This document shows, piece after piece, positions 1-64,000 of a stretch of 64,000 bases of DNA. The DNA comes from Bryobacterales bacterium (lineage in GTDB: Bacteria > Acidobacteriota > Terriglobia > Bryobacterales > UBA6623): NCBI GenBank assembly GCA_022824585.1, contig JAJDZN010000081.1, forward strand, positions 1 through 64,000, read 5' to 3'. The position numbers were made by a program, and so were the translations under genes. Position 1 is the first letter of the stretch, and each line of letters opens with the position of its first letter. The notes below the pieces were generated by a model. The model searched no databases and was not told the DNA's origin. It was given only the letters and a program-made list of their open reading frames with translations.

Positions 1-218
1 TCGATGGCGTCGAACTCGGCGTTGATGCGCATGCTCTCCCGGCGAACCCGGCGAGAGGCGGCCTGGAGCCGCTGCGCGCGCATGTGGGCCCGCGTGTGGC
101 GGTTTATGCGCTCCAGCGCTTGACGAGTGTACTCGGCACGCGACAACCGAAGGGCTGTGGCACACTCGCCGGAAGTAGCGAGCAATCGTTCCGAGAGCCT
201 CAGGGAGATCGCCAGCAT
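1..218 (-). CDS. Ribbon-helix-helix (CopG-like) antitoxin, partial at window edge
   Basis: Translating the minus strand from the ATG at 216-218 gives an open frame to the window edge (about 72 codons). It begins MLAISLRLSERLLATSGECA and continues into an Arg-rich, Ala-rich helix. The opening beta strand (ISLRLSERL), followed by helices with a tyrosine and a QALERINRH stretch, is what ribbon-helix-helix antitoxins of type II toxin-antitoxin pairs look like. A toxin gene would be expected just outside the window to the left. The start is supported by a TATATT hexamer 8 nt upstream. The C-terminus is missing, so the family call is tentative. Confidence 0.45.
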   Translation of the reverse strand, partial: MLAISLRLSERLLATSGECATALRLSRAEYTRQALERINRHTRAHMRAQRLQAASRRVRRESMRINAEFDAI

Positions 219-226
219 AACTACTC

Positions 227-232
227 AATATA
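227..232 (-). promoter_or_regulatory. -10-like TATATT, leaderless geometry, antitoxin gene
   Basis: Reads TATATT on the minus strand, 8 nt before the ATG of the RHH gene. No Shine-Dalgarno sequence fits in the gap. Confidence 0.4.
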
Positions 233-356
233 GGTGCGGAGCACCGGCCGACATGTGAACCGGAGTCCAAGGGATCCACGATTTCGTGTCGCCGAGCCGG
301 GCTTACGCCGGCACAGTTGGGCTACGATTGAGCTGGTAGAAGTCCCTGTCACGGGC

Positions 357-362
357 TAGGTT
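357..362 (+). promoter_or_regulatory. -10-like TAGGTT upstream of DUF1800 gene
   Basis: TAGGTT ends 8 nt before the ATG at 371. It is the weakest member of the TANNNT-N5-9-start set seen across the window. No clear -35 element is visible. Confidence 0.3.
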
Positions 363-370
363 TGGCACGC

Positions 371-2206
371 ATGCAGAGCAGCGAAAGGTACTGGCGCGCC
401 TGCGCACCGATAATTCGGGCGAGCTTGGCAGGAACTCTGTTGTGGATTCCTGCATCGGCAGGGTCAGAGAACTTGCCAGCGACCAGCTGGGTCGACGACC
501 TGACTGCGATCACCGAAGCTGACTGGGGCTACGATTTGGCCGGCCACCTGCTCGAGCGCGCGGGCTTTGGCGGCACGCCGCAAGAAATCCAGGCACTCGC
601 CGACACGTCCGTGGCCGAAGCGATAGACCATGTCGTCAACTACGAGGCCATCGACGCCTCGGTGCTGGAGGACTTCGACGAGTCGAGCGTGTGGGATCCC
701 GGGATGGATCCGTTCCCGCCGAGCCGAGCGGAAGCGGTGCGGACCGCGCGGGCCGACGGTCGTGCCTTGGGCATGGACGTGCTGCCGCCGGGATCGACCC
801 GCCGGCTGCAGCCCGTGGTGGACAAGTTCTTCTACGGCTTGCGCGCCAACGCCCTAGAAACGCGTCGCGTGGCGCTGTGGTGGGCGGGCCGCATGGTGGC
901 AACGCCACGCCCGCTAGAAGAGAAGATGACTCTGTTCTGGCATGGCCACTTCGCCACCTCGGAAACCAAGGTGCGCGACTATCGCAAGCTGCTGCTGCAG
1001 AACCGGACGCTGCGAGAGCACGCAACCGGGAATTTCCGCGAACTGTTATTGGCGGTGATGCGCGATCCAGCAATGCTGGTGTACCTGGACAACGGGCAGA
1101 ACATCAAGGACCACCCCAACGAGAACTTTGGAAGGGAGTTGCTGGAACTCTTCACCATGGGCGTCGGAAACTACACCGAGGACGACATCCGCGAAGCGTC
1201 CCGCGCGTTCACCGGCTGGACGAATGACGCGCTCGAATTCCGATTCGACCGGGACAAGCATGACGACGGGCCAAAGGAATTCTTGGGGCAGAGCGGCGCC
1301 TTCGACGGGGATGACATCGTCGAAATCATCTTGGCCCAGCCCGTGACGGCGGAATTCGTAGCGTCGAAGGTCTACCGCTTCTTCGTGCGGGAAGACCCGT
1401 CCGCAACGACCATCACCGGTCTGGCGAGCGTCTTCCGCGAGGCGGACTACGAGCTCAAGCCGCTGCTCCGGGCAATCTTCCTGTCCCGGGACTTCTATAG
1501 CGCCCCGTCGGTGGCCACTCAGGTCAAGAGCCCGGTCCAGCTCCATGTTTCCACCTACCGCAAGCTGGGACTCTCCCGGGCCCCGACGATTCCGGACTTC
1601 AACGCGCAGACGAGACGCCTAGGCCAGGCCCTGCTCTATCCGCCCAACGTGGCCGGCTGGTCCGGGGGCCGCACGTGGATCACGCCCGCGACCCTGCTTG
1701 AGCGGGGCAACTCGATGCGGGACGTGCTGTTCCCGCAGGATCCGGAGTCGTTCGGGCATCCGGATCGACGCCTCCCTGGCATCTACGCGCGCGTGGCCGA
1801 GCGGTTGGCGCAGGGCATGAACATCACCAATGCCACCCGCTCGGGGGATTCGGGCTCGAGCATGCTGGCCGACGCTGACGAGGAGTACAACACGCGCTAC
1901 GGGGGCTACCGGGGCTACGTGCTGGCGTACGAGCGGGTCAAGCTTGTACCGCGCCACTCGGCCGACTTCGAGCTCGCGGCGATCGTGCGAGAGTCCGGTG
2001 CAGCGACCGCAAGCGAGGCGGTCGACCATCTTGTGAAGCGCTTCCTGCGCACGCCGCTGGCGGCCGCGGACAGACAGGAGCTGGTCGACCTGCTGGCAGA
2101 CCAGATCGGATCGCGGGAGCTGGGAGACAATCGGGCCGGGCTGGAAACGGCGCTTCGGAGCGTGCTGTACGTCGTGCTCTGCTCCCCGGAATACCAAATG
2201 GGGTAA
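371..2206 (+). CDS. DUF1800 domain protein, exported
   Basis: The 611-residue protein has an N-terminal hydrophobic stretch (about residues 15-30) that looks like a signal peptide. The DUF1800 core follows: GFGGTPQEIQAL near the start, then the conserved FWHGHFATS block, then ENFGRELLELFTMG followed by the AFTGW block. The ATG at 371 is preferred to the in-frame TTG at 362, which lies inside the -10-like element. It is followed after 4 nt by a DUF1501 gene, the usual partner in Acidobacteriota, Planctomycetota and other phyla, so the two form an operon. DUF1800 proteins are predicted to be periplasmic or surface-associated. Their biochemical role is not established, and I assign none. Confidence 0.88.
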   Translation: MQSSERYWRACAPIIRASLAGTLLWIPASAGSENLPATSWVDDLTAITEADWGYDLAGHLLERAGFGGTPQEIQALADTSVAEAIDHVVNYEAIDASVLEDFDESSVWDPGMDPFPPSRAEAVRTARADGRALGMDVLPPGSTRRLQPVVDKFFYGLRANALETRRVALWWAGRMVATPRPLEEKMTLFWHGHFATSETKVRDYRKLLLQNRTLREHATGNFRELLLAVMRDPAMLVYLDNGQNIKDHPNENFGRELLELFTMGVGNYTEDDIREASRAFTGWTNDALEFRFDRDKHDDGPKEFLGQSGAFDGDDIVEIILAQPVTAEFVASKVYRFFVREDPSATTITGLASVFREADYELKPLLRAIFLSRDFYSAPSVATQVKSPVQLHVSTYRKLGLSRAPTIPDFNAQTRRLGQALLYPPNVAGWSGGRTWITPATLLERGNSMRDVLFPQDPESFGHPDRRLPGIYARVAERLAQGMNITNATRSGDSGSSMLADADEEYNTRYGGYRGYVLAYERVKLVPRHSADFELAAIVRESGAATASEAVDHLVKRFLRTPLAAADRQELVDLLADQIGSRELGDNRAGLETALRSVLYVVLCSPEYQMG

Positions 2207-2210
2207 TACC

Positions 2211-3467
2211 ATGAACCTGCGTCACTTATCCAAGCAGCCGCGGCGGCGCGATTTCTTGCGACAGGGCCTGAACGGGCTTGGCGTCGGCCTCAGCTTGCCG
2301 GTCCTGCTCCGTTCGACGTCAGATGCCCTCGCTGCGGACGCGCTGGAAGGCAAGCCGGGCTCGAATCCGGAACGGATTCTCGTCGTGGTGGAACTGACCG
2401 GCGGCAACGACGGGCTCAACACTGTCGTTCCGTATCGCAACGACGAGTACTACCGAGTGCGCCCGCGCATCGGGATTCGCAAGAGTGATGCCATTGAGAT
2501 CAGCGACGAGGCGGGGTTCCACCCGTCTTTGGTGGGCTTCGAGAGGCTGTACAAGGACGGCAAGCTGGCTGTGGTCGAGGGCTGCGGCTATCCGGATCCG
2601 AGCCTGTCCCACTTCTCGTCCATGAGCTTCTGGCACACTGGCGTGCCGAACGGCGGCGAGACGCTGGGGTGGGTGGGGCGATTCGCGGACGCCTATTCGG
2701 CCCCTGGCACACGCAACGCGATCGTGAATATCGGAAGTTCGCAATCGCTGGCGGTGCGAGGCAAGCTGCACCCACCGCTGGTCTTCGCCGAGCCCTCGCA
2801 GCTGCGGCGCATCGGATCGGACACTGAAAAGCGCTCGATCGCAGGCTTCGATCTCAACGCTGAATCGCAAAATCCGACACTGGCGTTCCTGCGCTCCGTC
2901 GCGCGCAACGCAGCAGACAGCGGGGCGCTCGTGCGTGACGCCTGGAGTTCGTACCAGACACCGGTCGACTACGGCATCGCCGGGGGGCTTTCGAGCGATC
3001 TGCGCAAGGTGGCGGCCCTGATCTCCGCCGGGCTGCCGACGCAGGTGTATTACGTGGCCTACCGCGGAAACTCCTTTGACACGCACGTGCACCAGGCCGA
3101 CCTGCACAGCCGGCTGCTAATGTACACGGCTGACGCGATCCGGGGATTCATGCTGGACATGGGCCGCATCGGACGCTCGGCCGATGTCTCAATGATGGTC
3201 TTCACCGAGTTTGGTCGGCGCATCGAGGAAAACGCCAGCGAGGGCACGGACCATGGCACGGCCGGGCCGATGTTCTTGGTCGGCGAGAACGTCAAGGGCG
3301 GGTTCTACGGCGCCACGCCGAGCCTGACCGACACCGATGCCGGCAATCTGAAGATGACCACCGACTTCCGACGGGTGTACGCAACGATGATCGGCGAGTG
3401 GATGGGCCATGCGGACACGCGCTCGATCCTGAAGGGGGAGTTCGAGCCGCTGGGCGCGTTCGCCTAG
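2211..3467 (+). CDS. DUF1501 domain protein, Tat-exported
   Basis: This 418-residue protein begins with a twin-arginine signal (RRRDFLRQGL at residues 11-20, then a hydrophobic stretch with LSLPVLL), so it should be exported folded. The body has the DUF1501 hallmarks: ELTGGNDGLNTVVPY near residue 65, a HFSSMSFWHTG block, and GTDHGTAGPMFL near the C-terminus. DUF1501 belongs to the alkaline-phosphatase-like fold superfamily, and the acidic and histidine residues of these blocks are candidate metal ligands. It starts 4 nt after the DUF1800 gene and is surely co-transcribed. The substrate is unknown. Confidence 0.9.
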   Translation: MNLRHLSKQPRRRDFLRQGLNGLGVGLSLPVLLRSTSDALAADALEGKPGSNPERILVVVELTGGNDGLNTVVPYRNDEYYRVRPRIGIRKSDAIEISDEAGFHPSLVGFERLYKDGKLAVVEGCGYPDPSLSHFSSMSFWHTGVPNGGETLGWVGRFADAYSAPGTRNAIVNIGSSQSLAVRGKLHPPLVFAEPSQLRRIGSDTEKRSIAGFDLNAESQNPTLAFLRSVARNAADSGALVRDAWSSYQTPVDYGIAGGLSSDLRKVAALISAGLPTQVYYVAYRGNSFDTHVHQADLHSRLLMYTADAIRGFMLDMGRIGRSADVSMMVFTEFGRRIEENASEGTDHGTAGPMFLVGENVKGGFYGATPSLTDTDAGNLKMTTDFRRVYATMIGEWMGHADTRSILKGEFEPLGAFA

Positions 3468-3662
3468 GCTCGGGCGGTGCCGCCGGGCGCGGCCTGCTCC
3501 CGGGCCCACCTCCGGATGGACGGTCAGCGGCTTGCTGTGCTACACGGCTGTGTATCGGACCGATCTGCGACCGGCTAGCAACGGGGGTCTTCGCTAAGAT
3601 GTGACTAGCCGCCCGGCACGGGTTCCCGTAGTTGCGTATCGTCCTTGGGTGGTTTCTCTGCA

Positions 3663-4913
3663 ATGCAAATCGAGAAGTATACCTTTGGAGTCGGCGACCG
3701 ATTCGCTCACCAAGCTTGCCCGCAGCTGCGGGCCTGCATGCTGGCCGCGGAGCAAGGCGTAGAGGTGATCCCGACCTGGAACAAGTCCCACCGCGAGCAC
3801 CTCACGGTCGGCACCGAGCCCCCCAGCGTGCGGGCCGCGGCGGACGAGGCCGTCCGCGAACTGGGCTGGAACAAGGCCTACTACGTCGACGCCGACCATA
3901 TCAACCTCGACACGGTCGACGGCTACGTTGACACGAGCGACTTCTTCACGCTCGACGTCGCGTATGCCATCGGCAAGCCCGCCGCCCCGGCGGCGGTCGA
4001 CGCCTTGATCGGAGCGCACCCCGAACTCGTCGGCAAGATCGAAATCGAGGGCATCGACGGGGCCTTCGAGACCACCAAGGAAAGCGTCGAGCGCACCGCA
4101 GCGCAGTTCTTGTTCGCCGTGCAAGAAGCGGGTCGGATCTACCGGCACATCGAGTCCGCCAAGGGCAGCGGGAACTTCATCACCGAGGTCTCGATGGACG
4201 AGACCGACAACCCGCAGACTCCCGCCGAACTGTTGGTCATCCTCGCGGCCATCGCCGACGAGGGCATCCCGATCCAGACCATCGCGCCGAAATTCACGGG
4301 CCGCTTCAACAAGGGCGTGGACTATGTCGGCGACACGGACCAGTTCAACAAGGAGTTCTCCGACGACTTGGCGGTCATCCGCCACGCGGTGCGAGAGTAC
4401 GGCCTGCCCGCGGGCCTGAAGCTCAGCGTCCACTCCGGCTCGGACAAGTTCTCGATCTATGACGCCATTCGCAGCGGCACCCGCAAGTTCGGGGCGGGCG
4501 TCCACGTCAAGACCGCGGGCACCAACTGGCTGGAAGAACTGATCGGCCTTGCCGAGGCCGACGGCGAGGGCTTGGCGCTGGCCAAGGACGTTTACTCCGC
4601 GGCATTCACGGCGCGCGACGCGCTGTGCGCCCCGTATGCGGCTGTCATCGATATTGACGCGAGCAGACTTCCGGCACCGGAGGAGGTCGCCGGCTGGGAT
4701 GCAGCCCAGTACACTTCGGCGCTGCGGCACGACCAGAATTGCCCGCAATTCAACCTGCACCTGCGACAGCTCCTTCACGTGGGCTACAAGATCGCGGCCA
4801 AGATGGGCGATCGTTATCTCGGCATGCTCGGCGAGTGCGAGGAGACGATCTCCAAGAACGTGACCGAGAATCTCTACGAGAGGCACATCAAGCCACTGTT
4901 CCTCGCGCCCTGA
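3663..4913 (+). CDS. uxaE: Tagaturonate epimerase family protein (UxaE)
   Basis: The 416-residue protein begins MQIEKYTFGVGDRFAHQACP and shows the UxaE/tagaturonate-epimerase family pattern, including a TWNKSHREH block, a YYVDADHINLDTVD block with acidic and His residues suited to metal binding, and KLSVHSGSDKFSIY. UxaE interconverts D-tagaturonate and D-fructuronate, bypassing separate oxidoreductase steps in hexuronate breakdown. The uronate isomerase UxaC, encoded at 10439-11845, would supply tagaturonate. An in-frame TTG lies at 3645, but the ATG at 3663 fits the family N-terminus better. A TATCGT hexamer lies 20 nt upstream of the ATG. The family call is firm and the exact substrate is inferred. 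Confidence 0.82.
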   Translation: MQIEKYTFGVGDRFAHQACPQLRACMLAAEQGVEVIPTWNKSHREHLTVGTEPPSVRAAADEAVRELGWNKAYYVDADHINLDTVDGYVDTSDFFTLDVAYAIGKPAAPAAVDALIGAHPELVGKIEIEGIDGAFETTKESVERTAAQFLFAVQEAGRIYRHIESAKGSGNFITEVSMDETDNPQTPAELLVILAAIADEGIPIQTIAPKFTGRFNKGVDYVGDTDQFNKEFSDDLAVIRHAVREYGLPAGLKLSVHSGSDKFSIYDAIRSGTRKFGAGVHVKTAGTNWLEELIGLAEADGEGLALAKDVYSAAFTARDALCAPYAAVIDIDASRLPAPEEVAGWDAAQYTSALRHDQNCPQFNLHLRQLLHVGYKIAAKMGDRYLGMLGECEETISKNVTENLYERHIKPLFLAP

Positions 4914-4953
4914 CCGCTCGAAGCCAAGATTCCGCCCCGCCCGGGAGATCCCA

Positions 4954-5778
4954 GTGCCGAATGACGTGATCGGAACGAACGAGCCGCTCCAAGACAGTGG
5001 CCCGCTGCTGGCGCCGCACGAGCCGCGGCCCTATCGGATCGCGAACGCCAACGGGCGGGCACCGCTGCTGTTCACCTGCGACCACGCGTCGTGCGCTGTG
5101 CCGCAGAGCCTCGACGACCTAGGCTTGCAGGCAAGCGACCTGCAGCGCCACATCGGCTGGGACCGCGGCGCGGCCGAGGCAACCGTCCGGCTTTCGAAGC
5201 GCTTCGACGCACCGGCGATCATGACGCGCTATTCGAGACTCGTGATCGATTGCAACCGCGCACCGCGCACCGCGGCCTCGATCCCCGAGACAAGCGACGG
5301 CACGACGATCCCGGGCAACCAAGGCTTGTCGCAGTCGGAGGCGTCACGGCGCGAAGACGCCCTGTTCAAGCCCTATCACGCCGCGATCGCCGAGTTGCTG
5401 CAAAATATGCGCGCGGGAGGAGCGACTCCGGTCTATATCGCCATGCATACGTTCACTCCAAGGATGAACGGCTTCAAGCGCCCGTGGCATTTCGGCGTCC
5501 TTTGGGACCGAGACACCGCTCTGGCCAAACAGCTGATTGCCGAGCTGGAGCGCAATCCCGGCATGGTGGTCGGTAACAACGAGCCCTATTCAGCCAAGGG
5601 AAAGTTCGACTTCTCCCGGATGCACCACGCCTCAACTGCCGGACTGCCTTACGCCCTGGTCGAGATCCGCGAAGACTTGCTAGCCAGTCCACGCAGGATC
5701 ACGTATTTTTCCAACATGCTGGGCGATGCCCTGGAGCGGGCCCTTGACGCTGCCCAGTGCCACTGGCGGGTGCCCTAG
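4954..5778 (+). CDS. N-formylglutamate amidohydrolase family protein
   Basis: The 274-residue protein starts with GTG preceded by GGGAG. Family motifs are CDHASCAVP (residues about 46-54), the HIGWDRGAAE block, YSRLVIDCNR, AMHTFTPRMNG and a late HHAST. These match the N-formylglutamate deformylase/FGase family (PF05013), Zn enzymes that hydrolyse N-formyl- or related N-acyl-glutamate. It lies 40 nt after uxaE. Its stop overlaps the GTG of the next gene (TAGTG), so the two are translationally coupled. No histidine-degradation genes are nearby, so a HutG role is not supported. Copies beside a carboxylate-amine ligase probably act on another amide. Confidence 0.85.
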   Translation: MPNDVIGTNEPLQDSGPLLAPHEPRPYRIANANGRAPLLFTCDHASCAVPQSLDDLGLQASDLQRHIGWDRGAAEATVRLSKRFDAPAIMTRYSRLVIDCNRAPRTAASIPETSDGTTIPGNQGLSQSEASRREDALFKPYHAAIAELLQNMRAGGATPVYIAMHTFTPRMNGFKRPWHFGVLWDRDTALAKQLIAELERNPGMVVGNNEPYSAKGKFDFSRMHHASTAGLPYALVEIREDLLASPRRITYFSNMLGDALERALDAAQCHWRVP

Positions 5779-6914
5779 TGCCGCTGCCCGAGCCGAGCTT
5801 CAGTGTCGGGATTGAAGAGGAGTACCTGCTCGTCAACCGCGAGTCCCGCGATCTGGTCGACGAGCCGCCGCCCGCGCTCGTCGAGGCGTTCGAGACCCAC
5901 CTGAAGGGCCACTTCAGCACGGAGATGCTGCGCACTCAGGTGGAGGTGGGCACCTCGATCTGCCAGACGATTGCGGACGTGCGCGAGGAGGTCACCCGCC
6001 TGCGGCGCACGGTGGCCGACCTGTCTGCGGAGCACGGCCTGGCCCCGATCGCCGCATCCACACATCCGTTTGCCCGCTGGAAGGACCAAAAACGCACCGA
6101 CAAGGAACGCTACCACGTGCTCCAACAGGACATGCAGCTGGTCGCTGACAGGCTGCTGATCTGCGGCATGCACGTGCATGTCGGCATCGAGGACAACAAT
6201 CTCCGGATAGACACGCTCAACCAGATCGCGTATTTCCTGCCGCACCTGCTCGCCCTGAGCACATCGTCGCCGTTTTGGGAGGGCACGGACACCGGACTGC
6301 GCGCTTACCGCCTGTGCGTGTTCGACGAGCTTCCGCGCACCGGGCTGCCCGAACGGTTCGAGAGCTACGGGGAGTACCGACGGGCGGTCGACCTGATGAT
6401 TTCGGCGGGCCTGCTGGAAGACGCAACCAAGATCTGGTGGGACGTCAGGCCGAGCGCACGATTCCCCACCCTGGAAATGCGTGTCACGGACGTGTGCACA
6501 CGGGTCGAAGACGCGATCTGCTGCGCGGCATACTACCGCTGCCTGTGCCGCATGCTGTACCGGTTGCGGCGCGACAACCAGCGCTGGCGGGTCTACGCGC
6601 GCATGCTGGTCGACGAGAACCGCTGGCGAGCGCAGCGCTACGGAGTGGATCGGGGCATGGTCGATTTCGGCCGCGGCGAGATCGCGCCCTTCGCGGACCT
6701 GATGGAAGAGCTGATCGTGATCCTGCGTGACGATTCCGAGTACTTCGACTGTGCCCGGGAAATCGAGCACGCCCGCACGATCATTTCCAGAGGAACCAGC
6801 TCGCACCAACAACTCGAGACCTACCGGCAGGCGGTCAACTCCGGCGCCACCCACGAAGAGGCGCTCGCACGGGTAGTGGACTGGCTGATCGACGCCACCG
6901 TGGAGGGTCTCTAA
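5778..6914 (+). CDS. Carboxylate-amine ligase, GCS2/YbdK family
   Basis: The 378-residue protein contains FSVGIEEEYLLV near the N-terminus (acidic Mg/ATP-binding residues of the glutamate-cysteine ligase 2 family), HMQ..ICGMHVHVGI around residue 130, and LEMRVTDVCT around residue 230. These are the standard blocks of YbdK-type ATP-dependent carboxylate-amine ligases. YbdK itself has only weak gamma-glutamylcysteine synthetase activity, so the real substrate is unknown. I place the start at the GTG of the TAGTG overlap (5778). Another in-frame GTG exists at 5757 but would only add a non-conserved tail. Coupling to the upstream N-formylglutamate-type hydrolase suggests the pair makes and breaks related amide bonds. 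Confidence 0.85.
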   Translation: MPLPEPSFSVGIEEEYLLVNRESRDLVDEPPPALVEAFETHLKGHFSTEMLRTQVEVGTSICQTIADVREEVTRLRRTVADLSAEHGLAPIAASTHPFARWKDQKRTDKERYHVLQQDMQLVADRLLICGMHVHVGIEDNNLRIDTLNQIAYFLPHLLALSTSSPFWEGTDTGLRAYRLCVFDELPRTGLPERFESYGEYRRAVDLMISAGLLEDATKIWWDVRPSARFPTLEMRVTDVCTRVEDAICCAAYYRCLCRMLYRLRRDNQRWRVYARMLVDENRWRAQRYGVDRGMVDFGRGEIAPFADLMEELIVILRDDSEYFDCAREIEHARTIISRGTSSHQQLETYRQAVNSGATHEEALARVVDWLIDATVEGL

Positions 6915-7109
6915 GGCGAATCCTGGCGTACCGAGCCTACTGTTCAGTGCCCGCTGGCACACGATTGACCGGCTCTGTACGAGCGGCCGAACGATTCAGG
7001 ATTTACGAGTTGCTGTTAACCCATCGGGGGGCAGCGCTGTTCTTATGAGTGAGGAGCGCGCCAAGCCACCGTTGGCCTCAGCCAGCGTTCCCAAGGAGAC
7101 TCGAAAGCT

Positions 7110-7586
7110 ATGCCGATCGGATCGATCTTGACCTCAATCGCCTTTTTCGCCATGATCGTCGCGATCGTTTGGCTAGGCACTGTCACACGGAGGCGGGACA
7201 CTGACCGCAGAGCCGAACTGATTCGGCAGCTCATCGACAAGTTCTCGACCGGGGAAGCATTCGCCGAAGCCATGCAAAGCCCGGAAGGCTCAAAGCTTGC
7301 AGACGCTCTGTCACTGTCACGAGAGCAGCCCAGGCGGGCGTGGGTAGGCCTGTTCGTGCCCGGATCGATTCTGACCGCCCTCGGGCTCGGATTCGTCGTG
7401 CTGTCGCTGACTATGGGTGACGTCTATAGAATCCCAGCGGTGGTTATCGGTTCGGTAGGCATTGCCCTGCTGGTGTCCAGCTATGTGGCTTGGCGCGCCG
7501 ACCGCGACGATTCAGACCAGAGTGCCAACGAGAACGAAGATGACGCTCCACCCCGATCCACTGTCTCTGGCCCGGATGCCCTATAG
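7110..7586 (+). CDS. Small membrane protein (DUF6249-like)
   Basis: The 158-residue protein has three predicted transmembrane segments: residues 5-23, about 73-95 and about 102-122. A charged cytoplasmic stretch lies between the first and second, and the C-terminal tail is acidic. The pattern resembles the DUF6249 family often found beside ECF-type sigma factors. A Shine-Dalgarno AAGGAG (7093-7098) lies 11 nt before the ATG. The sigma factor gene follows after 29 nt, and a third small gene overlaps that. The operon context suggests a role in sensing or modulating the sigma factor, but this is inference only. Confidence 0.6.
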   Translation: MPIGSILTSIAFFAMIVAIVWLGTVTRRRDTDRRAELIRQLIDKFSTGEAFAEAMQSPEGSKLADALSLSREQPRRAWVGLFVPGSILTALGLGFVVLSLTMGDVYRIPAVVIGSVGIALLVSSYVAWRADRDDSDQSANENEDDAPPRSTVSGPDAL

Positions 7587-7615
7587 CCTGAAGCTGGCCA
7601 CGGGACACGGGTTCA

Positions 7616-8128
7616 ATGCCGCGCGAGGAGTCCGATGTCGCGGCTTTTGAGCAGTTCTATGCGGCCACTGCCCCCTCGATCCGGGCCTACTTGCTGCGGC
7701 ACTGTGGAGACCGCAGTTCGATCGACGACCTGTTCCAGACAACCTACAGCAAGTTCTTGGGAAGTCGCATGGCCAAGACCCCGCACGCGGTTGAAGCAAA
7801 GGCGTACCTTTACCGGATCGCATCAAACGTCATCGCCGACCACGGCCGCGCATTGCAACGGGCAGCACGTTTCGAAGCGTCTGTCGCGGAACCCACCGTG
7901 CGAACACCAAGCACGACAGCGTTGGAGAGCCTCGAGCTACGTGAGGCACTCGCCAATCTCTCGACACGCGAACAACAGCTGCTCTGGCTCATCTATGCAG
8001 AGGGCTTCTCGCACAAGGAGGTTGCCCGCATCATGGAGCTCAGCCAAGCCAGCGTGCGAGTGCTCGCCTTTCGCGCCCGCAAGAAGCTTGAGCGTATACT
8101 GACCCCAAGCGAGACCACCGATTCATGA
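7616..8128 (+). CDS. ECF-type RNA polymerase sigma factor
   Basis: The 170-residue protein has sigma-70 region 2 (EQFYAATAPSIRAYLLRHCG, then DDLFQTTYSKFLGS for -10 recognition and core binding) and region 4 (LANLSTREQQLLWLIYAEGF then SHKEVARIMELSQASVRVLA, the -35-binding helix-turn-helix). Only these two regions are present, as expected for the ECF group. Its stop codon overlaps the ATG of the next gene (ATGA). Because the two flanking genes encode small membrane proteins, regulation by a membrane-bound partner is plausible. No classical zinc-binding anti-sigma motif (HxxxCxxC) is visible in either neighbour. Confidence 0.85.
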   Translation: MPREESDVAAFEQFYAATAPSIRAYLLRHCGDRSSIDDLFQTTYSKFLGSRMAKTPHAVEAKAYLYRIASNVIADHGRALQRAARFEASVAEPTVRTPSTTALESLELREALANLSTREQQLLWLIYAEGFSHKEVARIMELSQASVRVLAFRARKKLERILTPSETTDS

Positions 8129-8499
8129 GAGGCGTTGGCAGCAAGGGCACTCCGCACGAAGCGTCTGGGGACGCTGTGCTCGATGCGCTCCGCCAAGGGT
8201 TCTCACGGGAGGTCCAGGCGCAGAGAGATCAAGTCCCGGGTGCCCGATCGGTCCTGCTGGTGGCTCGGTTCGAAGCGCAGGTCCGGCGGCAAACGCGGGC
8301 AGACGCGCTCTTGGCTTGGATGCGTCCCCTGCTGCTCAGCGCACTCGCCGGATTACTGGCCATCTGGTGGGATCGCATAGCGACTGCACCACTAGACGTC
8401 GCCCTAGCAACCGAGCCATTGGTGCAAGCCATCGGACTGGCTGCGCTCTTGTTTGCGATGGCGCTCGGCTGGACTCGAATACTGTTGCGGGCGGGCTGA
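8125..8499 (+). CDS. Hypothetical membrane protein coupled to sigma factor
   Basis: This is a 124-residue protein I do not recognise. It has a charged N-terminal half (about residues 1-65) followed by two predicted membrane helices (about 67-84 and 97-120). The ATG overlaps the sigma factor stop as ATGA, which ties its translation to the sigma factor. The topology (cytoplasmic N-terminal domain then membrane anchor) fits a membrane-tethered anti-sigma factor or modulator. No family motif backs this, so I offer it only as a hypothesis. Confidence 0.5.
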   Translation: MRGVGSKGTPHEASGDAVLDALRQGFSREVQAQRDQVPGARSVLLVARFEAQVRRQTRADALLAWMRPLLLSALAGLLAIWWDRIATAPLDVALATEPLVQAIGLAALLFAMALGWTRILLRAG

Positions 8500-8564
8500 C
8501 CAATCGCGCAGCCTCGGCTGCACTACGAGCTCTCTGCTCTGTATTGCAACGCCCAGACCAGCAT

Positions 8565-9590
8565 TCATGCCTTGCCCTCGTAGCTATTGGCTCTCGCCTC
8601 TATATCAGCACACCGGTCAATGATGTCTTCAAAGGTCTCCTCGTCACCGAGGAGCATCCGGTCGCTGAGCATCCTGCCATAGTCGTCCGCGAGCACGCCG
8701 CGCGCGGCGCCAGTCGGAACGAGTTGCAATCCGCCTGTCACTGCATCTTGGTAGTTGATCCAACTTCCACTCGCATCCTTCTCCCTGAAGAAGATCGATT
8801 TGTGCAGGGCGACGGCGCGTGCGAGCTCGCGGTCGAACAGTGCGGTTTCGGCGTAACCGGCATCGTCCAATCGAACCAAGTCGTGCCAGTGCCTAGAAAG
8901 CCGGTTGCCGCGACCGCGTTCCCGCTTACAGAACACATGCATGGCGGTAGCCTTCTCCCAAAACGTACGCTCGGCCAGCATGACAAGTGGCGACGCTGCG
9001 GGAAACGCGAGGTCGGGCAGGTGGATGGACGCATCGCAGACCACGGGACGCCGCTTCCGTGGCTCGCCGGTCGAACGCGCGCCGAATTCGAGCTTTACTT
9101 CCGGTTTGACGAACCCATAGCCATCAAAGAGAGGTGTGTAGCCAATGTAGATCCGGTCAGCGTCTGCACGTACCTCGGCAGTGCAACGACTCCTTGCCAA
9201 ACCTTCTTGGACTTCGGGCAACGCACATTCCCTTGTCCACTCCTCGAGTCGAGCCCGGATCGCCCGCGTCCAGCGTTTCTCCTGACTGCGCGCGGGCGGC
9301 AGTGGCTCTTCGCTACCGGCTGCGAAATCAGGGGCGAAGGCCCGAATATCGTAGGTGATGTCAATGTCCTCGGAAAAGCGCCGGATTATGTCGTAGGCCT
9401 TCGAGAGCGACGTGCCTCCCTTGAACACCAGATCGTTGGCGAATGGTGCCGAGAACAGAATGCTCAAGGCCTGGACTACCCAGATGTCCTTTTCAAGTAA
9501 ATATGGCCCGCGCCCGCACCGGGGCGCAGCGACCCTGAGTGCATATTGACGGTCGTTGGCCGACAGGGATGGGAACCAGGCCTTAGGCAT
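8565..9590 (-). CDS. AbiEii/AbiGii-type nucleotidyltransferase toxin
   Basis: The 341-residue protein has the nucleotidyltransferase fold signature: a GGTSLSK block (residues 58-64) followed by the metal-binding DID (residues 75-77) in FSEDIDIT. A later RTFWEKATAMHVF block matches the AbiEii family. These enzymes are toxins of type IV toxin-antitoxin/abortive-infection systems that transfer nucleotides to target RNAs. The start is the ATG at 9588-9590, which overlaps the last 8 nt of the antitoxin gene, so translation is coupled. A longer in-frame extension to 9689 would run deep into the antitoxin gene and is not conserved. It appears intact. Confidence 0.87.
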   Translation of the reverse strand: MPKAWFPSLSANDRQYALRVAAPRCGRGPYLLEKDIWVVQALSILFSAPFANDLVFKGGTSLSKAYDIIRRFSEDIDITYDIRAFAPDFAAGSEEPLPPARSQEKRWTRAIRARLEEWTRECALPEVQEGLARSRCTAEVRADADRIYIGYTPLFDGYGFVKPEVKLEFGARSTGEPRKRRPVVCDASIHLPDLAFPAASPLVMLAERTFWEKATAMHVFCKRERGRGNRLSRHWHDLVRLDDAGYAETALFDRELARAVALHKSIFFREKDASGSWINYQDAVTGGLQLVPTGAARGVLADDYGRMLSDRMLLGDEETFEDIIDRCADIEARANSYEGKA

Positions 9591-10179
9591 GGGCCACCAA
9601 CCGGCTGATCGGCTCTGCGAGCCAGAAGGGCAGTACGGCGCGGACGCTAGCGAGTTCCGCAAGATCCTCAGATGAAATCCGAGGCGCAAGACTCTCCAGT
9701 CCGTCTTGGACCTCTAAGGGGCCCAGCCAAGCGAGAGCCCGGACGATATTGCCAGCAAGCCGATTCGGAGCGACCAATTGCCAGCGTGGAGCATGTCGCA
9801 ATACCACCGGCTGGCCGTCAATCCAGAGCTTACGACTAGGCCCGGAGGTCAGGTAGACCAGCTGCACTGGCACCTGCGTCGTCAGGCCTAGGACATTAGC
9901 AGCGCCGCCGCCACAAGGGACGATGACCTCGCCCCACAACTCCGATAGCGATGGGATCACTTTCTCGATGGCAGGCGAGCATTTGCCAAATCGTGTCTCA
10001 ATCGGTCGCATGTAGACACCTTGGCAGATACGCATGAGCCGCCCGCGGCGAGCAAGCCGGGACAACGCCTGGTCGACCGCCGCGCGGGTGCCTAGATGCA
10101 ACAGTGCGCTTGGGCACAGGGGTGCGCCCTCGGGCAAAGTCGCCGCATAGTCTTGAATCTGTCGAGGTAGGCTAGGCAT
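9583..10179 (-). CDS. AbiEi-type antitoxin (DUF6088 family)
   Basis: The 198-residue protein has an N-terminal winged-helix-like region (residues about 20-60: LCPSALLHLG, AVDQALSRLARRGRLMRICQ, GVYMRP), typical of AbiEi/DUF6088 antitoxins that bind their own promoter. The C-terminal domain carries a GGGAANVLGL block and a VYLTSGPSRKL strand. It lies directly upstream of the AbiEii toxin and overlaps it by 8 nt, the standard antitoxin-first order of type IV systems. Autoregulation is expected from the family. A TATCAT hexamer about 30 nt upstream could be its -10 element. Confidence 0.82.
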   Translation of the reverse strand: MPSLPRQIQDYAATLPEGAPLCPSALLHLGTRAAVDQALSRLARRGRLMRICQGVYMRPIETRFGKCSPAIEKVIPSLSELWGEVIVPCGGGAANVLGLTTQVPVQLVYLTSGPSRKLWIDGQPVVLRHAPRWQLVAPNRLAGNIVRALAWLGPLEVQDGLESLAPRISSEDLAELASVRAVLPFWLAEPISRLVAHA

Positions 10180-10438
10180 GATGATTTGCTCTCATGGATG
10201 TCAGAAATATGATAGCAGACCTGACGAAATCCTAGAGGATTGGGCGACCCCCAACGAAATCGCGCCTGACGAGATGGCGAACATCGCCGAACGGCGCTTA
10301 GTCTCCGCCATTGCTATCCATCCATGCATGCCCGAAGTGGATGTTGATGGACGGTATCTGACGGAAATGCCCCGGATTGCTGTTGCCGTCCCGGTGGATG
10401 CCTTGTGCTTATGATGGGAATTGCACCGGAGCAGCCGG
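10180..10438. other. Divergent intergenic region between abiE and uxaC
   Basis: Both flanking genes read outward from this 259-nt stretch. It holds a TATCAT on the minus strand near 10210 and a TATGAT on the plus strand at 10410-10415. The latter is 23 nt before the uxaC ATG and could be its -10. A 78-codon open frame crosses most of the region but has no family resemblance, and I do not call it. Confidence 0.35.
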
Positions 10439-11845
10439 ATGTCCTTTATTCACGAAGATTTCTTACTCCAGACCGAGCACGCCAAGCGGCTTTACCACGG
10501 CTATGCCAAGGACGAGCCCATCATTGACTATCACTGCCACCTGCCGCCTGAGGACATCGCGTCGAACCGGCAGTTCCAGAACCTATTCGAGATCTGGCTC
10601 GAAGGCGACCACTACAAGTGGCGCGCCATGCGCGCTAACGGCGTGGGCGAGGCCTATTGCACCGGCGAGGCTGACCCGCACGACAAGTTCCTGGCGTGGG
10701 CCAAGACCATGCCGCATACCTTGCGCAACCCGCTCTACCATTGGAGCCACCTTGAGCTGAAGCGCTATTTCGGTTTCGACGGACTGCTCGACGAATCGAA
10801 TGCCGAAGAAGTCTGGCAGCTCTGCAACGACAAGCTAGCGACTGACGAGCTCAGGGTGTTCGGCATCCTTCGCAGGTTCGATGTCCGGGCGCTGTGCACT
10901 ACCGACGATCCGACGGATGACCTGTCGCAGCACCGCGCGATCGCCGCATCGGACCTTGAGACCAAGGTCTATCCAGCCTTCCGCCCGGACAAGGCGTTGA
11001 CAGTGAACCAACCGGTCACGTTTAACGCCTGGGTAGCGAAGCTCGAGCAGGCTGCCAACCGCGAGATCCACTCCTTCCAAGACTTCTTAGCCGCTCTGAA
11101 ACAGCGCCACGACTCGTTCGACAAGATGGGCTGTCGCCTCTCAGACCACGGCCTGGACCACGTCTTCTGCGACTTCCCCGCTCAATCGAGTGCGGGCAAG
11201 ATCTTCGACGCAGCGCGCAGCGGGCTCGCCGCCTCGGCAGAAGAGCATGGCCAGTTCGCCGCGTTCATGATGCTGTACTTCGGCCAGCTCGATTCCGCCA
11301 AGGGCTGGACCAAGCAGATGCATCTCGGCGCCCGGCGCAACAACAACACGAGGGGATTCCGCGCCGCCGGCGCGGACACGGGCTTCGATTCGATCGGAGA
11401 CTGGCCCCAGGTCGACGCCCTAGGGCGGTACTTGGATCGCCTCGACCACGAGGACGCGCTGCCGCGCCTGATCCTGTACAACAACAACCCGAACGACAAC
11501 TACACCTTCGCGACCATGCTGGGCAACTTCCAGGACGGGAAGATCCCGGGCAAGATGCAATTCGGCTCGGGCTGGTGGTACCTCGATCAGAAGGAGGCGA
11601 TGGAGTGGCAGCTGAACTGCCTGTCCAATGTCGGCCTGCTGTCCCGCTTCGTGGGCATGCTGACGGATTCGCGGTCATTCATGTCCTATCCGCGCCACGA
11701 GTACTTCCGCCGCGTGTTGTGCAACCTGCTCGGCAATGACATGGCCAAGGGCGAGATTCCCAACGACGAAGCGCTCGTGGGCGATCTGGTCCGGCGGCTG
11801 AGCTTCGGCAACGTTCGCGACTACCTCGCGCTCGCTGGCGTCTAG
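10439..11845 (+). CDS. uxaC: Uronate (glucuronate/galacturonate) isomerase
   Basis: The 468-residue protein matches UxaC throughout. It has YHCHLPPEDIA near residue 35 (metal-binding His pair), VRALCTTDDP, DHGLDHVFCDF, MHLGARRNNNTR and a conserved C-terminal MLTDSRSFMSYPRHEYFRR. UxaC is an amidohydrolase-fold enzyme converting D-glucuronate to D-fructuronate or D-galacturonate to D-tagaturonate. The ATG at 10439 is preferred to an in-frame TTG at 10421 because it gives the family N-terminus and has GGAG upstream. With UxaE (3663-4913) it covers the first two steps of galacturonate degradation. Dehydrogenase, dehydratase and kinase genes for the later steps are not in the window. Confidence 0.93.
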   Translation: MSFIHEDFLLQTEHAKRLYHGYAKDEPIIDYHCHLPPEDIASNRQFQNLFEIWLEGDHYKWRAMRANGVGEAYCTGEADPHDKFLAWAKTMPHTLRNPLYHWSHLELKRYFGFDGLLDESNAEEVWQLCNDKLATDELRVFGILRRFDVRALCTTDDPTDDLSQHRAIAASDLETKVYPAFRPDKALTVNQPVTFNAWVAKLEQAANREIHSFQDFLAALKQRHDSFDKMGCRLSDHGLDHVFCDFPAQSSAGKIFDAARSGLAASAEEHGQFAAFMMLYFGQLDSAKGWTKQMHLGARRNNNTRGFRAAGADTGFDSIGDWPQVDALGRYLDRLDHEDALPRLILYNNNPNDNYTFATMLGNFQDGKIPGKMQFGSGWWYLDQKEAMEWQLNCLSNVGLLSRFVGMLTDSRSFMSYPRHEYFRRVLCNLLGNDMAKGEIPNDEALVGDLVRRLSFGNVRDYLALAGV

Positions 11846-11893
11846 GGACCGTAGGACAGCGATGGCTGCGGCTGAGCGGCGATCCGACACATC

Positions 11894-13855
11894 ATGATCA
11901 CGCGACGGTCGTTCGCAACTTCCCTGCTTGCAGGAGCTTCCGGTGCGGCGATCGGCTGCCGTCAGGAACCGCGGCCCTCAGGAAACGGCCGCCGGGTGGT
12001 CGTGCTCGGGCTGGACGGCCTAGACCCCAAGATCATCCGAGCCCTGATGGACCAAGGGCGGGCTCCGAACTTCAGCAAGCTAGCGGCGATGGGCTCGTTT
12101 CACGAACTCGGCACGACCATGCCGGCGCTGAGCCCCGTGGCTTGGAGCACTTTCATCACCGGAACGGACCCGGGCAGTCACACTATCGCGGACTTCATCA
12201 TGCGCGATCCGCTGACCTATGAACCATACTTCTCGATTTGGGAGTCGAGCCCGCCCGCTCGTACGTTCAGCCTGGGCGACTACGAACTCGCCATGGGCGG
12301 CCCGGGCATCGTCAACAAGCGCGTGGGGGTGCCATTCTGGACCTACCTCACCGATGCCGGGATTCCCTCCACGGTGATCAAGATCCCGACGAATTTCCCG
12401 GTCGACGACACCGCAACCCGGGCCCTGAGCGGCATGGGCACGCCAGACTTGGCAGACTCGTTCGGTCGCTTCAACTACTTCACGACGGACAGGGAAGAGC
12501 TGTATCCCGGCTTGACCGGCGGGATCGTGCACCATGTTGCGCTCAGCGGGGGCCGCGTCACGACAGAACTCGCCGGGCCCGAGGATTCCCTTCACAAGGA
12601 CAAGCCCGCCACCTCGATCCCCTTCACCATAGATGTCGATCCAGTCAACGGAGCCGTGCTGGTCTCCATCCAAGGCCAGCAGCAGCTGCTCCAAGTGGGC
12701 GAGTACAGCGACTGGACAAGAGTGCGGTTCGGAATGGCTTCGGGCTTGGTGGGGGTCGCGGGCATCTGCCGCTTCTACCTCAAGCAGGCGCATCCGCACT
12801 TGCAGGTGTATGTAACCCCCATCAACATCGACCCCTCAGCGCAAGCAATGCCTGTCTCCCATCCCGAGGAAGTCGGCGGTGAGATTGCCAGCGCGATCGG
12901 GCCGTTCTGGACCAAGGGGCTGCCGTCGGACACCAAGGCCCTCGACTACCGCATCCTTGACGACGAGGGCTATGTCAAGCAGGCCGAGCTGATCCTCATG
13001 GACCGCATACGCCTCTTCGAGCACGAGTGGGAGCGCTTTCGCGAAGGCCTGTTCTTTTTCTACGTCTCCAGCACCGACCAAGACACGCACATGCTGTGGC
13101 GCAACATGGACGAGACCCATCCGATGCATGCTGCCAGCGATGTCCGCTACTCGGGGTATATCCACCACCTTTACGAAGAAATGGACAAGCTGCTCGGCCG
13201 CGTGCTGCCCGCAGCGGACGATGATACGCTGCTGCTGGTGTGCTCGGACCACGGTTTCGCGCCGTTCGGCCGCCAGTTCCACCTGAATTCGTGGCTCCGT
13301 CAGCAGGGCTACCTGGCGATCAAGGACAAAGCAGCGAGCAAGGACAAGGCGAGCGTCCTCGATATCGACTGGTCAGCCACGGCGGCCTATGGCATGGGGT
13401 TCAACGGCCTGTATATCAACCGTCTGGGCCGCGAGGGCCAAGGCATCTTGGGCGATGACGAGGCCGGCCGGCTGGCAGAGCGCATCGCAGGGGAACTCGA
13501 AGCGATCCAGGACCCGGACACCGGCGAGCGCCCAGTACACCGCGCGTATCGCAAAAGAGAAGTCTACAGCGGCGAGTTCTCCCGCGACATGCCCGAGCTG
13601 CTGGTCGGGTACACTCCCGGGTACCGCTCGTCTTCCGAGTCGGTGATGGGCGAGAGCAGCAGCGAGATCCTGAACCTCAACCCGTGGGCGTGGGCAGGAG
13701 ATCACTCCATGGCGAGGGACCTTGTGCCGGGGTGCCTGTTTAGCAGCCACGCCGTCAACACGGAACATCCCAACATCATGGACCTGCCGACCACCATCCT
13801 CGACTTCTTCGGAATAGCCAAGCCTTTCGGCTTGAAAGGCCGGATCCTGCTGTAA
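11894..13855 (+). CDS. Alkaline-phosphatase-superfamily phosphodiesterase, Tat lipoprotein
   Basis: This is a 653-residue protein. Its N-terminus combines a twin-arginine motif (RRSFATSLL) with a lipobox ending at Cys22 (AAIGC), so it should be Tat-exported and lipid-anchored. The catalytic domain shows VVVLGLDGLDP (metal-binding Asp), PALSPVAWSTFITGTDPG (nucleophile region), SSTDQDTHMLW and VCSDHGFAPFG (metal-binding Asp/His). This is the type I phosphodiesterase/nucleotide pyrophosphatase family. The substrate cannot be read from the sequence. It follows uxaC by 48 nt on the same strand and ends 7 nt before the convergent proC. Confidence 0.85.
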   Translation: MITRRSFATSLLAGASGAAIGCRQEPRPSGNGRRVVVLGLDGLDPKIIRALMDQGRAPNFSKLAAMGSFHELGTTMPALSPVAWSTFITGTDPGSHTIADFIMRDPLTYEPYFSIWESSPPARTFSLGDYELAMGGPGIVNKRVGVPFWTYLTDAGIPSTVIKIPTNFPVDDTATRALSGMGTPDLADSFGRFNYFTTDREELYPGLTGGIVHHVALSGGRVTTELAGPEDSLHKDKPATSIPFTIDVDPVNGAVLVSIQGQQQLLQVGEYSDWTRVRFGMASGLVGVAGICRFYLKQAHPHLQVYVTPINIDPSAQAMPVSHPEEVGGEIASAIGPFWTKGLPSDTKALDYRILDDEGYVKQAELILMDRIRLFEHEWERFREGLFFFYVSSTDQDTHMLWRNMDETHPMHAASDVRYSGYIHHLYEEMDKLLGRVLPAADDDTLLLVCSDHGFAPFGRQFHLNSWLRQQGYLAIKDKAASKDKASVLDIDWSATAAYGMGFNGLYINRLGREGQGILGDDEAGRLAERIAGELEAIQDPDTGERPVHRAYRKREVYSGEFSRDMPELLVGYTPGYRSSSESVMGESSSEILNLNPWAWAGDHSMARDLVPGCLFSSHAVNTEHPNIMDLPTTILDFFGIAKPFGLKGRILL

Positions 13856-13862
13856 TCCCTCG

Positions 13863-14678
13863 TCAGCCGCCTTGGGCGAGCTCTTCCGAGCGTTCGCTGG
13901 CAGCCTCCACGGCAGCCAGCAACGCACCGCGCACGGCGTGTGACTCCAATTCCTGCAGCCCTGCGATAGTCGTCCCGGCCGGAGTCGAGACCTGATCCTT
14001 CAACACAGCCGGGTGCAGCCCCTTCTCAAGCAGCAGCTTGGCCGAGCCAAACAGCAGCTGGCAGGCGAGCTCCTGAGCTAGCGCAGGCTGGAGTCCCTTC
14101 TTTACCGCGCCGGCTACCAGGCCCTCCACGATCAAGCTCACGTAAGCGGGACCGCTACCGGTCAAGCCCGTGACAGCGTGCATCTGGCGCTCTTCCACCC
14201 GCGCCACCCTGCCTACGGCGCGGAAGATCGATTCGACCTGCGACACCTGCTCTGAGGTCGCGAATCGATTCGCGCAGATCGCTGTCGCGCTCTCGCCCAC
14301 CAGCATGGCGAGGTTGGGCATGGCCCGCACGACCGGCCACTCGTCAGGGAGTTCCCCCTCAATGCGGCCGATCTGGACGCCAGCCGCCACCGATACGACC
14401 GGACAGCCCGGCGACAACGCAGGCCGAGCTTCTGCCAGCGCCGTCGGAAGGATGTGGGGCTTGACCGCGAACACAAGCACGTCAGCCTGCCCGGCGACCT
14501 CAGCAACACCCGCCGGAACGAACGACCGGCCGATGCGACCGGCAAGTTCCCGGAGCCTTCCCTCGGCGACGTCGAACGCAGCGACGCGTGCCACCGCACC
14601 CGCCTCGAGGGCACCCTCGGCCAACGCGCCACCCAGATTTCCAACGCCGATGACGCCCAGCGTTACGCCACTGCTCAT
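13863..14678 (-). CDS. proC: Pyrroline-5-carboxylate reductase
   Basis: The 271-residue protein has the N-terminal NAD(P)-binding motif GVIGVGNLGGALAEG, the VFAVKPHILP strand, VVRAMPNLAMLVGE, and the C-terminal family signature from VTGLTGSGPAYVSLIVEGL through DQVSTPAGTTIAGLQELE. ProC reduces 1-pyrroline-5-carboxylate to proline in the cytoplasm, the last step of proline synthesis. The length is normal. The start at 14678 has a TACACT hexamer 7 nt upstream. It converges tail to tail with the phosphodiesterase gene. No other proline genes are close. Confidence 0.93.
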   Translation of the reverse strand: MSSGVTLGVIGVGNLGGALAEGALEAGAVARVAAFDVAEGRLRELAGRIGRSFVPAGVAEVAGQADVLVFAVKPHILPTALAEARPALSPGCPVVSVAAGVQIGRIEGELPDEWPVVRAMPNLAMLVGESATAICANRFATSEQVSQVESIFRAVGRVARVEERQMHAVTGLTGSGPAYVSLIVEGLVAGAVKKGLQPALAQELACQLLFGSAKLLLEKGLHPAVLKDQVSTPAGTTIAGLQELESHAVRGALLAAVEAASERSEELAQGG

Positions 14679-14685
14679 GACCTCA

Positions 14686-14691
14686 AGTGTA
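14686..14691 (-). promoter_or_regulatory. -10-like TACACT, leaderless geometry, proC
   Basis: Minus-strand TACACT is separated from the proC ATG by exactly 7 nt (TGAGGTC). The transcript would begin at or next to the start codon. Confidence 0.45.
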
Positions 14692-14738
14692 CGACGCAGG
14701 GTGCGAGATCGAATCAGACCCCGTGCCGGCCTGCTGCC

Positions 14739-16181
14739 TCAGCCCGCAGCGTCCAGAAACTCGAACTCCCAGCCGGCATGGTCGTACTGGCTGCGAATGC
14801 GCCATGTCAGCAGCGCATCGAGCAGTTCGCGCTTCTTGGACTGGCTGCCGTGATCGTTCCACAGATTGCGGACTTCATCGGGATCATTGGCCAAGTCGAA
14901 CAGCTGGCCGTCCTCGGCGTCCAGGAAGTGGACCAGCTTCCAGTCGCGCGTTCGGATCATGGTCTGGAAGTCATTGGTGGTGAAGTTCACGTCCCGAGCC
15001 GACTCGCAGAAGACCTGCTCCCGGCCTTCCCACGGCTCGCCCTGCAGCGCGCCTAGCAGCGACTCGGCCTCCATCTTGCGCGGCGGTTCCAGCCCGGCCA
15101 TCTCAAGAATCGTGGGCCCCAGATCTAGCAGCGAGCACAGCCCGTCCAGCCTGCGCCCCCCGCTAAAGCGTTTCGGAGACCACACGATCAGGGGCATTCT
15201 CGTGACGGTGTCATACATCGTCCATTTCTGACTGTGCCCGTGGTCAGTCAGGCAGTCACCGTGATCCGACGTGAAGATCACGATCGAGTTTTCGAGGTAT
15301 CCGGATGTCTCGAGCGTCTCCATGATCCTGCCAACTTGCTCGTCGATCAGGGTCACGTTGCCGCAATAGTAGGCGCGCTGGCGGTGCCGCGCCGCACGCG
15401 ACGGATGCCATTGATGCACGACCGAGTCGTGATCCACTTCACAGTTGTGCTGGATCATGCCGCGATATGGCTCGGGCTGGCCGTCCAGTTCCTCTTGCGT
15501 TACCTCCAGCAACGGCAGGTCCTTGTCCATGTACGGGTCGGAATAGCGCGTGGGGGGATCATACGGCGGGTGCGGTCCTGGAAACCCGATTTCCAAGAAC
15601 AACGGCTCCGTCCGGGGATAGTTTTCAAGCCACCAAGTGGCCGTCTCTCCCACGAAGGTGTCCGGATGCATGTCCTCGTCAATGGGCCACTCGAAGGCTC
15701 CGAGCCGCTCGCGGTAATCGGGCATGCTGCGATAGGACAGCCGTCCGGGCTTCTTGAGCCCGCGCGCTTTCAAGGCCTTGTCCCACTCGTCGAAGAAGTA
15801 GCGGCCTTCCAAGTGCCTGTCTTTGTTCTCCACCGTGTAGCGCTGCCGGAACCCGAACAGCTCGTTGTAGGGGAAGGTGTGCATCTTGCCGATGTTGATC
15901 GTGTTGTAGCCGGAACGCTTGAGGTTCTCGACCCAGCTATGCCTCCAGCGATCGCCGTTGCGCAACACGCCGTGAGAATGCGGGTATTGACCGGTAAAGA
16001 GGCTCGCGCGGCACGGCGCGCAAGATGCCGCAGGTATGTAGCAATTGGTGAAAGTCACCCCTTCACGCACGAGCCGGTCCAGATGGGGCGTGTCCATGTG
16101 GCCAAAGCCCAGTTCGCGAATCGTGTCGAAGCGCTGTTGGTCGGTGATGATGAAAATGATGTTCGGCCGCGAGTCAGACAT
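14739..16181 (-). CDS. Sulfatase (type I, CxPxR formylglycine site)
   Basis: This 480-residue protein has no clear signal peptide. The start gives MSDSRPNIIFIITDQQRFDT, with the metal-binding Asp14. The activation site is Cys54-Ala-Pro-Cys57-Arg58, followed by ASLFTG. Cys54 would be oxidised to formylglycine. The usual Ser/Ala/Thr at the fourth motif position is Cys here. Further blocks are IVIFTSDHGDCLTDHG (metal-binding Asp/His) and QKWTMYDTVTRMPLIVW. It probably removes sulfate from a carbohydrate or other organic ester. The lack of an obvious export signal suggests cytoplasmic action. A TAGAAT lies 9 nt upstream with GAGG in the gap. Confidence 0.88.
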   Translation of the reverse strand: MSDSRPNIIFIITDQQRFDTIRELGFGHMDTPHLDRLVREGVTFTNCYIPAASCAPCRASLFTGQYPHSHGVLRNGDRWRHSWVENLKRSGYNTINIGKMHTFPYNELFGFRQRYTVENKDRHLEGRYFFDEWDKALKARGLKKPGRLSYRSMPDYRERLGAFEWPIDEDMHPDTFVGETATWWLENYPRTEPLFLEIGFPGPHPPYDPPTRYSDPYMDKDLPLLEVTQEELDGQPEPYRGMIQHNCEVDHDSVVHQWHPSRAARHRQRAYYCGNVTLIDEQVGRIMETLETSGYLENSIVIFTSDHGDCLTDHGHSQKWTMYDTVTRMPLIVWSPKRFSGGRRLDGLCSLLDLGPTILEMAGLEPPRKMEAESLLGALQGEPWEGREQVFCESARDVNFTTNDFQTMIRTRDWKLVHFLDAEDGQLFDLANDPDEVRNLWNDHGSQSKKRELLDALLTWRIRSQYDHAGWEFEFLDAAG

Positions 16182-16190
16182 AAGCCTCGT

Positions 16191-16196
16191 ATTCTA
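16191..16196 (-). promoter_or_regulatory. -10-like TAGAAT upstream of sulfatase
   Basis: Minus-strand TAGAAT lies 9 nt before the ATG at 16181. The spacer contains GAGG, so initiation could be leaderless or use a very short leader. Confidence 0.4.
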
Positions 16197-16276
16197 GCCA
16201 GCGGTCACTTTGCCAGTCCTGGATGGCAAGTAGGAGGGCAATAGCTCGCCGTCGCACACGCGCGCCGTCCAGCCAT

Positions 16277-17685
16277 TCAGGCGAGTTCTGATTCGAAGTT
16301 GGTCAGGTTGCGAGCCTCTTGGCTGAATTCCACTGCTACCAGGAATATGGGCTCGCCTAGGTGGCGGTACTTGTCAGCGTATCCTCGCGCCTTCAGCTGT
16401 GCCATCGCCGCCCCAGATTCTGCCCGTTCCACCACTTTGAATTCGAACAAGTACACTTTGCCACCTGACCGCACTGCCATGTCCAGCCGCCCGTGCTACT
16501 GCTGTCCCCTACCGTGACCTGGAGGCCCAAGCCGGCGAAGTACGAATAAACCACGCTCGCGTAGTACCCCTCGTAACGCGCGATCTCATTGCGGGTGTGC
16601 CACTCGTGCGGAATGCCCGCAAATATTGAGCGCAAGAGCCGCTCGAGTCCTGCAAGGTCGGCACCTCGCAGAATCTCACCCAGACCGCGGCTGTGTGTTT
16701 CTCGGTTGGGGTCACTCCCGGTCAGGTAGTTCCGCAAGCTGAGATTGAGGCTCTGCCGGACTTCCCGGTTCGGATAGCCTAGGCGGCGATACTGCTGGCC
16801 ATCGCGCCACAGTTCGTCGACCAAGAAAGATGGCGTGCCTGTCTCAAACCACCATGCTTTGAAGATTCGCCTGCGGAATAGGAGCAGTACGTCGAACGGG
16901 TTGTAGACCCTGTCCTGCCCTCCCCAACCATAGCCGTTGTACCACTCTCGGATGCTCGCTCTGTCAAGCCCCTGCAGCTCTTGACCGAACACCGTATCCA
17001 AATCGACCTCGGTGTATCCGCACAGCGACGAGTACGTCGGGTCCAGCGTGATGTCGAGGAGGTTATTGAGGCCCGAGAACAGACTGACCTGGGAAAACTT
17101 GCTCACTCCGGTGAGGAAACAGAACTGCACGTGGGCGTCACAGTCCTTTACCACCGTGTAGAGTCATCGCAGGTAATCGCGGTTTGCACGAGCGATATCT
17201 GGTCGCTCCAGCGCGTCTAGGATCGGCTTGTCGTACTCGTCCACCAGTACCACCACTCGCCGGTCGGTCTTGGAATGCAGCGACTTGATCACGTGGGCGA
17301 ATCTCTCCGGAGCCGTGTCATAGCGAGATTCCAAGTCGGCGGACTCCTCAATGGCGTCCAACTGCGCCATCAGGTTGGTGTCTAGGTAGCCGGACTGCTT
17401 GAAATTACCCTTACCAAAGCTTAGATTCAACACAGGATAGCGTGTCGACCAGTCCCACTCCTCGTGTGCCTGCAACCCGACGAACAGTTCCCTGCTGCCC
17501 TCGAACAATTCCTTGAGCGTGTCCAAGAACAGGCTCTTGCCGAAACGGCGCGGGCGCGATAGAAAGAAATGGCTGCCCTCTTGCACCAAGCGCAACGCGT
17601 ACCCGGTCTTGTCCACGTAGTAGCAGTCGCCCTCGCGCATCTTGCGAAAGCTCTGGATTCCGATCGGCAGCCGACGCTTGGCCAT
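16277..17685 (-). pseudogene. Broken AAA-ATPase-like / PD-(D/E)XK nuclease protein (DUF1703 type)
   Basis: Three fragments on the minus strand rebuild one protein of about 470 codons. 17685-17167 encodes the AAA_ATPase-like N-terminus (PIGIQSFRKMREGDCYYVDK, then FFLSRPRRFGKSLFLDTL with the P-loop-like motif, and VVVLVDEYDKPILD). An in-frame TGA at 17164-17166 interrupts it. The same frame then continues (LYTVVKDCDAHVQFCFLTGV, EWYNGYGW). Near 16490 a one-base loss shifts the frame, and 16480-16277 restores the nuclease core GRLDMAV..KVYLFEFK, which has the D..E-x-K catalytic signature. The family normally reads straight through both breaks. Two independent lesions argue for a dead gene rather than recoding or error. 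Such proteins are common, repeated, mobile-like genes of unclear function. Confidence 0.85.
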
Positions 17686-17948
17686 GACTCTGCTTATACC
17701 GTAGCCTTCCCGCAAGTGAATGGCGAGGCCCTGACACCCTGAGCCTGGATGACAAGAATCGGCCTTGGACCGCGATGCGATGATTGGCGCAGCGAACCTG
17801 TCAATGCCCTGCGCTGCCAACGAACGCAGAGAACTACCGCCACGGTTTCGGTGCCGGGAGCAGATCCAACTAAATCCATTAGGATGTGTCGCTTCCCCGC
17901 TCCGAAGTCGACGGGCAAGCAAGCGCGTGCCGCTTGTTGAGCGGTCCG

Positions 17949-19301
17949 CTACGCGAGTCCCTCGAGCGGTTCCGTGCTATCCCCGAACGAGCGGGCTTCG
18001 TGCAGACCCATCCGGTGCATCAAAGCCAGATAGAGGTTGCACAAGGGCGTGTCTTCCTTGGCGACCAGCCTGCGCGCCGGACGTAGCGAGCCTTTGCCCC
18101 GCCCTGCCAGGACGAGCGGGAGGTTCGATGGATCGTGGGTATTGCCGTCGCGCAAAGAGGATCCGAACATCACCATGGAATTGTCCAGCAGGGACGAGCC
18201 GCCCTCGTCCAGATTGCTCATGCGCGTCAGGAAGTACGCCGTCTGGCGCATATGCCAGTTGATGATGGTCTCGTACTCCGCCAGTCTGTCGGGTTCGTTG
18301 CGATGGTGCGAGATTCCGTGGAAGGTCGAGTTGACTCCGTCCAAGAAGGAGAAGTTGCGGCTCGTCTGAGCGTCACCGTACATGAATGTCGCGACTCGCG
18401 TGGTGTCAGTCCAGAACGCCAGCAGAAGGATGTCCAGCATCAGCCGCACATGCTCCTCATGGCTGTCGGGAATCCCCTTGGCCGGTCGTTCCACTCCTAG
18501 ATCGCCCTCGTTGATCCAGCGCGGCTGGGGCCTCATTGACGCTTGGATGCGAGCCTCCACCGAGCGCACTGACTCCATGTACTCGTCAAGCTTGAGCTGG
18601 TCGCGGCGACTGCCACGCCGCCGCACGGCCTTGGCCTCGCCGAGCACCACGTCCAAGATGCTGGCTTCGTCGCGCTGGACAGGCGAAGACGCCCCGTTCG
18701 TCCCCGGGGCACCGTTGCGGAAAAGCCTGTCAAAGGCAAGCGCCGGGACGATTTCCTTGGCCGCGGGCGTGTGCGGATCGCGCCAAGAAATGTACGAGCC
18801 TACGATCCGCGCGAATCCGCCGCCGATATTGTCCACGCCAGTCCTTGGCTCGTCCACTCCGAAGTGAACGGACGGCAGGGGCGTTCGCGTCCCGATGCGA
18901 CTGGAGACGACCTGGTCTATCGATGTGCCCCCGGTATTGATGTCCCTGCCCGTAGAACGCTCGACATATCCGCCGGAGAGCCAAGCGGGAACCTTCGCCC
19001 AGTGGCCGTTGCGGCCTACCGCGTTAGAGTTCCAGAGGTTCTCAAGCAGCAAGATTTCGTTCTTCAGGGGTGCGAAAGGTTCGAGGTGCTCCGTAATCTC
19101 GTAGTCTTCCGCAGTCCCCTGCGGGAACCACTTGTCGGGGTTCACGCCGCACGGCATGAACAGGAACGCGAGACGCAGCGGGGGCTCGGCCAGCTTGCCC
19201 GGCCCCACCGCCGCGGCAGGTGCCAAGGCCTCGAGCCACGGCAGCGCAAGGCTCACCCCCGCACCACGGAGAATCGTCCGCCGAGAGATCGCTGGTCGCA
19301 T
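17949..19301 (-). CDS. DUF1552 domain protein, Tat-exported
   Basis: The 450-residue protein begins with a twin-arginine signal (SRRTILRGAG then a hydrophobic stretch ending LAPAAA). It then has family blocks FMPCGVNPDKWFPQG near residue 50, LLLENLWNSNAVGRNGHWAK, SIDQVVSSRIG, and FHGISHHRN near residue 320. The start is the ATG at 19301, only 4 nt downstream of the DUF1592 stop codon, so the two form an operon. DUF1552 and DUF1501 are thought to be distant relatives in the alkaline-phosphatase fold. Function is unknown. In Planctomycetota and Acidobacteriota, DUF1552 genes routinely follow DUF1592-type cytochrome genes, suggesting a joint extracytoplasmic process. Confidence 0.88.
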   Translation of the reverse strand: MRPAISRRTILRGAGVSLALPWLEALAPAAAVGPGKLAEPPLRLAFLFMPCGVNPDKWFPQGTAEDYEITEHLEPFAPLKNEILLLENLWNSNAVGRNGHWAKVPAWLSGGYVERSTGRDINTGGTSIDQVVSSRIGTRTPLPSVHFGVDEPRTGVDNIGGGFARIVGSYISWRDPHTPAAKEIVPALAFDRLFRNGAPGTNGASSPVQRDEASILDVVLGEAKAVRRRGSRRDQLKLDEYMESVRSVEARIQASMRPQPRWINEGDLGVERPAKGIPDSHEEHVRLMLDILLLAFWTDTTRVATFMYGDAQTSRNFSFLDGVNSTFHGISHHRNEPDRLAEYETIINWHMRQTAYFLTRMSNLDEGGSSLLDNSMVMFGSSLRDGNTHDPSNLPLVLAGRGKGSLRPARRLVAKEDTPLCNLYLALMHRMGLHEARSFGDSTEPLEGLA

Positions 19302-19305
19302 AGCT

Positions 19306-21588
19306 CTACCTCGCTTCCGCCCTAATCGTATCACGCGACGCGCGCTGATCGGCCTCCGAATTCTGCGTGTAGCGAAACGGCACGCTGAGCGCGATCTCGC
19401 GCACCAGCGAGCGTGTGCCGTACCCAGCGTCCTTCAAGTTGCCAAGGATGGTCTCGACCGCGCATTCGTCGCGATCGAGCAGGCTCCTCCCGAGCGCGTA
19501 GCCGAGAACTTTGCGCGTGACCTGCCGCAGGAATTGATCCTGCTTGGCCAACAGCACTCCCCGCAATCCCGCCGGGCCGTCAAACGATTCGCCCGAAGGC
19601 AGCGTGCCGGTCGCGTCGACGGGTTTCCCGCCCTCGTCAACGTCCCGCCAGCGCCCTAACCAGTCGTAGTTCTCGAGTCCGAACCCGATCGGATCGATCA
19701 AGTCGTGGCAAGCCGCGCACGAGGGGTCGGCGCGATGCCGGTTCAGAACCTCGCGCATTGTCTTGCCATGGGCCTCGCCATCTTCATCTTCGAGTGTCGG
19801 GATGTCCGGCGGGGGCGTGGGAATCTTGGTGCCGAGTAGCGTTTCGAGCACCCATACCCCCCGCAGCACGGGACTGGTCCGCTTATACCCGGCGTTCATC
19901 GCCTGCACAGCCCCGAGGCCCAGCAGCCCGCCCCGCTGGCCACCGAGCGCGCTCACCAGCTGGAAATCGTTGCCCTGAACTGCATCCGGCATGCCGTAGA
20001 ACTGCGCCAGGCGTTCGGTGAGATACGTGTAGTCGGCTGAGACGAAGTCCAGCAGGCTCCGATCTTCCGCCAGCATCCTCCGGAACAGCAGAACGGGCTC
20101 TTCGCGCATGTCCGCCGCGATCCGCGGCGTGTAGAAGTGCTGGATCTCGTTCAGGGTCGGCGCGACGCGACCGCCGACATCCTTGGTGCCCAGCCACTGG
20201 CCGATAAACGTGCGCGCGAAGAACCGCGAGCGCGGGTGGTCGATCATCCGATCAACCTGTGCCGCCAGCACTTCGTCATCCTGCAAGCGCCCGGCGTTCG
20301 CTGCGTGCATCAGCTCCGAGTCGGGAGATGTGCCCCACAGGAAGTACGACAGCCGGGTTGCCAGCTCTTGGCCCGACAGCGGCTTGTTGCCGGCACCCGA
20401 GGCCGCTTCCTCGATGCGATAGAGAAAAGCAGGCGAGACGAGAACTGCCTTGAGAGCCAGCCGGACGGCTTCCTCGAACGGATCTCCCCGCGCTGCAGAG
20501 CGATCAAACAAGGCGAGATAGGTCTCCTCTTCGGCAGGCTCGAGAGGTCGGCGAAACGCCCGTGTCATGAATCGACGGAGCAAGCGTGCAGCCTCGGCGC
20601 GCGGCGAGATCACGGTGTCCCCCGGCTCGCTGCCAAACAGCCTCAGGTGCGCTGCAAGCTTGGCGGGCTGAGGAGCCTGGCTCTTGTGAGCGATGTCCAC
20701 GGTGATCAGCCGCAGTGTTGGGCCTTGTTCGGCCACCGCAAGCTCGACCGTGTGCTCGCCCCGAGTTACGGGAATCGTGGCGGTTCTGGTGGTAGCCTCC
20801 GCTGCGGACCATGCGAAACGCAACTTTCCGGCCGGGCGCCCGTCCAGCAACACGTCCATCAAAGGGGTCTGATCCGTCGGCGGAGACGCGATCCAGACCG
20901 TGAGCGCGTAATCGCCGTCCTGAAAGAACGACAGCTTGCGACTCACCGATTCGCCCTGCGCCATCGCCACCGAATCGTGCTCGTCCACCTCTCGGCCTGG
21001 CAGGAGGTCCTTTGCCACGAACGACCTAGTCAAAGCCGGCGTAACCACCACGTGGTCCAGCACCAGATCTGCCACTTCCAGATAGCGCTCGGCCAGCAAT
21101 GGCGACAGAAAAAGCGTCTCACCGTTGTTGTCGAAGCCCTCCCCGCCCGATCCGTCGACCGGGAAGAGTTCCGCGACATCGATGGGAATCCCGGTCAGAT
21201 CGCGAACGGTGTTCTGGTACTCGGTGCGGTTGAGTCTCCGGACGGTCACAGGGCCGGCATAGACACCGAGGTCGCATGCGCCGGCGCGCAGCGTGCGGTC
21301 AATCCAGTCAGCGATTTGCATCCGGTCGCGTTCGGACGGCTGTGGCCCGGTCGGTGGCATCGTGCGATTGCGCAACTGCATCGCGACATTGCGCCACAGG
21401 CCCGGCTCAGTCGCTACCGAATCTGCCGACACCGCTTCCAAGAAGCGAATCCTGTTGTCGGCTCCCCCGGAGTGGCACGCTCCGCAATACTCGAGCAAGA
21501 CCGGGCGGATGGTGGCTTCGTACTCGCTGCCGACCAGCAGCGCAACACTCGCCGCGGCGCAGAGCACCATCCTCAGGCAGGCTTGCAT
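19306..21588 (-). CDS. DUF1592/DUF1588/DUF1587/DUF1585 cytochrome-like protein
   Basis: The 760-residue exported protein has a signal peptide (MQACLRMVLCAAASVALLVG) and a PSCyt1-type CxxCH haem site at residues 35-39 (CGACH). DUF1587 follows (VRRLNRTEYQNTVRDLTG), then a carbohydrate-binding-like region, DUF1595, DUF1592 (ELATRLSYFLWGTSPDSEL), DUF1588 with a second CxxCH (CAACHDLIDPIGFGLENYD), and DUF1585 at the C-terminus (LGYALGRSLLDRDECA). This order is the planctomycete-type multidomain architecture. Two haem motifs suggest periplasmic electron transfer linked to an unknown oxidation. The start at 21588 is chosen for the signal peptide. It forms an operon with the DUF1552 gene. Confidence 0.9.
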   Translation of the reverse strand: MQACLRMVLCAAASVALLVGSEYEATIRPVLLEYCGACHSGGADNRIRFLEAVSADSVATEPGLWRNVAMQLRNRTMPPTGPQPSERDRMQIADWIDRTLRAGACDLGVYAGPVTVRRLNRTEYQNTVRDLTGIPIDVAELFPVDGSGGEGFDNNGETLFLSPLLAERYLEVADLVLDHVVVTPALTRSFVAKDLLPGREVDEHDSVAMAQGESVSRKLSFFQDGDYALTVWIASPPTDQTPLMDVLLDGRPAGKLRFAWSAAEATTRTATIPVTRGEHTVELAVAEQGPTLRLITVDIAHKSQAPQPAKLAAHLRLFGSEPGDTVISPRAEAARLLRRFMTRAFRRPLEPAEEETYLALFDRSAARGDPFEEAVRLALKAVLVSPAFLYRIEEAASGAGNKPLSGQELATRLSYFLWGTSPDSELMHAANAGRLQDDEVLAAQVDRMIDHPRSRFFARTFIGQWLGTKDVGGRVAPTLNEIQHFYTPRIAADMREEPVLLFRRMLAEDRSLLDFVSADYTYLTERLAQFYGMPDAVQGNDFQLVSALGGQRGGLLGLGAVQAMNAGYKRTSPVLRGVWVLETLLGTKIPTPPPDIPTLEDEDGEAHGKTMREVLNRHRADPSCAACHDLIDPIGFGLENYDWLGRWRDVDEGGKPVDATGTLPSGESFDGPAGLRGVLLAKQDQFLRQVTRKVLGYALGRSLLDRDECAVETILGNLKDAGYGTRSLVREIALSVPFRYTQNSEADQRASRDTIRAEAR

Positions 21589-21724
21589 TGGCAGCGCCGA
21601 ACCGGCACCACTCAATAGTCTGCGCTTGTTGGCGCTCAAATTCAAGTCGTGCCGCGCAGCCTGCGGCACCTCGTGCCCGAGGCGCGCCCGAGAGAGAGAG
21701 ACGGTGCTGCCGCGCTGGGGGAAT

Positions 21725-21753
21725 TTGACACCCCTCGGCGCGGCTGATACCTT
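21725..21753 (+). promoter_or_regulatory. Candidate sigma-70 promoter of the gcv operon
   Basis: TTGACA (21725-21730, perfect -35) is followed by a 17-nt spacer and TACCTT (21748-21753). The leader to the gcvT ATG would be about 40 nt. I looked for a glycine riboswitch in it and saw none. This is one of few starts here with a real -35 and a leader. Confidence 0.5.
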
Positions 21754-21799
21754 ACGCTTCTATCCTCGGCCCTGCCCTCAATTCTGGCGGGCCGCCCGC

Positions 21800-22915
21800 A
21801 TGGCAACAGCTGAGAGCCAATCCGCGCTGAAGCGGACGCCACTCCACGGCGTCCACAGCGAAGCCAAGGCCCGCATGGTGGACTTCGGCGGCTGGCACAT
21901 GCCCGTGGAGTACGACGGGATCGTCGCCGAGCACAATGCCGTGCGCTCGGGCGTCGGCCTGTTCGACGTCAGCCACATGGGAGAGATCGTGATCCGCGGC
22001 CCCCAGAGCGTGGACCTGATCGACTCGCTGTGTTCCAACCGCGCCGCGGATCTCCAAGACGGACAAGCCCAGTACTCCGGGCTGCTCAATCCCCAAGGCG
22101 GATTCGTGGACGACCTGCTGGTCCACCGGATCGCATCGGACCACTACTTCCTGTGCGTCAACGCTTCCAACCAAGAGGGAGATTTCGCCTGGATCCGCGA
22201 CCACAACTCGTTCGACGCGGAGGTCACGTTTGCCAGCGCCGACTACGCCCAGCTCGCGATCCAAGGGCCTCGGGCGCTGGTAACGGCCTCGAAGCTGACG
22301 GGACTCGACCTAGCCGCAATGCGATACTACTGGTTTGAGTCGGGCGAGTTCGCCGGGGCCCCTGCCTTGGTTGCCCGCACCGGGTATACCGGCGAGGACG
22401 GATTCGAAGTCTACGTGGCTCCGGGGGAGGCTGTTGCCGTGTGGCGGGCGATCTTGGACGCGGGCGCTGAGCACTCGATCCGCCCCTGCGGGCTCGGGGC
22501 GCGGAACACCCTCCGACTCGAGGCTGCGATGTCCCTCTACGGGCACGAAATCGATGCCACCGTCACGCCGTACGAGGCGGGCCTGGGCTGGATCGTCAAG
22601 CTGGACAAGCCCGCCTTCTGCGGGCGCGACGTGCTGGCCGAGCAGAAGCAGCGAGGCGTGAGCCGCAAGCTCGTCGGCTTCGAGATGACTGGGCGCGGGA
22701 TCGCCCGGGACGGCTACGGCGTGCTCGTCGGCGGGACGAAACTAGGCCACGTCACGAGCGCTTCTCCAGCGCCGTGGCTCGGCAAGAACATCGGCCTGTG
22801 CATGCTGCCAGTGGAGCATGCGCGGCCCGGGCGCGAGATCGAAATCGCAATCCGTGGCCGGGCAGTCGGCGCCAAGACCGTCCGCATACCGTTTTACAAG
22901 CGCACGAGGAAATGA
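21800..22915 (+). CDS. gcvT: Glycine cleavage system T protein (aminomethyltransferase)
   Basis: The 371-residue protein has KRTPLHGVHSEAKARMVDFG near the start, then GWHMPVEYDGIVAEHNAVR, GLFDVSHMGEI, an ARTGYTGEDGFEVY block with the folate-site residues, and the C-terminal GHVTSASPAPWLGKNIGLCM. GcvT releases ammonia from the aminomethyl group carried on GcvH and passes the one-carbon unit to tetrahydrofolate. The ATG at 21800 is chosen because the family starts just before KRTPLH. Upstream open frame to 21293 has no conservation. It is the first gene of gcvT-gcvH-gcvPA-gcvPB, and its stop overlaps an ATG at 22912 (ATGA). Confidence 0.95.
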   Translation: MATAESQSALKRTPLHGVHSEAKARMVDFGGWHMPVEYDGIVAEHNAVRSGVGLFDVSHMGEIVIRGPQSVDLIDSLCSNRAADLQDGQAQYSGLLNPQGGFVDDLLVHRIASDHYFLCVNASNQEGDFAWIRDHNSFDAEVTFASADYAQLAIQGPRALVTASKLTGLDLAAMRYYWFESGEFAGAPALVARTGYTGEDGFEVYVAPGEAVAVWRAILDAGAEHSIRPCGLGARNTLRLEAAMSLYGHEIDATVTPYEAGLGWIVKLDKPAFCGRDVLAEQKQRGVSRKLVGFEMTGRGIARDGYGVLVGGTKLGHVTSASPAPWLGKNIGLCMLPVEHARPGREIEIAIRGRAVGAKTVRIPFYKRTRK

Positions 22916-22920
22916 GTTTC

Positions 22921-23313
22921 ATGGAATATCCGGCGGAATATCGCTACTCCCGCGAGCACGAGTGGGTGCAGGTCACCGGCAGCGCGGCAACCGTTGGCAT
23001 CACGCACCATGCGCAAGACCAGCTCGGCGACGTGGTCTTTGTCGAACTGCCGTCGGTCGGCGCGAGACTGCAGGCTGGCGGTGCGTTCGGCGCGGTCGAG
23101 TCCGTCAAGGCCGTCTCTGACATCTACGCCCCGATCAGCGGTGACGTTACCGAGGTGAACGAGTCACTGATCGACGCTCCCGAGAAGATCAACGAGGACC
23201 CCCACGGCGAGGGCTGGCTGGTGCGACTGACCGTGGCCGACAGCAACGAACTGCCCCTGCTGCTAAGCGCGGAGCAGTACGCGGAATACGTCGCGGCCGA
23301 AATCGACGGGTAG
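22921..23313 (+). CDS. gcvH: Glycine cleavage system H protein
   Basis: The 130-residue protein carries YRYSREHEWVQV, GITHHAQDQLGDVVFVELP and the lipoylation site GAVESVKAVSDIYAP, with the modified lysine at Lys63. GcvH carries the aminomethyl intermediate between the P, T and L proteins. Two starts are possible: ATG at 22912 in an ATGA overlap with gcvT, and ATG at 22921, which is better spaced from the upstream GAGGA. I chose 22921. The length is normal for the family. No lipoate ligase or L-protein gene is present in the window. Confidence 0.95.
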   Translation: MEYPAEYRYSREHEWVQVTGSAATVGITHHAQDQLGDVVFVELPSVGARLQAGGAFGAVESVKAVSDIYAPISGDVTEVNESLIDAPEKINEDPHGEGWLVRLTVADSNELPLLLSAEQYAEYVAAEIDG

Positions 23314-23328
23314 GCCAGGGTCCACGCC

Positions 23329-24672
23329 GTGCGCTACCTGCCCAAGTCCCCTGCCGAGCGCGAGGCGATGTTCGCCGAGCTGGGGCTGGCCTCCGAAGAG
23401 GACCTGTTCGCAAGTATCCCCGCAGACCTGCGGCAGCAAGAACCGCTGTCGATTCCGCCAGGGCAGTCCGAGTACGAAATCAGGGACTATTTCGAGGCCC
23501 GGGCGCGAGACGCCGCGCGCGGCTACGCGTGCTTCCTCGGCGCCGGCGCCTACCACCACTACAGACCGGTCGTGATCGACTCGGTCGCTACGCGGGGCGA
23601 ATTCCTGACCGCTTACACGCCGTACCAGGCCGAGATTTCCCAGGGCGTGCTGACGACGATCTTCGAATTCCAAACGATGGTGGCCCAACTCACCGGGATG
23701 GATGTCGCAAACGCCTCGATGTACGACGGATCCACGGCCGTCCCCGAGGCCGGGATGATGGCCGCGCGCGTCACGCGGCGCAACCGCCTGCTTGTGGCAG
23801 GCTCGCTCCATCCGGAGTACCGCCAGGTGATGGACACGTACGACCGCTACCAAGGACTGCCCTCGGAGACGGTGGCGTACGACCCGCAGACTGGCCAGTT
23901 GGATCTGGAAGATCTCGAGGCCAGGTTGTCTTCCGACGTGGCGGCAATCCTAGTACAGTCGCCCAACTTCTTCGGCATCGTCGAACCCGTCCGCGAAGCG
24001 GCCGAACTCGCCCACAAGCACGGGGCGCTGCTGGTGGTGGTCTTCTCGGAAGCGGCTTCGCTCGGACTGCTCCAGCCACCCGCGGAGGCTGATATCGTGG
24101 CGGGCGAGTTCCAGTCCTTCGCGCATCCCCCCAGCTTCGGAGGGCCGTACGTGGGGATCCTCGCGACCAAGGCCAGGCACCTTCGCCAGATGCCGGGCCG
24201 ACTGGTCGGCGAGACGTTGGATGCCGATGGCAGGCGGGCTTTCTGCCTGACCCTGTCGACGCGCGAGCAGCACATCCGGCGGGCCAAGGCAACTTCCAAC
24301 ATCTGCACGAACCAAGCGCTGGTCGCCCTGATGGCAACCGTCTACATGGCCCTGCTGGGCAAGCGCGGCCTGCGCGAGCTGGCCGAGCAAAACCTCTCTA
24401 AAGCGCACTTCCTGGCAGGCGCGCTGCGCTCGGCGGGAGCGCAGCTGCCGTTTTCCGGGCCGTTCTTCAACGAGTTCGCTGTCCGTCCCGCCGGCCGCTC
24501 CGCCAGCGAGGTCAACGATCTCGCCCTAGAGCGGAAGATCATCGGCGGCCTGGATCTTGGCCGTTTCTACCCCGAGCTGGCCGGCGCGCTGCTAGTCTGC
24601 GCGACAGAGACTGCCAAGCGCGAGCAGATCGAAGGCTACGCCGACTGCTTCCGGGAGGCGGCCGATGGGTAG
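23329..24672 (+). CDS. gcvPA: Glycine dehydrogenase (decarboxylating) subunit 1
   Basis: The 447-residue protein begins RYLPKSPAEREAMFAELG and has FLGAGAYHHYRPVVIDSVAT, EFLTAYTPYQAEISQGVLTT, MDVANASMYDGSTAVPEAGM and TREQHIRRAKATSNICTNQA. These are the hallmarks of the N-terminal half of split P protein. The PLP-binding lysine is not in this subunit but in GcvPB. The start is GTG at 23329, 15 nt after gcvH. The 3' end overlaps gcvPB by 8 nt, so the two halves are made together. The split-P arrangement is typical of many non-proteobacterial lineages. Confidence 0.95.
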   Translation: MRYLPKSPAEREAMFAELGLASEEDLFASIPADLRQQEPLSIPPGQSEYEIRDYFEARARDAARGYACFLGAGAYHHYRPVVIDSVATRGEFLTAYTPYQAEISQGVLTTIFEFQTMVAQLTGMDVANASMYDGSTAVPEAGMMAARVTRRNRLLVAGSLHPEYRQVMDTYDRYQGLPSETVAYDPQTGQLDLEDLEARLSSDVAAILVQSPNFFGIVEPVREAAELAHKHGALLVVVFSEAASLGLLQPPAEADIVAGEFQSFAHPPSFGGPYVGILATKARHLRQMPGRLVGETLDADGRRAFCLTLSTREQHIRRAKATSNICTNQALVALMATVYMALLGKRGLRELAEQNLSKAHFLAGALRSAGAQLPFSGPFFNEFAVRPAGRSASEVNDLALERKIIGGLDLGRFYPELAGALLVCATETAKREQIEGYADCFREAADG

Positions 24673-26149
24673 GATCCGCCAGCACCAGGCCTTGGAAGAA
24701 CGGCTCCTGTTCGAGCGTTCCTCGCCGGGCAAGGTCGGCTACCAATTGCCCGCCCTGGACGTGCCGCAGGTCGATCCGGAGGAGGCCCTGGGTTCCGCAC
24801 ACGTCCGCGATGAGATCCCGGGATTTCCAGAGGTCAGCGAGGTTGAAGTGATCCGCCACTTCACGCGGCTGTCGAGCTGGAACTATGCCATCGACTCCGG
24901 GATGTATCCCCTCGGCTCCTGCACGATGAAGTACAATCCCCGTCTCAACGAGGCGGTGGCTCGCATCGACGGCATCATCGACGCCCACCCTTACCAGCCC
25001 GAGTGCCTCGCTCAAGGCATGCTGGAGATCCAGCGCACGCTGGAAGCGTACCTGGCGGAAATCTGCGGCATGGATGCGGTGACGCTCCAGCCGGCCGCAG
25101 GGGCTCACGGCGAGTTGACGGGCCTGCTGCTGATCCGGGCGTACCTCGAATCGCAGGGCGATGCCCGCCGCGTGGTCTTGATCCCAGACTCGGCTCACGG
25201 GACAAATCCCGCGACAGCCAGCATCGCGGGTTACGAAGTCGTCGAGATCCCCTCGAACCGCCTGGGCATGATCGACCTGGCGACACTACGCGACGCTGTC
25301 GACGATTCGGTCGCAGCCCTGATGGTGACCAACCCGAACACGGTCGGCATTTTCGAACAGGACATCGCGGCAGTGGCGGCGGCGCTGCACGAGCGCGGGG
25401 CCCAGCTCTACATGGACGGCGCCAACATGAACGCCCTGGTCGGCATCGCCCGGCCAGGCGACTTCGGCGTCGACGTGATGCACCTAAACTTGCACAAGAC
25501 CTTCTCCACCCCGCACGGCGGCGGCGGCCCCGGCGCCGGCCCGGTAGCGGTCAAGCGCCACCTCGAGCCGCATCTGCCGTTACCGCGCATCCGGGCGGCA
25601 GAATCTGGCTTGAGTTTCGACTGGGATCGCCCCGCTTCGATCGGCCGGGTGCGCGCCTTCTACGGCAACTTCGGGGTGCTCGTCCGAGCATTGGCATACA
25701 TCCTGGCGCACGGCGGGGACGGCTTGCGCAACGCGACTGTGGATGCGGTCTTGAACGCAAACTACATCCGCAAGGGGCTCGAGGGCCACTACGAGCTTCC
25801 CTACGAAGCCGCGTCGATGCACGAGTGCATCTTCAGCGATAGCCGCCAAGCCAAGCATGGCGTGAAGACGGGCGACATCGCCAAGCGGTTGATTGACTAC
25901 GGCTTCCACCCCTATACCGTCAGCTTCCCGCTCATTGTGCGCGGAGCCCTGATGATCGAGCCGACCGAGACCGAGAGCAAGCACGAGCTCGATGAATTCA
26001 TCGCGGCGATGCAGTCCATCGCCGAAGAAGCCGAACGGGATCCAGAGCTGATCCACCGTTCCCCGGTCACGACCCGTACGAGCCGCGTGGACGAGACTAG
26101 GGCGGCCCGCAAGCCGATCCTCAAGTGGCAGGGCGCGGGCCGGGAATAG
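24665..26149 (+). CDS. gcvPB: Glycine dehydrogenase (decarboxylating) subunit 2
   Basis: The 494-residue protein has NYAIDSGMYPLGSCTMKYNP, TLQPAAGAHGELTGLLLIRA, PDSAHGTNPATASIAGY, a DGANMNALVG block, and the PLP lysine in MHLNLHKTFSTPHGGGGPG. It is the catalytic half of P protein and decarboxylates glycine, transferring the aminomethyl group to lipoyl-GcvH. The ATG at 24665 lies inside the end of gcvPA. It completes the gcvTHP operon. The L protein (dihydrolipoyl dehydrogenase) is presumably encoded elsewhere. Confidence 0.96.
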   Translation: MGRIRQHQALEERLLFERSSPGKVGYQLPALDVPQVDPEEALGSAHVRDEIPGFPEVSEVEVIRHFTRLSSWNYAIDSGMYPLGSCTMKYNPRLNEAVARIDGIIDAHPYQPECLAQGMLEIQRTLEAYLAEICGMDAVTLQPAAGAHGELTGLLLIRAYLESQGDARRVVLIPDSAHGTNPATASIAGYEVVEIPSNRLGMIDLATLRDAVDDSVAALMVTNPNTVGIFEQDIAAVAAALHERGAQLYMDGANMNALVGIARPGDFGVDVMHLNLHKTFSTPHGGGGPGAGPVAVKRHLEPHLPLPRIRAAESGLSFDWDRPASIGRVRAFYGNFGVLVRALAYILAHGGDGLRNATVDAVLNANYIRKGLEGHYELPYEAASMHECIFSDSRQAKHGVKTGDIAKRLIDYGFHPYTVSFPLIVRGALMIEPTETESKHELDEFIAAMQSIAEEAERDPELIHRSPVTTRTSRVDETRAARKPILKWQGAGRE

Positions 26150-26180
26150 GCTGGCGGAATCCGTTGACACGGTGCGATCG

Positions 26181-27017
26181 ATGGAACTCCGTGTGTTGTT
26201 CGATGGCGGCGCGTTCCTAGAGGGCCCGCGCTGGCGCGAAGACAGGCTGTGGCTCTCGGACATGCACGGCGGTCAGATCATGACCGTGGACATGGACGGC
26301 CAAGTTACGGCCTTCGCCAGGGTGCCGCGGCGCCCGTCCGGCCTTGGCTGGCTGCCCGACGGCCGCATGCTGGCCGTGTCGATGAGCGATCGCAAGGTTC
26401 TGCGCATGGAGTCGGGCGGGTTTGTGGAACATGCGGACCTGAGCGGATTGGCACCGTTCGAATGCAACGACATGGTGGTCGACCGCCAGGGCCGCGCCTA
26501 CGTCGGGCACTTCGGCTTCGACCACTTCTGCCACGCTGACTTCCGGCCCGCAAGCCTGATCGCCGTCGAGACCGACGGATCTGCGCGGGTAGTTGCCGCC
26601 GATCTCAAGTTTCCGAACGGCACCGTCATTTCCGACGACGGCCGCACGCTCATTGTGGGCGAAAGCTACGGCCGTCGCTTGACGGCTTTCGACATCGAGC
26701 GCGACGGCTCCCTCTCGAATCGACGCGTCTGGGCCGATATCGGCATGGCTCCCGACGGCATCTGCCTAGATGCGGAAGGGTGCGTCTGGGTCGCCTCGCC
26801 GACCGATCGGGCGCTGGTGCGCGTGCGCCAAGGCGGGGTCATCGCCAGCCGCGTCGAAGTCGGCCGCAAGGCGATCGCCTGCATGCTCGGCGGTCCCGAC
26901 CGCCGGACCCTGTTCGCGCTCACCTCCGAAACGACCCAGCCCAGCCGGGCCCTAGAACTGCGCAGCGCCCGTGTCGAAACCATTGCCGTCGATGTTCCCG
27001 GAGCGGGCCTGCCTTGA
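26181..27017 (+). CDS. SMP-30/gluconolactonase/LRE family protein
   Basis: The 278-residue six-bladed propeller protein has EGPRWREDRLWLSDMHGG (metal-binding Glu near residue 13), RPSGLGWLPDGRML, the NDMVVDRQGRAYVGHFGFD block (Asn/Asp ligands), KFPNGTVISDDGRTL and APDGICLDAEGCVWVASP (Asp ligand). This is the senescence-marker/gluconolactonase family, which hydrolyses sugar lactones or similar esters. A GTG at 26172 is an alternative start. It lies 31 nt after gcvPB and before lipocalin-like and enolase-superfamily genes. Its role is therefore more likely in sugar-acid or lactone metabolism than in glycine cleavage. Confidence 0.85.
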   Translation: MELRVLFDGGAFLEGPRWREDRLWLSDMHGGQIMTVDMDGQVTAFARVPRRPSGLGWLPDGRMLAVSMSDRKVLRMESGGFVEHADLSGLAPFECNDMVVDRQGRAYVGHFGFDHFCHADFRPASLIAVETDGSARVVAADLKFPNGTVISDDGRTLIVGESYGRRLTAFDIERDGSLSNRRVWADIGMAPDGICLDAEGCVWVASPTDRALVRVRQGGVIASRVEVGRKAIACMLGGPDRRTLFALTSETTQPSRALELRSARVETIAVDVPGAGLP

Positions 27018-27051
27018 CCGAAACGCCGCGACGGGTGGAACGAAACGACCG

Positions 27052-27486
27052 ATGCCGGTGAGCCTTGCGGGAGTCTACCGGCTCGTGGCATGCGAGCTCC
27101 GATGGGAAGACGGACGGGTGGAACTCCCGTATGGCGCAGATCCCGAGGGCTTGCTGGTTTACACCTCCAGCGGGTACGTGACGGGGCATCTGATGCGCCG
27201 CGGCGTGACCAAGTTCCGCACTGGCGCGCGCCAAGCGTCCGCCGAACAGGTCAAGGAGGCCTTCTTGGGCTACCTGGGCTACTACGGAACCTATACGGTG
27301 GACGAAGAAGCCGGCACCGTGACGCACCGCGTTCTCGGGAGTTGGCATCCGAACTGGGTTGGCACCGACCAGGTCCGGCATTTCCGCCTGGAAGGAGAAA
27401 CGCTGGCGATTGAGACGCCGCCGATCGCGTCCGGAAGCGCCTCGTACCGCACGCGCCTCGTTTGGAGACGCTCGGAAGCCACGTAG
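27052..27486 (+). CDS. Lipocalin-like domain protein
   Basis: The 144-residue protein starts MPVSLAGVYRLVACELRWED and contains PEGLLVYTSSGYVTGHLMRR, FLGYLGYYGTYTVDEEAGTV and THRVLGSWHPNWVGTDQVRH. These match the lipocalin-like family often annotated Lipocalin_5, found with hydrolases and dehydratases of secondary or sugar metabolism. It lacks a signal peptide and is presumably cytoplasmic. The start at 27052 follows the SMP-30 gene by 34 nt, suggesting one operon. No specific ligand can be inferred. Confidence 0.72.
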   Translation: MPVSLAGVYRLVACELRWEDGRVELPYGADPEGLLVYTSSGYVTGHLMRRGVTKFRTGARQASAEQVKEAFLGYLGYYGTYTVDEEAGTVTHRVLGSWHPNWVGTDQVRHFRLEGETLAIETPPIASGSASYRTRLVWRRSEAT

Positions 27487-27584
27487 GAGGCTGGGCCGGG
27501 CGGATGCCTATACTGGTCTTGGCCTTGACGGCCCCGCCGGCTTGCAGCCTTGGGGCCTTGACGCGCAAGGCATCACACATAGCG

Positions 27585-28679
27585 ATGAAGATCACGTCCT
27601 TTCAGACCCAAGTGGCCTGCCCGTCGGCGAGCGCCGACCCGGCGATCGAGCCCACCGCCGCGCAAATGGCGAACTTCGTAACGCTCGAGCTGGGGACCGA
27701 CGAAGGCTTGACCGGAATCGGCTACTGCGGCTTTGTCCGGGTTGAGATCCTCAAGGCCCTCCAAGCTACGGTGGACGCGCTGGCGGGCTGGACGCTGGGC
27801 GCCGATCCGTCCGCGGTGGAAGCCATCAGCTCGAAACTGCTGACGATGGGCGGCTTGGGCGCACCGGCCGGGATGGTCACCTCTGCTGCCGCCGCGATCG
27901 ACGTGGCGCTATGGGACATCAAGGGCAAGGCTGCAGGCCAGCCGTTGTTCCGCCTTCTGGGCGGGGAGTCCAACCGGGTCCCCACCTACGCCAGCGGCTA
28001 CCTGTGGCGCAACTACAGCGGCGACCAGCTGGCCGATACGGCGGCCGAACTCATCGAAAAGGGCTTCCGAGGGATGAAATTCCGCATGGGAGACGAGCCG
28101 AGCTTGGAGAACGAAGTCGACCGAATGGATGCGCTGATGTCGGCGGTCAATGACGACATCGACGTGATGGTGGACATCAACCAAGGCTGGACGGTGGACC
28201 AAGCGCTCGCAGCGGGCAGGGCGATGGAGGCCTACGAGCTGACTTGGCTCGAGGATCCGATTCACCATCAGGACTACACCGGCCTGGCACACCTCGCAGA
28301 CAAGCTTTCCCTCCCCATCGCGACGGGCGAATACCACTATGGAGTTCTTCCATTCGGCGAAATGCTGGAGCGCCGGGCAGTGGACATCGTGATGGTCGAC
28401 CTCCTGCGCGCAGGAGGCATCACGCACTGGATGAAGGCGGCGCACGTCGCCGAAGCCTTCAACAAGCCGGTGGTGAGCCATCTGGCGCCGGAAATACTGG
28501 GCCACTGCATCGAGGCCGCTCCCAACGGCACGGTTGCCGAACACATGCCCTGGGCGTTCCCCCTGTTCCAAGAAGTGCCGCAAGTCTCCGCCAGGGACGG
28601 GGCCCTCGTCTTGTCGGAAGAGCCCGGGCTGGGACTGCGGTTCGATCAGGACGCTATTGACCGGATGCAGCCCGAATGA
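27585..28679 (+). CDS. Enolase-superfamily (mandelate racemase/muconate lactonizing-like) enzyme
   Basis: The 364-residue protein has an N-terminal capping domain, then a barrel with all catalytic positions visible. These are metal ligands Asp197 (MVDINQGW), Glu223 (WLEDP) and Glu249 (TGEYHYG), a Lys165-Phe-Arg167 motif on the second strand (MKFRMG), and an Asp272/His299 dyad (SHLAPEI). The His-Asp pair and KxR motif place it near acid-sugar dehydratases or racemases of the mandelate racemase subgroup. The substrate is unknown. The ATG at 27585 is the conserved start. Its stop overlaps the next ATG (ATGA), coupling it to an outer-membrane receptor that may import its substrate. Confidence 0.85.
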   Translation: MKITSFQTQVACPSASADPAIEPTAAQMANFVTLELGTDEGLTGIGYCGFVRVEILKALQATVDALAGWTLGADPSAVEAISSKLLTMGGLGAPAGMVTSAAAAIDVALWDIKGKAAGQPLFRLLGGESNRVPTYASGYLWRNYSGDQLADTAAELIEKGFRGMKFRMGDEPSLENEVDRMDALMSAVNDDIDVMVDINQGWTVDQALAAGRAMEAYELTWLEDPIHHQDYTGLAHLADKLSLPIATGEYHYGVLPFGEMLERRAVDIVMVDLLRAGGITHWMKAAHVAEAFNKPVVSHLAPEILGHCIEAAPNGTVAEHMPWAFPLFQEVPQVSARDGALVLSEEPGLGLRFDQDAIDRMQPE

Positions 28680-31345
28680 CGGAAGGTCGGCCCGCACCCG
28701 GCAGGCGAAAATCTCTGTCAGCAGGCGCCTGGCTAAGAGCGGTCTCGGCAGCCTTGGTGTTCGCCGTAGCCATCGCGGCTCAAGAGCCGGCGGAAGAGGT
28801 CGAACCAGAATCCGACGCCGATGCGGGAACCGAAGAGTCGGGAGCGGCCGCGGGGCGCACGGCACTGAACCTGCTGGGCGAAGTGGATGCCGGCGGGGGC
28901 GAAGGGCGGCGCAACGAGAACGTCCGAATCACATTGATCGATAACAATGTCCTCCGCGAGCTGACGACTCGGATGGGAACCACCGCCGTCGTCCCGGTCG
29001 ATGTGCGCATCGATCAGCGCTACTTCGCCGCCGAGTTCGGCCAGCCTCCGAAGCGCCTGCGGCAGGCGGTGCTAGCACCGGTTGCGCGGGCCCACGGCAC
29101 CCTTCGCTGGATGCATCAGACCAGCGTCACGAGCGCGCGCTCGTTTTTCCAAGCGGGCGGCGTTCGGCCGGCCCATGACAATTCGTACGGGTTCACGGTC
29201 GGCCTGGCGGCCTGGCGCGGCGCGTCCCTCATGCTTGACGGCAGCCAGGTGCGCTCCCGCGGCAACGTAAACGGCAACGTGCTCGTGCCCGCGCCGGACG
29301 AGCGCACGCCGCTGGCGACGGACCCGGCGCGCCGCGCGTACGTGCAGCGCCTGCTGGACGCCTACCCCAACGAACTGCCGAATCGAACCGACATCAACCC
29401 GCGCGCGCTGAACACCAACGACATACAAGCCATCAACAACGACCGGGGCTCGGTGCGATTGCGGCAAGCCATCCGCGAAGACGACGAACTGGTCCTGAAC
29501 TACAGCCATACCGGGCAGAAGGTTGACGCATTCCAGCTGGTCGGCGGTCAGAATCCCGACACCACCACCAAGAACCATGTCGCCGCGGCGACGTGGAACC
29601 GAACTTGGTCGCCGGCGACGACCACCAGCCTGACGGCGGCCTTCGAGCGGGTGGGCAGCCTGCTCGTTCCCGAAGAATCGTCCGTGGGGCCGCTGGTGCT
29701 GACGGGCTTCGTGGTCGAGTTCCTCGGCCCCAGCTCGAACATACCCATCGACCGGGCCCTGAACCGCTTCACCTACGCCGCGAGGGCCGAGCATCTCGCC
29801 GGAAATCACAAGTGGACGGTCGGAGCAGAGCTGACCCGCCGGCAAGTCAACGGATCGGAAGCTGAGAGCCACCGCGGGCTGTTCTTCTTCCGCAACGACT
29901 TCGGGCGCGACGCAATTACCAACATCCGCCTAGGCACTCCCAGCGTGTACCGCGTTGCCGTCGGCAGCATCCATCGCGGATTCCGCAACTGGGCCATGCA
30001 GTACTACGTCGGCAACGAATGGAAAGCCGCCAAGGCGCTCACGTTCAACATCGGGCTGCGCTTCGAACCGGTCACCGCGCCGACCGAGGTGCAAGGCTTG
30101 ACTGAGATCCCGTACGACTGCGACTGCAACAACTTCGCGCCGAGGTTCGGCTTCGCCTACGATCTGGGTCGCCGTGCCGGGGTGTTGCGGGGATCTTACG
30201 GGATCCACTATGGCCAGATCTTCGACGTCACGTACGGGCAGTCGCGCTTCAGTCCGCCGCAAAACCTCAACATCGCGGTGCAGGTCCCGGACCTAGTGGA
30301 ACCCCTGAATCGACTCAGGCCCGGCGACCTCAACCCCAACGCGCGGTCAACCGTCTTCCGGATGGATCCTGAACTGGCCACCCCGTACTCGCACCAATAC
30401 GGACTGGACTGGCAGATTCCGCTCGGCCGCGACTGGACCCTGAGCCTAGGGTACGTGGGCAGCCGGACGCACAAGCTGCTGACGCTGTGGTATACCAATC
30501 GCGCCCAGCCGGTGCCCGGCATACCCCAGACCACGCGCACCGTCAACCGACGGCGGCCCGACCTGCGCTTTTTCGACAACCGGTTGGGCCTGAACGGCTC
30601 GAGAGCGTTCTTCGACGCGGGAAAAGCCACGCTACGCATTCCTGACTGGAAGGGGTTCACGCTCGACGCCTCGTATTGGTGGAGCAAGGCGATCGATCTC
30701 GGGAACGACTTCTCCAATACCGCGTCAGGGCGCTCCGGCAGGCTGGGGCGCAGCCAGTCGGAATTTAATTCGCATGCAGAAATGCGAGCCGTGAGCTCGT
30801 TCGATCAGCCGCACGCCATGCTGATCCGGTCGCAGTGGCGCGCACCTGCCCTGCCAGGTCCGCTGGAAGCCGTGCTTGGCGGCTGGCAGCTGAGCGCGGT
30901 GGTGCTGGCCAAGTCAGGCACTCCGTTCAACGTCATCGCTGGCTCCGACGGGGAGGGTTTCGGGAATGTCGACGGCTCGCCAGGAGATCGTCCGAACCTG
31001 CTGGATCCGGCCATCCTGGGTCGCTCGGCGGACGATCCAGACACATCCGCAGGCCAATTGCCAAAGGCAGCGTTTGAATTCATCCAGCCGTTCGACACGG
31101 CAGGCGACCTAGGGCGCAACGTGTTCCGGAAGGACGGAATCTTCAACGTCAACCTCGCCATTTCAAAGGAATGGGCTCTCCCGGGCGACGCCAGCCTCCT
31201 ATTTCGGGCCGAGAGCCTGAACCTGCTCAACCACCCGCAGTTCGCCGAGCCTGGAAGGGAGCTGACATCGCCAAACTTCGGCCAGATCACCAATACCCTC
31301 AACGACGGCAGGGCCTTCAAGTTCGGCTTGGAACTGTCCTTCTGA
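28676..31345 (+). CDS. TonB-dependent-receptor-like outer membrane beta-barrel (Oar-like)
   Basis: The 889-residue protein has a signal sequence (residues about 14-36), then an acidic linker. An ALNLLGEVDAGGGEGRRNEN / VRITLIDNN segment follows, and then a long region of alternating strands with RSFFQAGGVRPAHDNSYGF, NGNVLVPAPDERTPLATDP, VDAFQLVGGQNPDTTTKNH, FNIGLRF and a C-terminal strand ending in Phe (KFGLELSF), as outer-membrane barrels require. I see no carboxypeptidase-regulatory domain and no clear plug at the N-terminus, which full Oar-like receptors have. It overlaps the enolase-superfamily gene (ATGA), suggesting it handles the same nutrient. Confidence 0.8.
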   Translation: MTEGRPAPGRRKSLSAGAWLRAVSAALVFAVAIAAQEPAEEVEPESDADAGTEESGAAAGRTALNLLGEVDAGGGEGRRNENVRITLIDNNVLRELTTRMGTTAVVPVDVRIDQRYFAAEFGQPPKRLRQAVLAPVARAHGTLRWMHQTSVTSARSFFQAGGVRPAHDNSYGFTVGLAAWRGASLMLDGSQVRSRGNVNGNVLVPAPDERTPLATDPARRAYVQRLLDAYPNELPNRTDINPRALNTNDIQAINNDRGSVRLRQAIREDDELVLNYSHTGQKVDAFQLVGGQNPDTTTKNHVAAATWNRTWSPATTTSLTAAFERVGSLLVPEESSVGPLVLTGFVVEFLGPSSNIPIDRALNRFTYAARAEHLAGNHKWTVGAELTRRQVNGSEAESHRGLFFFRNDFGRDAITNIRLGTPSVYRVAVGSIHRGFRNWAMQYYVGNEWKAAKALTFNIGLRFEPVTAPTEVQGLTEIPYDCDCNNFAPRFGFAYDLGRRAGVLRGSYGIHYGQIFDVTYGQSRFSPPQNLNIAVQVPDLVEPLNRLRPGDLNPNARSTVFRMDPELATPYSHQYGLDWQIPLGRDWTLSLGYVGSRTHKLLTLWYTNRAQPVPGIPQTTRTVNRRRPDLRFFDNRLGLNGSRAFFDAGKATLRIPDWKGFTLDASYWWSKAIDLGNDFSNTASGRSGRLGRSQSEFNSHAEMRAVSSFDQPHAMLIRSQWRAPALPGPLEAVLGGWQLSAVVLAKSGTPFNVIAGSDGEGFGNVDGSPGDRPNLLDPAILGRSADDPDTSAGQLPKAAFEFIQPFDTAGDLGRNVFRKDGIFNVNLAISKEWALPGDASLLFRAESLNLLNHPQFAEPGRELTSPNFGQITNTLNDGRAFKFGLELSF

Positions 31346-31351
31346 GGGGCG

Positions 31352-31367
31352 GGCGGGCGTTCCCGCC
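31352..31367 (+). terminator. GC hairpin after the receptor gene
   Basis: GGCGGG-CGTT-CCCGCC forms a perfect 6-bp stem with a 4-nt loop, 7 nt after the receptor stop. There is no U tract, so it may be a weak terminator or an RNA-stabilising stem. Confidence 0.35.
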
Positions 31368-31401
31368 AAGGGGGAGGCGGCCATCTTGTAGCGATGTGAG
31401 A

Positions 31402-31407
31402 TATACT
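31402..31407 (+). promoter_or_regulatory. -10-like TATACT, leaderless geometry, higB
   Basis: TATACT ends 7 nt before the TTG start of the toxin gene, with no Shine-Dalgarno in between. This supports both the promoter and the TTG. Confidence 0.5.
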
Positions 31408-31414
31408 TGTTCTA

Positions 31415-31696
31415 TTGGCGATACGGAATATCCGGCACGGAGGCTTGCGTCGGCTGTTCGAACACGGAGACAGGACCAAGCTGCATCCGGCACACGTGAA
31501 CCGGATCCGGGATATCCTGCTAGCCTTGGACGGAGCAGACGCCCTAGGCGAGTTATCCGAACCTTTCTACCGGCTACATCCTCTCAAGGGGGATCGCAAG
31601 GGCCAGTGGGCCGTGAACGTGTCGCGAATGTGGCGGATCGTGTTCCGCGTTGAGGGTGACGACGTGCTGGATGTTGACCTGACGGACTATCACTAA
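31415..31696 (+). CDS. higB: HigB-type toxin (RelE/ParE superfamily)
   Basis: The 93-residue protein reads AIRNIRHGGLRRLFEHGDRT near the start, then LHPAHVNRIRDILLALD, YRLHPLKGDRKGQWAVNVS and MWRIVFRVEGDDVLDVDLTD, ending YH. This is the full-length HigB toxin pattern, with Lys/Arg and the terminal His typical of these ribosome-dependent mRNA interferases. The TTG start fits the family N-terminus and has TATACT 7 nt upstream. It is followed after 10 nt by the HigA antitoxin gene, the toxin-first order usual for hig. It looks functional. Confidence 0.92.
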   Translation: MAIRNIRHGGLRRLFEHGDRTKLHPAHVNRIRDILLALDGADALGELSEPFYRLHPLKGDRKGQWAVNVSRMWRIVFRVEGDDVLDVDLTDYH

Positions 31697-31706
31697 GGAG
31701 GGCATC

Positions 31707-32069
31707 ATGAGCGAAGGCAAGGGCAGCGTGGGATACGACGCTTGGCTGCGGCGCCACCCGTCGCATCCGGGACGGCACATCTATCACGGCTGCATGGAGG
31801 ACCCGCTGGGAGAGAGCAGCCTGACGGTCAGCGAGGCGGCGCACAAGCTCGGTGTGTCGCGGGTAGCGCTTTCGCGCGTGCTCAACGGGCGGGCAGGCAT
31901 CTCGGTGTCGCTGGCCCTTAAGCTGGAAGCGGCAGGCTGGGGCACCGCCGACATGTGGCTGCGGCGGCAAGCCCAGTTTGACTTGGCGCGGGAGCGGAAC
32001 CGCCTCGGACAATGGCCCGGCAGGGTGTCTGACCCGGAGGATACCGAGATCGCGGCTGAGGCCGCCTGA
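31707..32069 (+). CDS. higA: HigA-family antitoxin (HTH)
   Basis: This is a 120-residue protein, preceded by AAGGAGG. A helix-turn-helix core (SLTVSEAAHKLGVSRVALSR, then VLNGRAGISVSLALKLEAAG) is followed by the TADMWLRRQAQFDLAR helix characteristic of HigA/VapI antitoxins. Its N-terminal extension of about 30 residues is longer than in many HigA proteins. It binds and neutralises HigB and, in the family, represses the operon through the HTH. An Mrr-type remnant begins 34 nt downstream. Confidence 0.9.
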   Translation: MSEGKGSVGYDAWLRRHPSHPGRHIYHGCMEDPLGESSLTVSEAAHKLGVSRVALSRVLNGRAGISVSLALKLEAAGWGTADMWLRRQAQFDLARERNRLGQWPGRVSDPEDTEIAAEAA

Positions 32070-32103
32070 GGGAGTTTCACACTTCGCTTCCGAGGAGACC
32101 AAC

Positions 32104-32253
32104 GTGGCGATTCCGGCCATTCAGTCCATGATGGCCCCGCTACTCGAGCTGGCGGGGGACGGCCATGCCCATCGGCTTCGCGATGCGGTCGATCTACTGT
32201 CTGATCGCCCTGGTCACAAGGATGGACGAGACGCGCACGTCGGCGAATCTTGA
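32104..32253 (+). pseudogene. Remnant of an Mrr-type restriction endonuclease N-terminus
   Basis: GTG at 32104 opens a 49-codon frame: MAIPAIQSMMAPLLELAGDG, then HAHRLRDAVDLLSDRPGHK. It is recalled as similar to the Mrr_N winged-helix domain, whose members typically begin with an AIPDFQ-type motif followed by a hydrophobic helix, a DG turn and an H-x-LR-x-A-x-E/D block. After about 36 residues the similarity stops and the frame ends. The Mrr catalytic domain is absent from the following 160 nt. I read it as the decayed start of a type IV restriction gene left beside higBA. Confidence 0.6.
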
Positions 32254-32417
32254 TTAGCATCCCTTGCCGGGTGAAGCAATCCTGCGCGGGCTTGCGTGCA
32301 GCTGCAGGCGATGGTCCGTGTGACACAAGCAGCGGGGGTGCCTTAGCGACGCTCGAACCTATGCCTGCGTCGACCGTGACGAGGTGCTAGGGTGCCGCGA
32401 TAGCATGGGGGAGGGCT

Positions 32418-33275
32418 ATGAGACTCTGTACGTTCGAATACGCTGGAGCGACTGAGGCGGGCATTCTCAAGGACGGCAAAATCTTGCCGGTCAGTCAACT
32501 CAACAGCAAACGAGGGGCAAACTTCCCTCTGACGCTGCTCCCATTGATCCAGTCCGACGCGGCACCAGCCCTGAGAGCGCTGGCACAAGGCGTGGAAGCG
32601 GAGATCCCGCTGCAGGACGTTCGCCTGCGCATCCCATACGCAAACCCCGGAAAGGTATGGTGCATCGGCCTCAACTACCGCTCGCACGCCGAGGACCTGA
32701 GCGAGGTCCAGCCGGAGGAGCCCGGCAGTTTCATGAAGCCGTCCTCCTCGTTTTTCGAGCCCGGCGGCGCGATCGAGCTGCCGCCCGAAGACCTCACGTC
32801 CGACGTCGACGCCGAGGGGGAGCTAGCGTTGGTGTTCAGCAAGCGCTGCCGGGACGTGCCCCTCGAAGAGGTGCCCAGTGTGCTATTCGGCTATACCACC
32901 ACGCTCGACATGACCGCGCTAGATATTCTGGCCCGCAACACCCGCTATCTGCAACGCTCCAAGAGCTTCGACACGTTCTTTTCCTTCGGACCGGTCATCG
33001 TCACCGCGGACGAGATCGACGATGTCAACGCGCTCGAGGTGCAGACCATCCACAATTCGGAGGTGTTCTCGCGAGACTTCGTCTCGAACATGCGGCACCG
33101 GCCGTTCAATCTAGCGGCCTTCCACTCCCGGGTGATGACCTTCGAGCCGGGAGACATTCTCTCCACGGGCTGCCCGAAGGGCGCGCGGATCAAGCCCGGC
33201 GACACTGTGGAGGCCCGCATCGAGGGCGTGGGGCAACTGCGCGCACGAGTCGCACGGCGCCAGACGGCGGGCTAG
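32418..33275 (+). CDS. Fumarylacetoacetate hydrolase family protein
   Basis: The 285-residue protein has a short N-terminal domain (RLCTFEYAGATEAGIL) and the FAH core: KVWCIGLNYRSHAEDLSEVQ, FMKPSSSF, then metal ligands in DAEGELALVFSK (Glu pair) and LDMTALDIL (Asp). GDILSTGCPKGA and KPGDTVEARIEGVG close the fold. The family covers hydrolases, hydratase-like and decarboxylase enzymes acting on beta-keto or 2-keto acids in catabolic pathways. The ATG at 32418 has a strong GGGAGGG upstream. It stands alone between the Mrr remnant and a convergent DUF1080 gene, so the pathway is unknown. Confidence 0.87.
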   Translation: MRLCTFEYAGATEAGILKDGKILPVSQLNSKRGANFPLTLLPLIQSDAAPALRALAQGVEAEIPLQDVRLRIPYANPGKVWCIGLNYRSHAEDLSEVQPEEPGSFMKPSSSFFEPGGAIELPPEDLTSDVDAEGELALVFSKRCRDVPLEEVPSVLFGYTTTLDMTALDILARNTRYLQRSKSFDTFFSFGPVIVTADEIDDVNALEVQTIHNSEVFSRDFVSNMRHRPFNLAAFHSRVMTFEPGDILSTGCPKGARIKPGDTVEARIEGVGQLRARVARRQTAG

Positions 33276-33299
33276 CCAGCGCCGGACACGGCGTCAGCC

Positions 33300-33932
33300 T
33301 CAAAGAGGCCGAACGCTGACCTCGCGGAAGCGCACGACCGACTTCTCGTCGTGGTTCTGCAGGCCGATGTAGCCCGAGTCCGGGCGCGGGCCCCGCTGGG
33401 GCTCGAACCATCTCTTGCGCTCCGGCACTTCCTGGGTGCCGTCAAACTCGTTGACCACCCGGCCGTTGACCGAGATCCTCGTAACCTGCCCGTCAAGCGC
33501 GATCTCCATCGTGTTCCAGCCATCCTCGCTGGCTGGAAACTCGGCCGCCGGGGAAAGTGAGTAGATCGAGCCGGTGCGGTGAAACTCGTCGGCGGTGTCT
33601 GCGATTTGCACTTCGTAGCCCTTGTGCACGGCGAACCACGGGTCATGGGGTTTCTCCGGCGCGCGGAGGAACACTCCGGCATTCGACTCGGGAGTGTCCG
33701 GCTTATAGACAACGCGCAGCACGGCGTTGCCGATCTCTTTGCCGTCGTAGACCAGCAGTCCCATGCCCCCGGAGGTCTTCAGCGCGCCGTCTTCGACCAC
33801 GAACTCCCCCCGTCCGACGTGACGCCAACCGCTGAGGTCGGCGCCGTTGAACAGCTGCTCGGACGGCGGTTCCGGCGTGCCGCACGCAATGAACGAGGCT
33901 AGGGCAAGCGTTGCGAAAGTCGGTCTCAACAT
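33300..33932 (-). CDS. DUF1080 (3-keto-disaccharide hydrolase) lipoprotein
   Basis: The 210-residue protein has a short signal peptide with a lipobox-like end (LALASFIAC, Cys at residue 17), so it is probably a lipoprotein. The DUF1080 jelly-roll domain shows LFNGADLSGW, EFVVEDGALKTSGGMGLLVY, SNAGVFLRAPEKPHDP, KGYEVQIAD, NTMEIALDGQVTRISVNGR and a final GYIGLQNHDEKSVVRFREVS. The family is a concanavalin-like fold, and characterised members act on 3-keto-glycosides. The start at 33932 is supported by TATCCT 7 nt upstream. An open frame extends further upstream, but with no conservation. Confidence 0.87.
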   Translation of the reverse strand: MLRPTFATLALASFIACGTPEPPSEQLFNGADLSGWRHVGRGEFVVEDGALKTSGGMGLLVYDGKEIGNAVLRVVYKPDTPESNAGVFLRAPEKPHDPWFAVHKGYEVQIADTADEFHRTGSIYSLSPAAEFPASEDGWNTMEIALDGQVTRISVNGRVVNEFDGTQEVPERKRWFEPQRGPRPDSGYIGLQNHDEKSVVRFREVSVRPL

Positions 33933-33939
33933 GGTCACT

Positions 33940-33945
33940 AGGATA
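33940..33945 (-). promoter_or_regulatory. -10-like TATCCT, leaderless geometry, DUF1080 gene
   Basis: Minus-strand TATCCT lies exactly 7 nt before the ATG at 33932. The spacer AGTGACC has no ribosome-binding match. Confidence 0.42.
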
Positions 33946-34111
33946 CCGATGCCGGTCACGAATGACCTCATCGTATCCCTCGGCGCACCAAAGATGCTCA
34001 GGACAGGCCGCACAAGGCGGCTCAACTGCCGGAACCGTCGCTATCCGACAAGCACTGTACGCCTCGGCAAAGCGTCTCGGAGCCAATCAAGAGGCCATCC
34101 GGTCGCGCTGT

Positions 34112-34117
34112 TAGCCT
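34112..34117 (+). promoter_or_regulatory. -10-like TAGCCT, leaderless geometry, amidase
   Basis: TAGCCT lies 8 nt before the ATG at 34126. There is no Shine-Dalgarno match in the gap. Confidence 0.35.
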
Positions 34118-34125
34118 GTGAGTCT

Positions 34126-35526
34126 ATGTCGGAACTCACCGCCCTCGCAGCAAATCGGCTTGCGCAACTCGTCCGCAACAGAGAGGTAACCGCTACCGAG
34201 GTGGTCGAAGCTCACCTGAAAAGGACAGACGAACTGAATCCAAAGATCAACGCCATCACTGACCTTCAAGCGGAGAGCGCCTTGGAGCGGGCCGCTCAAA
34301 CCGACGCCTGTCTACGTGGGAACCGGGGCCCGCTGGGCGGGCTCACGGGAGTTCCTATCACCATCAAGAGTTCGATTGCTGCCGAGGGTTTCCGCCAGGA
34401 ATGCGGAACTAGGCTGCGCCTCGGCGAAGTGGCACGAGCGGATGCACCGCTTGTCTCGGTCTTGAAGAACGCGGGAGCGATTGTCATCGGCACCACGAAT
34501 GTGCCCGAGTTCTTGATGGCCTACGAAACCGACAATGCCATTTACGGCAGGACTCGCTCCCCGCTGAACCTGGACTTTACCCCAGGAGGGTCCAGCGGCG
34601 GCTGCTCTGCGGCGGTAGCGGGGCAGCTCTCGGCAGCCAGCTTTGGCAGCGACGCCGGCGGGTCAGTGCGCGTTCCGGCACATTTCTGCGGACTATACGG
34701 ATTCAAGGCAACGCCGGGCGTGATTCCCCGCACGGGTCACTGGCCGTCCGTCGCCGGACCTTCCGTGACACTGGCCGCTGTGGGGCCGCTGACGCGGACA
34801 GCTGAGGACCTCAGATGCTTCGCGACGAGAACATTCGCCCGGCACTCGGACGACATCTCCTGCATACCGGAATTCGTGCCGATGTGGCATCCCGAAGACG
34901 TCGTTCGGGTGTGCCGAGTTGGTTGGTTCGACCATGCTTGGAACACCCCTGTGACTGCGGAGACCCGAGCTGCGATCCAGACCACCGTAACGGCAATGCA
35001 GGAACGGGGATTCGAGATGGAGCGCATCGAGCCTAGCGGATTGGAACGTGCGCCCGGCATCTGGTGGCTCATGTTCGGAAAGTGCCTCAGGACGCTCATC
35101 GAAGGATCGGTGCCGGAGGGCTATCGCCTTCATCCGCTGTCGTACGAGGCCATGGCGGCGGACCGCGAAGCCGCGGCGACTACCTACGAAGATCTTCTCT
35201 TGGGCTGGGTTGCCCAAGACCAGTTGCGCAGCAAGTTCCGGGAGTTAATGAATAGGTACACATTCCTGCTCTGCCCTGTCGCCGCCATCCCGTCCTTCCG
35301 CCACGGAGAGCGGCGATGGACTATCGATGGCGAAGAAGTCACGTACCCCAACGCCTTCGTCTACAGCCAAGTGGTCAACGTGCTCGGTGCTCCGGCAGCC
35401 ACGATCCCGGTCGGCACGTCAAGCAATGGCCTACCGATCGGAGTGCAGTTGATCGGCCGCCCGCACGACGACTGGACGGTCGTGACCGGCGTCAAGGAAG
35501 TGGCGGCGGCGCTTGGACAGGATTGA
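34126..35526 (+). CDS. Amidase (amidase-signature family)
   Basis: The 466-residue protein has the Ser-Ser-Lys triad of amidase-signature enzymes. The Lys is in TGVPITIKSSIAAEG, the cis-Ser in PGGSSGGCSAAVAG and the nucleophile in FGSDAGGSVRVPAHFCGLYG. The C-terminal block VVNVLGAPAATIPVGTS also fits. The N-terminal helix (ELTALAANRLAQLVRNREVT) is typical. No signal peptide is present. It hydrolyses a carboxamide of unknown structure. A GatA role is unlikely because no gatB or gatC is nearby. The ATG at 34126 gives the family N-terminus, and the upstream frame is unconserved. Confidence 0.9.
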   Translation: MSELTALAANRLAQLVRNREVTATEVVEAHLKRTDELNPKINAITDLQAESALERAAQTDACLRGNRGPLGGLTGVPITIKSSIAAEGFRQECGTRLRLGEVARADAPLVSVLKNAGAIVIGTTNVPEFLMAYETDNAIYGRTRSPLNLDFTPGGSSGGCSAAVAGQLSAASFGSDAGGSVRVPAHFCGLYGFKATPGVIPRTGHWPSVAGPSVTLAAVGPLTRTAEDLRCFATRTFARHSDDISCIPEFVPMWHPEDVVRVCRVGWFDHAWNTPVTAETRAAIQTTVTAMQERGFEMERIEPSGLERAPGIWWLMFGKCLRTLIEGSVPEGYRLHPLSYEAMAADREAAATTYEDLLLGWVAQDQLRSKFRELMNRYTFLLCPVAAIPSFRHGERRWTIDGEEVTYPNAFVYSQVVNVLGAPAATIPVGTSSNGLPIGVQLIGRPHDDWTVVTGVKEVAAALGQD

Positions 35527-35544
35527 CCGACCGCAGGCCGCTCT

Positions 35545-36105
35545 TCAAGCCCGCCCCAAGTAGCTGCCATCCGCCGTGTTGACGCGGATCGACTCGCCTT
35601 CCTTGATGAATTGCGGCACCTGCACCACCAGTCCCGTCTCGGTCTTGGCCGGCTTGGTGACATTGGTGACGGTGGCGCTCTTGATGGCAGGCTCGGTCTC
35701 GACGACTTCCAAATCGACGGCCGCAGGCAGGTCTAGGTTGAACGGCACGCCGTCCATGAACTGCACCCTAACGACCGTGTCAGGGATCATGTAGTTCACT
35801 TGGCTGCCGAGTTGCTCCGCCGAGAGTTCGATCTGCTCGTAGTTCTCGGTATTCATCAGGTGGTAGCTGCCGCCATCGGAATACAGGTACTGCATCTCCT
35901 GCGACACGAGCATGACCTTCGGCACGAAATCTTCCGAGGCGAACTTCAACTCCACCATCGCGCCGGAGCGATGGTTACGCATCTTTGCCTGAACAAAGCC
36001 CCGCTTGTTGCCCGGGGTCCTGTGCTCGGTCTTGTGAATGGTGCAGACATCGCCGTTATGGCGAATCACCATGCCCGGCCGCAGCTGCGTGGCTTGTACG
36101 TTCAA
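35545..36105 (-). CDS. efp: Elongation factor P, with Asn at the tip position
   Basis: The 186-residue protein has the three EF-P domains: LRPGMVIRHNGDVCTIHKTE, FMDGVPFNLDLPAAVDLEVV, and a C-terminal OB fold ending GLVVQVPQFIKEGESIRVNT. EF-P relieves ribosome stalling at polyproline. The loop that normally carries the modified Lys or Arg reads TPGNKRGF, which puts Asn33 at the E. coli Lys34 position with Lys34 next to it. The start is a TTG at 36105 with an AAGGGGG ribosome-binding site. It gives the normal family length, whereas the next TTG upstream (36135) adds ten unconserved residues. A TACAAT hexamer further upstream is a possible -10 with a leader of about 45 nt. No epmA/epmB or earP is nearby. 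Confidence 0.93.
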   Translation of the reverse strand: MNVQATQLRPGMVIRHNGDVCTIHKTEHRTPGNKRGFVQAKMRNHRSGAMVELKFASEDFVPKVMLVSQEMQYLYSDGGSYHLMNTENYEQIELSAEQLGSQVNYMIPDTVVRVQFMDGVPFNLDLPAAVDLEVVETEPAIKSATVTNVTKPAKTETGLVVQVPQFIKEGESIRVNTADGSYLGRA

Positions 36106-36212
36106 GTCGTGTCCCCCTTCCGGCCGTACCGGCAACGCTCCGGCACCGTGCCATTGTTGCCATTGTATCGTCGCGCCTGGCAGGCCTCGGGCGCCGTTCC
36201 CGAACCGAGGGT

Positions 36213-37976
36213 CTACTGCACCGAGATCTCGAACGGCGCCATGTACATGGCACCGTCGCTCAGCCTATTGGCGATGCGTTCCAGATCGCTGACAGCCCGC
36301 TTGGCTGCACCCAGCTCTCGCGGCACGAGCAAGCGAGCTGCCGCAGCCGAGAGGTCGCCGGACATCAGCGACTCCAGCATGGAGCGCCGCTCGGGGTAGG
36401 TGACGATCCTGACCGTCTCGTCGGGATCGATCTCGGCAATCTCCTTGACTCGCTCCACTGCGTCCAAGTAGCCGCCCAGCGAGTCCACGAGCCCGTTCCT
36501 CTCAGCTTGCGAGCCGATCCAGACCCGGCCTTCGGCCAGCTCGGCTATGGACTCGGCATCGTCTCCGCGGCCCTCCGCGACCCGGTTGACAAACGTCTCA
36601 TAGATCGAGTCGACGTATCCGCGCAACTTCGCCCGCTCGGCACTGGTCATGGGACCGTAGTCCGATTCGATCGCGGTGAACTGCCCCCGGCTGAGGATCT
36701 CCTTGGTAATGCCGAGCTTGTTGTACAGGTCGCGCAGATTCAACCGGATCGTGAAGACGCCGATCGACCCGGTATACGTGCCGGGATAGGCCAAGATCGG
36801 CACATCGGGCACGGCGGCGATGTAGTAGCCGCCTGAAGCGGCCACGTTCGCCATGGAAACCACCACCGGCTTCTCCTGGCCCAGCCGACGCACGGCGTGG
36901 AGCATTTGCTCCGATGCGATCGCTTCGCCGCCGGGCGAGTCGATGCGCAGAATCACCCCATCGATGCTCTCGTCCTCGCGGATCGAATCGATCTGCGCGA
37001 TGAAGTCGCCGGATGCGAGAGTACCGGACGGCCCCCCGAACGGCGACGGATCGGAGTAGCCGCTATAGATCGTCCCCGACGCGTGCACCATAGCGATCTT
37101 CGGGCCGCGAGAACGGCCGGCGGCCGACTCTCTGGCGTAGGTTGACATCGCGACGCGGTCGATTTCCTCAACTTCGACGGCCTCGCTGAGTTCCTCGTAG
37201 AACTCGTCCTTGTAGAGCACCGCATCGCTGAGGCCGTGCTCGCGAGCCTCGGCCGCCGCGAACGGCCCTTCGTCCACCACGGCCTGCCAGTGCGCCGCGT
37301 CCTGGCCGCGCCCGGCGGCGATGCCATCGAGCAGCTGGCCGTAGAACTCGTCCAGCATCTCGTCCAGCACCTGGCGCCACTCCGGCGACATCTCTTCGCG
37401 CGAGTACGGCTCGCCAGCGCTCTTGTAGCGGCCGGTGCGGATCAGCTCCGCTTCCACGCCCAGTTTGTCCAGCGCTCCCTTGAAGAACATGATTTCCAAG
37501 CGAAGTCCGCTCAGCGAGAGGTAGCTCTCGGGCTGGATCACGATTCGATCGGCGAGCGCAGCGATGTAGTAGTCCTCGCGGCCGGCCAATTCCAAGAACG
37601 CCCAGACCGGCTTGCCAGACTCCTTGAAAGCTTCGATCGCCCAGCGCAGTTCCTGCGCTTTGGCCCAGCCCGCGCGCGATCCATCGCACTGCAGGACCAA
37701 GGCCTTGATGCGATCGTCTTCCGCAGCCCTGCGAATCGCCCGGACCTGGTCGAAGAGAGTGGCTTTTCCCGCCTTGTCGAAGCTCAGGTAGTCGGGCAAG
37801 TTCCAGTCGATGTACTCAGGGATGTCCCCGCTGAGCGATACCACAACGGCCGAATCCGGCCCGATCTCGGTGGAGTCGCTCTGGGAGATCACCAGGGCCA
37901 GCAGGACGACAAAGCTCAGGCCCGCCGCGACTGCGAGCGCGATGCCGACCAGCATGCCCTTGACGAATTGACTCAT
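36213..37976 (-). CDS. sppA: Signal peptide peptidase SppA, 67K type
   Basis: The 587-residue protein has one N-terminal membrane helix (residues about 8-31) and tandem ClpP-like domains. The catalytic Lys is at 185 (TGRYKSAGEP) in the first domain and the nucleophile Ser at 381 (NVAASGGYYIAA) in the second. The spacing matches the E. coli 67-kDa enzyme (Lys209/Ser409). It degrades cleaved signal peptides and membrane fragments at the cytoplasmic membrane. The ATG at 37976 has a strong GGAGG, and TACAAT lies about 20 nt upstream. It sits 76 nt downstream of the pseudopilin cluster on the same strand. Confidence 0.92.
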   Translation of the reverse strand: MSQFVKGMLVGIALAVAAGLSFVVLLALVISQSDSTEIGPDSAVVVSLSGDIPEYIDWNLPDYLSFDKAGKATLFDQVRAIRRAAEDDRIKALVLQCDGSRAGWAKAQELRWAIEAFKESGKPVWAFLELAGREDYYIAALADRIVIQPESYLSLSGLRLEIMFFKGALDKLGVEAELIRTGRYKSAGEPYSREEMSPEWRQVLDEMLDEFYGQLLDGIAAGRGQDAAHWQAVVDEGPFAAAEAREHGLSDAVLYKDEFYEELSEAVEVEEIDRVAMSTYARESAAGRSRGPKIAMVHASGTIYSGYSDPSPFGGPSGTLASGDFIAQIDSIREDESIDGVILRIDSPGGEAIASEQMLHAVRRLGQEKPVVVSMANVAASGGYYIAAVPDVPILAYPGTYTGSIGVFTIRLNLRDLYNKLGITKEILSRGQFTAIESDYGPMTSAERAKLRGYVDSIYETFVNRVAEGRGDDAESIAELAEGRVWIGSQAERNGLVDSLGGYLDAVERVKEIAEIDPDETVRIVTYPERRSMLESLMSGDLSAAAARLLVPRELGAAKRAVSDLERIANRLSDGAMYMAPFEISVQ

Positions 37977-38052
37977 TGCCGCCTCCGCATGGCTCATTGT
38001 ACAAACGGCCCGCCCGGGGGATTCCGCGGCCGCGCTCGCCTCGGTGCGCCCG

Positions 38053-38457
38053 CTACCACTCGTTGTAGGGAGTGCCCGCCAGCGACGTCTTGTCCGAGCC
38101 GCTGCGCACGTCGAACAGGCCGGACTCGCCGGTCGGGCCGGTCTCGTTGATCAACTCCCAGGTGTCGCGAGAATTAGTGATGGGATCGATCGGGATTTCG
38201 CGCAGGTAGCCTTCGTCAACCAAGTCCGCGAGTGACTGGGGCGGCATTTCCTTGTCGTAGGTGTACTGGTCAATCACCGACCGGATAGTGAGCAGGTTCG
38301 AGCGAAGCACGCTTTCCCGCGCCCTGACGATTGCCGACGAGTAGAACGGAACGGCGATCGACACGATCGTGACGATGATCGTCAGGACGACCATCATCTC
38401 CAAGAGGGTGAAACCCGCACGAGCGTCGGCGGGAGGAGCCAGTGCGCGGCCTACCAT
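38053..38457 (-). CDS. Type II secretion-like pseudopilin (GspG-like)
   Basis: The 134-residue prepilin-like protein has a leader ending Gly15, with predicted cleavage before Phe16 (GFTLLEMMVV) and the conserved Glu at mature position 5 (Glu20). A hydrophobic helix follows. The globular part contains LRSNLLTIRSVIDQYTYDKE and YLREIPIDPITNSRDTW, the GspG-type Pro-rich block, and it ends in YNEW. It is translationally coupled to the longer pseudopilin upstream (ATG overlaps TGGTAG by 7 nt). With the secretin gene this forms a small secretion or pilus-like cluster. Confidence 0.85.
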   Translation of the reverse strand: MVGRALAPPADARAGFTLLEMMVVLTIIVTIVSIAVPFYSSAIVRARESVLRSNLLTIRSVIDQYTYDKEMPPQSLADLVDEGYLREIPIDPITNSRDTWELINETGPTGESGLFDVRSGSDKTSLAGTPYNEW

Positions 38458-39203
38458 TCGCTGTACCTCGTGCCGCCGAGCGAGATGCCTTGGCTCAGCG
38501 AGTAGACGTCAAACACGTTGCGGCCGCTCCAACTCCTCGCTAGCGGATCGTCCGATACCGAGAGCAGCCCCCACTCGCTCCTCCCAGTCATCGGGTCCAC
38601 CGGAATCGAGCGCAAGAAGCGGATGGCCTGCGGCTCGTCTTCGTCCCTTGCCAGCGGATCCTCGGACATGCCGCCAAAGTCACCCTGTTGGAAACGATCG
38701 CCGCCAAACGCCCCGCCACTGCCGAACGCCCCGCCACTGGTCTGGGATCCAGACGGGCCCCGCGATCCGATCCCGCCCATCGGATTGGGGCGGCTCCCCA
38801 GTGAACGCGATGGTTCCAGGCCGATGCCGGGCATTCCCGAACCCATGCCCCCTGTCGGCAGTCCGCCGGCCAACGGACCGACTTCGACGCCTTCGACGAG
38901 TTCTTCCAAGCTCGTGGGATAGCCATGGTTGTTGGGATCTAGCTGTCCGAGCCTGCCTTTGTCGGCCATGTCCTTGTAGCGGTCGATAGCTACTCGGATT
39001 TCGGTCAGCGCCGAGCGCAGGCGGCGCTCCTTTTCCCGCTGCACCTTGACCCGCGCCACGGGCACGGCCATCGTGGAGAGGATCAGCATCAGGCTGAACG
39101 CCACGATCAGCTCGATCAGGGTCAGGCCGGTCTCGCCCGAGGTCGGCGCAATTTGCCGCGCCACTCGTCGCGTCCAGCGCCCGGTCCTTCGCTGCGCGCG
39201 CAT
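38451..39203 (-). CDS. Pseudopilin with Gly-rich insert (GspG-like)
   Basis: The 250-residue prepilin-like protein has a basic leader and predicted cleavage between Gly26 and Leu27 (GLTLIELIVAF), with Glu31 at mature position 5. The region LRSALTEIRVAIDRYKDMAD and the block IRFLRSIPVDPMTGRSEWGL are GspG-like. Between them (residues about 110-188) lies a low-complexity insert rich in Gly, Ser, Pro and Met. The C-terminus ends YSEW, like the YNEW of its downstream partner. It starts 6 nt after the secretin stop and overlaps the next gene, so the three are co-translated. Confidence 0.83.
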   Translation of the reverse strand: MRAQRRTGRWTRRVARQIAPTSGETGLTLIELIVAFSLMLILSTMAVPVARVKVQREKERRLRSALTEIRVAIDRYKDMADKGRLGQLDPNNHGYPTSLEELVEGVEVGPLAGGLPTGGMGSGMPGIGLEPSRSLGSRPNPMGGIGSRGPSGSQTSGGAFGSGGAFGGDRFQQGDFGGMSEDPLARDEDEPQAIRFLRSIPVDPMTGRSEWGLLSVSDDPLARSWSGRNVFDVYSLSQGISLGGTRYSEW

Positions 39204-39209
39204 AGGCCC

Positions 39210-41612
39210 CTACTCGACTGTGACCTCGGTTTCAAGCGGCTGCACATCCAGGGTGCGGTTGGATGCGTCGCGCGGCGCGTTCGCGGTCACCCGGAGTTGT
39301 GCCGTGCCGGATGCGAGCCCTTCGAAGGTCAGCGTGACGAGCACCCCTTCGCCATCGGCGCCGCCCGCCCCGGGAAAGCGCGAGATATTGACAGCCGCCA
39401 GCCCGTTGGCGTGCCGGATGCTGCGCGAGAATATGATGTCGCTGGCATCATCGCCGGCGAGGAACGGTCCTCGTTCGATTCCGACCAAGCGCAACTTCTC
39501 CCGGTCGTATTGAATGCGCAGGGGCATGCTGGCCAGTTCGACGGCATCGCCGACCACCACGGAGAGGGTGGACCGCTGGTCGACCGGAATCACTGCCGTT
39601 TCCGGCTCCAAGCTGAGCCGCGGACCTTGGGGGGCCGGCGGCTCGGCGGCGCCGGGATCTTCGGGGCGATCGGGTTCAGGCTGGGGCGTGTCTGTCGCGG
39701 GCGCGGACGGCGTGGTGTCGTCACTTGGCTGCGGCTCCGCCGCCTCTGGTTCAGGTGGGGGGGGCGCGGAAGGGTCGGGTGCCGGCACTTGCCCGGATTG
39801 AACCGCGGTTGGGTCACCGGGCTCGACCCCCAGCGCCGGCTGGCCGTTGCCCTGCTGCTCGTAGCGCAGCTCGAACTTCTGGTCCGTGCCGGAGGCGATC
39901 GCCCGCAAGTTGCTCTGCTCGATGCCCGGCATCCGCACGATATGGGGAATCAGAACGAGCAGGATCTCGCTCTCGGAACGCTGCACGTCCTCATCGCTGA
40001 AGAGCTTGCCAATCACGGGAATCTCGCCGAGGAACGGCACGCCAGCCCTGGTCGTGAAGATCTGTGACTGGTTCAGGCCGCCGATGACGCTGGCCTCGCC
40101 CTCCTGCACGCGGATGTCGTGCTGGATCGTGCGCTGGCCGATGACAGGCTGCGAGATTCCGCCGATGTCGACGAAATCGCGGACGTTGGAAATCTCGACT
40201 TCGACATGCATCGAGACCTCGCGGTTCGCGTGGATCTTGGGAGTCAGCGAGACGTTCACGCCGACGTCGGTGTAGGTGAACTGGGTGTTCACCAACGGAT
40301 TGATGCCCACGCCGCCGACTCCGGGCTGAAAGCTGCCGGTGGCGATCGGGATGCGGTCACCGATGCGCAGGTCTGCCTGGTGGTTGTCAGCGGTGCGCAC
40401 CCTCGGGGACTGCAGCAGCTCCGTTTGCGAATTGCTGAATAACGCCGTGAGTTGGAAGCCGGGCAAGACGGTCGACCAACTGCCCACGCCGACATCGCCG
40501 AAGCGATTCAGCGCGATCCCGCCAGCGTCGGCGCCCGTGTAGCCGATCGGGAACTGCAAGCCCTTGCCGCCAGGCGAGGTCGGCGCGAGGCCGAGCGTGC
40601 GCTTCGTGGACTTGCTGGTCTCCAGCACCAGCACGTCGACAACGACCTCGGGCTTGGGCTTGTCCATGTCGTGGACGATCTTCTCGGCGATGGCGACCTT
40701 GGAACGGCTGCCGCGCATCACCATGGCGTTCATGGAGGCCACCGTGAACAGCCGCCGCAGATCAGTCACTCCGCGGATCGCGGTCGTCACCTCGGCGAGG
40801 TCCTGCTGGGTCGAGAGGTTCGTCAGGTAGACCGTCTTGATCACCTCGTCTTCAAATTCCCGCCGCTTGTTGGGGTTGTCGTTGGCCACCATCACCGTGT
40901 TGTGCGTGACGGGCTTCCAGAACGCCTTCGCGAGCAGGCCGACGTAGTCCAGAGCCTCCGGCAGGGTGGCATTGCGGATTTCGATCTCCACTTCGCTGTC
41001 GGAAAAGTCGGGATCGAACAGCACGTTGATCCCGGCAAGCTTGCCAATGGTCTCGAAGACGATCTTCGATTGCTCTTTCAGCATCAGGTTGATCGGTTCG
41101 GTGGAAAGCGGCACCAGATCGGCGGGCTCGGTGATCGACCCCACCATTTGCGCCCGTTCGAATCGGGCCTCTTCGAGAGCGCTCTGCTGTACCGCCGGGA
41201 ACGCTTCCCCTGCAGGCGCATCCCGCCTCTCGATCAGTTCGATGGTCCTGCGGCGCTCTTGCGCGGCAATGCTGGATGCGGGATCAATCGCGAACGCCCG
41301 CTCGAACTCGGTCAGCGCCTCCTCGAGCAGTCCCTGCTGGCGCAAGTCCAGACCCACGCTCACATGAGCCTGCCCGGCCACGAAGCGCATCCGGCGCTCG
41401 GCCAGCGTGAAGCGGCTATCGCGCGGCGACTCTTGGCTGGCCAAGCTGTACATTTCCAACGCCTTGTCGAAATCGCCAGCCGCCTCCGCCGCGACGCCCC
41501 GGCTATACAGGCCCCTTGCCTTGCGGGAGGCTGCCGCGGCCGCGTCGACCGCCACGAGCGAGACGAGCAGCACGGCCACCGCGCCCAAGCGCCCCGCGCG
41601 CATTGGTGGCAT
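39210..41612 (-). CDS. Secretin (GspD/PilQ-like) with TPR and cohesin-like tail
   Basis: This is an 800-residue protein. In order it has: signal peptide (residues 1-27), a TPR-like helical region (31-131), an STN/N0-like domain (176-246), an N1-like domain with IRGVTDLRRLFTVASMNAMV (256-320), the secretin pore domain (321-561, including SPRVRTADNHQADLRIGDRI and VPFLGEIPVIGKLF), a Pro/Glu-rich linker (591-663), and a C-terminal cohesin-like beta domain (664-800). The last is unusual for classical GspD. It should form an outer-membrane channel. The start at 41612 is chosen because TATACT ends 5 nt upstream. An in-frame ATG at 41639 would sit upstream of that promoter. Confidence 0.88.
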   Translation of the reverse strand: MPPMRAGRLGAVAVLLVSLVAVDAAAAASRKARGLYSRGVAAEAAGDFDKALEMYSLASQESPRDSRFTLAERRMRFVAGQAHVSVGLDLRQQGLLEEALTEFERAFAIDPASSIAAQERRRTIELIERRDAPAGEAFPAVQQSALEEARFERAQMVGSITEPADLVPLSTEPINLMLKEQSKIVFETIGKLAGINVLFDPDFSDSEVEIEIRNATLPEALDYVGLLAKAFWKPVTHNTVMVANDNPNKRREFEDEVIKTVYLTNLSTQQDLAEVTTAIRGVTDLRRLFTVASMNAMVMRGSRSKVAIAEKIVHDMDKPKPEVVVDVLVLETSKSTKRTLGLAPTSPGGKGLQFPIGYTGADAGGIALNRFGDVGVGSWSTVLPGFQLTALFSNSQTELLQSPRVRTADNHQADLRIGDRIPIATGSFQPGVGGVGINPLVNTQFTYTDVGVNVSLTPKIHANREVSMHVEVEISNVRDFVDIGGISQPVIGQRTIQHDIRVQEGEASVIGGLNQSQIFTTRAGVPFLGEIPVIGKLFSDEDVQRSESEILLVLIPHIVRMPGIEQSNLRAIASGTDQKFELRYEQQGNGQPALGVEPGDPTAVQSGQVPAPDPSAPPPPEPEAAEPQPSDDTTPSAPATDTPQPEPDRPEDPGAAEPPAPQGPRLSLEPETAVIPVDQRSTLSVVVGDAVELASMPLRIQYDREKLRLVGIERGPFLAGDDASDIIFSRSIRHANGLAAVNISRFPGAGGADGEGVLVTLTFEGLASGTAQLRVTANAPRDASNRTLDVQPLETEVTVE

Positions 41613-41617
41613 GCTGG

Positions 41618-41623
41618 AGTATA
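41618..41623 (-). promoter_or_regulatory. -10-like TATACT, leaderless geometry, secretin gene
   Basis: Minus-strand TATACT is 5 nt before the ATG at 41612. It decides against the in-frame ATG at 41639, which lies upstream of it. Confidence 0.42.
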
Positions 41624-41687
41624 GGGTCCGGGTGCGCATCGTCAGGCCGCTCTGAAGTAATGACGATGCGACGGGCCGTAACGTGGA

Positions 41688-42167
41688 ATGTCCAAGCCGA
41701 AGCGATCCGGCAGCAACGTGTTCGCGGAAAACCGCCGGGCGCGCAGGCTATTCACGCTCCAAGAGACCTTCGAGAGCGGCATGGTGCTTTCCGGCGCCGA
41801 GGTCAAGTCGTGCCGTGCCGGCAAGATCCAGCTCGCCGACGCGTATGCGACGGTGCGCAACGGCGAGATCTGGCTGCATAACGCCCATATCAGCGCGTAC
41901 ACTCACGCCACGGTCGGCAACGCCGAGCCCGTGCGCATGCGCAAGCTTCTGCTGCACCGCAAGGAGATCGACCGGCTGGCGGCCAAGGTCCAACAGAAGG
42001 GGCTAACGCTGATCCCAACCAAGGTGTACGCGTCGAACGGGCGCATCAAGTGCGAGATCGCCCTCGCCAAGAGCAAGCAGCTCTACGACAAGCGCGACGA
42101 GAAGCGCAAGGCGATCGAAAAGGACGAGGCGAGAGAAGCTGTCCTTAACCGCAGGAGTCGCGCGTAA
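41688..42167 (+). CDS. smpB: SsrA-binding protein SmpB
   Basis: The 159-residue protein shows NRRARRLFTLQETFESGMVL, the LSGAEVKSCRAGKIQLADAY signature, GEIWLHNAHISAY, RKLLLHRKEI and a basic C-terminal tail (LAKSKQLYDKRDEKRKAIEK). SmpB delivers tmRNA to stalled ribosomes for trans-translation. The length is normal. The ssrA RNA gene was not found in the window. It is transcribed divergently from the secretin gene, with only 75 nt between the two starts. Confidence 0.95.
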   Translation: MSKPKRSGSNVFAENRRARRLFTLQETFESGMVLSGAEVKSCRAGKIQLADAYATVRNGEIWLHNAHISAYTHATVGNAEPVRMRKLLLHRKEIDRLAAKVQQKGLTLIPTKVYASNGRIKCEIALAKSKQLYDKRDEKRKAIEKDEAREAVLNRRSRA

Positions 42168-42184
42168 CCCAGAAGCGGCGGCGC

Positions 42185-42544
42185 TCAGCCGCCGAACGGC
42201 TCGGCGAAGACGTAAAACTTGAATTTCGCAACCTGCGAGCCTACGCCCCAGCGCGCCACCTTGTAGTCGACCCTGAGGAAGCGCACGTCCGGGTTGGCGT
42301 CCATGTCGAAGAGCAACTGCCAGACTCCGGCGTAGAACTTCTGGGGGAACGCGCGCAGCGGCTCCTCGATCCACTCCTCGCCATCGGCGGAGCCCCGCAC
42401 GCACACGTCAAGGCTCTCCTGCTCGACGATTTCGGTGATGCCCAGCGAGAGCAGCGCCCGGCCCCCGCCCGAGGCGATCTCGACCGGCTCTCCGGAGCCG
42501 CTCTCTTGCACGGTGGTTTCAGAAAAGAGGAAGCCAGGAAGCAT
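42185..42544 (-). CDS. Hypothetical protein, beta-rich
   Basis: This is a 119-residue protein I do not recognise. It begins MLPGFLFSETTVQESGSGEP and contains LLSLGITEIVEQESLDVCVR, WIEEPLRAFPQKFYAGVWQL and FLRVDYKVARWG. Strand-rich composition with a W/F-rich surface could suggest a discoidin-like or sugar-binding sandwich, but no motif supports this. An in-frame upstream extension to 42592 exists. A TAGAAT on the minus strand near 42584-42589 might be its -10 with a leader of about 35 nt. It converges on smpB, 17 nt apart. Confidence 0.6.
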   Translation of the reverse strand: MLPGFLFSETTVQESGSGEPVEIASGGGRALLSLGITEIVEQESLDVCVRGSADGEEWIEEPLRAFPQKFYAGVWQLLFDMDANPDVRFLRVDYKVARWGVGSQVAKFKFYVFAEPFGG

Positions 42545-42679
42545 AACGGCCCGCGCGCGTTGACCGCTCGCGGCGAATGGCCATTCTAGCACTTGCGCAG
42601 GGGCGGTCCCAGCGCGAGCCGGCAGACGCCATTAGCGACAGATCCCCGAGCCGCGCAAGCGGGCCGATGGCGTGAGAAA

Positions 42680-45121
42680 TCAGCCATCGCCGACTTCCAC
42701 AATGGTCGCCCCAGCTCCCCCCTCTTGCTGTTCGGCTTGGTAGTACTTGGTGACATGCACGTGCCGCGAGAACATCTTCCACAGTTCGCGGCGCAGGACG
42801 TCCTTGCCAAAGCCGTGCACCACGCGCAGCTTCGATCGGTTGGCCAGCACGGCCCGATCCAAGTACTTGTCTACGTCAGAGAGGGCCTCGTCCGCGGTCT
42901 TGCCGATCACGTTGATTTCCGCCGGCAAGCTACCGTCGTGCGCTACGGTCTTGAGGCTGACGCCGTCGGGCAGCCTGGAAGGCAGGTCGGTCTCTTCGTC
43001 TAGCGGGACGACGTCCTCGCTCGCGACCTGCAGCCGCATCGCGCCTGCTAGCACTTCCCAGCGCCCGTTCTCCACGCGCCGCACGATTTGGCCTGTCGTG
43101 CCCATCGACACCAGGCGCACCTTGGCACCGGGCTCGAATTCCTGCTCGCCAGCGGCGAGGGCTTCGGCAGCTTTGCTGCCCAGCGCGGCCGCCACCTCTG
43201 CGCTTACGGCGCGGCGGAACGCTGCGACGTCCTGCGTGGCCCTCCGGGCCTGAGCCCGCTCGCCCTTCCTCGGCACTGACGGCTGTACCCGCGCGAGGGC
43301 GGCGTCCAGCGCCCCGCGGAAGCGCTTCTCCAGCTTGGCCACAAGTCTTTCGATGCGGGCCTCTGCTTCAGCCTTGAGCTCGCTTTCGCAAGCCGCCGCC
43401 TCCTGCTCGAGCTGCCTCTTGCGCTGGTTCAGCTCTTTGGATCGCTCGCGGGTCTGCTGCACCAGCCGGTCATACTCCTCGGCTTGCTTGCGCAGTTCGG
43501 CAAGGTACTTTGCGGACTGCTCGTGGGTCCGGCCCTTGAGAGCAAGCGCCCTCTGGACGACTTCCTTCGGCAGGCCGAAACGAGAGGCCATCTCGATCCC
43601 GGCAGACTGTCCGGGGATTCCGCTCTGGAGGCGATACGTGACCCGCCGGCGGGCATCGTCGAATCCCATGGAGGCAGTGACGACGCCCGGGGCGCTGGTG
43701 CCGAACATTTTCAGTTCGGGGAGGTGCGTCGAGATCGCGACGAAACCGCCGGACTCGAGGAGTCTCTCCACGACCGCGACCGCCAGTGCCCCGCCATCCT
43801 CGGGGTCTGTCGCGGTGCCGAGCTCGTCCAGCACGACCAGCGTTCGCGGAGACGCGCTCTGCAGCATCCCGGTGAGCTTCGACACGTGGGCGGAAAACGT
43901 GCTGAGGCTCTCGGCGATCGACTGTGCATCGCCTATGTCCGCCAGAATCTGGTCGAACCAGGGAAACTCGGCCTCATCGGCCGGTACCGGGATGCCGGCC
44001 TGCGCCATGGCAGAGAGCACTCCTAGGGTCTTGAGCACGACTGTCTTGCCGCCCGCGTTGGGGCCGCTGACGATCAGGGCACGGCGCTTCCCGTCCAATC
44101 GGAGGCTCATGGGCACTGGACGGCGGCGGTCTTGCGCCAACAGATCCTGCAGCAGGGGGGGCCGCGCCTCGGTGAGGACGATCCGCGCTTCCGAGGAATC
44201 GCTGAACTGCGGCAGGCAGCAGGCGAACTCGTGGGCGAATCGCCCCCGCGCGAAAACGTAGTCGAGCTCGCCCAGCGCGGCCAGCGTCGCGACGATGGCC
44301 GCGCGCTCCGCCCGCAGCGCGGCGCTCATCTCGCGCAAGATGCGCAGGATCTCGCGCTGTTCGTCCTCGCGCAGGCGCACCAGGCGGTTGTTCTGAACGA
44401 TGGTATCCAGCGGCTCCACGAACGCGGTCTGGCCGGAGCCGCTGGCGCCGTGCACGATGCCGTCGACCTGCCCCTTCCACTCGGTCTTTACGGGCACCAC
44501 AGTGCGGCCGTTGCGCATCGTGACGTATCGCTCTTGGAGCACGCCCGAGGCCGAGTGCTTGCGCACGAAGCGGTCCAGTGAAGTCTCGACTAGCTGCCGC
44601 TGCCGCTCGATCTGGCGGCGGAGCTTGGACAGCGCCGTGCTGGCGAGACTGGAGATCTCGTCGTCGGGCAGGATCTTGCCGGACTGCTGGGCGACCAACG
44701 GCCTCAGGTCGGGTATTCCCTCACCCGCCGCGCGCAGGCGCGGCCGCTCCTCCCCAGCCGCCAGCAACGCGAGCCGAATCCGCTGAGCCACATCGAGCAC
44801 CGACAGGATCGCCCGGATCTCGGAGGCATCAAGGGAAACGCCGTCGGCCGAGAGTCGCCCGACCGCATCGCCTACGTCCTCGACGCCGCCGAAGCGCGGC
44901 AGCGCAGGGACACCGCGTTGGTTCGCCACCCCAGCCGAGCGGAGCCATTCCGCCGCCTCGCCAACGATCTCGAGGTCTTGCTCGGCTAATTCGGCCGATG
45001 CCATCCTCGGCTCAGCCAGTAGGCGCTCCAAGCGAGCGGCCCCCAGCGGGCTGGCCGCATAGCGGCCGAGCAGTTCAACGACCTTGGTGAACTCGAGCGC
45101 TTCGTAGGGGTTAGGGAGCAT
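42680..45121 (-). CDS. mutS2: MutS2 family ATPase with Smr domain
   Basis: The 813-residue protein has a MutS-like clamp/lever region, then the ABC-type ATPase with Walker A at residues 353-360 (GPNAGGKT), STFSAHVSKLTGML, Walker B LVVLDELGTATDPEDGGALA, and a long coiled coil (KELNQRKRQLEQEAAACESE). The C-terminal Smr domain contains HGFGKDVL. It lacks the MutS1 mismatch-recognition domain. MutS2 suppresses recombination or splits collided ribosomes in different species. The LDLR motif of catalytically active Smr domains is replaced by INVIGK. It starts 5 nt after the Nudix stop, so they are one operon. Confidence 0.94.
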   Translation of the reverse strand: MLPNPYEALEFTKVVELLGRYAASPLGAARLERLLAEPRMASAELAEQDLEIVGEAAEWLRSAGVANQRGVPALPRFGGVEDVGDAVGRLSADGVSLDASEIRAILSVLDVAQRIRLALLAAGEERPRLRAAGEGIPDLRPLVAQQSGKILPDDEISSLASTALSKLRRQIERQRQLVETSLDRFVRKHSASGVLQERYVTMRNGRTVVPVKTEWKGQVDGIVHGASGSGQTAFVEPLDTIVQNNRLVRLREDEQREILRILREMSAALRAERAAIVATLAALGELDYVFARGRFAHEFACCLPQFSDSSEARIVLTEARPPLLQDLLAQDRRRPVPMSLRLDGKRRALIVSGPNAGGKTVVLKTLGVLSAMAQAGIPVPADEAEFPWFDQILADIGDAQSIAESLSTFSAHVSKLTGMLQSASPRTLVVLDELGTATDPEDGGALAVAVVERLLESGGFVAISTHLPELKMFGTSAPGVVTASMGFDDARRRVTYRLQSGIPGQSAGIEMASRFGLPKEVVQRALALKGRTHEQSAKYLAELRKQAEEYDRLVQQTRERSKELNQRKRQLEQEAAACESELKAEAEARIERLVAKLEKRFRGALDAALARVQPSVPRKGERAQARRATQDVAAFRRAVSAEVAAALGSKAAEALAAGEQEFEPGAKVRLVSMGTTGQIVRRVENGRWEVLAGAMRLQVASEDVVPLDEETDLPSRLPDGVSLKTVAHDGSLPAEINVIGKTADEALSDVDKYLDRAVLANRSKLRVVHGFGKDVLRRELWKMFSRHVHVTKYYQAEQQEGGAGATIVEVGDG

Positions 45122-45126
45122 GGCAC

Positions 45127-45585
45127 CTACGTGGAGGGTCGAGAACCGGTCACTAAGTCGTGTCCCTTGCGAATCACCGCAGCCGCTCCGGGCGTGAGAT
45201 GGAGCTTTGCAAGATCGCGAATCGGGAACCAGCCCGCTTCGTCCGCATCGTCTCCCGCACGCAGCAGCCCGCCGGTGGCCCTGCAGGTATAGTCCAGCAC
45301 GACGTAGTGCGCATCGTCACCAACCGCGCCGGGTCGCGGCAGGCGCTCGTAAACGGCTACGAATTGGCCCACTTCGACGATCAGGCCGGTCTCCTCCAGC
45401 AGCTCCCGCGCCACGCCGTCGGCGATGGATTCCCCGAGACGCAGCTTGCCGCCGGGAATCGACCAAGCGCCCTTGGCCGGATGCGCGCCGCGCCGCACGA
45501 GCAGTACCTGGCCTTGGTCGAAGACCAAGCCGCCAACCCCTAGGATCGGCCGCATTGCGGCAGCCTGCTCTCGACGGGCATCCAT
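45127..45585 (-). CDS. Nudix hydrolase
   Basis: The 152-residue protein contains a perfect Nudix box (GGKLRLGESIADGVARELLE then ETGL, matching G-x5-E-x7-REU-x-EE-x-GU). It is preceded by GVGGLVFDQGQVLLVRRGAH and followed by FVAVYERLPR. It hydrolyses a nucleoside diphosphate linked to another group. The position of the box and the PAKGAWSIPGG strand resemble ADP-ribose pyrophosphatase or MutT-type members, but the substrate is not determined. ATG at 45585 is chosen over an in-frame extension that would run into the DUF1549 gene. Another ATG is at 45555. It lies directly upstream of mutS2. Confidence 0.88.
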   Translation of the reverse strand: MDARREQAAAMRPILGVGGLVFDQGQVLLVRRGAHPAKGAWSIPGGKLRLGESIADGVARELLEETGLIVEVGQFVAVYERLPRPGAVGDDAHYVVLDYTCRATGGLLRAGDDADEAGWFPIRDLAKLHLTPGAAAVIRKGHDLVTGSRPST

Positions 45586-45616
45586 GCCGAATTCGAGCCG
45601 TCCGGTACCGAGGGGC

Positions 45617-48600
45617 CTAGCGGACGTAGAGAAATTCCTTGAGATTGAAGATCGAGTGCGCCAGATCGGCCCACTCGGCCGCGCCGGGACGGTCACCCAG
45701 ATAGCCGAGGCTGCGGTCCAGCTCCAGCGGAGCGGGCGGGCGCCCCAGCGCGCTGAGGAACATGCCCTTGACTCTGGCCGAGAGAGGCTCGGCGGTCTCG
45801 GCCAGTTTCTCGCCCCACAGCTGCGCTTGGGAAATCACCAGGGGGCTGTTGAGCATCGTCAGCGACTGGGCGGGCACGTTCGTGACGTCCCGCGTGCCGC
45901 GAGTGGAGGACGGCTTCGGCTGGTCGAATACCTCGAGGAAGGGATTGTGCGCATTGCGCCGGATCTCTTGGTAGACGCTGCGACGGCCCTGCCCGTCCAG
46001 CGGACCCTTCTCGCGGTCACCCTTTGTCTTGCCCTTCGCGAATGCGTAGTAGACATTGATCGACGGCCCTGGCCCGCCAGGCTCCAAACGCCCTGATATC
46101 GCCAAGAGGCTGTCACGGATCGCTTCTCCTTCGAGGCGGCGCACCGGCATGTGCTGCCAAAGCGTGTTCCCCGGATCCGCACTGGTCGCTGCTTGCGATG
46201 GCGCGCTGTCGGCTTGGTACGTCGATGTCAGCACCAAGCGGCGGATCAGCTGCTTGATAGACCAGCCATCCTTTACGAACCGGTCAGCTAGGTAGTCGAG
46301 GAGTTCGGGGTGCGAGGGGGCACTGCCGACACGCCCGAAATTGTCGACCGTGGACACCAGGCCGTGCCCGAACAGGTGCGCCCAGACCCGGTTTACCATG
46401 ACCCGCGCGGTCAGCGGATTCCGCGCATCCGCAATCTCGTCCGCCAGCCGCAAGCGGGCCGTGGCCGGGTCGCCGTACGGCTCGCTGCCGAGTGCCTCCA
46501 AGTATCTCCGCGGCACCGGATCGCCGAGGTCCTTGTGGCTGCCACGCACCAACAAGCGCTGGTCCGGCCCCTCCTCGTCCAACACGCTTGGCGCTCGCCG
46601 ATAGATCGGAACTTCGTCCTCTCGCCGTCGGTACTCGTGCACTAACGCATCAAGGCGCTCGGAGCGGCCCAGTGAGGCGGGCAGCAGATCCATGCGGACA
46701 AACGCGTCCAGATAGGAGGCTTGCGGCGGCGTGATGGAACCGTCGCGCCATGCCAGTATTGCCTCGCGCAGCCGGCTGGCGTAGAGTCCGGCCAACTCCG
46801 CGGCCGACGCAGGCGCGGGCCCTTCCAGCAGGTAGTTGATGGGAACATCGACCGTCCTCGGCTTCGTCTCGTCGTTATGGAAGGCAACGGCCAGGGCGCC
46901 GAAGTGGGAGCGGCCGTCGCCTAGCGGTTTCGGCCTCGGGTTCTTCCTGGCATCCTCGCGATCGAGCGCGAAGTTGGTCGAGTCCTGCATCGTGGCGAAC
47001 TCCAAATAGGCGCTGAAGCCCCTCCAGTACTTCGTGCTCCAGCCTTCCCAGACCGGCTCGTCGCGCTTGGGGGAGTAGCGCTGCCAGTAGATGCCGCCGC
47101 GCGGCACGGCGTAGTTTTCGACGATCAGCCTTACGACGCTGAAGCCCGAGCCTTGGACGAGAAAACTGATGAAGTCGGTATCGATCTTGAAACGCGGCGT
47201 CTGCAGCACGCCGTTGTGGCGCCGCGACAACAGTCCCGAATAAACCCCTGGAGCGTAGACGCCCTCGACGATCCTCTCCCCTTGCGGCACGATGGAGAAC
47301 TCACCGGCCGCGCTCGAGCCGCCCTCCAGACCGGTGCCGATGCGCTCCCAGCCCGCAAGTTCCCGCCCCGGCCGCCAGATGGCCTGGAAGTTCTCCCGGT
47401 TGAAGCGCTTGCGCGACTCGCTCAGGCGGGATTGCTCTTGCGCCATCCGCCGCCAAGCATCCCGAAACTCCGCGCCGCTGCGACCCGCCAGCTGCAACCA
47501 GGCGTAGAGGGGGCTGTCTGGCTCGCAAGCCGCGGCTTCAAGGACCGCCCGGAAAGCCTGGTCGCCGCCATGGAGCCGTGCCCGTAGGCGATCGGCCGCG
47601 TCCAGCCACAGCGCGGCCAGGGCATCTTTGACCTCCGCCTTGCTCTCGCGCAGCGCGTCCATATTCGTGCGCAGCACGTCCTGCGCGTCCACCGCTCGCT
47701 GTACGGGCCGCGCGCTGGCCAAGACGCCGAACAAGGCGTAGTAGTCTCGCTGGCTGATCGCGTCGAACTTGTGGTCGTGGCATCGCGCGCACGACACCGT
47801 CAGCCCTTGGAACGCCTTGGAGACCACATCGATCTGATTGTCGGTCCACTTCACCCGGTCCTCCCAAGGGTCCACCGGCTGGAATCCGTGCTCGATCATG
47901 CGATAGTTGGCCGTGCCGATCAGTGATTCGTTCAAGCCCCGCTCCGAATTCAGGCGGGGCTGCGGCAACAGGTCGCCGGCGAGATGCTCCCGGACGAGCT
48001 GGTCGTACGGAACATCGGCGTTGAGCGCACGGATCAGGTAGTCCCGGTACCGCCAAGCGTCCGGCAGGTCGGGGTCTCCCTCGCTGCCGTGGGATTCCGT
48101 GTAGCGGAAGAGATCCATCCAATGCCGGGCCCACCGTTCGCCGAAATGCGGCGATGCCAGCAGCCTTTCCACGACCGTGTGAACTGCCCGCGGCGAGTCG
48201 TCTGCCTGGAATGCCGCGATTTCCGCAGGCGTGGGCGGCAGGCCGGTCAGCGCAAACGAAAGCCGCCGCAACAGCGTGTAGCGATCAGCGGGCGGGGCCG
48301 GATCCAGGCCCGTACTCTCCAGCTTGGCCAGCACGAACCGGTCCACGGCGGACTGCGGCCAGTCCGTGTCCGAGACGGCGGGAGGCGGCTGTGCCATAAC
48401 GGGTCGCCACGCCCAGTGCTCCTGTCTCCGCCGCTCCAGATCGAAGGCTTCGCTAGGGTCGGGCAGGCCCGGAGCCTGCTCGTCGGGCCACGGCGCCCCC
48501 GCGTCGACCCATGTTGCGAGGTCTGCGATCTTTTCCTCGCTCAGTTGTCCCGTGGGAGGCATCAAGGCCTTGGCCTGACCTCGAACGGCGCGCAGCAGCA

Positions 48601-48880
48601 GGCTGGCGGATGAGTCGCCCGGTACTACGGCAGAACCCGAGTCGCCCCCGCGCAACAGGCCTGCCCGGCTGTCCAGCCGCAAGTTGGCGAACACGCTCGG
48701 CGCCTCGGCGCTGTGGCAGCTGTAGCAGTTCTCCGCTAGCAGCGGCCGGACCCGTTTCTCGAAGTGCTCGATCCCGCTATCGTCCGCTGCACCTCGCACC
48801 ACGGCCGGGCCGAGAAGCGCCAGCCCCAAGAGGAGCGCCGGGACAGCCCTTGCGACACCTTCAGCCCGATCAGCCGTCAC
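45617..48880 (-). CDS. PSCyt1-DUF1549-DUF1553 cytochrome-like protein, exported
   Basis: This is a 1087-residue protein. The GTG start at 48880 places a signal peptide right at the N-terminus (VARAVPALLLGLALLGPAVV) and lies 6 nt after TACAAT. PSCyt1 has CYSCH at residues 52-56. DUF1549 follows (SAVDRFVLAKLESTGLDPAP, LLRRLSFALTGLPPTPAEIA, HFGERWARHWMDLFRYTESH, and CARCHDHKFD as a second CxxCH). A long middle region leads to DUF1553 at the C-terminus (NPLTARVMVNRVWAHLFGHG, LVLTSTYQ, LTMLNSPLVISQAQ). The architecture is typical of Planctomycetota and Solibacter-type Acidobacteriota. It is extracytoplasmic and haem-binding, of unknown function. The usual DUF1501 partner is not adjacent. Confidence 0.92.
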   Translation of the reverse strand: MTADRAEGVARAVPALLLGLALLGPAVVRGAADDSGIEHFEKRVRPLLAENCYSCHSAEAPSVFANLRLDSRAGLLRGGDSGSAVVPGDSSASLLLRAVRGQAKALMPPTGQLSEEKIADLATWVDAGAPWPDEQAPGLPDPSEAFDLERRRQEHWAWRPVMAQPPPAVSDTDWPQSAVDRFVLAKLESTGLDPAPPADRYTLLRRLSFALTGLPPTPAEIAAFQADDSPRAVHTVVERLLASPHFGERWARHWMDLFRYTESHGSEGDPDLPDAWRYRDYLIRALNADVPYDQLVREHLAGDLLPQPRLNSERGLNESLIGTANYRMIEHGFQPVDPWEDRVKWTDNQIDVVSKAFQGLTVSCARCHDHKFDAISQRDYYALFGVLASARPVQRAVDAQDVLRTNMDALRESKAEVKDALAALWLDAADRLRARLHGGDQAFRAVLEAAACEPDSPLYAWLQLAGRSGAEFRDAWRRMAQEQSRLSESRKRFNRENFQAIWRPGRELAGWERIGTGLEGGSSAAGEFSIVPQGERIVEGVYAPGVYSGLLSRRHNGVLQTPRFKIDTDFISFLVQGSGFSVVRLIVENYAVPRGGIYWQRYSPKRDEPVWEGWSTKYWRGFSAYLEFATMQDSTNFALDREDARKNPRPKPLGDGRSHFGALAVAFHNDETKPRTVDVPINYLLEGPAPASAAELAGLYASRLREAILAWRDGSITPPQASYLDAFVRMDLLPASLGRSERLDALVHEYRRREDEVPIYRRAPSVLDEEGPDQRLLVRGSHKDLGDPVPRRYLEALGSEPYGDPATARLRLADEIADARNPLTARVMVNRVWAHLFGHGLVSTVDNFGRVGSAPSHPELLDYLADRFVKDGWSIKQLIRRLVLTSTYQADSAPSQAATSADPGNTLWQHMPVRRLEGEAIRDSLLAISGRLEPGGPGPSINVYYAFAKGKTKGDREKGPLDGQGRRSVYQEIRRNAHNPFLEVFDQPKPSSTRGTRDVTNVPAQSLTMLNSPLVISQAQLWGEKLAETAEPLSARVKGMFLSALGRPPAPLELDRSLGYLGDRPGAAEWADLAHSIFNLKEFLYVR

Positions 48881-48886
48881 GTCAAC

Positions 48887-48892
48887 ATTGTA
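48887..48892 (-). promoter_or_regulatory. -10-like TACAAT, leaderless geometry, DUF1549 gene
   Basis: Minus-strand TACAAT is followed by GTTGAC (6 nt) and the GTG start. This fixes the start better than the upstream in-frame ATG at 48922. Confidence 0.48.
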
Positions 48893-49078
48893 GTTGGAAG
48901 TGGGCGCGACCGAGTACCCCATCGACAGAGGTCTGGCCGCTATGTCCAGCCGGCATCGCCGAACGGCCAGCGACGACACGATGGTCGCCGCCCTGCTCTT
49001 CCGGCCCCAACCGGCCCGTGGCCCCTGCTCTGAGAGAATGGGAAGGCGATCCGGCCGCCGCGCGAAGGCCCGTTCTGA

Positions 49079-50140
49079 GTGTCGGCACTCGGACTCGATA
49101 TGGAAGCCCTTCTAGAGCAATTCTTTTCCCAAGTCCATTGGTCGATCCTGCTCGCGAGTATCGCAGCGAGCCTGTTGGTGCTGGGAAAAGCGGCCGATAT
49201 CTTGGTGGATCAAGCGGTCGAGCTCTCCGACAACCTGCACATTCCGCCGATGGTCGTCGGAGCCACCATCGTCAGCCTCGGCACGACGGCGCCGGAGGCG
49301 GCAGTCTCGGTCTTGGCGGCGATCGAAGGCGCACCGGGACTGGCCCTCGGAAACTCCGTCGGATCCGTGATCGCCGACACCGGCTTGATACTCGGCCTGG
49401 CTTGCCTGATCGCGCCGCTGAAGCTCGACCCAAGGATCGTTAACCGCCAGGGCTGGATTCAAATCGGGTCCGGCGTGCTGCTCGTCCTCCTGAGCGCTCC
49501 GTGGACACGTCTGGACCAAGTGTTTGAGAGCGGTGGCCGACTGTCCCAAGAGGCCGGCTTCTTACTACTCGCCTTGCTCGCAGCCTACCTCTACCTTTCG
49601 ATCCGCTGGGCCGGTCAGCGACGGGCCGAGCACTTGCACCCCGTCGAGCATGGGCATTCCAAGGCCTGGCTGACCGTCCTCAAGCTCGTCGCTGCCATCG
49701 CCGGAGTCGTTGTCTCGGCCCAGGTTGTGATCCCCGGAGCGACAGAGGCGGCCGCGCGCATGTCCGTCCCCGAGAGCGTGATTGCCGCCACGTTGGTCGC
49801 CTTCGGCACGTCCCTGCCAGAGCTGGTCACTGCCGTGACAGCGGCGCGCCGAGGTCATGGTGAACTGGCGGTCGGCAACGTGATCGGAGCCGACATCCTC
49901 AACGTTCTCTTCGTGGCCGGGGCGGCTGCGGCCGTGACGCGTCAGGGCTTGGATGCAGGGCCCAACTTCTTCACGCTGCTGTACCCCGCGATGCTATTCA
50001 TACTGATCGTGTTCCGGGTGGGCGTGCTCGCATCGAAGGACGTCCTGCGCCGCGGTTTCGGACTCGTTCTGCTCGTGGCGTATCTCGCCTACCTCGTCGC
50101 CGGGTACCACTTCCTGCCCGGGGGCGCTCCCGGACACTAG
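49079..50140 (+). CDS. Sodium/calcium exchanger family membrane protein
   Basis: The 353-residue protein has about ten hydrophobic helices and both inverted alpha repeats of the CaCA family. These are VVGATIVSLGTTAPEAAVSV near residue 60 and VIAATLVAFGTSLPELVTAV near residue 240, each followed by an ALGNSVGS or AVGNVIGAD block. The acidic residue in each repeat forms the cation site. It exchanges Na+ or H+ for Ca2+ across the cytoplasmic membrane. GTG at 49079 is taken as the start (GAAGG upstream), and an ATG at 49100 is an alternative. It converges on cysC. Confidence 0.9.
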   Translation: MSALGLDMEALLEQFFSQVHWSILLASIAASLLVLGKAADILVDQAVELSDNLHIPPMVVGATIVSLGTTAPEAAVSVLAAIEGAPGLALGNSVGSVIADTGLILGLACLIAPLKLDPRIVNRQGWIQIGSGVLLVLLSAPWTRLDQVFESGGRLSQEAGFLLLALLAAYLYLSIRWAGQRRAEHLHPVEHGHSKAWLTVLKLVAAIAGVVVSAQVVIPGATEAAARMSVPESVIAATLVAFGTSLPELVTAVTAARRGHGELAVGNVIGADILNVLFVAGAAAAVTRQGLDAGPNFFTLLYPAMLFILIVFRVGVLASKDVLRRGFGLVLLVAYLAYLVAGYHFLPGGAPGH

Positions 50141-50160
50141 AGAGCTGCCCGACAAGCTGG

Positions 50161-50694
50161 CTACGGCTTAAGGAGCCCGGCCCCGATCAGGTACTGCCAG
50201 ACGATCTCGGTCGATTCCTCCGCCGTCTGCTGGCTCGAATCAACGCGAACCTCCGGAGACTCCGGCGGTTCGTAGGGATCGGAGACACCCGTGAAATTCT
50301 TGATCTCGCCCGCGAGCGCCTTCTTGTAGAGGCCCTTGGCGTCGCGCTCTACGAGCGTGTCGAGGGGACAGTCGGCGAAGACTTCCACGAAATCGCCGGC
50401 CGCGGCCCTGACCTCGTCGCGAACCGCCCTGTAAGGGGAAATGGCCGCCGCGATCGCGAAGACACCGTTGCGCGACAGCAGGTTGCACACGAATCCGATG
50501 CGCCGGATGTTGGTGTCGCGGTCTTCCTTGCTGAAACCCAGGCCCTTAGAGAGATTCGTCCGGACCACATCGCCGTCCAAGATCTCCACCCGGGCGCCGA
50601 CGGCGCGCAGGCGCTTGGCCAGCATATTCGCGACGGTCGACTTGCCCGAACCGGACAAGCCGGTCATCCAAATGGTTGCCCCTTTATACTCCAT
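50161..50694 (-). CDS. cysC: Adenylyl-sulfate kinase
   Basis: The 177-residue protein has the P-loop GLSGSGKS at residues 12-19, [51 protein letters not shown] and [17 protein letters not shown]. It phosphorylates APS to PAPS. It is the last gene of sat-cysH-cysC, 31 nt after cysH, but TATGAT 5 nt upstream of its ATG suggests an extra internal promoter. The adjacent reductase appears to use APS directly, so PAPS made here may serve sulfation or another route. Confidence 0.95.
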
Positions 50695-50699
50695 TTCTC

Positions 50700-50705
50700 A
50701 TCATA
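50700..50705 (-). promoter_or_regulatory. -10-like TATGAT upstream of cysC
   Basis: Minus-strand TATGAT is 5 nt before the cysC ATG, in the 31-nt gap after cysH. It is a possible internal start of transcription. Confidence 0.35.
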
Positions 50706-50725
50706 CTCCGAGCGGGTCCCGGCCC

Positions 50726-51511
50726 TTACTTGACGGCAAACGGCCTGCGGGCCGGCAGAACCTCATCCAGCAGCACGTCCACCTCCCGCCGCATTTGGCC
50801 GCGCATGCCTAAGTGCATTCCGCACTCCTTGTCGACGTCTGTCTCCCACCACCAACGCCCCGCCCGGGAATCTTCGCCAGCCTCGACCTTGCGGGTGCAG
50901 GGCTGGCATCCGATGCTCGGGTAGCCTTGGGCGTACAGCGGGTGCAGCGGCACGTCGTGCTCCCGCGCGTAGGCGAAGACCTCCTCGTTCGACCAACCGG
51001 CCAAGGGGGCAAGCTTCACGATTCCGCCGTGCTCTTCGTCAATCGCCACCGGTTCGGTTCGCTCGCGGCCGCCGTCCTGGTCACGCCGCAGTCCCGTGAC
51101 CCAGGCATCGAGCGTCGCCAAGCGGCGCTGTAACGGCCTCACCTTGCGGATCTCGCAGCACAGCTTGCGCTTGGCGGGGCTCTCGTAGAAGAGGTTCGGC
51201 CCGTTCAGCGTCAGCATCGAGCCCAGCTCGTCGGCATCCGGCGGAACCAACTCGATCACGATCCCGTAGCGACGGCGGATCTGCGAGATCAGTTGGTAGG
51301 TCTCCTCGTGCAAGCGGCCGGTGTCGATGCTGAAGACGTTGACATCTCCGCCGACCAAGCGCGCCGCCATGTCGAGGATCACCGACCCGGAGGCTTGGAA
51401 GCTGGTGCAGATCGCCAGTCCCGAGCCGAACTCGTCGATCGCCCAACCCAAAGTCTCCTGGGCGGTGGCGTCGCTCCGCGGCCACGTGAATTTCGGCAGC
51501 GGCAGTGTCAC
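50726..51511 (-). CDS. cysH: Adenylyl-sulfate (APS) reductase, assimilatory, Fe-S type
   Basis: The 261-residue PAPS/APS reductase family protein has AICTSFQASGSVILDMAARL, VFSIDTGRLHEETYQ, the Cys118-Cys119 pair (KLCCEIRK), the Cys202-x-x-Cys205 pair (GCQPCTRKV) and the catalytic Cys230 in ECGMH. The CC...CxxC set binds a [4Fe-4S] cluster and marks APS-specific reductases, unlike E. coli CysH, which lacks it. It reduces APS to sulfite and AMP using thioredoxin. The GTG start at 51511 overlaps the sat stop by 4 nt (GTGA). Confidence 0.93.
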   Translation of the reverse strand: MTLPLPKFTWPRSDATAQETLGWAIDEFGSGLAICTSFQASGSVILDMAARLVGGDVNVFSIDTGRLHEETYQLISQIRRRYGIVIELVPPDADELGSMLTLNGPNLFYESPAKRKLCCEIRKVRPLQRRLATLDAWVTGLRRDQDGGRERTEPVAIDEEHGGIVKLAPLAGWSNEEVFAYAREHDVPLHPLYAQGYPSIGCQPCTRKVEAGEDSRAGRWWWETDVDKECGMHLGMRGQMRREVDVLLDEVLPARRPFAVK

Positions 51512-52620
51512 GCAGCTTCTCGCGCCGCGGCGATCAAGATCTCAGCGATCTCGGGGCGGGTGAACTCGCTCGGCGGCAGCTTGCCCTCGCGCAACATCTG
51601 GCGGACCGCGCGGCCGGCGAGATGCACGTGATGCTCCGGCGGGTGCGGGCAGGTCTTCTTCGAAGCCATGCCTCCGCAGACCCTGCAGTAGTGGACGAAA
51701 TCGAAGAAGACCGGCTCAACGCCGAGTTCGCCGGGCTGGAAGTCGGAAAAGATCCTCTGGGCGTCGAACGGGCCGTAGTAGTCGCCCACGCCGGCGTGGT
51801 CCCGCCCGACGATGAAGTGGGTGATGCCATAGTTCTTGCGCACCTGCGCGTGAAAAATCGCCTCGCGTGGGCCGGCGTAGCGCATCCACGCCGGAAAACC
51901 GGCCAGCATCGCGTGGTCGGCCGGGTAGTAGTTGCGCATCAGCACGTCGTAGCAGGCCAAGCGCACCTCGGCGGGCGTATCGTCAGCCTTTGTCTCGCCC
52001 AAGAGGGGGTGGATCACCAGCCCGTCGGCGGTCTCAAGGGCAATCTTGGTGCAAAACTCGTGCGCCCGGTGGATCGGATTGCGCGTCTGGAATCCCACCA
52101 CCGTCCGCCAGCCCTTCGCCCGCACCAGAGCCGCCGTCTCGCGCGGCGAGATCGGAAGCGAGCCGGGAACGTCGAGCTTCCAGTCCGAGCAGACTTCAGC
52201 CGTAGCCGCAATCGAATACTCCCCTGCCTCGCGCAGCCACTGGACGCCGGGATGCGCCTCGTCCTGCGTGCGGAAGATGCTCTCGGCATAAAGTTCCTTC
52301 TCGATCGGAAAGATCTCTTCGACGTGCAGCAGGCCCGCCGGGGCGTCCCCATCCATCAGGACCAAGCGCTCCTCTCCGAGAATGCGCTCCTTGGTGGCGG
52401 AATCGATCGGGAACACGATCGGAATGCTCCACGGCTCCCCGGTGGTGAGGTGCATGGTGCGGCAGACCGAGCGGGTCTGGACACTGTTCAAGAATCCCTG
52501 GATCGGCTCGTATCCGCCTTCGGCCAGCAGATACAGGTCGCTCAGCTGCCGAAACGTCGCGGCAAGGCCCGGCACGCCGGAGGAAACCAGCGCATTGAGG
52601 TCCGAGGAAGGAATAGACAT
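51508..52620 (-). CDS. sat: Sulfate adenylyltransferase
   Basis: The 370-residue ATP sulfurylase of the homo-oligomeric (Sat/Met3) type has the FQTRNPIHRAHE nucleotide-binding motif, VIHPLLGETKADD, HAMLAGFPAWMRYAGPREAI, HFIVGRDHAGVGDYYGPFDA and a late Cys-rich CRVCGGMASKKTCPH zinc site. It makes APS from sulfate and ATP. The ATG at 52620 has GGAAG next to it, and a TATAGT ends 7 nt upstream. It is the first gene of sat-cysH-cysC. A perfect inverted repeat at 52654-52677 lies just upstream of the promoter. No sulfite reductase or sulfate transporter gene is in the window. Confidence 0.95.
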   Translation of the reverse strand: MSIPSSDLNALVSSGVPGLAATFRQLSDLYLLAEGGYEPIQGFLNSVQTRSVCRTMHLTTGEPWSIPIVFPIDSATKERILGEERLVLMDGDAPAGLLHVEEIFPIEKELYAESIFRTQDEAHPGVQWLREAGEYSIAATAEVCSDWKLDVPGSLPISPRETAALVRAKGWRTVVGFQTRNPIHRAHEFCTKIALETADGLVIHPLLGETKADDTPAEVRLACYDVLMRNYYPADHAMLAGFPAWMRYAGPREAIFHAQVRKNYGITHFIVGRDHAGVGDYYGPFDAQRIFSDFQPGELGVEPVFFDFVHYCRVCGGMASKKTCPHPPEHHVHLAGRAVRQMLREGKLPPSEFTRPEIAEILIAAAREAA

Positions 52621-52627
52621 TTCTTCC

Positions 52628-52633
52628 ACTATA
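52628..52633 (-). promoter_or_regulatory. -10-like TATAGT of the sat operon
   Basis: Minus-strand TATAGT is separated from the sat ATG by 7 nt (GGAAGAA). That spacer could act as a Shine-Dalgarno or be the leaderless spacing. Confidence 0.5.
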
Positions 52634-52653
52634 CACGGCTCCACAGCTATATT

Positions 52654-52677
52654 CTACTATTCCTATCGACATAGTAG
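52654..52677. promoter_or_regulatory. Perfect palindrome, candidate operator of the sulfate-activation operon
   Basis: CTACTAT-N10-ATAGTAG is a perfect 7-bp inverted repeat whose near edge is 20 nt upstream of the sat -10. It overlaps the region where a -35 element would lie. The position suits a repressor or activator of sulfur assimilation. On the minus strand it includes GATAGGAATAGTAG, faintly like boxes bound by Rrf2-type sulfur regulators. The regulator is not in the window. Confidence 0.5.
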
Positions 52678-52756
52678 GGATTAACGGATGAGCACGGTAC
52701 GGGAGGGGCTGGATCGAGCCACCTGTGCAGGTCCGAGGTTCTGGCCGGGCCAGCAA

Positions 52757-53638
52757 TCAGCGCCGTACCGGGCGTTCTCGCTTGCGCGATCTCAGATACT
52801 CGGCGATCGCAGCGTCAAGGCTGGGCATTTTGGCGATTCCGGCCGCTTCGACCCTCGCGTTCGAGAGCGCCGCGCATCGCGGCCGGTGCGCCTGCGCTTG
52901 GTAATGCGTCCGATCAATCGGTTCCAGGTCGGCAGAACAGTGCGCCAAGCGCACGATCTTGCGGGCGAAGTCGAACCACGATACCGGCTCGCCGCCGGCC
53001 AAGTGATACAAGCCGAACGGGATCTTGCGCTCGATCAGATCTAGCGTGCGGGCAGCCAACGCAGGGCCGAACGTCGGCGTGGCGAACTGGTCGTCCACGA
53101 TGCGCAGGGAAGCTCCTTGAGCGCACTTGCGCAGCACGAACTCGGCAAAGTTGCCGCGCCTAGTATGCCGCCCCGGCGGGCCGAAGACGCCCGCGACCCT
53201 CAGCACGTAGTGAGCAGGGCAATGGGCCTGCGCAAACGTCTCCCCGGCAAGCTTGGAGACTCCGTAGACCGACTGCGGGGCTGGGGCGTCCGTCTCCGTG
53301 TACGGGGAGCCCTTTTCGCCGCTGAAGACGTAGTCGGTCGAATAGTGCACCAGCACCGCGCCCGCTTCGGCACAGGCGAAAGCCATGTTGCGCACGGCTA
53401 GCGCGTTGACGCGCATGGCCGTCTCGGCGTCGCTCTCGGCCTGGTCGACCTGGTTGTAGGCCGCGGCGTTGATCACGCAGTCCGGGTTGTGGCGTGCGAT
53501 CCGCTGGCGAGTCGCGGGCTCGTCCGTGATATCAAGCTGGCTCCGGCGCAGCGCCAGCAAGCTGTGGCCGCGCTTGCGGCACAGCCGCGCCAAGTCCACG
53601 CCGAGTTGCCCGCCGGCGCCGAACAGGATCGTACGCAA
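52757..53638 (-). CDS. rfbD: dTDP-4-dehydrorhamnose reductase
   Basis: The 293-residue extended SDR has GAGGQLG at residues 7-13, INAAAYNQVDQAESD, STDYVFSGEKGSPYTETDAP, the catalytic Tyr125-x3-Lys129 (YGVSK), RVAGVFGPPG and LYHLAGGEPVSWFDFA. These match RmlD/RfbD, the last step of dTDP-L-rhamnose synthesis for surface polysaccharide. The start is TTG at 53638, supported by TAGACT 6 nt upstream. The other rml genes are not in the window. The sulfatase fragment lies just upstream. Confidence 0.9.
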   Translation of the reverse strand: MRTILFGAGGQLGVDLARLCRKRGHSLLALRRSQLDITDEPATRQRIARHNPDCVINAAAYNQVDQAESDAETAMRVNALAVRNMAFACAEAGAVLVHYSTDYVFSGEKGSPYTETDAPAPQSVYGVSKLAGETFAQAHCPAHYVLRVAGVFGPPGRHTRRGNFAEFVLRKCAQGASLRIVDDQFATPTFGPALAARTLDLIERKIPFGLYHLAGGEPVSWFDFARKIVRLAHCSADLEPIDRTHYQAQAHRPRCAALSNARVEAAGIAKMPSLDAAIAEYLRSRKRERPVRR

Positions 53639-53644
53639 GGCCGC

Positions 53645-53650
53645 AGTCTA
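53645..53650 (-). promoter_or_regulatory. -10-like TAGACT, leaderless geometry, rfbD
   Basis: Minus-strand TAGACT lies 6 nt before the TTG start at 53638. Confidence 0.42.
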
Positions 53651-53662
53651 GCAGTCTGCCGG

Positions 53663-54056
53663 TCAGTCCACCAGTCTCAGGCCTCTCAGCGCGGCTTCGG
53701 AGGCGCCGCTGATCGTCAGCGGGGCGACTTCCTCCCGGCCCGCGCTCATGTCGTGGAGCCGTCCGCAGTTGTGCAGTTGCCATCGTTGCGCGCGCACCCA
53801 GCGCGCCGAATTGCCCGCCGCAAAGGCCAACGGGCGCGGTGAAGCGGCGCCGCCCTGCACGCGATCGGCCAAGCTGACGCCTTACAGCCCGCCAAGTCGA
53901 CGAGAGGCGGAAGCCACTCGGTGAAGTCGAACGAGTGGTCAACGACCTGCCCCGGCACGAGCTTTCCCGGCCAGTGCACGACTAGCGGCACTCGGGTGCC
54001 GCCATCGGTAAGTTCACCCTTGCCTGACCCCATCCTTTCCGCTTCCACACCAATTG
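53663..54056 (-). pseudogene. Truncated, frameshifted sulfatase 3' end
   Basis: About 390 nt on the minus strand closely resemble the C-terminal third of the sulfatase at 59565-60845. Identical runs of roughly 25-30 nt occur, for example around 53709-53737 and 53787-53816. The upstream part encodes GKGELTDGGTRVPLVVHWPG and VVDHSFDFTEWLPPLVDLAG. Near 53878 a deletion shifts the frame, and the last part reads DRVQGGAASPRPLAFAAGNS through HDMSAGREEVAPLTISGASE. The formylglycine site and the N-terminal two-thirds are absent. It cannot encode an active enzyme. With the intact copy it brackets the large helicase gene in direct orientation. Confidence 0.85.
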
Positions 54057-54381
54057 ATGGTCTGACTATGATTAGTTGAATCGGGACATACTGATGCCCC
54101 CTCGCCCGGGTTGTGTGCGCGCCACAACTGCATACGGCCAACGGGGCGCAGCGTGACCGGAGCAACGCGCAGGCTCGGGATCAGTCATGCGCATCTGGCG
54201 GGTATGGTTAACCACTGTTTTGAAATCTCCCTCAAGATTGCGGTTGGTCTCGGTGTGGCGTTGAGCGAACGAGCAGGCGCATGGTATTGTCTCCAGTCCG
54301 CTTGAGTGCTTCCCTAGGCCAAGAAGAAGCCTAACTTCATCAAGGTTGAGCAACTGCCGCTGAAAACCTAACTCAGTCGCA
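54057..54381. other. Intergenic region upstream of the fused helicase
   Basis: This 325-nt non-coding stretch lies between the sulfatase fragment and the helicase ATG. It looks less GC-biased than the flanks. I see a short inverted repeat TAGGC-N9-GCCTA (54315-54333) and a TAACTC 7 nt before the ATG, but no convincing promoter. It probably holds the helicase promoter and the left junction of the inserted block. Confidence 0.4.
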
Positions 54382-57300
54382 ATGGATCCGATCTCACCGC
54401 CACGTTGCCTCTCGCTGGACCTTGAAGTGGGCAAGGACGGCGGCCACATTCGGGCACTGGCTGCCGTGCGCCCGGATACAGGCCGCACGCTGGTGCATTC
54501 CGGCCGCGGCATGGCGAATGCGCTTGCGAGGCTGGACGATGTCGCCAACGGCGCGTCGTTCGTTCTTGGTCACAACTTGATCGCGTTCGACCTGCCGATC
54601 CTAAAGGCGGCGAAGCCGGACCTGAGGCTACTGAAGTTGCCCGCCGTGGATACCCTGCGGCTCAACCCACTGGCGTTCCCCCGAAACCCGTACCATGGCC
54701 TCGTCAAGCACTACCAAGACGGCGGGTTCAAGCGCGGGCGGGTGAACGACCCGGAAATGGATGCCCGCCTCGCGCTGAGACTATTCGGTGACCAACACAA
54801 GGGTCTTGGTTCGGCTTCGCCGGATTTGCTCGCCGCATGGCACTGGCTATGCACGCCCGAGCCTGCGGGCGTGGACCGTGCGCTCAACGATTTCTTTTCC
54901 CAAGTCCGCAAAGCTCGCCGGCCGGCACAAGTCGAAGCCAAGGTGGCAATCCAACGTATGTTCCGAGACACCACCTGCACGCTCTACGGGCGAGAGGTCG
55001 TGGCGAACGCGGGCAGGTTCGGCTGGGCACTGGCATACGCTCTGGCATGGCTGTCGGTGGCCGGCGGCAATTCGGTGATGCCACCGTGGGTGGGGCATCA
55101 GTTTCCGGACGCCGGACGGTTGGTGCGGCGGCTCAGAGATTCGGCTTGTACCGATCCGGCATGTGGCTGGTGCCGGGAGCACCATGACGCTCGCAAGGAA
55201 CTCAACCGCTGGTTTGGCTTCGACGGCTTTCGTCCCGAACCAGCCGACGCCACGGGACATCCGCTACAGCAGGCCATAGTCGAGGAAGCGATGGCGGGCA
55301 ATCCCGTGCTTGGCATCTTGCCAACGGGCACCGGCAAGTCGCTCTGCTATCAAATCCCAGCGCTGTCGCGATATGACAAGACTGGCGCACTGACTGTGGT
55401 GATCTCCCCCCTGGTCGCGCTAATGGCCGATCAAGTGGCCGGGCTGGAAGAGCGTGGTATCGGCTGCTGCGCGACGATCAACGGGCTGCTGTCAATGCCC
55501 GAGCGCGCCGCAGCGCTCGACCGAGTCCGATTGGGAGATGTCGGCATCCTCCTGATTTCGCCAGAGCAGTTGCGCTCGCGCACCGTGCGGCGGGTGCTCG
55601 ACCAGCGCGAGATCGGTGCCTGGGTGCTTGATGAAGCGCATTGCTTGTCGCGCTGGGGGCATGAATTCCGGCCCGACTACAGATACGTGGGCCGCTTCAT
55701 ACGCGAGAAGGCGGGCGACGGGCCTGTGCCTCAGGCCCTGTGCCTGACCGCAACCGCCAAACCCGATGTGATCGACGACATAGCCCGGCATTTTCGCGAA
55801 GAACTCGACATCGAGTTGCGAGTGTTCGATGGCGGGACGGAGCGCGCCAACCTAACATTCGCAGTGGTCCCGACCACCGGAGGCGAGAAGTTTACCCACA
55901 TCCATCAGATCCTGATGTCCGACCTGCCGCCCGAGATGCCGGGAGGAGCCATCGTCTATTGCGCGACGCGTCAGCAAACCGAGGATGTCGCCGAATTCCT
56001 GCAAGCGAAACAGGTTGCCGCAGATCGATTCCACGCGGGCCTGCCGCCGGAAACGAAGAAGGAAGTCCAGCGGCGCTTCATCGGTGGCGAACTGCGTGCG
56101 ATTGCTGCCACCAACGCCTTCGGCATGGGGATCGACAAGCCAGACGTACGACTGGTAATCCACGCCGACATTCCGGGCTCGTTGGAGAACTATCTGCAGG
56201 AGGCGGGGCGCGCAGGCCGAGACCGTGCGGCGGCGCGTTGCGTGCTGCTATATGCGACGGACGATGTCGAGCGCCAGTTCGGGATGTCGGCACGATCTCG
56301 CCTGAGCCGAGAGGAGATCCACGGCATCCTGCGGGCACTGAGGAATCTCGACCGCAAAAAACGCTTTCGTGGTGACGTGGTTGCCACTGCGGGCGAAATC
56401 CTTGGCGAAGACGAGGACAAGGCGTTCGAGCGGGACTCGGCAACCGACGACACCAGGGTCCGGACCGCCGTTGCCTGGCTCGAAGAGTCAGAACTCTTGA
56501 CCCGCGAAGAGAACATCGTTCAGGTGTTTCCGTCGTCACTCCGCGTAGATTCAGTTGAGGAGGCCGAGCAGCGGCTGAGGAAGGCTGACATAACGACTGG
56601 ATATCGCGAGCAATTATTGAAAATCGCCGAAGCGCTGATCGAGGCGGATTGCGACGAAGGGGTTAGCACGGACGAACTGATGGGCGTCTCGGGATTGAGT
56701 CCCGAACGCGTGTGCGGGGCGTTGCACGACTTAGAAGGCTTCGGCATCGCCAGCAACGACACGGCGCTGACCGCGTTCGTCCACACCGGCGTAGAGCGCT
56801 CTTCCCGCAAGCGGCTTGAGGAGGCGGATTCATTGGAGACCGCGCTGATCGCGCACATGCGCGAGGCAGCGCCGGATCTGGGAAAGGGCGACACATCCCC
56901 AATTCACTTCCGGATTGCATCCCAAGTGCTACGGGATCAGGGCTTAGCCGACCCGCTGCCGGAGCGTCTCTGGCGCATCGTCCGTAGCATCTCCTACGAC
57001 GGACGTGGCGGGGACGATCAAGTCGTGGGTAGCCTCGCCGTGCGAAAGCGCGATGCCGAGACTGCGCTGATCACATTGAACCGCGAGTGGGACCCGCTGG
57101 AGACTACATCTCAACTCCGGCGAGAGGCCGCCGGACGCTTGCTGGACCACTTGCTAGGCTGCCTAGCGCGGGGCAGCCGAGGCACCGATCTGCTGGCTGA
57201 GACCACCGTCGGGCAACTGTTGCAAGCGATCAAGTCTTCCTTGCACCTGAAAGGCAGAGTCCGGCACCCCGCCAAGCTGTTGGACCGGGCCTTGCTCTGG

Positions 57301-59493
57301 CTCCACGAGCAGGAAGTGCTCCGTCTCAACAAGGGCCTAGCAGTGTTTCGTCCGGCGATGAAGATCCGGCTGGAGCACAGGGACCGTCGCGGTTTTTCGC
57401 GTACTGAATTCAAGCCCCTAGCGCTTCACTACAAGGGACAGGTGCTGCAGATCCACGTGATGGTTGCGTTCGCAGAGCACGGCCTTGCTTCTGTGCGCGA
57501 GGCACTGCGCCTAGCGATGGACTATTTCTCGCTCAAGGAGGTGGATTTTCTCGCTCGCTGGCTGCCCGGTCGAGACAAGGAGATCGGCCGCCAGACAACA
57601 CCCGAGTCGTGGCGCGCAATCGTTGAGAGCCTAAAGAACCCTATCCAGCAGCGCATCGTGTCTGACGAGCGGGATCAGACCAATGTACTGGTGCTAGCTG
57701 GCCCTGGTTCCGGGAAAACGCGTGTCTTGGTGCATCGCATCGCCTGGCTGATACGCGTCAGCCGGGAGAACCCTCGGGGAATCCTTGCCCTTGCCTACAA
57801 CCGTCACGCGGCCGTCGATATCAGGCGTCGGCTGGCGGATCTGATCGGCGATGACGCCCGGGGCGTGACTGTGCTCACGTTGCACGCTCTCGCTATGCGC
57901 CTAACGGGTGCCAGCTTCGCGAGCCAAGTGGAGCGCCCGGACGACGAAACGTTCAGGGATGTCTTGCAGCGTGCGATCGCTTTGCTGCGCGGCCAGGGCC
58001 TGCCGCCGGAAGAGGCAGACGAGCGCCGCGAACGCTTGCTGGCGGGCTTCCGCTGGATTCTGGTGGACGAATACCAAGACATAGGGCGCGAGCAGTACGA
58101 ACTCATTTCGGCCTTGGCTGGGAGAACGCTAAGTGGCGATGCGGGCAAGCTCACTGTGTTCGCGGTCGGCGACGACGATCAGAACATCTACTCCTTCAAC
58201 GGTGCTTCGGTAGAGTTCATCCGGCGTTTCAAGTCGGACTACGGGCCACAGCCCACTTGGCTGACCGACAACTACCGATCGACAGCCAACATCGTGGCGG
58301 CAGCGAACGCGATGATCGCACCTGCATCGAACCGTATGAAGGCTGCGCATCCCATCCGTGTGAATCGGGCTCGTGCGAAGGATTCGCCGGGCGGAGAGTG
58401 GGCAGAGCTTGATCCGGTTTCGCAGGGACGAGTGCAGCTACTTCCAGCAGGCGGCGATCCGGTCCATCAGGCGCGGGCAGTCATGGCGGAGCTTCTTCGC
58501 CTCTCCAAACTTCTCCAGGATTGGGATTGGGCGCGTTGCGCGGTGATCGCACGAGAGTGGGAATTCCTAGTTCCGGTACGGGCGTTCTGCGAAGCGCACG
58601 ACATTCCAGTGCAGATGGCGAACGAGGAAATCCCTAACTTCTGGCGCCTGCGGGAAACCCGTGCCTTTGTTGAATGGCTGCGCGGACTGAAGCCGAGGAT
58701 TGCCGATGATGCCGTCTTACGCGGCTGGATAGACGCACGCCCATCCGATCGGTGGCACGACCTGCTGCGACAGGCGATAGCGGAACATTCGCTGGAAACC
58801 GGTGGCGGGGAGACACCCGTAGCCAACGTTGCCGAATGGCTGGCGGAGTGGGGCCGGGATGTACGCCGTCGCCAGCATGGCCTGCTGGTACTCACCGCCC
58901 ACCGAGCCAAGGGGCTCGAATTCGATCACGTGGCGGTGCTCGATGGCGGCTGGAATCGAGTCGGGCGCAACGAAGATGCCGACGCGCCCCGCAGGCTGTA
59001 CTACGTAGCCATGACGCGCGCGCGGAAGACGCTCACGCTCGCACACTTGAACGGATCGTTGGCTCTGCAGAACGTCTTGCAGGGGCATACTGCGACAATA
59101 CGGCGCAAAGCGGCAGAGCTAGCTCCGTGTCCGGAAGCGGTCAAGTATCGCCATGTCCGAGTGACCCTTAAAGACGTCGACGTCGGCCTTGCCGGACGCC
59201 GGCGTGTAGACGATCCGATACACGCCGCCATCGCCGGGTTGTCGACTGGCGCTCCATTGAAGGTACGGAGCCGAGGTAGCGAACGGTGGGAATTGCGGGA
59301 CCGCACGGGCCGACTTGTCGGACGTCTGGCCAAATCGTTCGAACCGCCGCCCAGAATGCGGTGTCTTTCGGCCGAAGTGTTCGCCATAGTCGGTTGGAGC
59401 CGCGAAGCGTCGGAGGCGCAGTATCACGAATCCATCAAATGCACCGACTGGGAAGTGGTCGTACCCGAGTTCGTGTTCGAGCCGGACGAATGA
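54382..59493 (+). CDS. Fused exonuclease-like / RecQ helicase / UvrD helicase protein
   Basis: This is a 1703-residue single chain. Residues 8-130 resemble a DEDD-type 3'-5' exonuclease: DLE (13-15), GHNLIAFD (63-70), AVDTL (88-92) and a later Asp (127). A Cys cluster C256-x4-C261-x2-C264 follows. Residues about 290-650 are a RecQ-type SF2 helicase: Walker A LPTGTGKS (313-320), LDEAH (416-420), LTATA (455-459), QEAGRAGRD (606-614). Residues about 640-1090 hold RQC/HRDC-like or linker helices that I cannot assign. Residues 1100-1560 are a UvrD/Rep SF1 helicase: AGPGSGKT (1106-1113), VDEYQD (1228-1233), GDDDQNIYSF (1263-1272), TAHRAKGLEF (1505-1514) and AMTRAR (1543-1548). All motifs look intact. 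It probably unwinds and trims DNA in repair or defence. Confidence 0.88.
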   Translation: MDPISPPRCLSLDLEVGKDGGHIRALAAVRPDTGRTLVHSGRGMANALARLDDVANGASFVLGHNLIAFDLPILKAAKPDLRLLKLPAVDTLRLNPLAFPRNPYHGLVKHYQDGGFKRGRVNDPEMDARLALRLFGDQHKGLGSASPDLLAAWHWLCTPEPAGVDRALNDFFSQVRKARRPAQVEAKVAIQRMFRDTTCTLYGREVVANAGRFGWALAYALAWLSVAGGNSVMPPWVGHQFPDAGRLVRRLRDSACTDPACGWCREHHDARKELNRWFGFDGFRPEPADATGHPLQQAIVEEAMAGNPVLGILPTGTGKSLCYQIPALSRYDKTGALTVVISPLVALMADQVAGLEERGIGCCATINGLLSMPERAAALDRVRLGDVGILLISPEQLRSRTVRRVLDQREIGAWVLDEAHCLSRWGHEFRPDYRYVGRFIREKAGDGPVPQALCLTATAKPDVIDDIARHFREELDIELRVFDGGTERANLTFAVVPTTGGEKFTHIHQILMSDLPPEMPGGAIVYCATRQQTEDVAEFLQAKQVAADRFHAGLPPETKKEVQRRFIGGELRAIAATNAFGMGIDKPDVRLVIHADIPGSLENYLQEAGRAGRDRAAARCVLLYATDDVERQFGMSARSRLSREEIHGILRALRNLDRKKRFRGDVVATAGEILGEDEDKAFERDSATDDTRVRTAVAWLEESELLTREENIVQVFPSSLRVDSVEEAEQRLRKADITTGYREQLLKIAEALIEADCDEGVSTDELMGVSGLSPERVCGALHDLEGFGIASNDTALTAFVHTGVERSSRKRLEEADSLETALIAHMREAAPDLGKGDTSPIHFRIASQVLRDQGLADPLPERLWRIVRSISYDGRGGDDQVVGSLAVRKRDAETALITLNREWDPLETTSQLRREAAGRLLDHLLGCLARGSRGTDLLAETTVGQLLQAIKSSLHLKGRVRHPAKLLDRALLWLHEQEVLRLNKGLAVFRPAMKIRLEHRDRRGFSRTEFKPLALHYKGQVLQIHVMVAFAEHGLASVREALRLAMDYFSLKEVDFLARWLPGRDKEIGRQTTPESWRAIVESLKNPIQQRIVSDERDQTNVLVLAGPGSGKTRVLVHRIAWLIRVSRENPRGILALAYNRHAAVDIRRRLADLIGDDARGVTVLTLHALAMRLTGASFASQVERPDDETFRDVLQRAIALLRGQGLPPEEADERRERLLAGFRWILVDEYQDIGREQYELISALAGRTLSGDAGKLTVFAVGDDDQNIYSFNGASVEFIRRFKSDYGPQPTWLTDNYRSTANIVAAANAMIAPASNRMKAAHPIRVNRARAKDSPGGEWAELDPVSQGRVQLLPAGGDPVHQARAVMAELLRLSKLLQDWDWARCAVIAREWEFLVPVRAFCEAHDIPVQMANEEIPNFWRLRETRAFVEWLRGLKPRIADDAVLRGWIDARPSDRWHDLLRQAIAEHSLETGGGETPVANVAEWLAEWGRDVRRRQHGLLVLTAHRAKGLEFDHVAVLDGGWNRVGRNEDADAPRRLYYVAMTRARKTLTLAHLNGSLALQNVLQGHTATIRRKAAELAPCPEAVKYRHVRVTLKDVDVGLAGRRRVDDPIHAAIAGLSTGAPLKVRSRGSERWELRDRTGRLVGRLAKSFEPPPRMRCLSAEVFAIVGWSREASEAQYHESIKCTDWEVVVPEFVFEPDE

Positions 59494-59564
59494 TCGACTC
59501 CACTGCGTCAAATTGCGGCCGATTGCAGAGGCAACCCGAAATCGGCGGTCTCAGTCTTCTTGTG

Positions 59565-60030
59565 TCATTCGGGCGGCACCAATCCCCGGAGCGCGGCCTC
59601 AAGCTCAGCCCTCGCTCGCAGCGCTTCCTCGGAGGCGGCGCTGATCGTCAGCGGGGCGACTTCCTCCCTGTCCGCGCTCATGTCGTAGAGCCGTCCGTCG
59701 TCGTACAGTTTCCATCGCTGCGTGCGCACCCAGCGCGCCGAATTGCCCGCCGCGAAGGCCCACGGGCGCGGTGAAGCGGCGCCGCCACGCAGGCGATCAG
59801 CCAAGCTGACCCCGTCCAGCCCGGCCGGCACCGTCCCGCCTGCCAAGTCGACAAACGTCGGAAACCAGTCGCTGAAGTCCACCAAGTCGTCAACGACCTG
59901 CCCTGGCGCGAGCTTTCCGGGCCAGCTCGCGACTAGCGGTACCCGGGTGCCCCCGTCCGTGAGCTCGCCCTTGCCACCCTTGACCCGCTGCCCGTTCCAG
60001 ACCAGTTCAATGGGCTGCTTGAACATCTTC
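59565..60030 (-). repeat. Intact member of the direct repeat flanking the helicase block
   Basis: The 3' third of the intact sulfatase gene matches the fragment at 53663-54056 in the same orientation. Differences include a 30-nt deletion near the stop codon and a deletion near 53878 in the fragment. The two copies enclose 54057-59564. Confidence 0.75.
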
Positions 60031-60845
60031 CCGCCCTCGGCGGTGAAGTAGTAGGACTTGGGGGTACCGTTGTCCGCCGTGAACAGGAACAGCGTGCGCT
60101 CCCGAATGCCGAGCTCGTCGACCGCGTCGACGAGCCTTCCGACCCGCTCGTCCATGTTTTCGACCATGAGCTTGTAGCTGTCGTAGTGTCCTTGCGGGCC
60201 GAGCGGCGGCGGTGTACCCACGTCGTCTGTGACGTCGTGGGCCAATGCCATCGAGTAGAACGCGAAGAATGGCCTGTCGCGATTCTCGCGCATGAAGTCG
60301 ACCAGCAGGTCGACGTAGACGTCCGGCCCGTACCTGTCGTTGACATCGGAGCGGACCTTGCCATCCTCGTAGATCAGCGGCCGGTAATATCGCGGTCCTT
60401 CGTGCCAGCCGAATAATGACCAGCGGTCAAAGCCGAGGCGGCCAGGATGGTCGGGCTCGTCGCGCAGCAGCGTCAGCTGCCACTTGCCGGCGATGGCGGT
60501 CGCATACCCGGACTTGCGCATCGCATTGCCGATGGTCGCGCTCTCAAGATTGCGCGGGAACGTCCCCCACTGCGGCCGCCCTGCGCGGAAGGGGTACCGG
60601 CCCGTCATGATGGCGATGCGCGAAGGGTGACAAACCGGCATGGAATAGCAATGGCGGAAGCGGACGCCCGTCTGGGCCAAGGCATCGATCCGGGGCGTCT
60701 GGTACGAAGTTCCGCCGTAGCAGCCCAGCGCTTGGTCCGCAACGTCGTCTGCAAGGATGAACACGATGTTCGGTTTGTCAGCCGGGAACGCACGCGCGGC
60801 CAGGACCAGGGCGAGCGCCGCGAGGGCACACTTGAATCTCGTCAT
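59565..60845 (-). CDS. Sulfatase, exported (CHPSR formylglycine site)
   Basis: The 426-residue protein has a signal peptide (LAALALVLAARAFPA), so it is secreted or periplasmic. It continues DKPNIVFILADDVADQALGC (metal-binding Asp pair), the activation motif Cys72-His-Pro-Ser-Arg76 with IAIMTGRYPFRAG, and TLFLFTADNGTPKSYYFTAE (metal site). GELTDGGTRVPLVASWPGKL completes the core. It hydrolyses a sulfate ester once Cys72 is converted to formylglycine. The start at 60845 follows from the signal peptide and a TACGAT 8 nt upstream. A degraded partial copy of its 3' end lies at 53663-54056, across the helicase gene. Confidence 0.92.
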   Translation of the reverse strand: MTRFKCALAALALVLAARAFPADKPNIVFILADDVADQALGCYGGTSYQTPRIDALAQTGVRFRHCYSMPVCHPSRIAIMTGRYPFRAGRPQWGTFPRNLESATIGNAMRKSGYATAIAGKWQLTLLRDEPDHPGRLGFDRWSLFGWHEGPRYYRPLIYEDGKVRSDVNDRYGPDVYVDLLVDFMRENRDRPFFAFYSMALAHDVTDDVGTPPPLGPQGHYDSYKLMVENMDERVGRLVDAVDELGIRERTLFLFTADNGTPKSYYFTAEGGKMFKQPIELVWNGQRVKGGKGELTDGGTRVPLVASWPGKLAPGQVVDDLVDFSDWFPTFVDLAGGTVPAGLDGVSLADRLRGGAASPRPWAFAAGNSARWVRTQRWKLYDDGRLYDMSADREEVAPLTISAASEEALRARAELEAALRGLVPPE

Positions 60846-60853
60846 CGGCGCCC

Positions 60854-60859
60854 ATCGTA
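60854..60859 (-). promoter_or_regulatory. -10-like TACGAT, leaderless geometry, sulfatase
   Basis: Minus-strand TACGAT is 8 nt before the ATG at 60845, in the divergent region shared with the epimerase gene. Confidence 0.4.
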
Positions 60860-60902
60860 CAGCACTGGGAATCAAGGGTGAGGGGCCTGCCGCGTCGGCG
60901 TC

Positions 60903-60908
60903 TAGAAT
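60903..60908 (+). promoter_or_regulatory. -10-like TAGAAT, leaderless geometry, epimerase gene
   Basis: TAGAAT is followed by CAAACT (6 nt) and the GTG start at 60915. It supports the GTG as the true start. Confidence 0.48.
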
Positions 60909-60914
60909 CAAACT

Positions 60915-61817
60915 GTGGCGGAACCCTTGCACTGTGTAGTTAGCGGAGCGACAGGATTCGTGGGCCGGCGGCTCTGCAAGCTGCTGACGAGGCCGCGGAT
61001 CCTCACCCGCGCCCCGGAACACGCCCCTCCGGAATTCGCTCAGAGCGCGTGCTTCCGCTGGGACCCGGCCAGCGAGCTCCCGCCGGCAGAAGCCTTCGAT
61101 GGATGTCAGGCCGTGTTTCACCTAGCGGGCGAGCCGGTTGCAGAGGGCCGCTGGACAAAGGCCAAGAAGGCGGACATCCGGGACAGCCGCGTAGAGGGGA
61201 CCAAGCACTTGGTCGAAGCCATGCGCGACCTCGAGCGCCGGCCGGAAGTCTTGGTTGCGGCTTCTGCGGTCGGGATCTACGGCAGTCGCGGCAACGAAGT
61301 CCTGGCTGAGTCTGCGGCGGCAGCAGAGGGATTTCTTGCCGATGTGTGTCGCGCATGGGAAGCGGAGGCGCGCGCTGCCGAAGACCTGGGCATGCGAGTC
61401 GTCACGATTCGGATCGGTCTCGTGCTCGGGGCGCAAGGCGGGGCGCTGGCCCGAATGCTCCCCCTGTTCAAGCTGTGCGCCGGAGGCAGGCTCGGTCACG
61501 GGCAGCAGTGGATGCCCTGGATCCACGTGGACGATCTTGCTTCCCTGTTCCTGTTTTGCGCCCAATCCGAGACGTTGGCCGGAGCAGTCAACGGTTGCGC
61601 GCCGAATCCGGTGACCAACCGACAGTTCACCAAGGCACTTGCCAGTGCGGTCGGCCGGCCGGCGCCCTTCCCGGCCCCGGCGTTCGCCCTGCGCCTCGGA
61701 TTGGGTGAATTTGCCGAGGTGCTGCTGGCCTCACAGCGCGCAGTGCCGGACAAGGCCCTGAGCGCGGGATTCGCGTTCAAGTATCCAACCATCGACACGG
61801 CCCTGGAAGGGGTCTGA
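60915..61817 (+). CDS. TIGR01777-family epimerase (SDR39U1/YfcH-like)
   Basis: The 300-residue atypical SDR has a nucleotide-binding loop [83 protein letters not shown] and [11 protein letters not shown]. It lacks the usual YxxxK, as is normal for the TIGR01777 family, whose physiological role is unknown. The GTG start at 60915 is supported by TAGAAT 6 nt upstream. It is divergent from the sulfatase and is followed by an SDR gene on the same strand after about 70 nt. Confidence 0.9.
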
Positions 61818-61887
61818 TCGGCCGTCTGGCGGGCCTCCGTCTCGCGGGGGACGTGGCGTAGCCTTGATAGACTGCGGGCGAGGCTCT

Positions 61888-62649
61888 ATGGAACTTTCAG
61901 GCAAGACGGCGCTGGTCACCGGCGCGAGCAAGGGGATCGGCCGCGGGATCTGCCTCAAGCTTGCCGAGCTGGGCTGCGATGTCGCAGTGAACTACAACAG
62001 CGATCCCGCCGGCGCCGAGCAAGTCGTGGACGCTGTCCGGAAGATCGGGAAACGAGCGTTTTCCGTGCAGGCTTCCGTCGCAGAGTCGGCGCAAGTTCGG
62101 GCCATGTTCGACAGGGTGCTGTCCGAGTTCGCCGGGCTCGACATTCTCGTCAACAATGCCGGGACACAGGTCTGGGCTCCGTTGCTCGAGCTAACCGAAC
62201 AGGACTGGGACCGTGTGATCGACACGAACCTCAAGGGATGCTTCCTCTGCACTCAGTTGGCGGCGCGCGCCATGAAGGAGCGCGGCAAAGGCCGCATCGT
62301 CAACATCGGATCGGGCTGCAACAAGGTCGCCTTCCCCAACCTTGTCAGCTACACGGCCAGCAAGGGCGGCATCGAGCAGCTCACGAAGGTCGCTGCGGCC
62401 GAACTGGGCGATCTCGGTATCACGGTCAACTGCGTGGCGCCCGGAGCCATCCTGATCGAGCGAACCGAGCGCGAGGCGGCAGACTACGCCGGGCAGTGGT
62501 CGAAGCTGACACCGGTCGGGCGCGTCGGCCACCCTCCCGACGTCGCAGAGGCGGTGGCGTTCCTATGCGGCGACGAGAGCGAGTTCATCACGGGCCAAAC
62601 GCTGATGGTTGACGGCGGGCTGTTCACCCGAGGGCCCTGGGCCTATTGA
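61888..62649 (+). CDS. FabG-like short-chain dehydrogenase/reductase
   Basis: The 253-residue classical SDR has TGASKGIG at residues 11-18, the NNAG motif in [11 protein letters not shown], the catalytic Tyr/Lys in [22 protein letters not shown], and a C-terminal [14 protein letters not shown]. It is close to 3-oxoacyl-ACP reductases and glucose-1-dehydrogenase-type SDRs. The substrate is not clear. It starts with ATG at 61888 after GAGG. A TAGACT lies 14 nt upstream. Its 3' end overlaps the convergent sulfatase gene by 7 nt. Without fatty-acid genes nearby, a fabG name is not justified. Confidence 0.88.
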
Positions 62650-64000
62650 GCCTGACGTTGCGAATAGTCGCCGCCCGACAGGCTGTTCAGCACTGACTCC
62701 TGCCAGTCGCGCAAGTGCGCCTCTAGGCGCGCGACTTCTTCGGGCTGGCTGTCCGCGAGGTCGTTGCTCTCGGCCGAGTCGGCGCGGATGTCAAACAATT
62801 CCCTCGTCCCGGCACCGCTGCCGTCCACCACCAGCTTGTAACGGTGGTCGAGAACCGCCCGCGGGCCGCTGAAGTCGGCCTCTTCGACGCTTGGGCGATG
62901 GAAGTTGCGGAAATTCCGCGTCAGCCGGCCATCCATGTACTTGACGAGCGGCGTCGTGCCTTCCTGCAGGGCCGGGTCAATGTACGGCTCGCCGGTGCCT
63001 TCCGGGTCGGCGTCGAACCTCCAGAAGCAGATCGGCTCCGGCCGTTCCTGCATGGCCCCATCAATGACCGGAACGAGGCTGAGGCCGTCCAGCGGGTGGC
63101 CCGGCAGCGACTGGCCGGTGAGTTCGCAAAGCGTCGGCAGGATGTCACTGGTCACGGAGTTGACGGGGCTGCGCATCGGCTCCGGGATTCGAGCCGGCCA
63201 TTCGATCACGGACGGAACGCGCACGCCGCCTTCGTACACCTGGCCCTTGTTCGACCGTAGCGGGGACGAAAAGCGGGCCTCCGATGGCGCTCCGTTGTCG
63301 CTGCAGTACCACAGCAGCGTGTCGGGCCGTTGGCCGGTCTCCCGCAGGTGATTCCTCAGATCTCCGATAGCTCGATCCATCGCCGTGATCTCGGCGAAGC
63401 GGGCTCGCAGCACCTTGTCCAAGCGCACCTGCGTGCGCAAGCCCGTCTCCATCGAGGTGATTCCGGCCGAGTCCTCTTTCAGGCTCTCGGGAAGATCTGC
63501 ATACGCTTGGAGGTCGTCGTCCAAGCCGCTGTAAGGCTCGTGGGGCGAGCCGAACCAGATGACCGTGAAGGAAGGCCGCCCCTCACTCTTCGCCTGGTCG
63601 ATGAATTGCTTGGCCGCGTCGATCACGATCTGGGAACTCTCCCCCTCGTGCTTCTCGGGAGCGGCACCGTTTCGCGACAGAATCGGGTTCATCTCGAAGA
63701 AGTTGTCGTGGGAGAGCCACTCGTCGAACCCGAAGGCACCCGGATTCGTCGGCGAATCGGCCTTGACGGGGCCGAGGTGCCACTTGCCGAAGTGGCCGCA
63801 GGCATAGCCGGCTTGGCTCAGGATTTGGGCGATGCCGATTTCCTCGGGCCGGATCGACCAGTTCGCGCTGAAAGTGCCGTAACGGTTGGGATGCCGCCCC
63901 GTCATCACGCTGCCGCGGGTCGGCGAGCACACCGGCGCGGCCGAGTAGAACCGATCAAGGCGCAATCCGGACGCGGCCATTTCGTCTAGGACTGGCGTCT
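62643..64000 (-). CDS. Sulfatase (CSPTR site), 5' end beyond the window
   Basis: The minus-strand frame stays open to the right edge, so about 452 codons are visible and the N-terminus is missing. The visible part begins [20 protein letters not shown], then the activation motif Cys-Ser-Pro-Thr-Arg with [13 protein letters not shown]. It continues with [20 protein letters not shown] (metal-binding Asp/Asn), [20 protein letters not shown], and a C-terminal domain ending YSQRQAQ. It is an arylsulfatase-like enzyme. An internal Met at 63980 is not the start because conserved sequence continues upstream of it. Third sulfatase gene in the window. Confidence 0.9.

Follow-up and report, generated by a model that had tools for sequence, protein, structure and literature searches.

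In Bacillus subtilis and Staphylococcus aureus the cysteine genes are repressed by CymR, a small protein of the Rrf2 family without Fe-S cluster which, according to the papers on it, acts complexed with CysK, requires cysteine for this joint binding to DNA and is then more stable on the DNA (PMC9338935, PMC2940859, PMC3828012, PMC4961446). A CymR-like gene lies beside cysK in Clostridium acetobutylicum (CAC2236-CAC2235), as stated in one of them (PMC3828012). CysK is also the partner of CysE in the cysteine synthase complex, where most of the binding energy comes from the C-terminal Ile of CysE; the same paper mentions Ile-containing motifs in other CysK partners, CymR included (PMC12895370). 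The regulator described here resembles CymR in its size, in the lack of an Fe-S cluster and in its predicted fold, for which CymR was the best match; unlike CymR, it comes from Acidobacteriota, it ends in a NW(E/D/Q)I tail and cysK is co-encoded nearly everywhere in the order. Its CysK keeps the residues that bind the CysE tail, whereas the tail itself, unlike that of CysE, is carried by a DNA-binding protein and its docking is putative. IscR of Escherichia coli and Thermincola potens belongs to the same Rrf2 family, and the operator described here is broadly similar in type to the type 2 sites of IscR; the regulator differs from IscR by the absence of the cluster cysteines and by its target genes. 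No such system was found for the Bryobacterales group in the open-access papers that were searched.

The window, that is, the whole stretch of 64,000 nucleotides that was analysed, carries, in this order, the sulfate assimilation genes sat, cysH and cysC, whose identity, as proposed in an earlier note on this DNA, was confirmed by family models. The segment upstream of sat at 52658-52682 very probably serves as operator for a CymR-like repressor of the Rrf2 family whose gene lies elsewhere in the genome, with CysK as the probable sensor. The features of the region are the following:

50161..50694, minus strand, cysC, APS kinase (family model)
50726..51511, minus strand, cysH, APS/PAPS reductase (family model)
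51508..52620, minus strand, sat, ATP sulfurylase (family model)
52628..52633, minus strand, TATAGT, putative -10-like hexamer, 7 nt ahead of the start codon of sat
52651..52656, minus strand, TAGAAT, putative -10-like hexamer directly behind the operator, or -35 of the next promoter
52654..52677, no strand assigned, palindrome CTACTAT-N10-ATAGTAG of the earlier note, which overlaps the operator in a different register and lacks conservation in its right arm
52658..52682, minus strand, conserved operator AATCCCTA-CTATGTCGA-TAGGAATA, 25 bp, half-sites AATCYCTA / TAGRGATT

The earlier note had drawn a perfect palindrome as the site of a dimeric regulator at the sat promoter. The palindrome (CTACTATTCCTATCGACATAGTAG) is present exactly as claimed, upstream of sat, whose ATG (52620, minus strand) is 34 nt away. 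A 7-bp inverted repeat as such is ordinary in the window and nothing special: there are 134 perfect ones with spacers of 3-20 bp, and five first-order Markov resamplings of the window gave 105-142. The spacer is of 10 bp in 8 of these 134 repeats, and only one of them has arms with at least five A/T. When the palindrome was footprinted upstream of sat in relatives, its arms were perfect in only 2 of 14 promoters (G000, the genome of the window, and G003), matched at 6/7 positions in four and at 1-5/7 in eight. The search of the own genome, in turn, returned one exact copy plus one site at 2 mismatches, without clear recurrence, whereas the reversed pattern used as control gave more, 9 per strand. 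The palindrome as drawn was therefore rejected as the functional site, its right arm being a local accident of two species. What stood of the proposal was the place: a conserved site overlaps the palindrome, so that the earlier drawing was in the right place but in the wrong register, by about 5 bp.

This overlapping site is read on the minus strand as AATCCCTA-N9-TAGGAATA, and the conserved dyad is AATCYCTA-N9-TAGRGATT, with half-sites of 8 bp. Of all the 25-mers contained in the 210 nt that surround the start of sat, 52658-52682 ranked first in conservation, with 157/200 matches to 8 distant relatives (25-mer mean 107.6, sd 12.1). The model match reported at 52659-52683 corresponds to the operator plus one extra 5' model base. 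In the window the two arms pair at only 6 of 8 positions. sat was obtained from 17 of the 18 genomes of the family, and the block AATCYCTAnTAnnYCGATAG (up to 2 mismatches) was located upstream of sat in 14 of these 17. The remaining three genomes (g4) have a sat that is only 34-36% identical and is preceded by cysH; there the block is located before this upstream cysH instead of before sat.

The region upstream of sat in G004 and G007 (L012 and L013) has an additional half-site, AAGGGATT or TAGGGATT. It lies 9 bp beyond the right half of the operator, a distance close to one turn of the helix, which would let two dimers overlap there.

Two readings of the sat promoter were considered in the window. 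In one of them TAGAAT, located approximately where G008, G009 and G010 have TATAAT, would be the -10 and the operator would cover the -35. In the other, TATAGT would be the -10, the mRNA would be leaderless and the operator would lie at about -37 to -61; the distance from TAGAAT to TATAGT is 17 nt, and TATAGT does not vary among the six closest genomes (G000-G003, G005, G006). A consensus scan for promoters and terminators at sat found none. The leaderless transcript suggested by the earlier note fits the position of TATAGT, 7 nt before the ATG, and control at transcription initiation, also suggested there, is probable. An RNA leader element was set aside because the operator is upstream of both candidate -10 hexamers.

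In the same part of the window we noted a gene for a 1703-aa fusion of a RecQ-like and a UvrD-like helicase (with DpdF and GajB-like matches), around 54382-59493. On its two sides, at 53683-54024 and 59615-59975, it has copies of the end of a sulfatase gene, one decayed and the other intact, which are similar over 209 nt at 89% and 170 nt at 76%. Since sulfatase, rmlD and sat are contiguous in G009, the helicase looks inserted between the sulfatase copies, possibly as a defence cassette.

A pattern drawn from the sat promoters only was run on the 18 genomes of the family. With 0-1 mismatch there were 25 matches, 13 of which were the sat sites themselves and are circular because the pattern was read from them. 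The other 12 were located in front of rrf2 (5), cysH (3), sulfite reductase (2) and, in the two remaining cases, unrelated genes. With up to 2 mismatches the matches rose to 43, against 14 for the reversed pattern. An Rrf2 ortholog is present in 17 of the 18 genomes, and in all 17 the operator AATCYCTA-N9-TAGRGATT (up to 2 differences) ends 2-5 nt before the rrf2 start codon, while none of the 17 shuffled upstream regions used as control had it. In the own genome the rrf2 operator is GAATCCCTA-N9-TAGGGATTC, with perfect arms of 9 bp (core at C171:4503-4527). The shifted site, then, is conserved upstream of sat in relatives and recurs near other sulfur and cysteine genes, as the earlier note had expected of its palindrome.

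With a model of 28 sites, only two distinct sites were detected in the own genome at E<=2, those of sat and rrf2-cysK. A position weight matrix (PWM) revealed a third and weaker one, before a cysO-moeZ-like gene on C330, with a score of 24.5; the second-best score in the whole window was 11.5. Since the same 28 sites served to train both the model (R1) and the PWM, their scores at those sites are circular. The moeZ site covers the -35 of TTGACA-N17-TAGCAT and is kept in 11/11 genomes of the genus of the window, and none was seen in the other 6 of the 17 genomes with a cysO-moeZ gene, a name given by eye from the sequence with no family search behind it. Operators were thus located at sat, cysH, the cysK operon, sulfite reductase and cysO-moeZ, the targets expected of a CymR-like regulator. 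The sulfite reductase (sir) sites of G014 and G016 were read by eye, and no operator site was found at the sulfite reductase of the genus of the window, G000 included. G009 keeps the sat and moeZ sites, and its rrf2-cysK locus was not detected; a hole in the assembly is likely, because the flanking genes were not detected either and only 532 nt of the 6.7-kb locus were recovered, at 65%.

Weak motif-like sites, for which we make no claim, were also observed before a sulfite-oxidase-like gene in G004 (R1 E 0.64) and G007 (E 0.50); others precede a VWA-like gene (G017) and a transporter gene (G009), both labelled by eye.

The gene of the regulator is on another contig of the own genome (C171:4532-4960), in agreement with the earlier note that it is not encoded nearby. 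It has its own operator in front and is followed by cysK, lipA and a gene read by eye as lnt. The protein (P0002) scored 105.7 bits on TIGR00738, above the cut-off of 73.3, and a 60% identical ortholog (P0001) scored 116.5 bits on PF02082 against a gathering score of 30. On the NCBIfam equivalog of CymR (NF047409) P0002 reached 95.0 bits, below the cut-off of 195 and in this different from CymR itself, and on that of IscR 69.2 bits, below 207.55. The structure model, taken from a 98.6% identical ortholog (pLDDT 85.5), had B. subtilis CymR (2y75) as its nearest Foldseek match, with an E-value of 1.4e-10 and a target TM of 0.87; T. potens IscR gave the same E-value (1.4e-10) with a target TM of 0.79 and was the best PDB match by sequence alone (4cic). 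Because the equivalog cut-off is missed and T. potens IscR comes first by sequence, we call the regulator CymR-like and not CymR. Its sole cysteine is residue 116, and the Fe-S cysteine trio is absent from the Bryobacterales rows of alignment A3, while Fe-S-type cysteines are present in the rows of Desulfotomaculum, Verrucomicrobiales and Patescibacteria. Neither the three cluster cysteines nor the isc/suf context that characterize IscR were found.

The relationship with CysK was assessed in 70 loci, 17 from the family and 53 from the order; the latter represent 53 of the 130 genomes that had a match outside the family, of which 33 were taken first, in rank order, and 20 were then picked at lower ranks, partly for complete contigs. 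In 68 of the 70 loci cysK comes directly after rrf2; one of the exceptions ends at a contig edge and in the other no cysK was found. All 69 complete Rrf2 orthologs have a C-terminal Ile, nearly always as NWEI, NWDI or NWQI, and among 13 Rrf2 paralogs there was no case of adjacent cysK and none of C-terminal Ile. In the own genome, CysK has retained TSGNT (72-76) and QFENP (146-150). For the P. aeruginosa enzyme, T71, S72, T75 and Q145 of CysK are reported as the positions that bind the CysE tail (PMC12895370). By analogy with the papers on CymR-CysK and CysE-CysK, we infer that the Rrf2 tail may dock into CysK.

Taking all this together, a dimer of the regulator would bind the AATCYCTA/TAGRGATT half-sites over the promoter and block RNA polymerase. 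It would control sat-cysH-cysC, its own rrf2-cysK(-lipA-lnt) operon and the cysO-moeZ gene and, in relatives, also cysH-sat and sulfite reductase. CysK from the same operon would be its probable sensor. At high levels of cysteine and low levels of O-acetylserine, the NW(E/D/Q)I tail would occupy the active site of CysK, as the CysE tail does, and the tail-bound complex would stay on the DNA; O-acetylserine would push the tail out of CysK and repression would be lifted. Several observations speak against this reading: the imperfect arms of the sat operator in the window, the rrf2-cysK locus missing from G009 in spite of its sites, the sulfite reductase of the genus of the window with no site, and the scarcity of the operator outside the family, where rrf2-cysK itself is present in nearly all genomes.

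The same regulator could act on the same site as an activator of sat while repressing its own gene, which we consider unlikely. Apo-IscR activates suf at type 2 sites and, if TATAGT is the -10, the position of the operator at sat, just upstream of the -35 in the six closest genomes, would suit an activator too; that -35, TAGAAT, is poor, and the consensus scan found no sigma-70 promoter there. Against it, the sat operator runs straight into TATAAT in G008, G009 and G010, the sat or cysH operator is on or behind a -10-like hexamer in G011, G012, G016 and g4, and the moeZ site is over a -35. Moreover, the rrf2 operator of G013 is just behind the -10 of TTGACG-N16-CATACT and the sulfite reductase operator of g4 is over the -10. 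Such variable offsets with respect to the -35, the -10 and the presumed start would suit a repressor, and it is because the offset changes between promoters that repression is favoured.

With regard to the signal, an Fe-S or redox signal of the IscR type in place of cysteine and O-acetylserine seems improbable. The first rank of T. potens IscR (4cic) among PDB sequences speaks for it, as does the described likeness of CymR and IscR motifs (PMC3828012); the regulator, on the other side, has no Fe-S cysteines, it scores higher on the CymR family than on that of IscR, and its targets are sulfate assimilation and cysK, not isc/suf. It is very improbable that CTACTAT-N10-ATAGTAG is the functional dyad, bound by a different regulator, or that it provides an accessory half-site at a distance of 9 bp: the perfect arms in G000 and G003, the 6/7 matches in four more genomes and the extra TAGGGATT-like half at about the same offset in G004 and G007 would fit, as opposed to the poor matches in the other eight genomes and the lack of clear recurrence in the own one. 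Repression by the CymR-like protein from the shifted site is the interpretation we retain, and a CymR-CysK-type cysteine regulon in Acidobacteriota (Bryobacterales) is the best reading of the locus: the operator is real and belongs to a regulator of known type, the lineage is new, and the palindrome has been corrected.

Among the 150 genomes of the order, the 25-bp model (E<=0.01) had matches in 18 from the family and in 2 of the 132 outside it, which makes 20 in total; of the two outside, the G120 site is beside cysH. An Rrf2 ortholog is present in 147 of the 150. A looser form of 24-25 bp was found outside the family in 18 of 53 rrf2 upstream regions versus 0/53 shuffled ones, and several of these operators overlap TATAAT. 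A scan of public genomes with the strict rrf2-type pattern matched 41 stretches. An Rrf2 gene is present in 19 of them, 13 acidobacterial and the others from Advenella, Desulfotomaculum, Verrucomicrobiales and Patescibacteria; three more (L134, L138, L148) have a sulfite reductase, cysN-like or cysH gene, and in the remaining 19 neither Rrf2 nor those sulfur genes were found in the parts checked.

The pattern precedes the cysN-like gene in L138 (Myxococcales) and is divergent from an assimilatory sulfite reductase gene in L134 (Acidimicrobiaceae). An identical site, AATCTCTACTATGTCAATAGAGATT, was seen in four verrucomicrobial records (L151, L155, L156 and L168), in three of them between a large gene and a DUF2061-like one (named by eye); the site of L155 is about 0.8 kb from an Rrf2 gene.

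For sulfate assimilation in Bryobacterales, a probable regulator can now be named together with its probable operator and regulon, and a vague palindrome has become a testable circuit. We lean towards the view that these bacteria use a CysE-mimicking Rrf2 repressor, whose Ile tail would plug the CysK of the same operon so that free O-acetylserine would directly set the transcription of sulfate assimilation; this would be a CymR-CysK sensor outside Firmicutes, conserved across an acidobacterial order. The conserved terminal-Ile tail may serve as a sequence signature for recognising CysK-sensing transcription factors in genomes, and the similar operators near Rrf2 or sulfur genes of Verrucomicrobiales, Myxococcales and Acidimicrobiaceae would mean that the AATCYCTA/TAGRGATT code is far more ancient than a single lineage.
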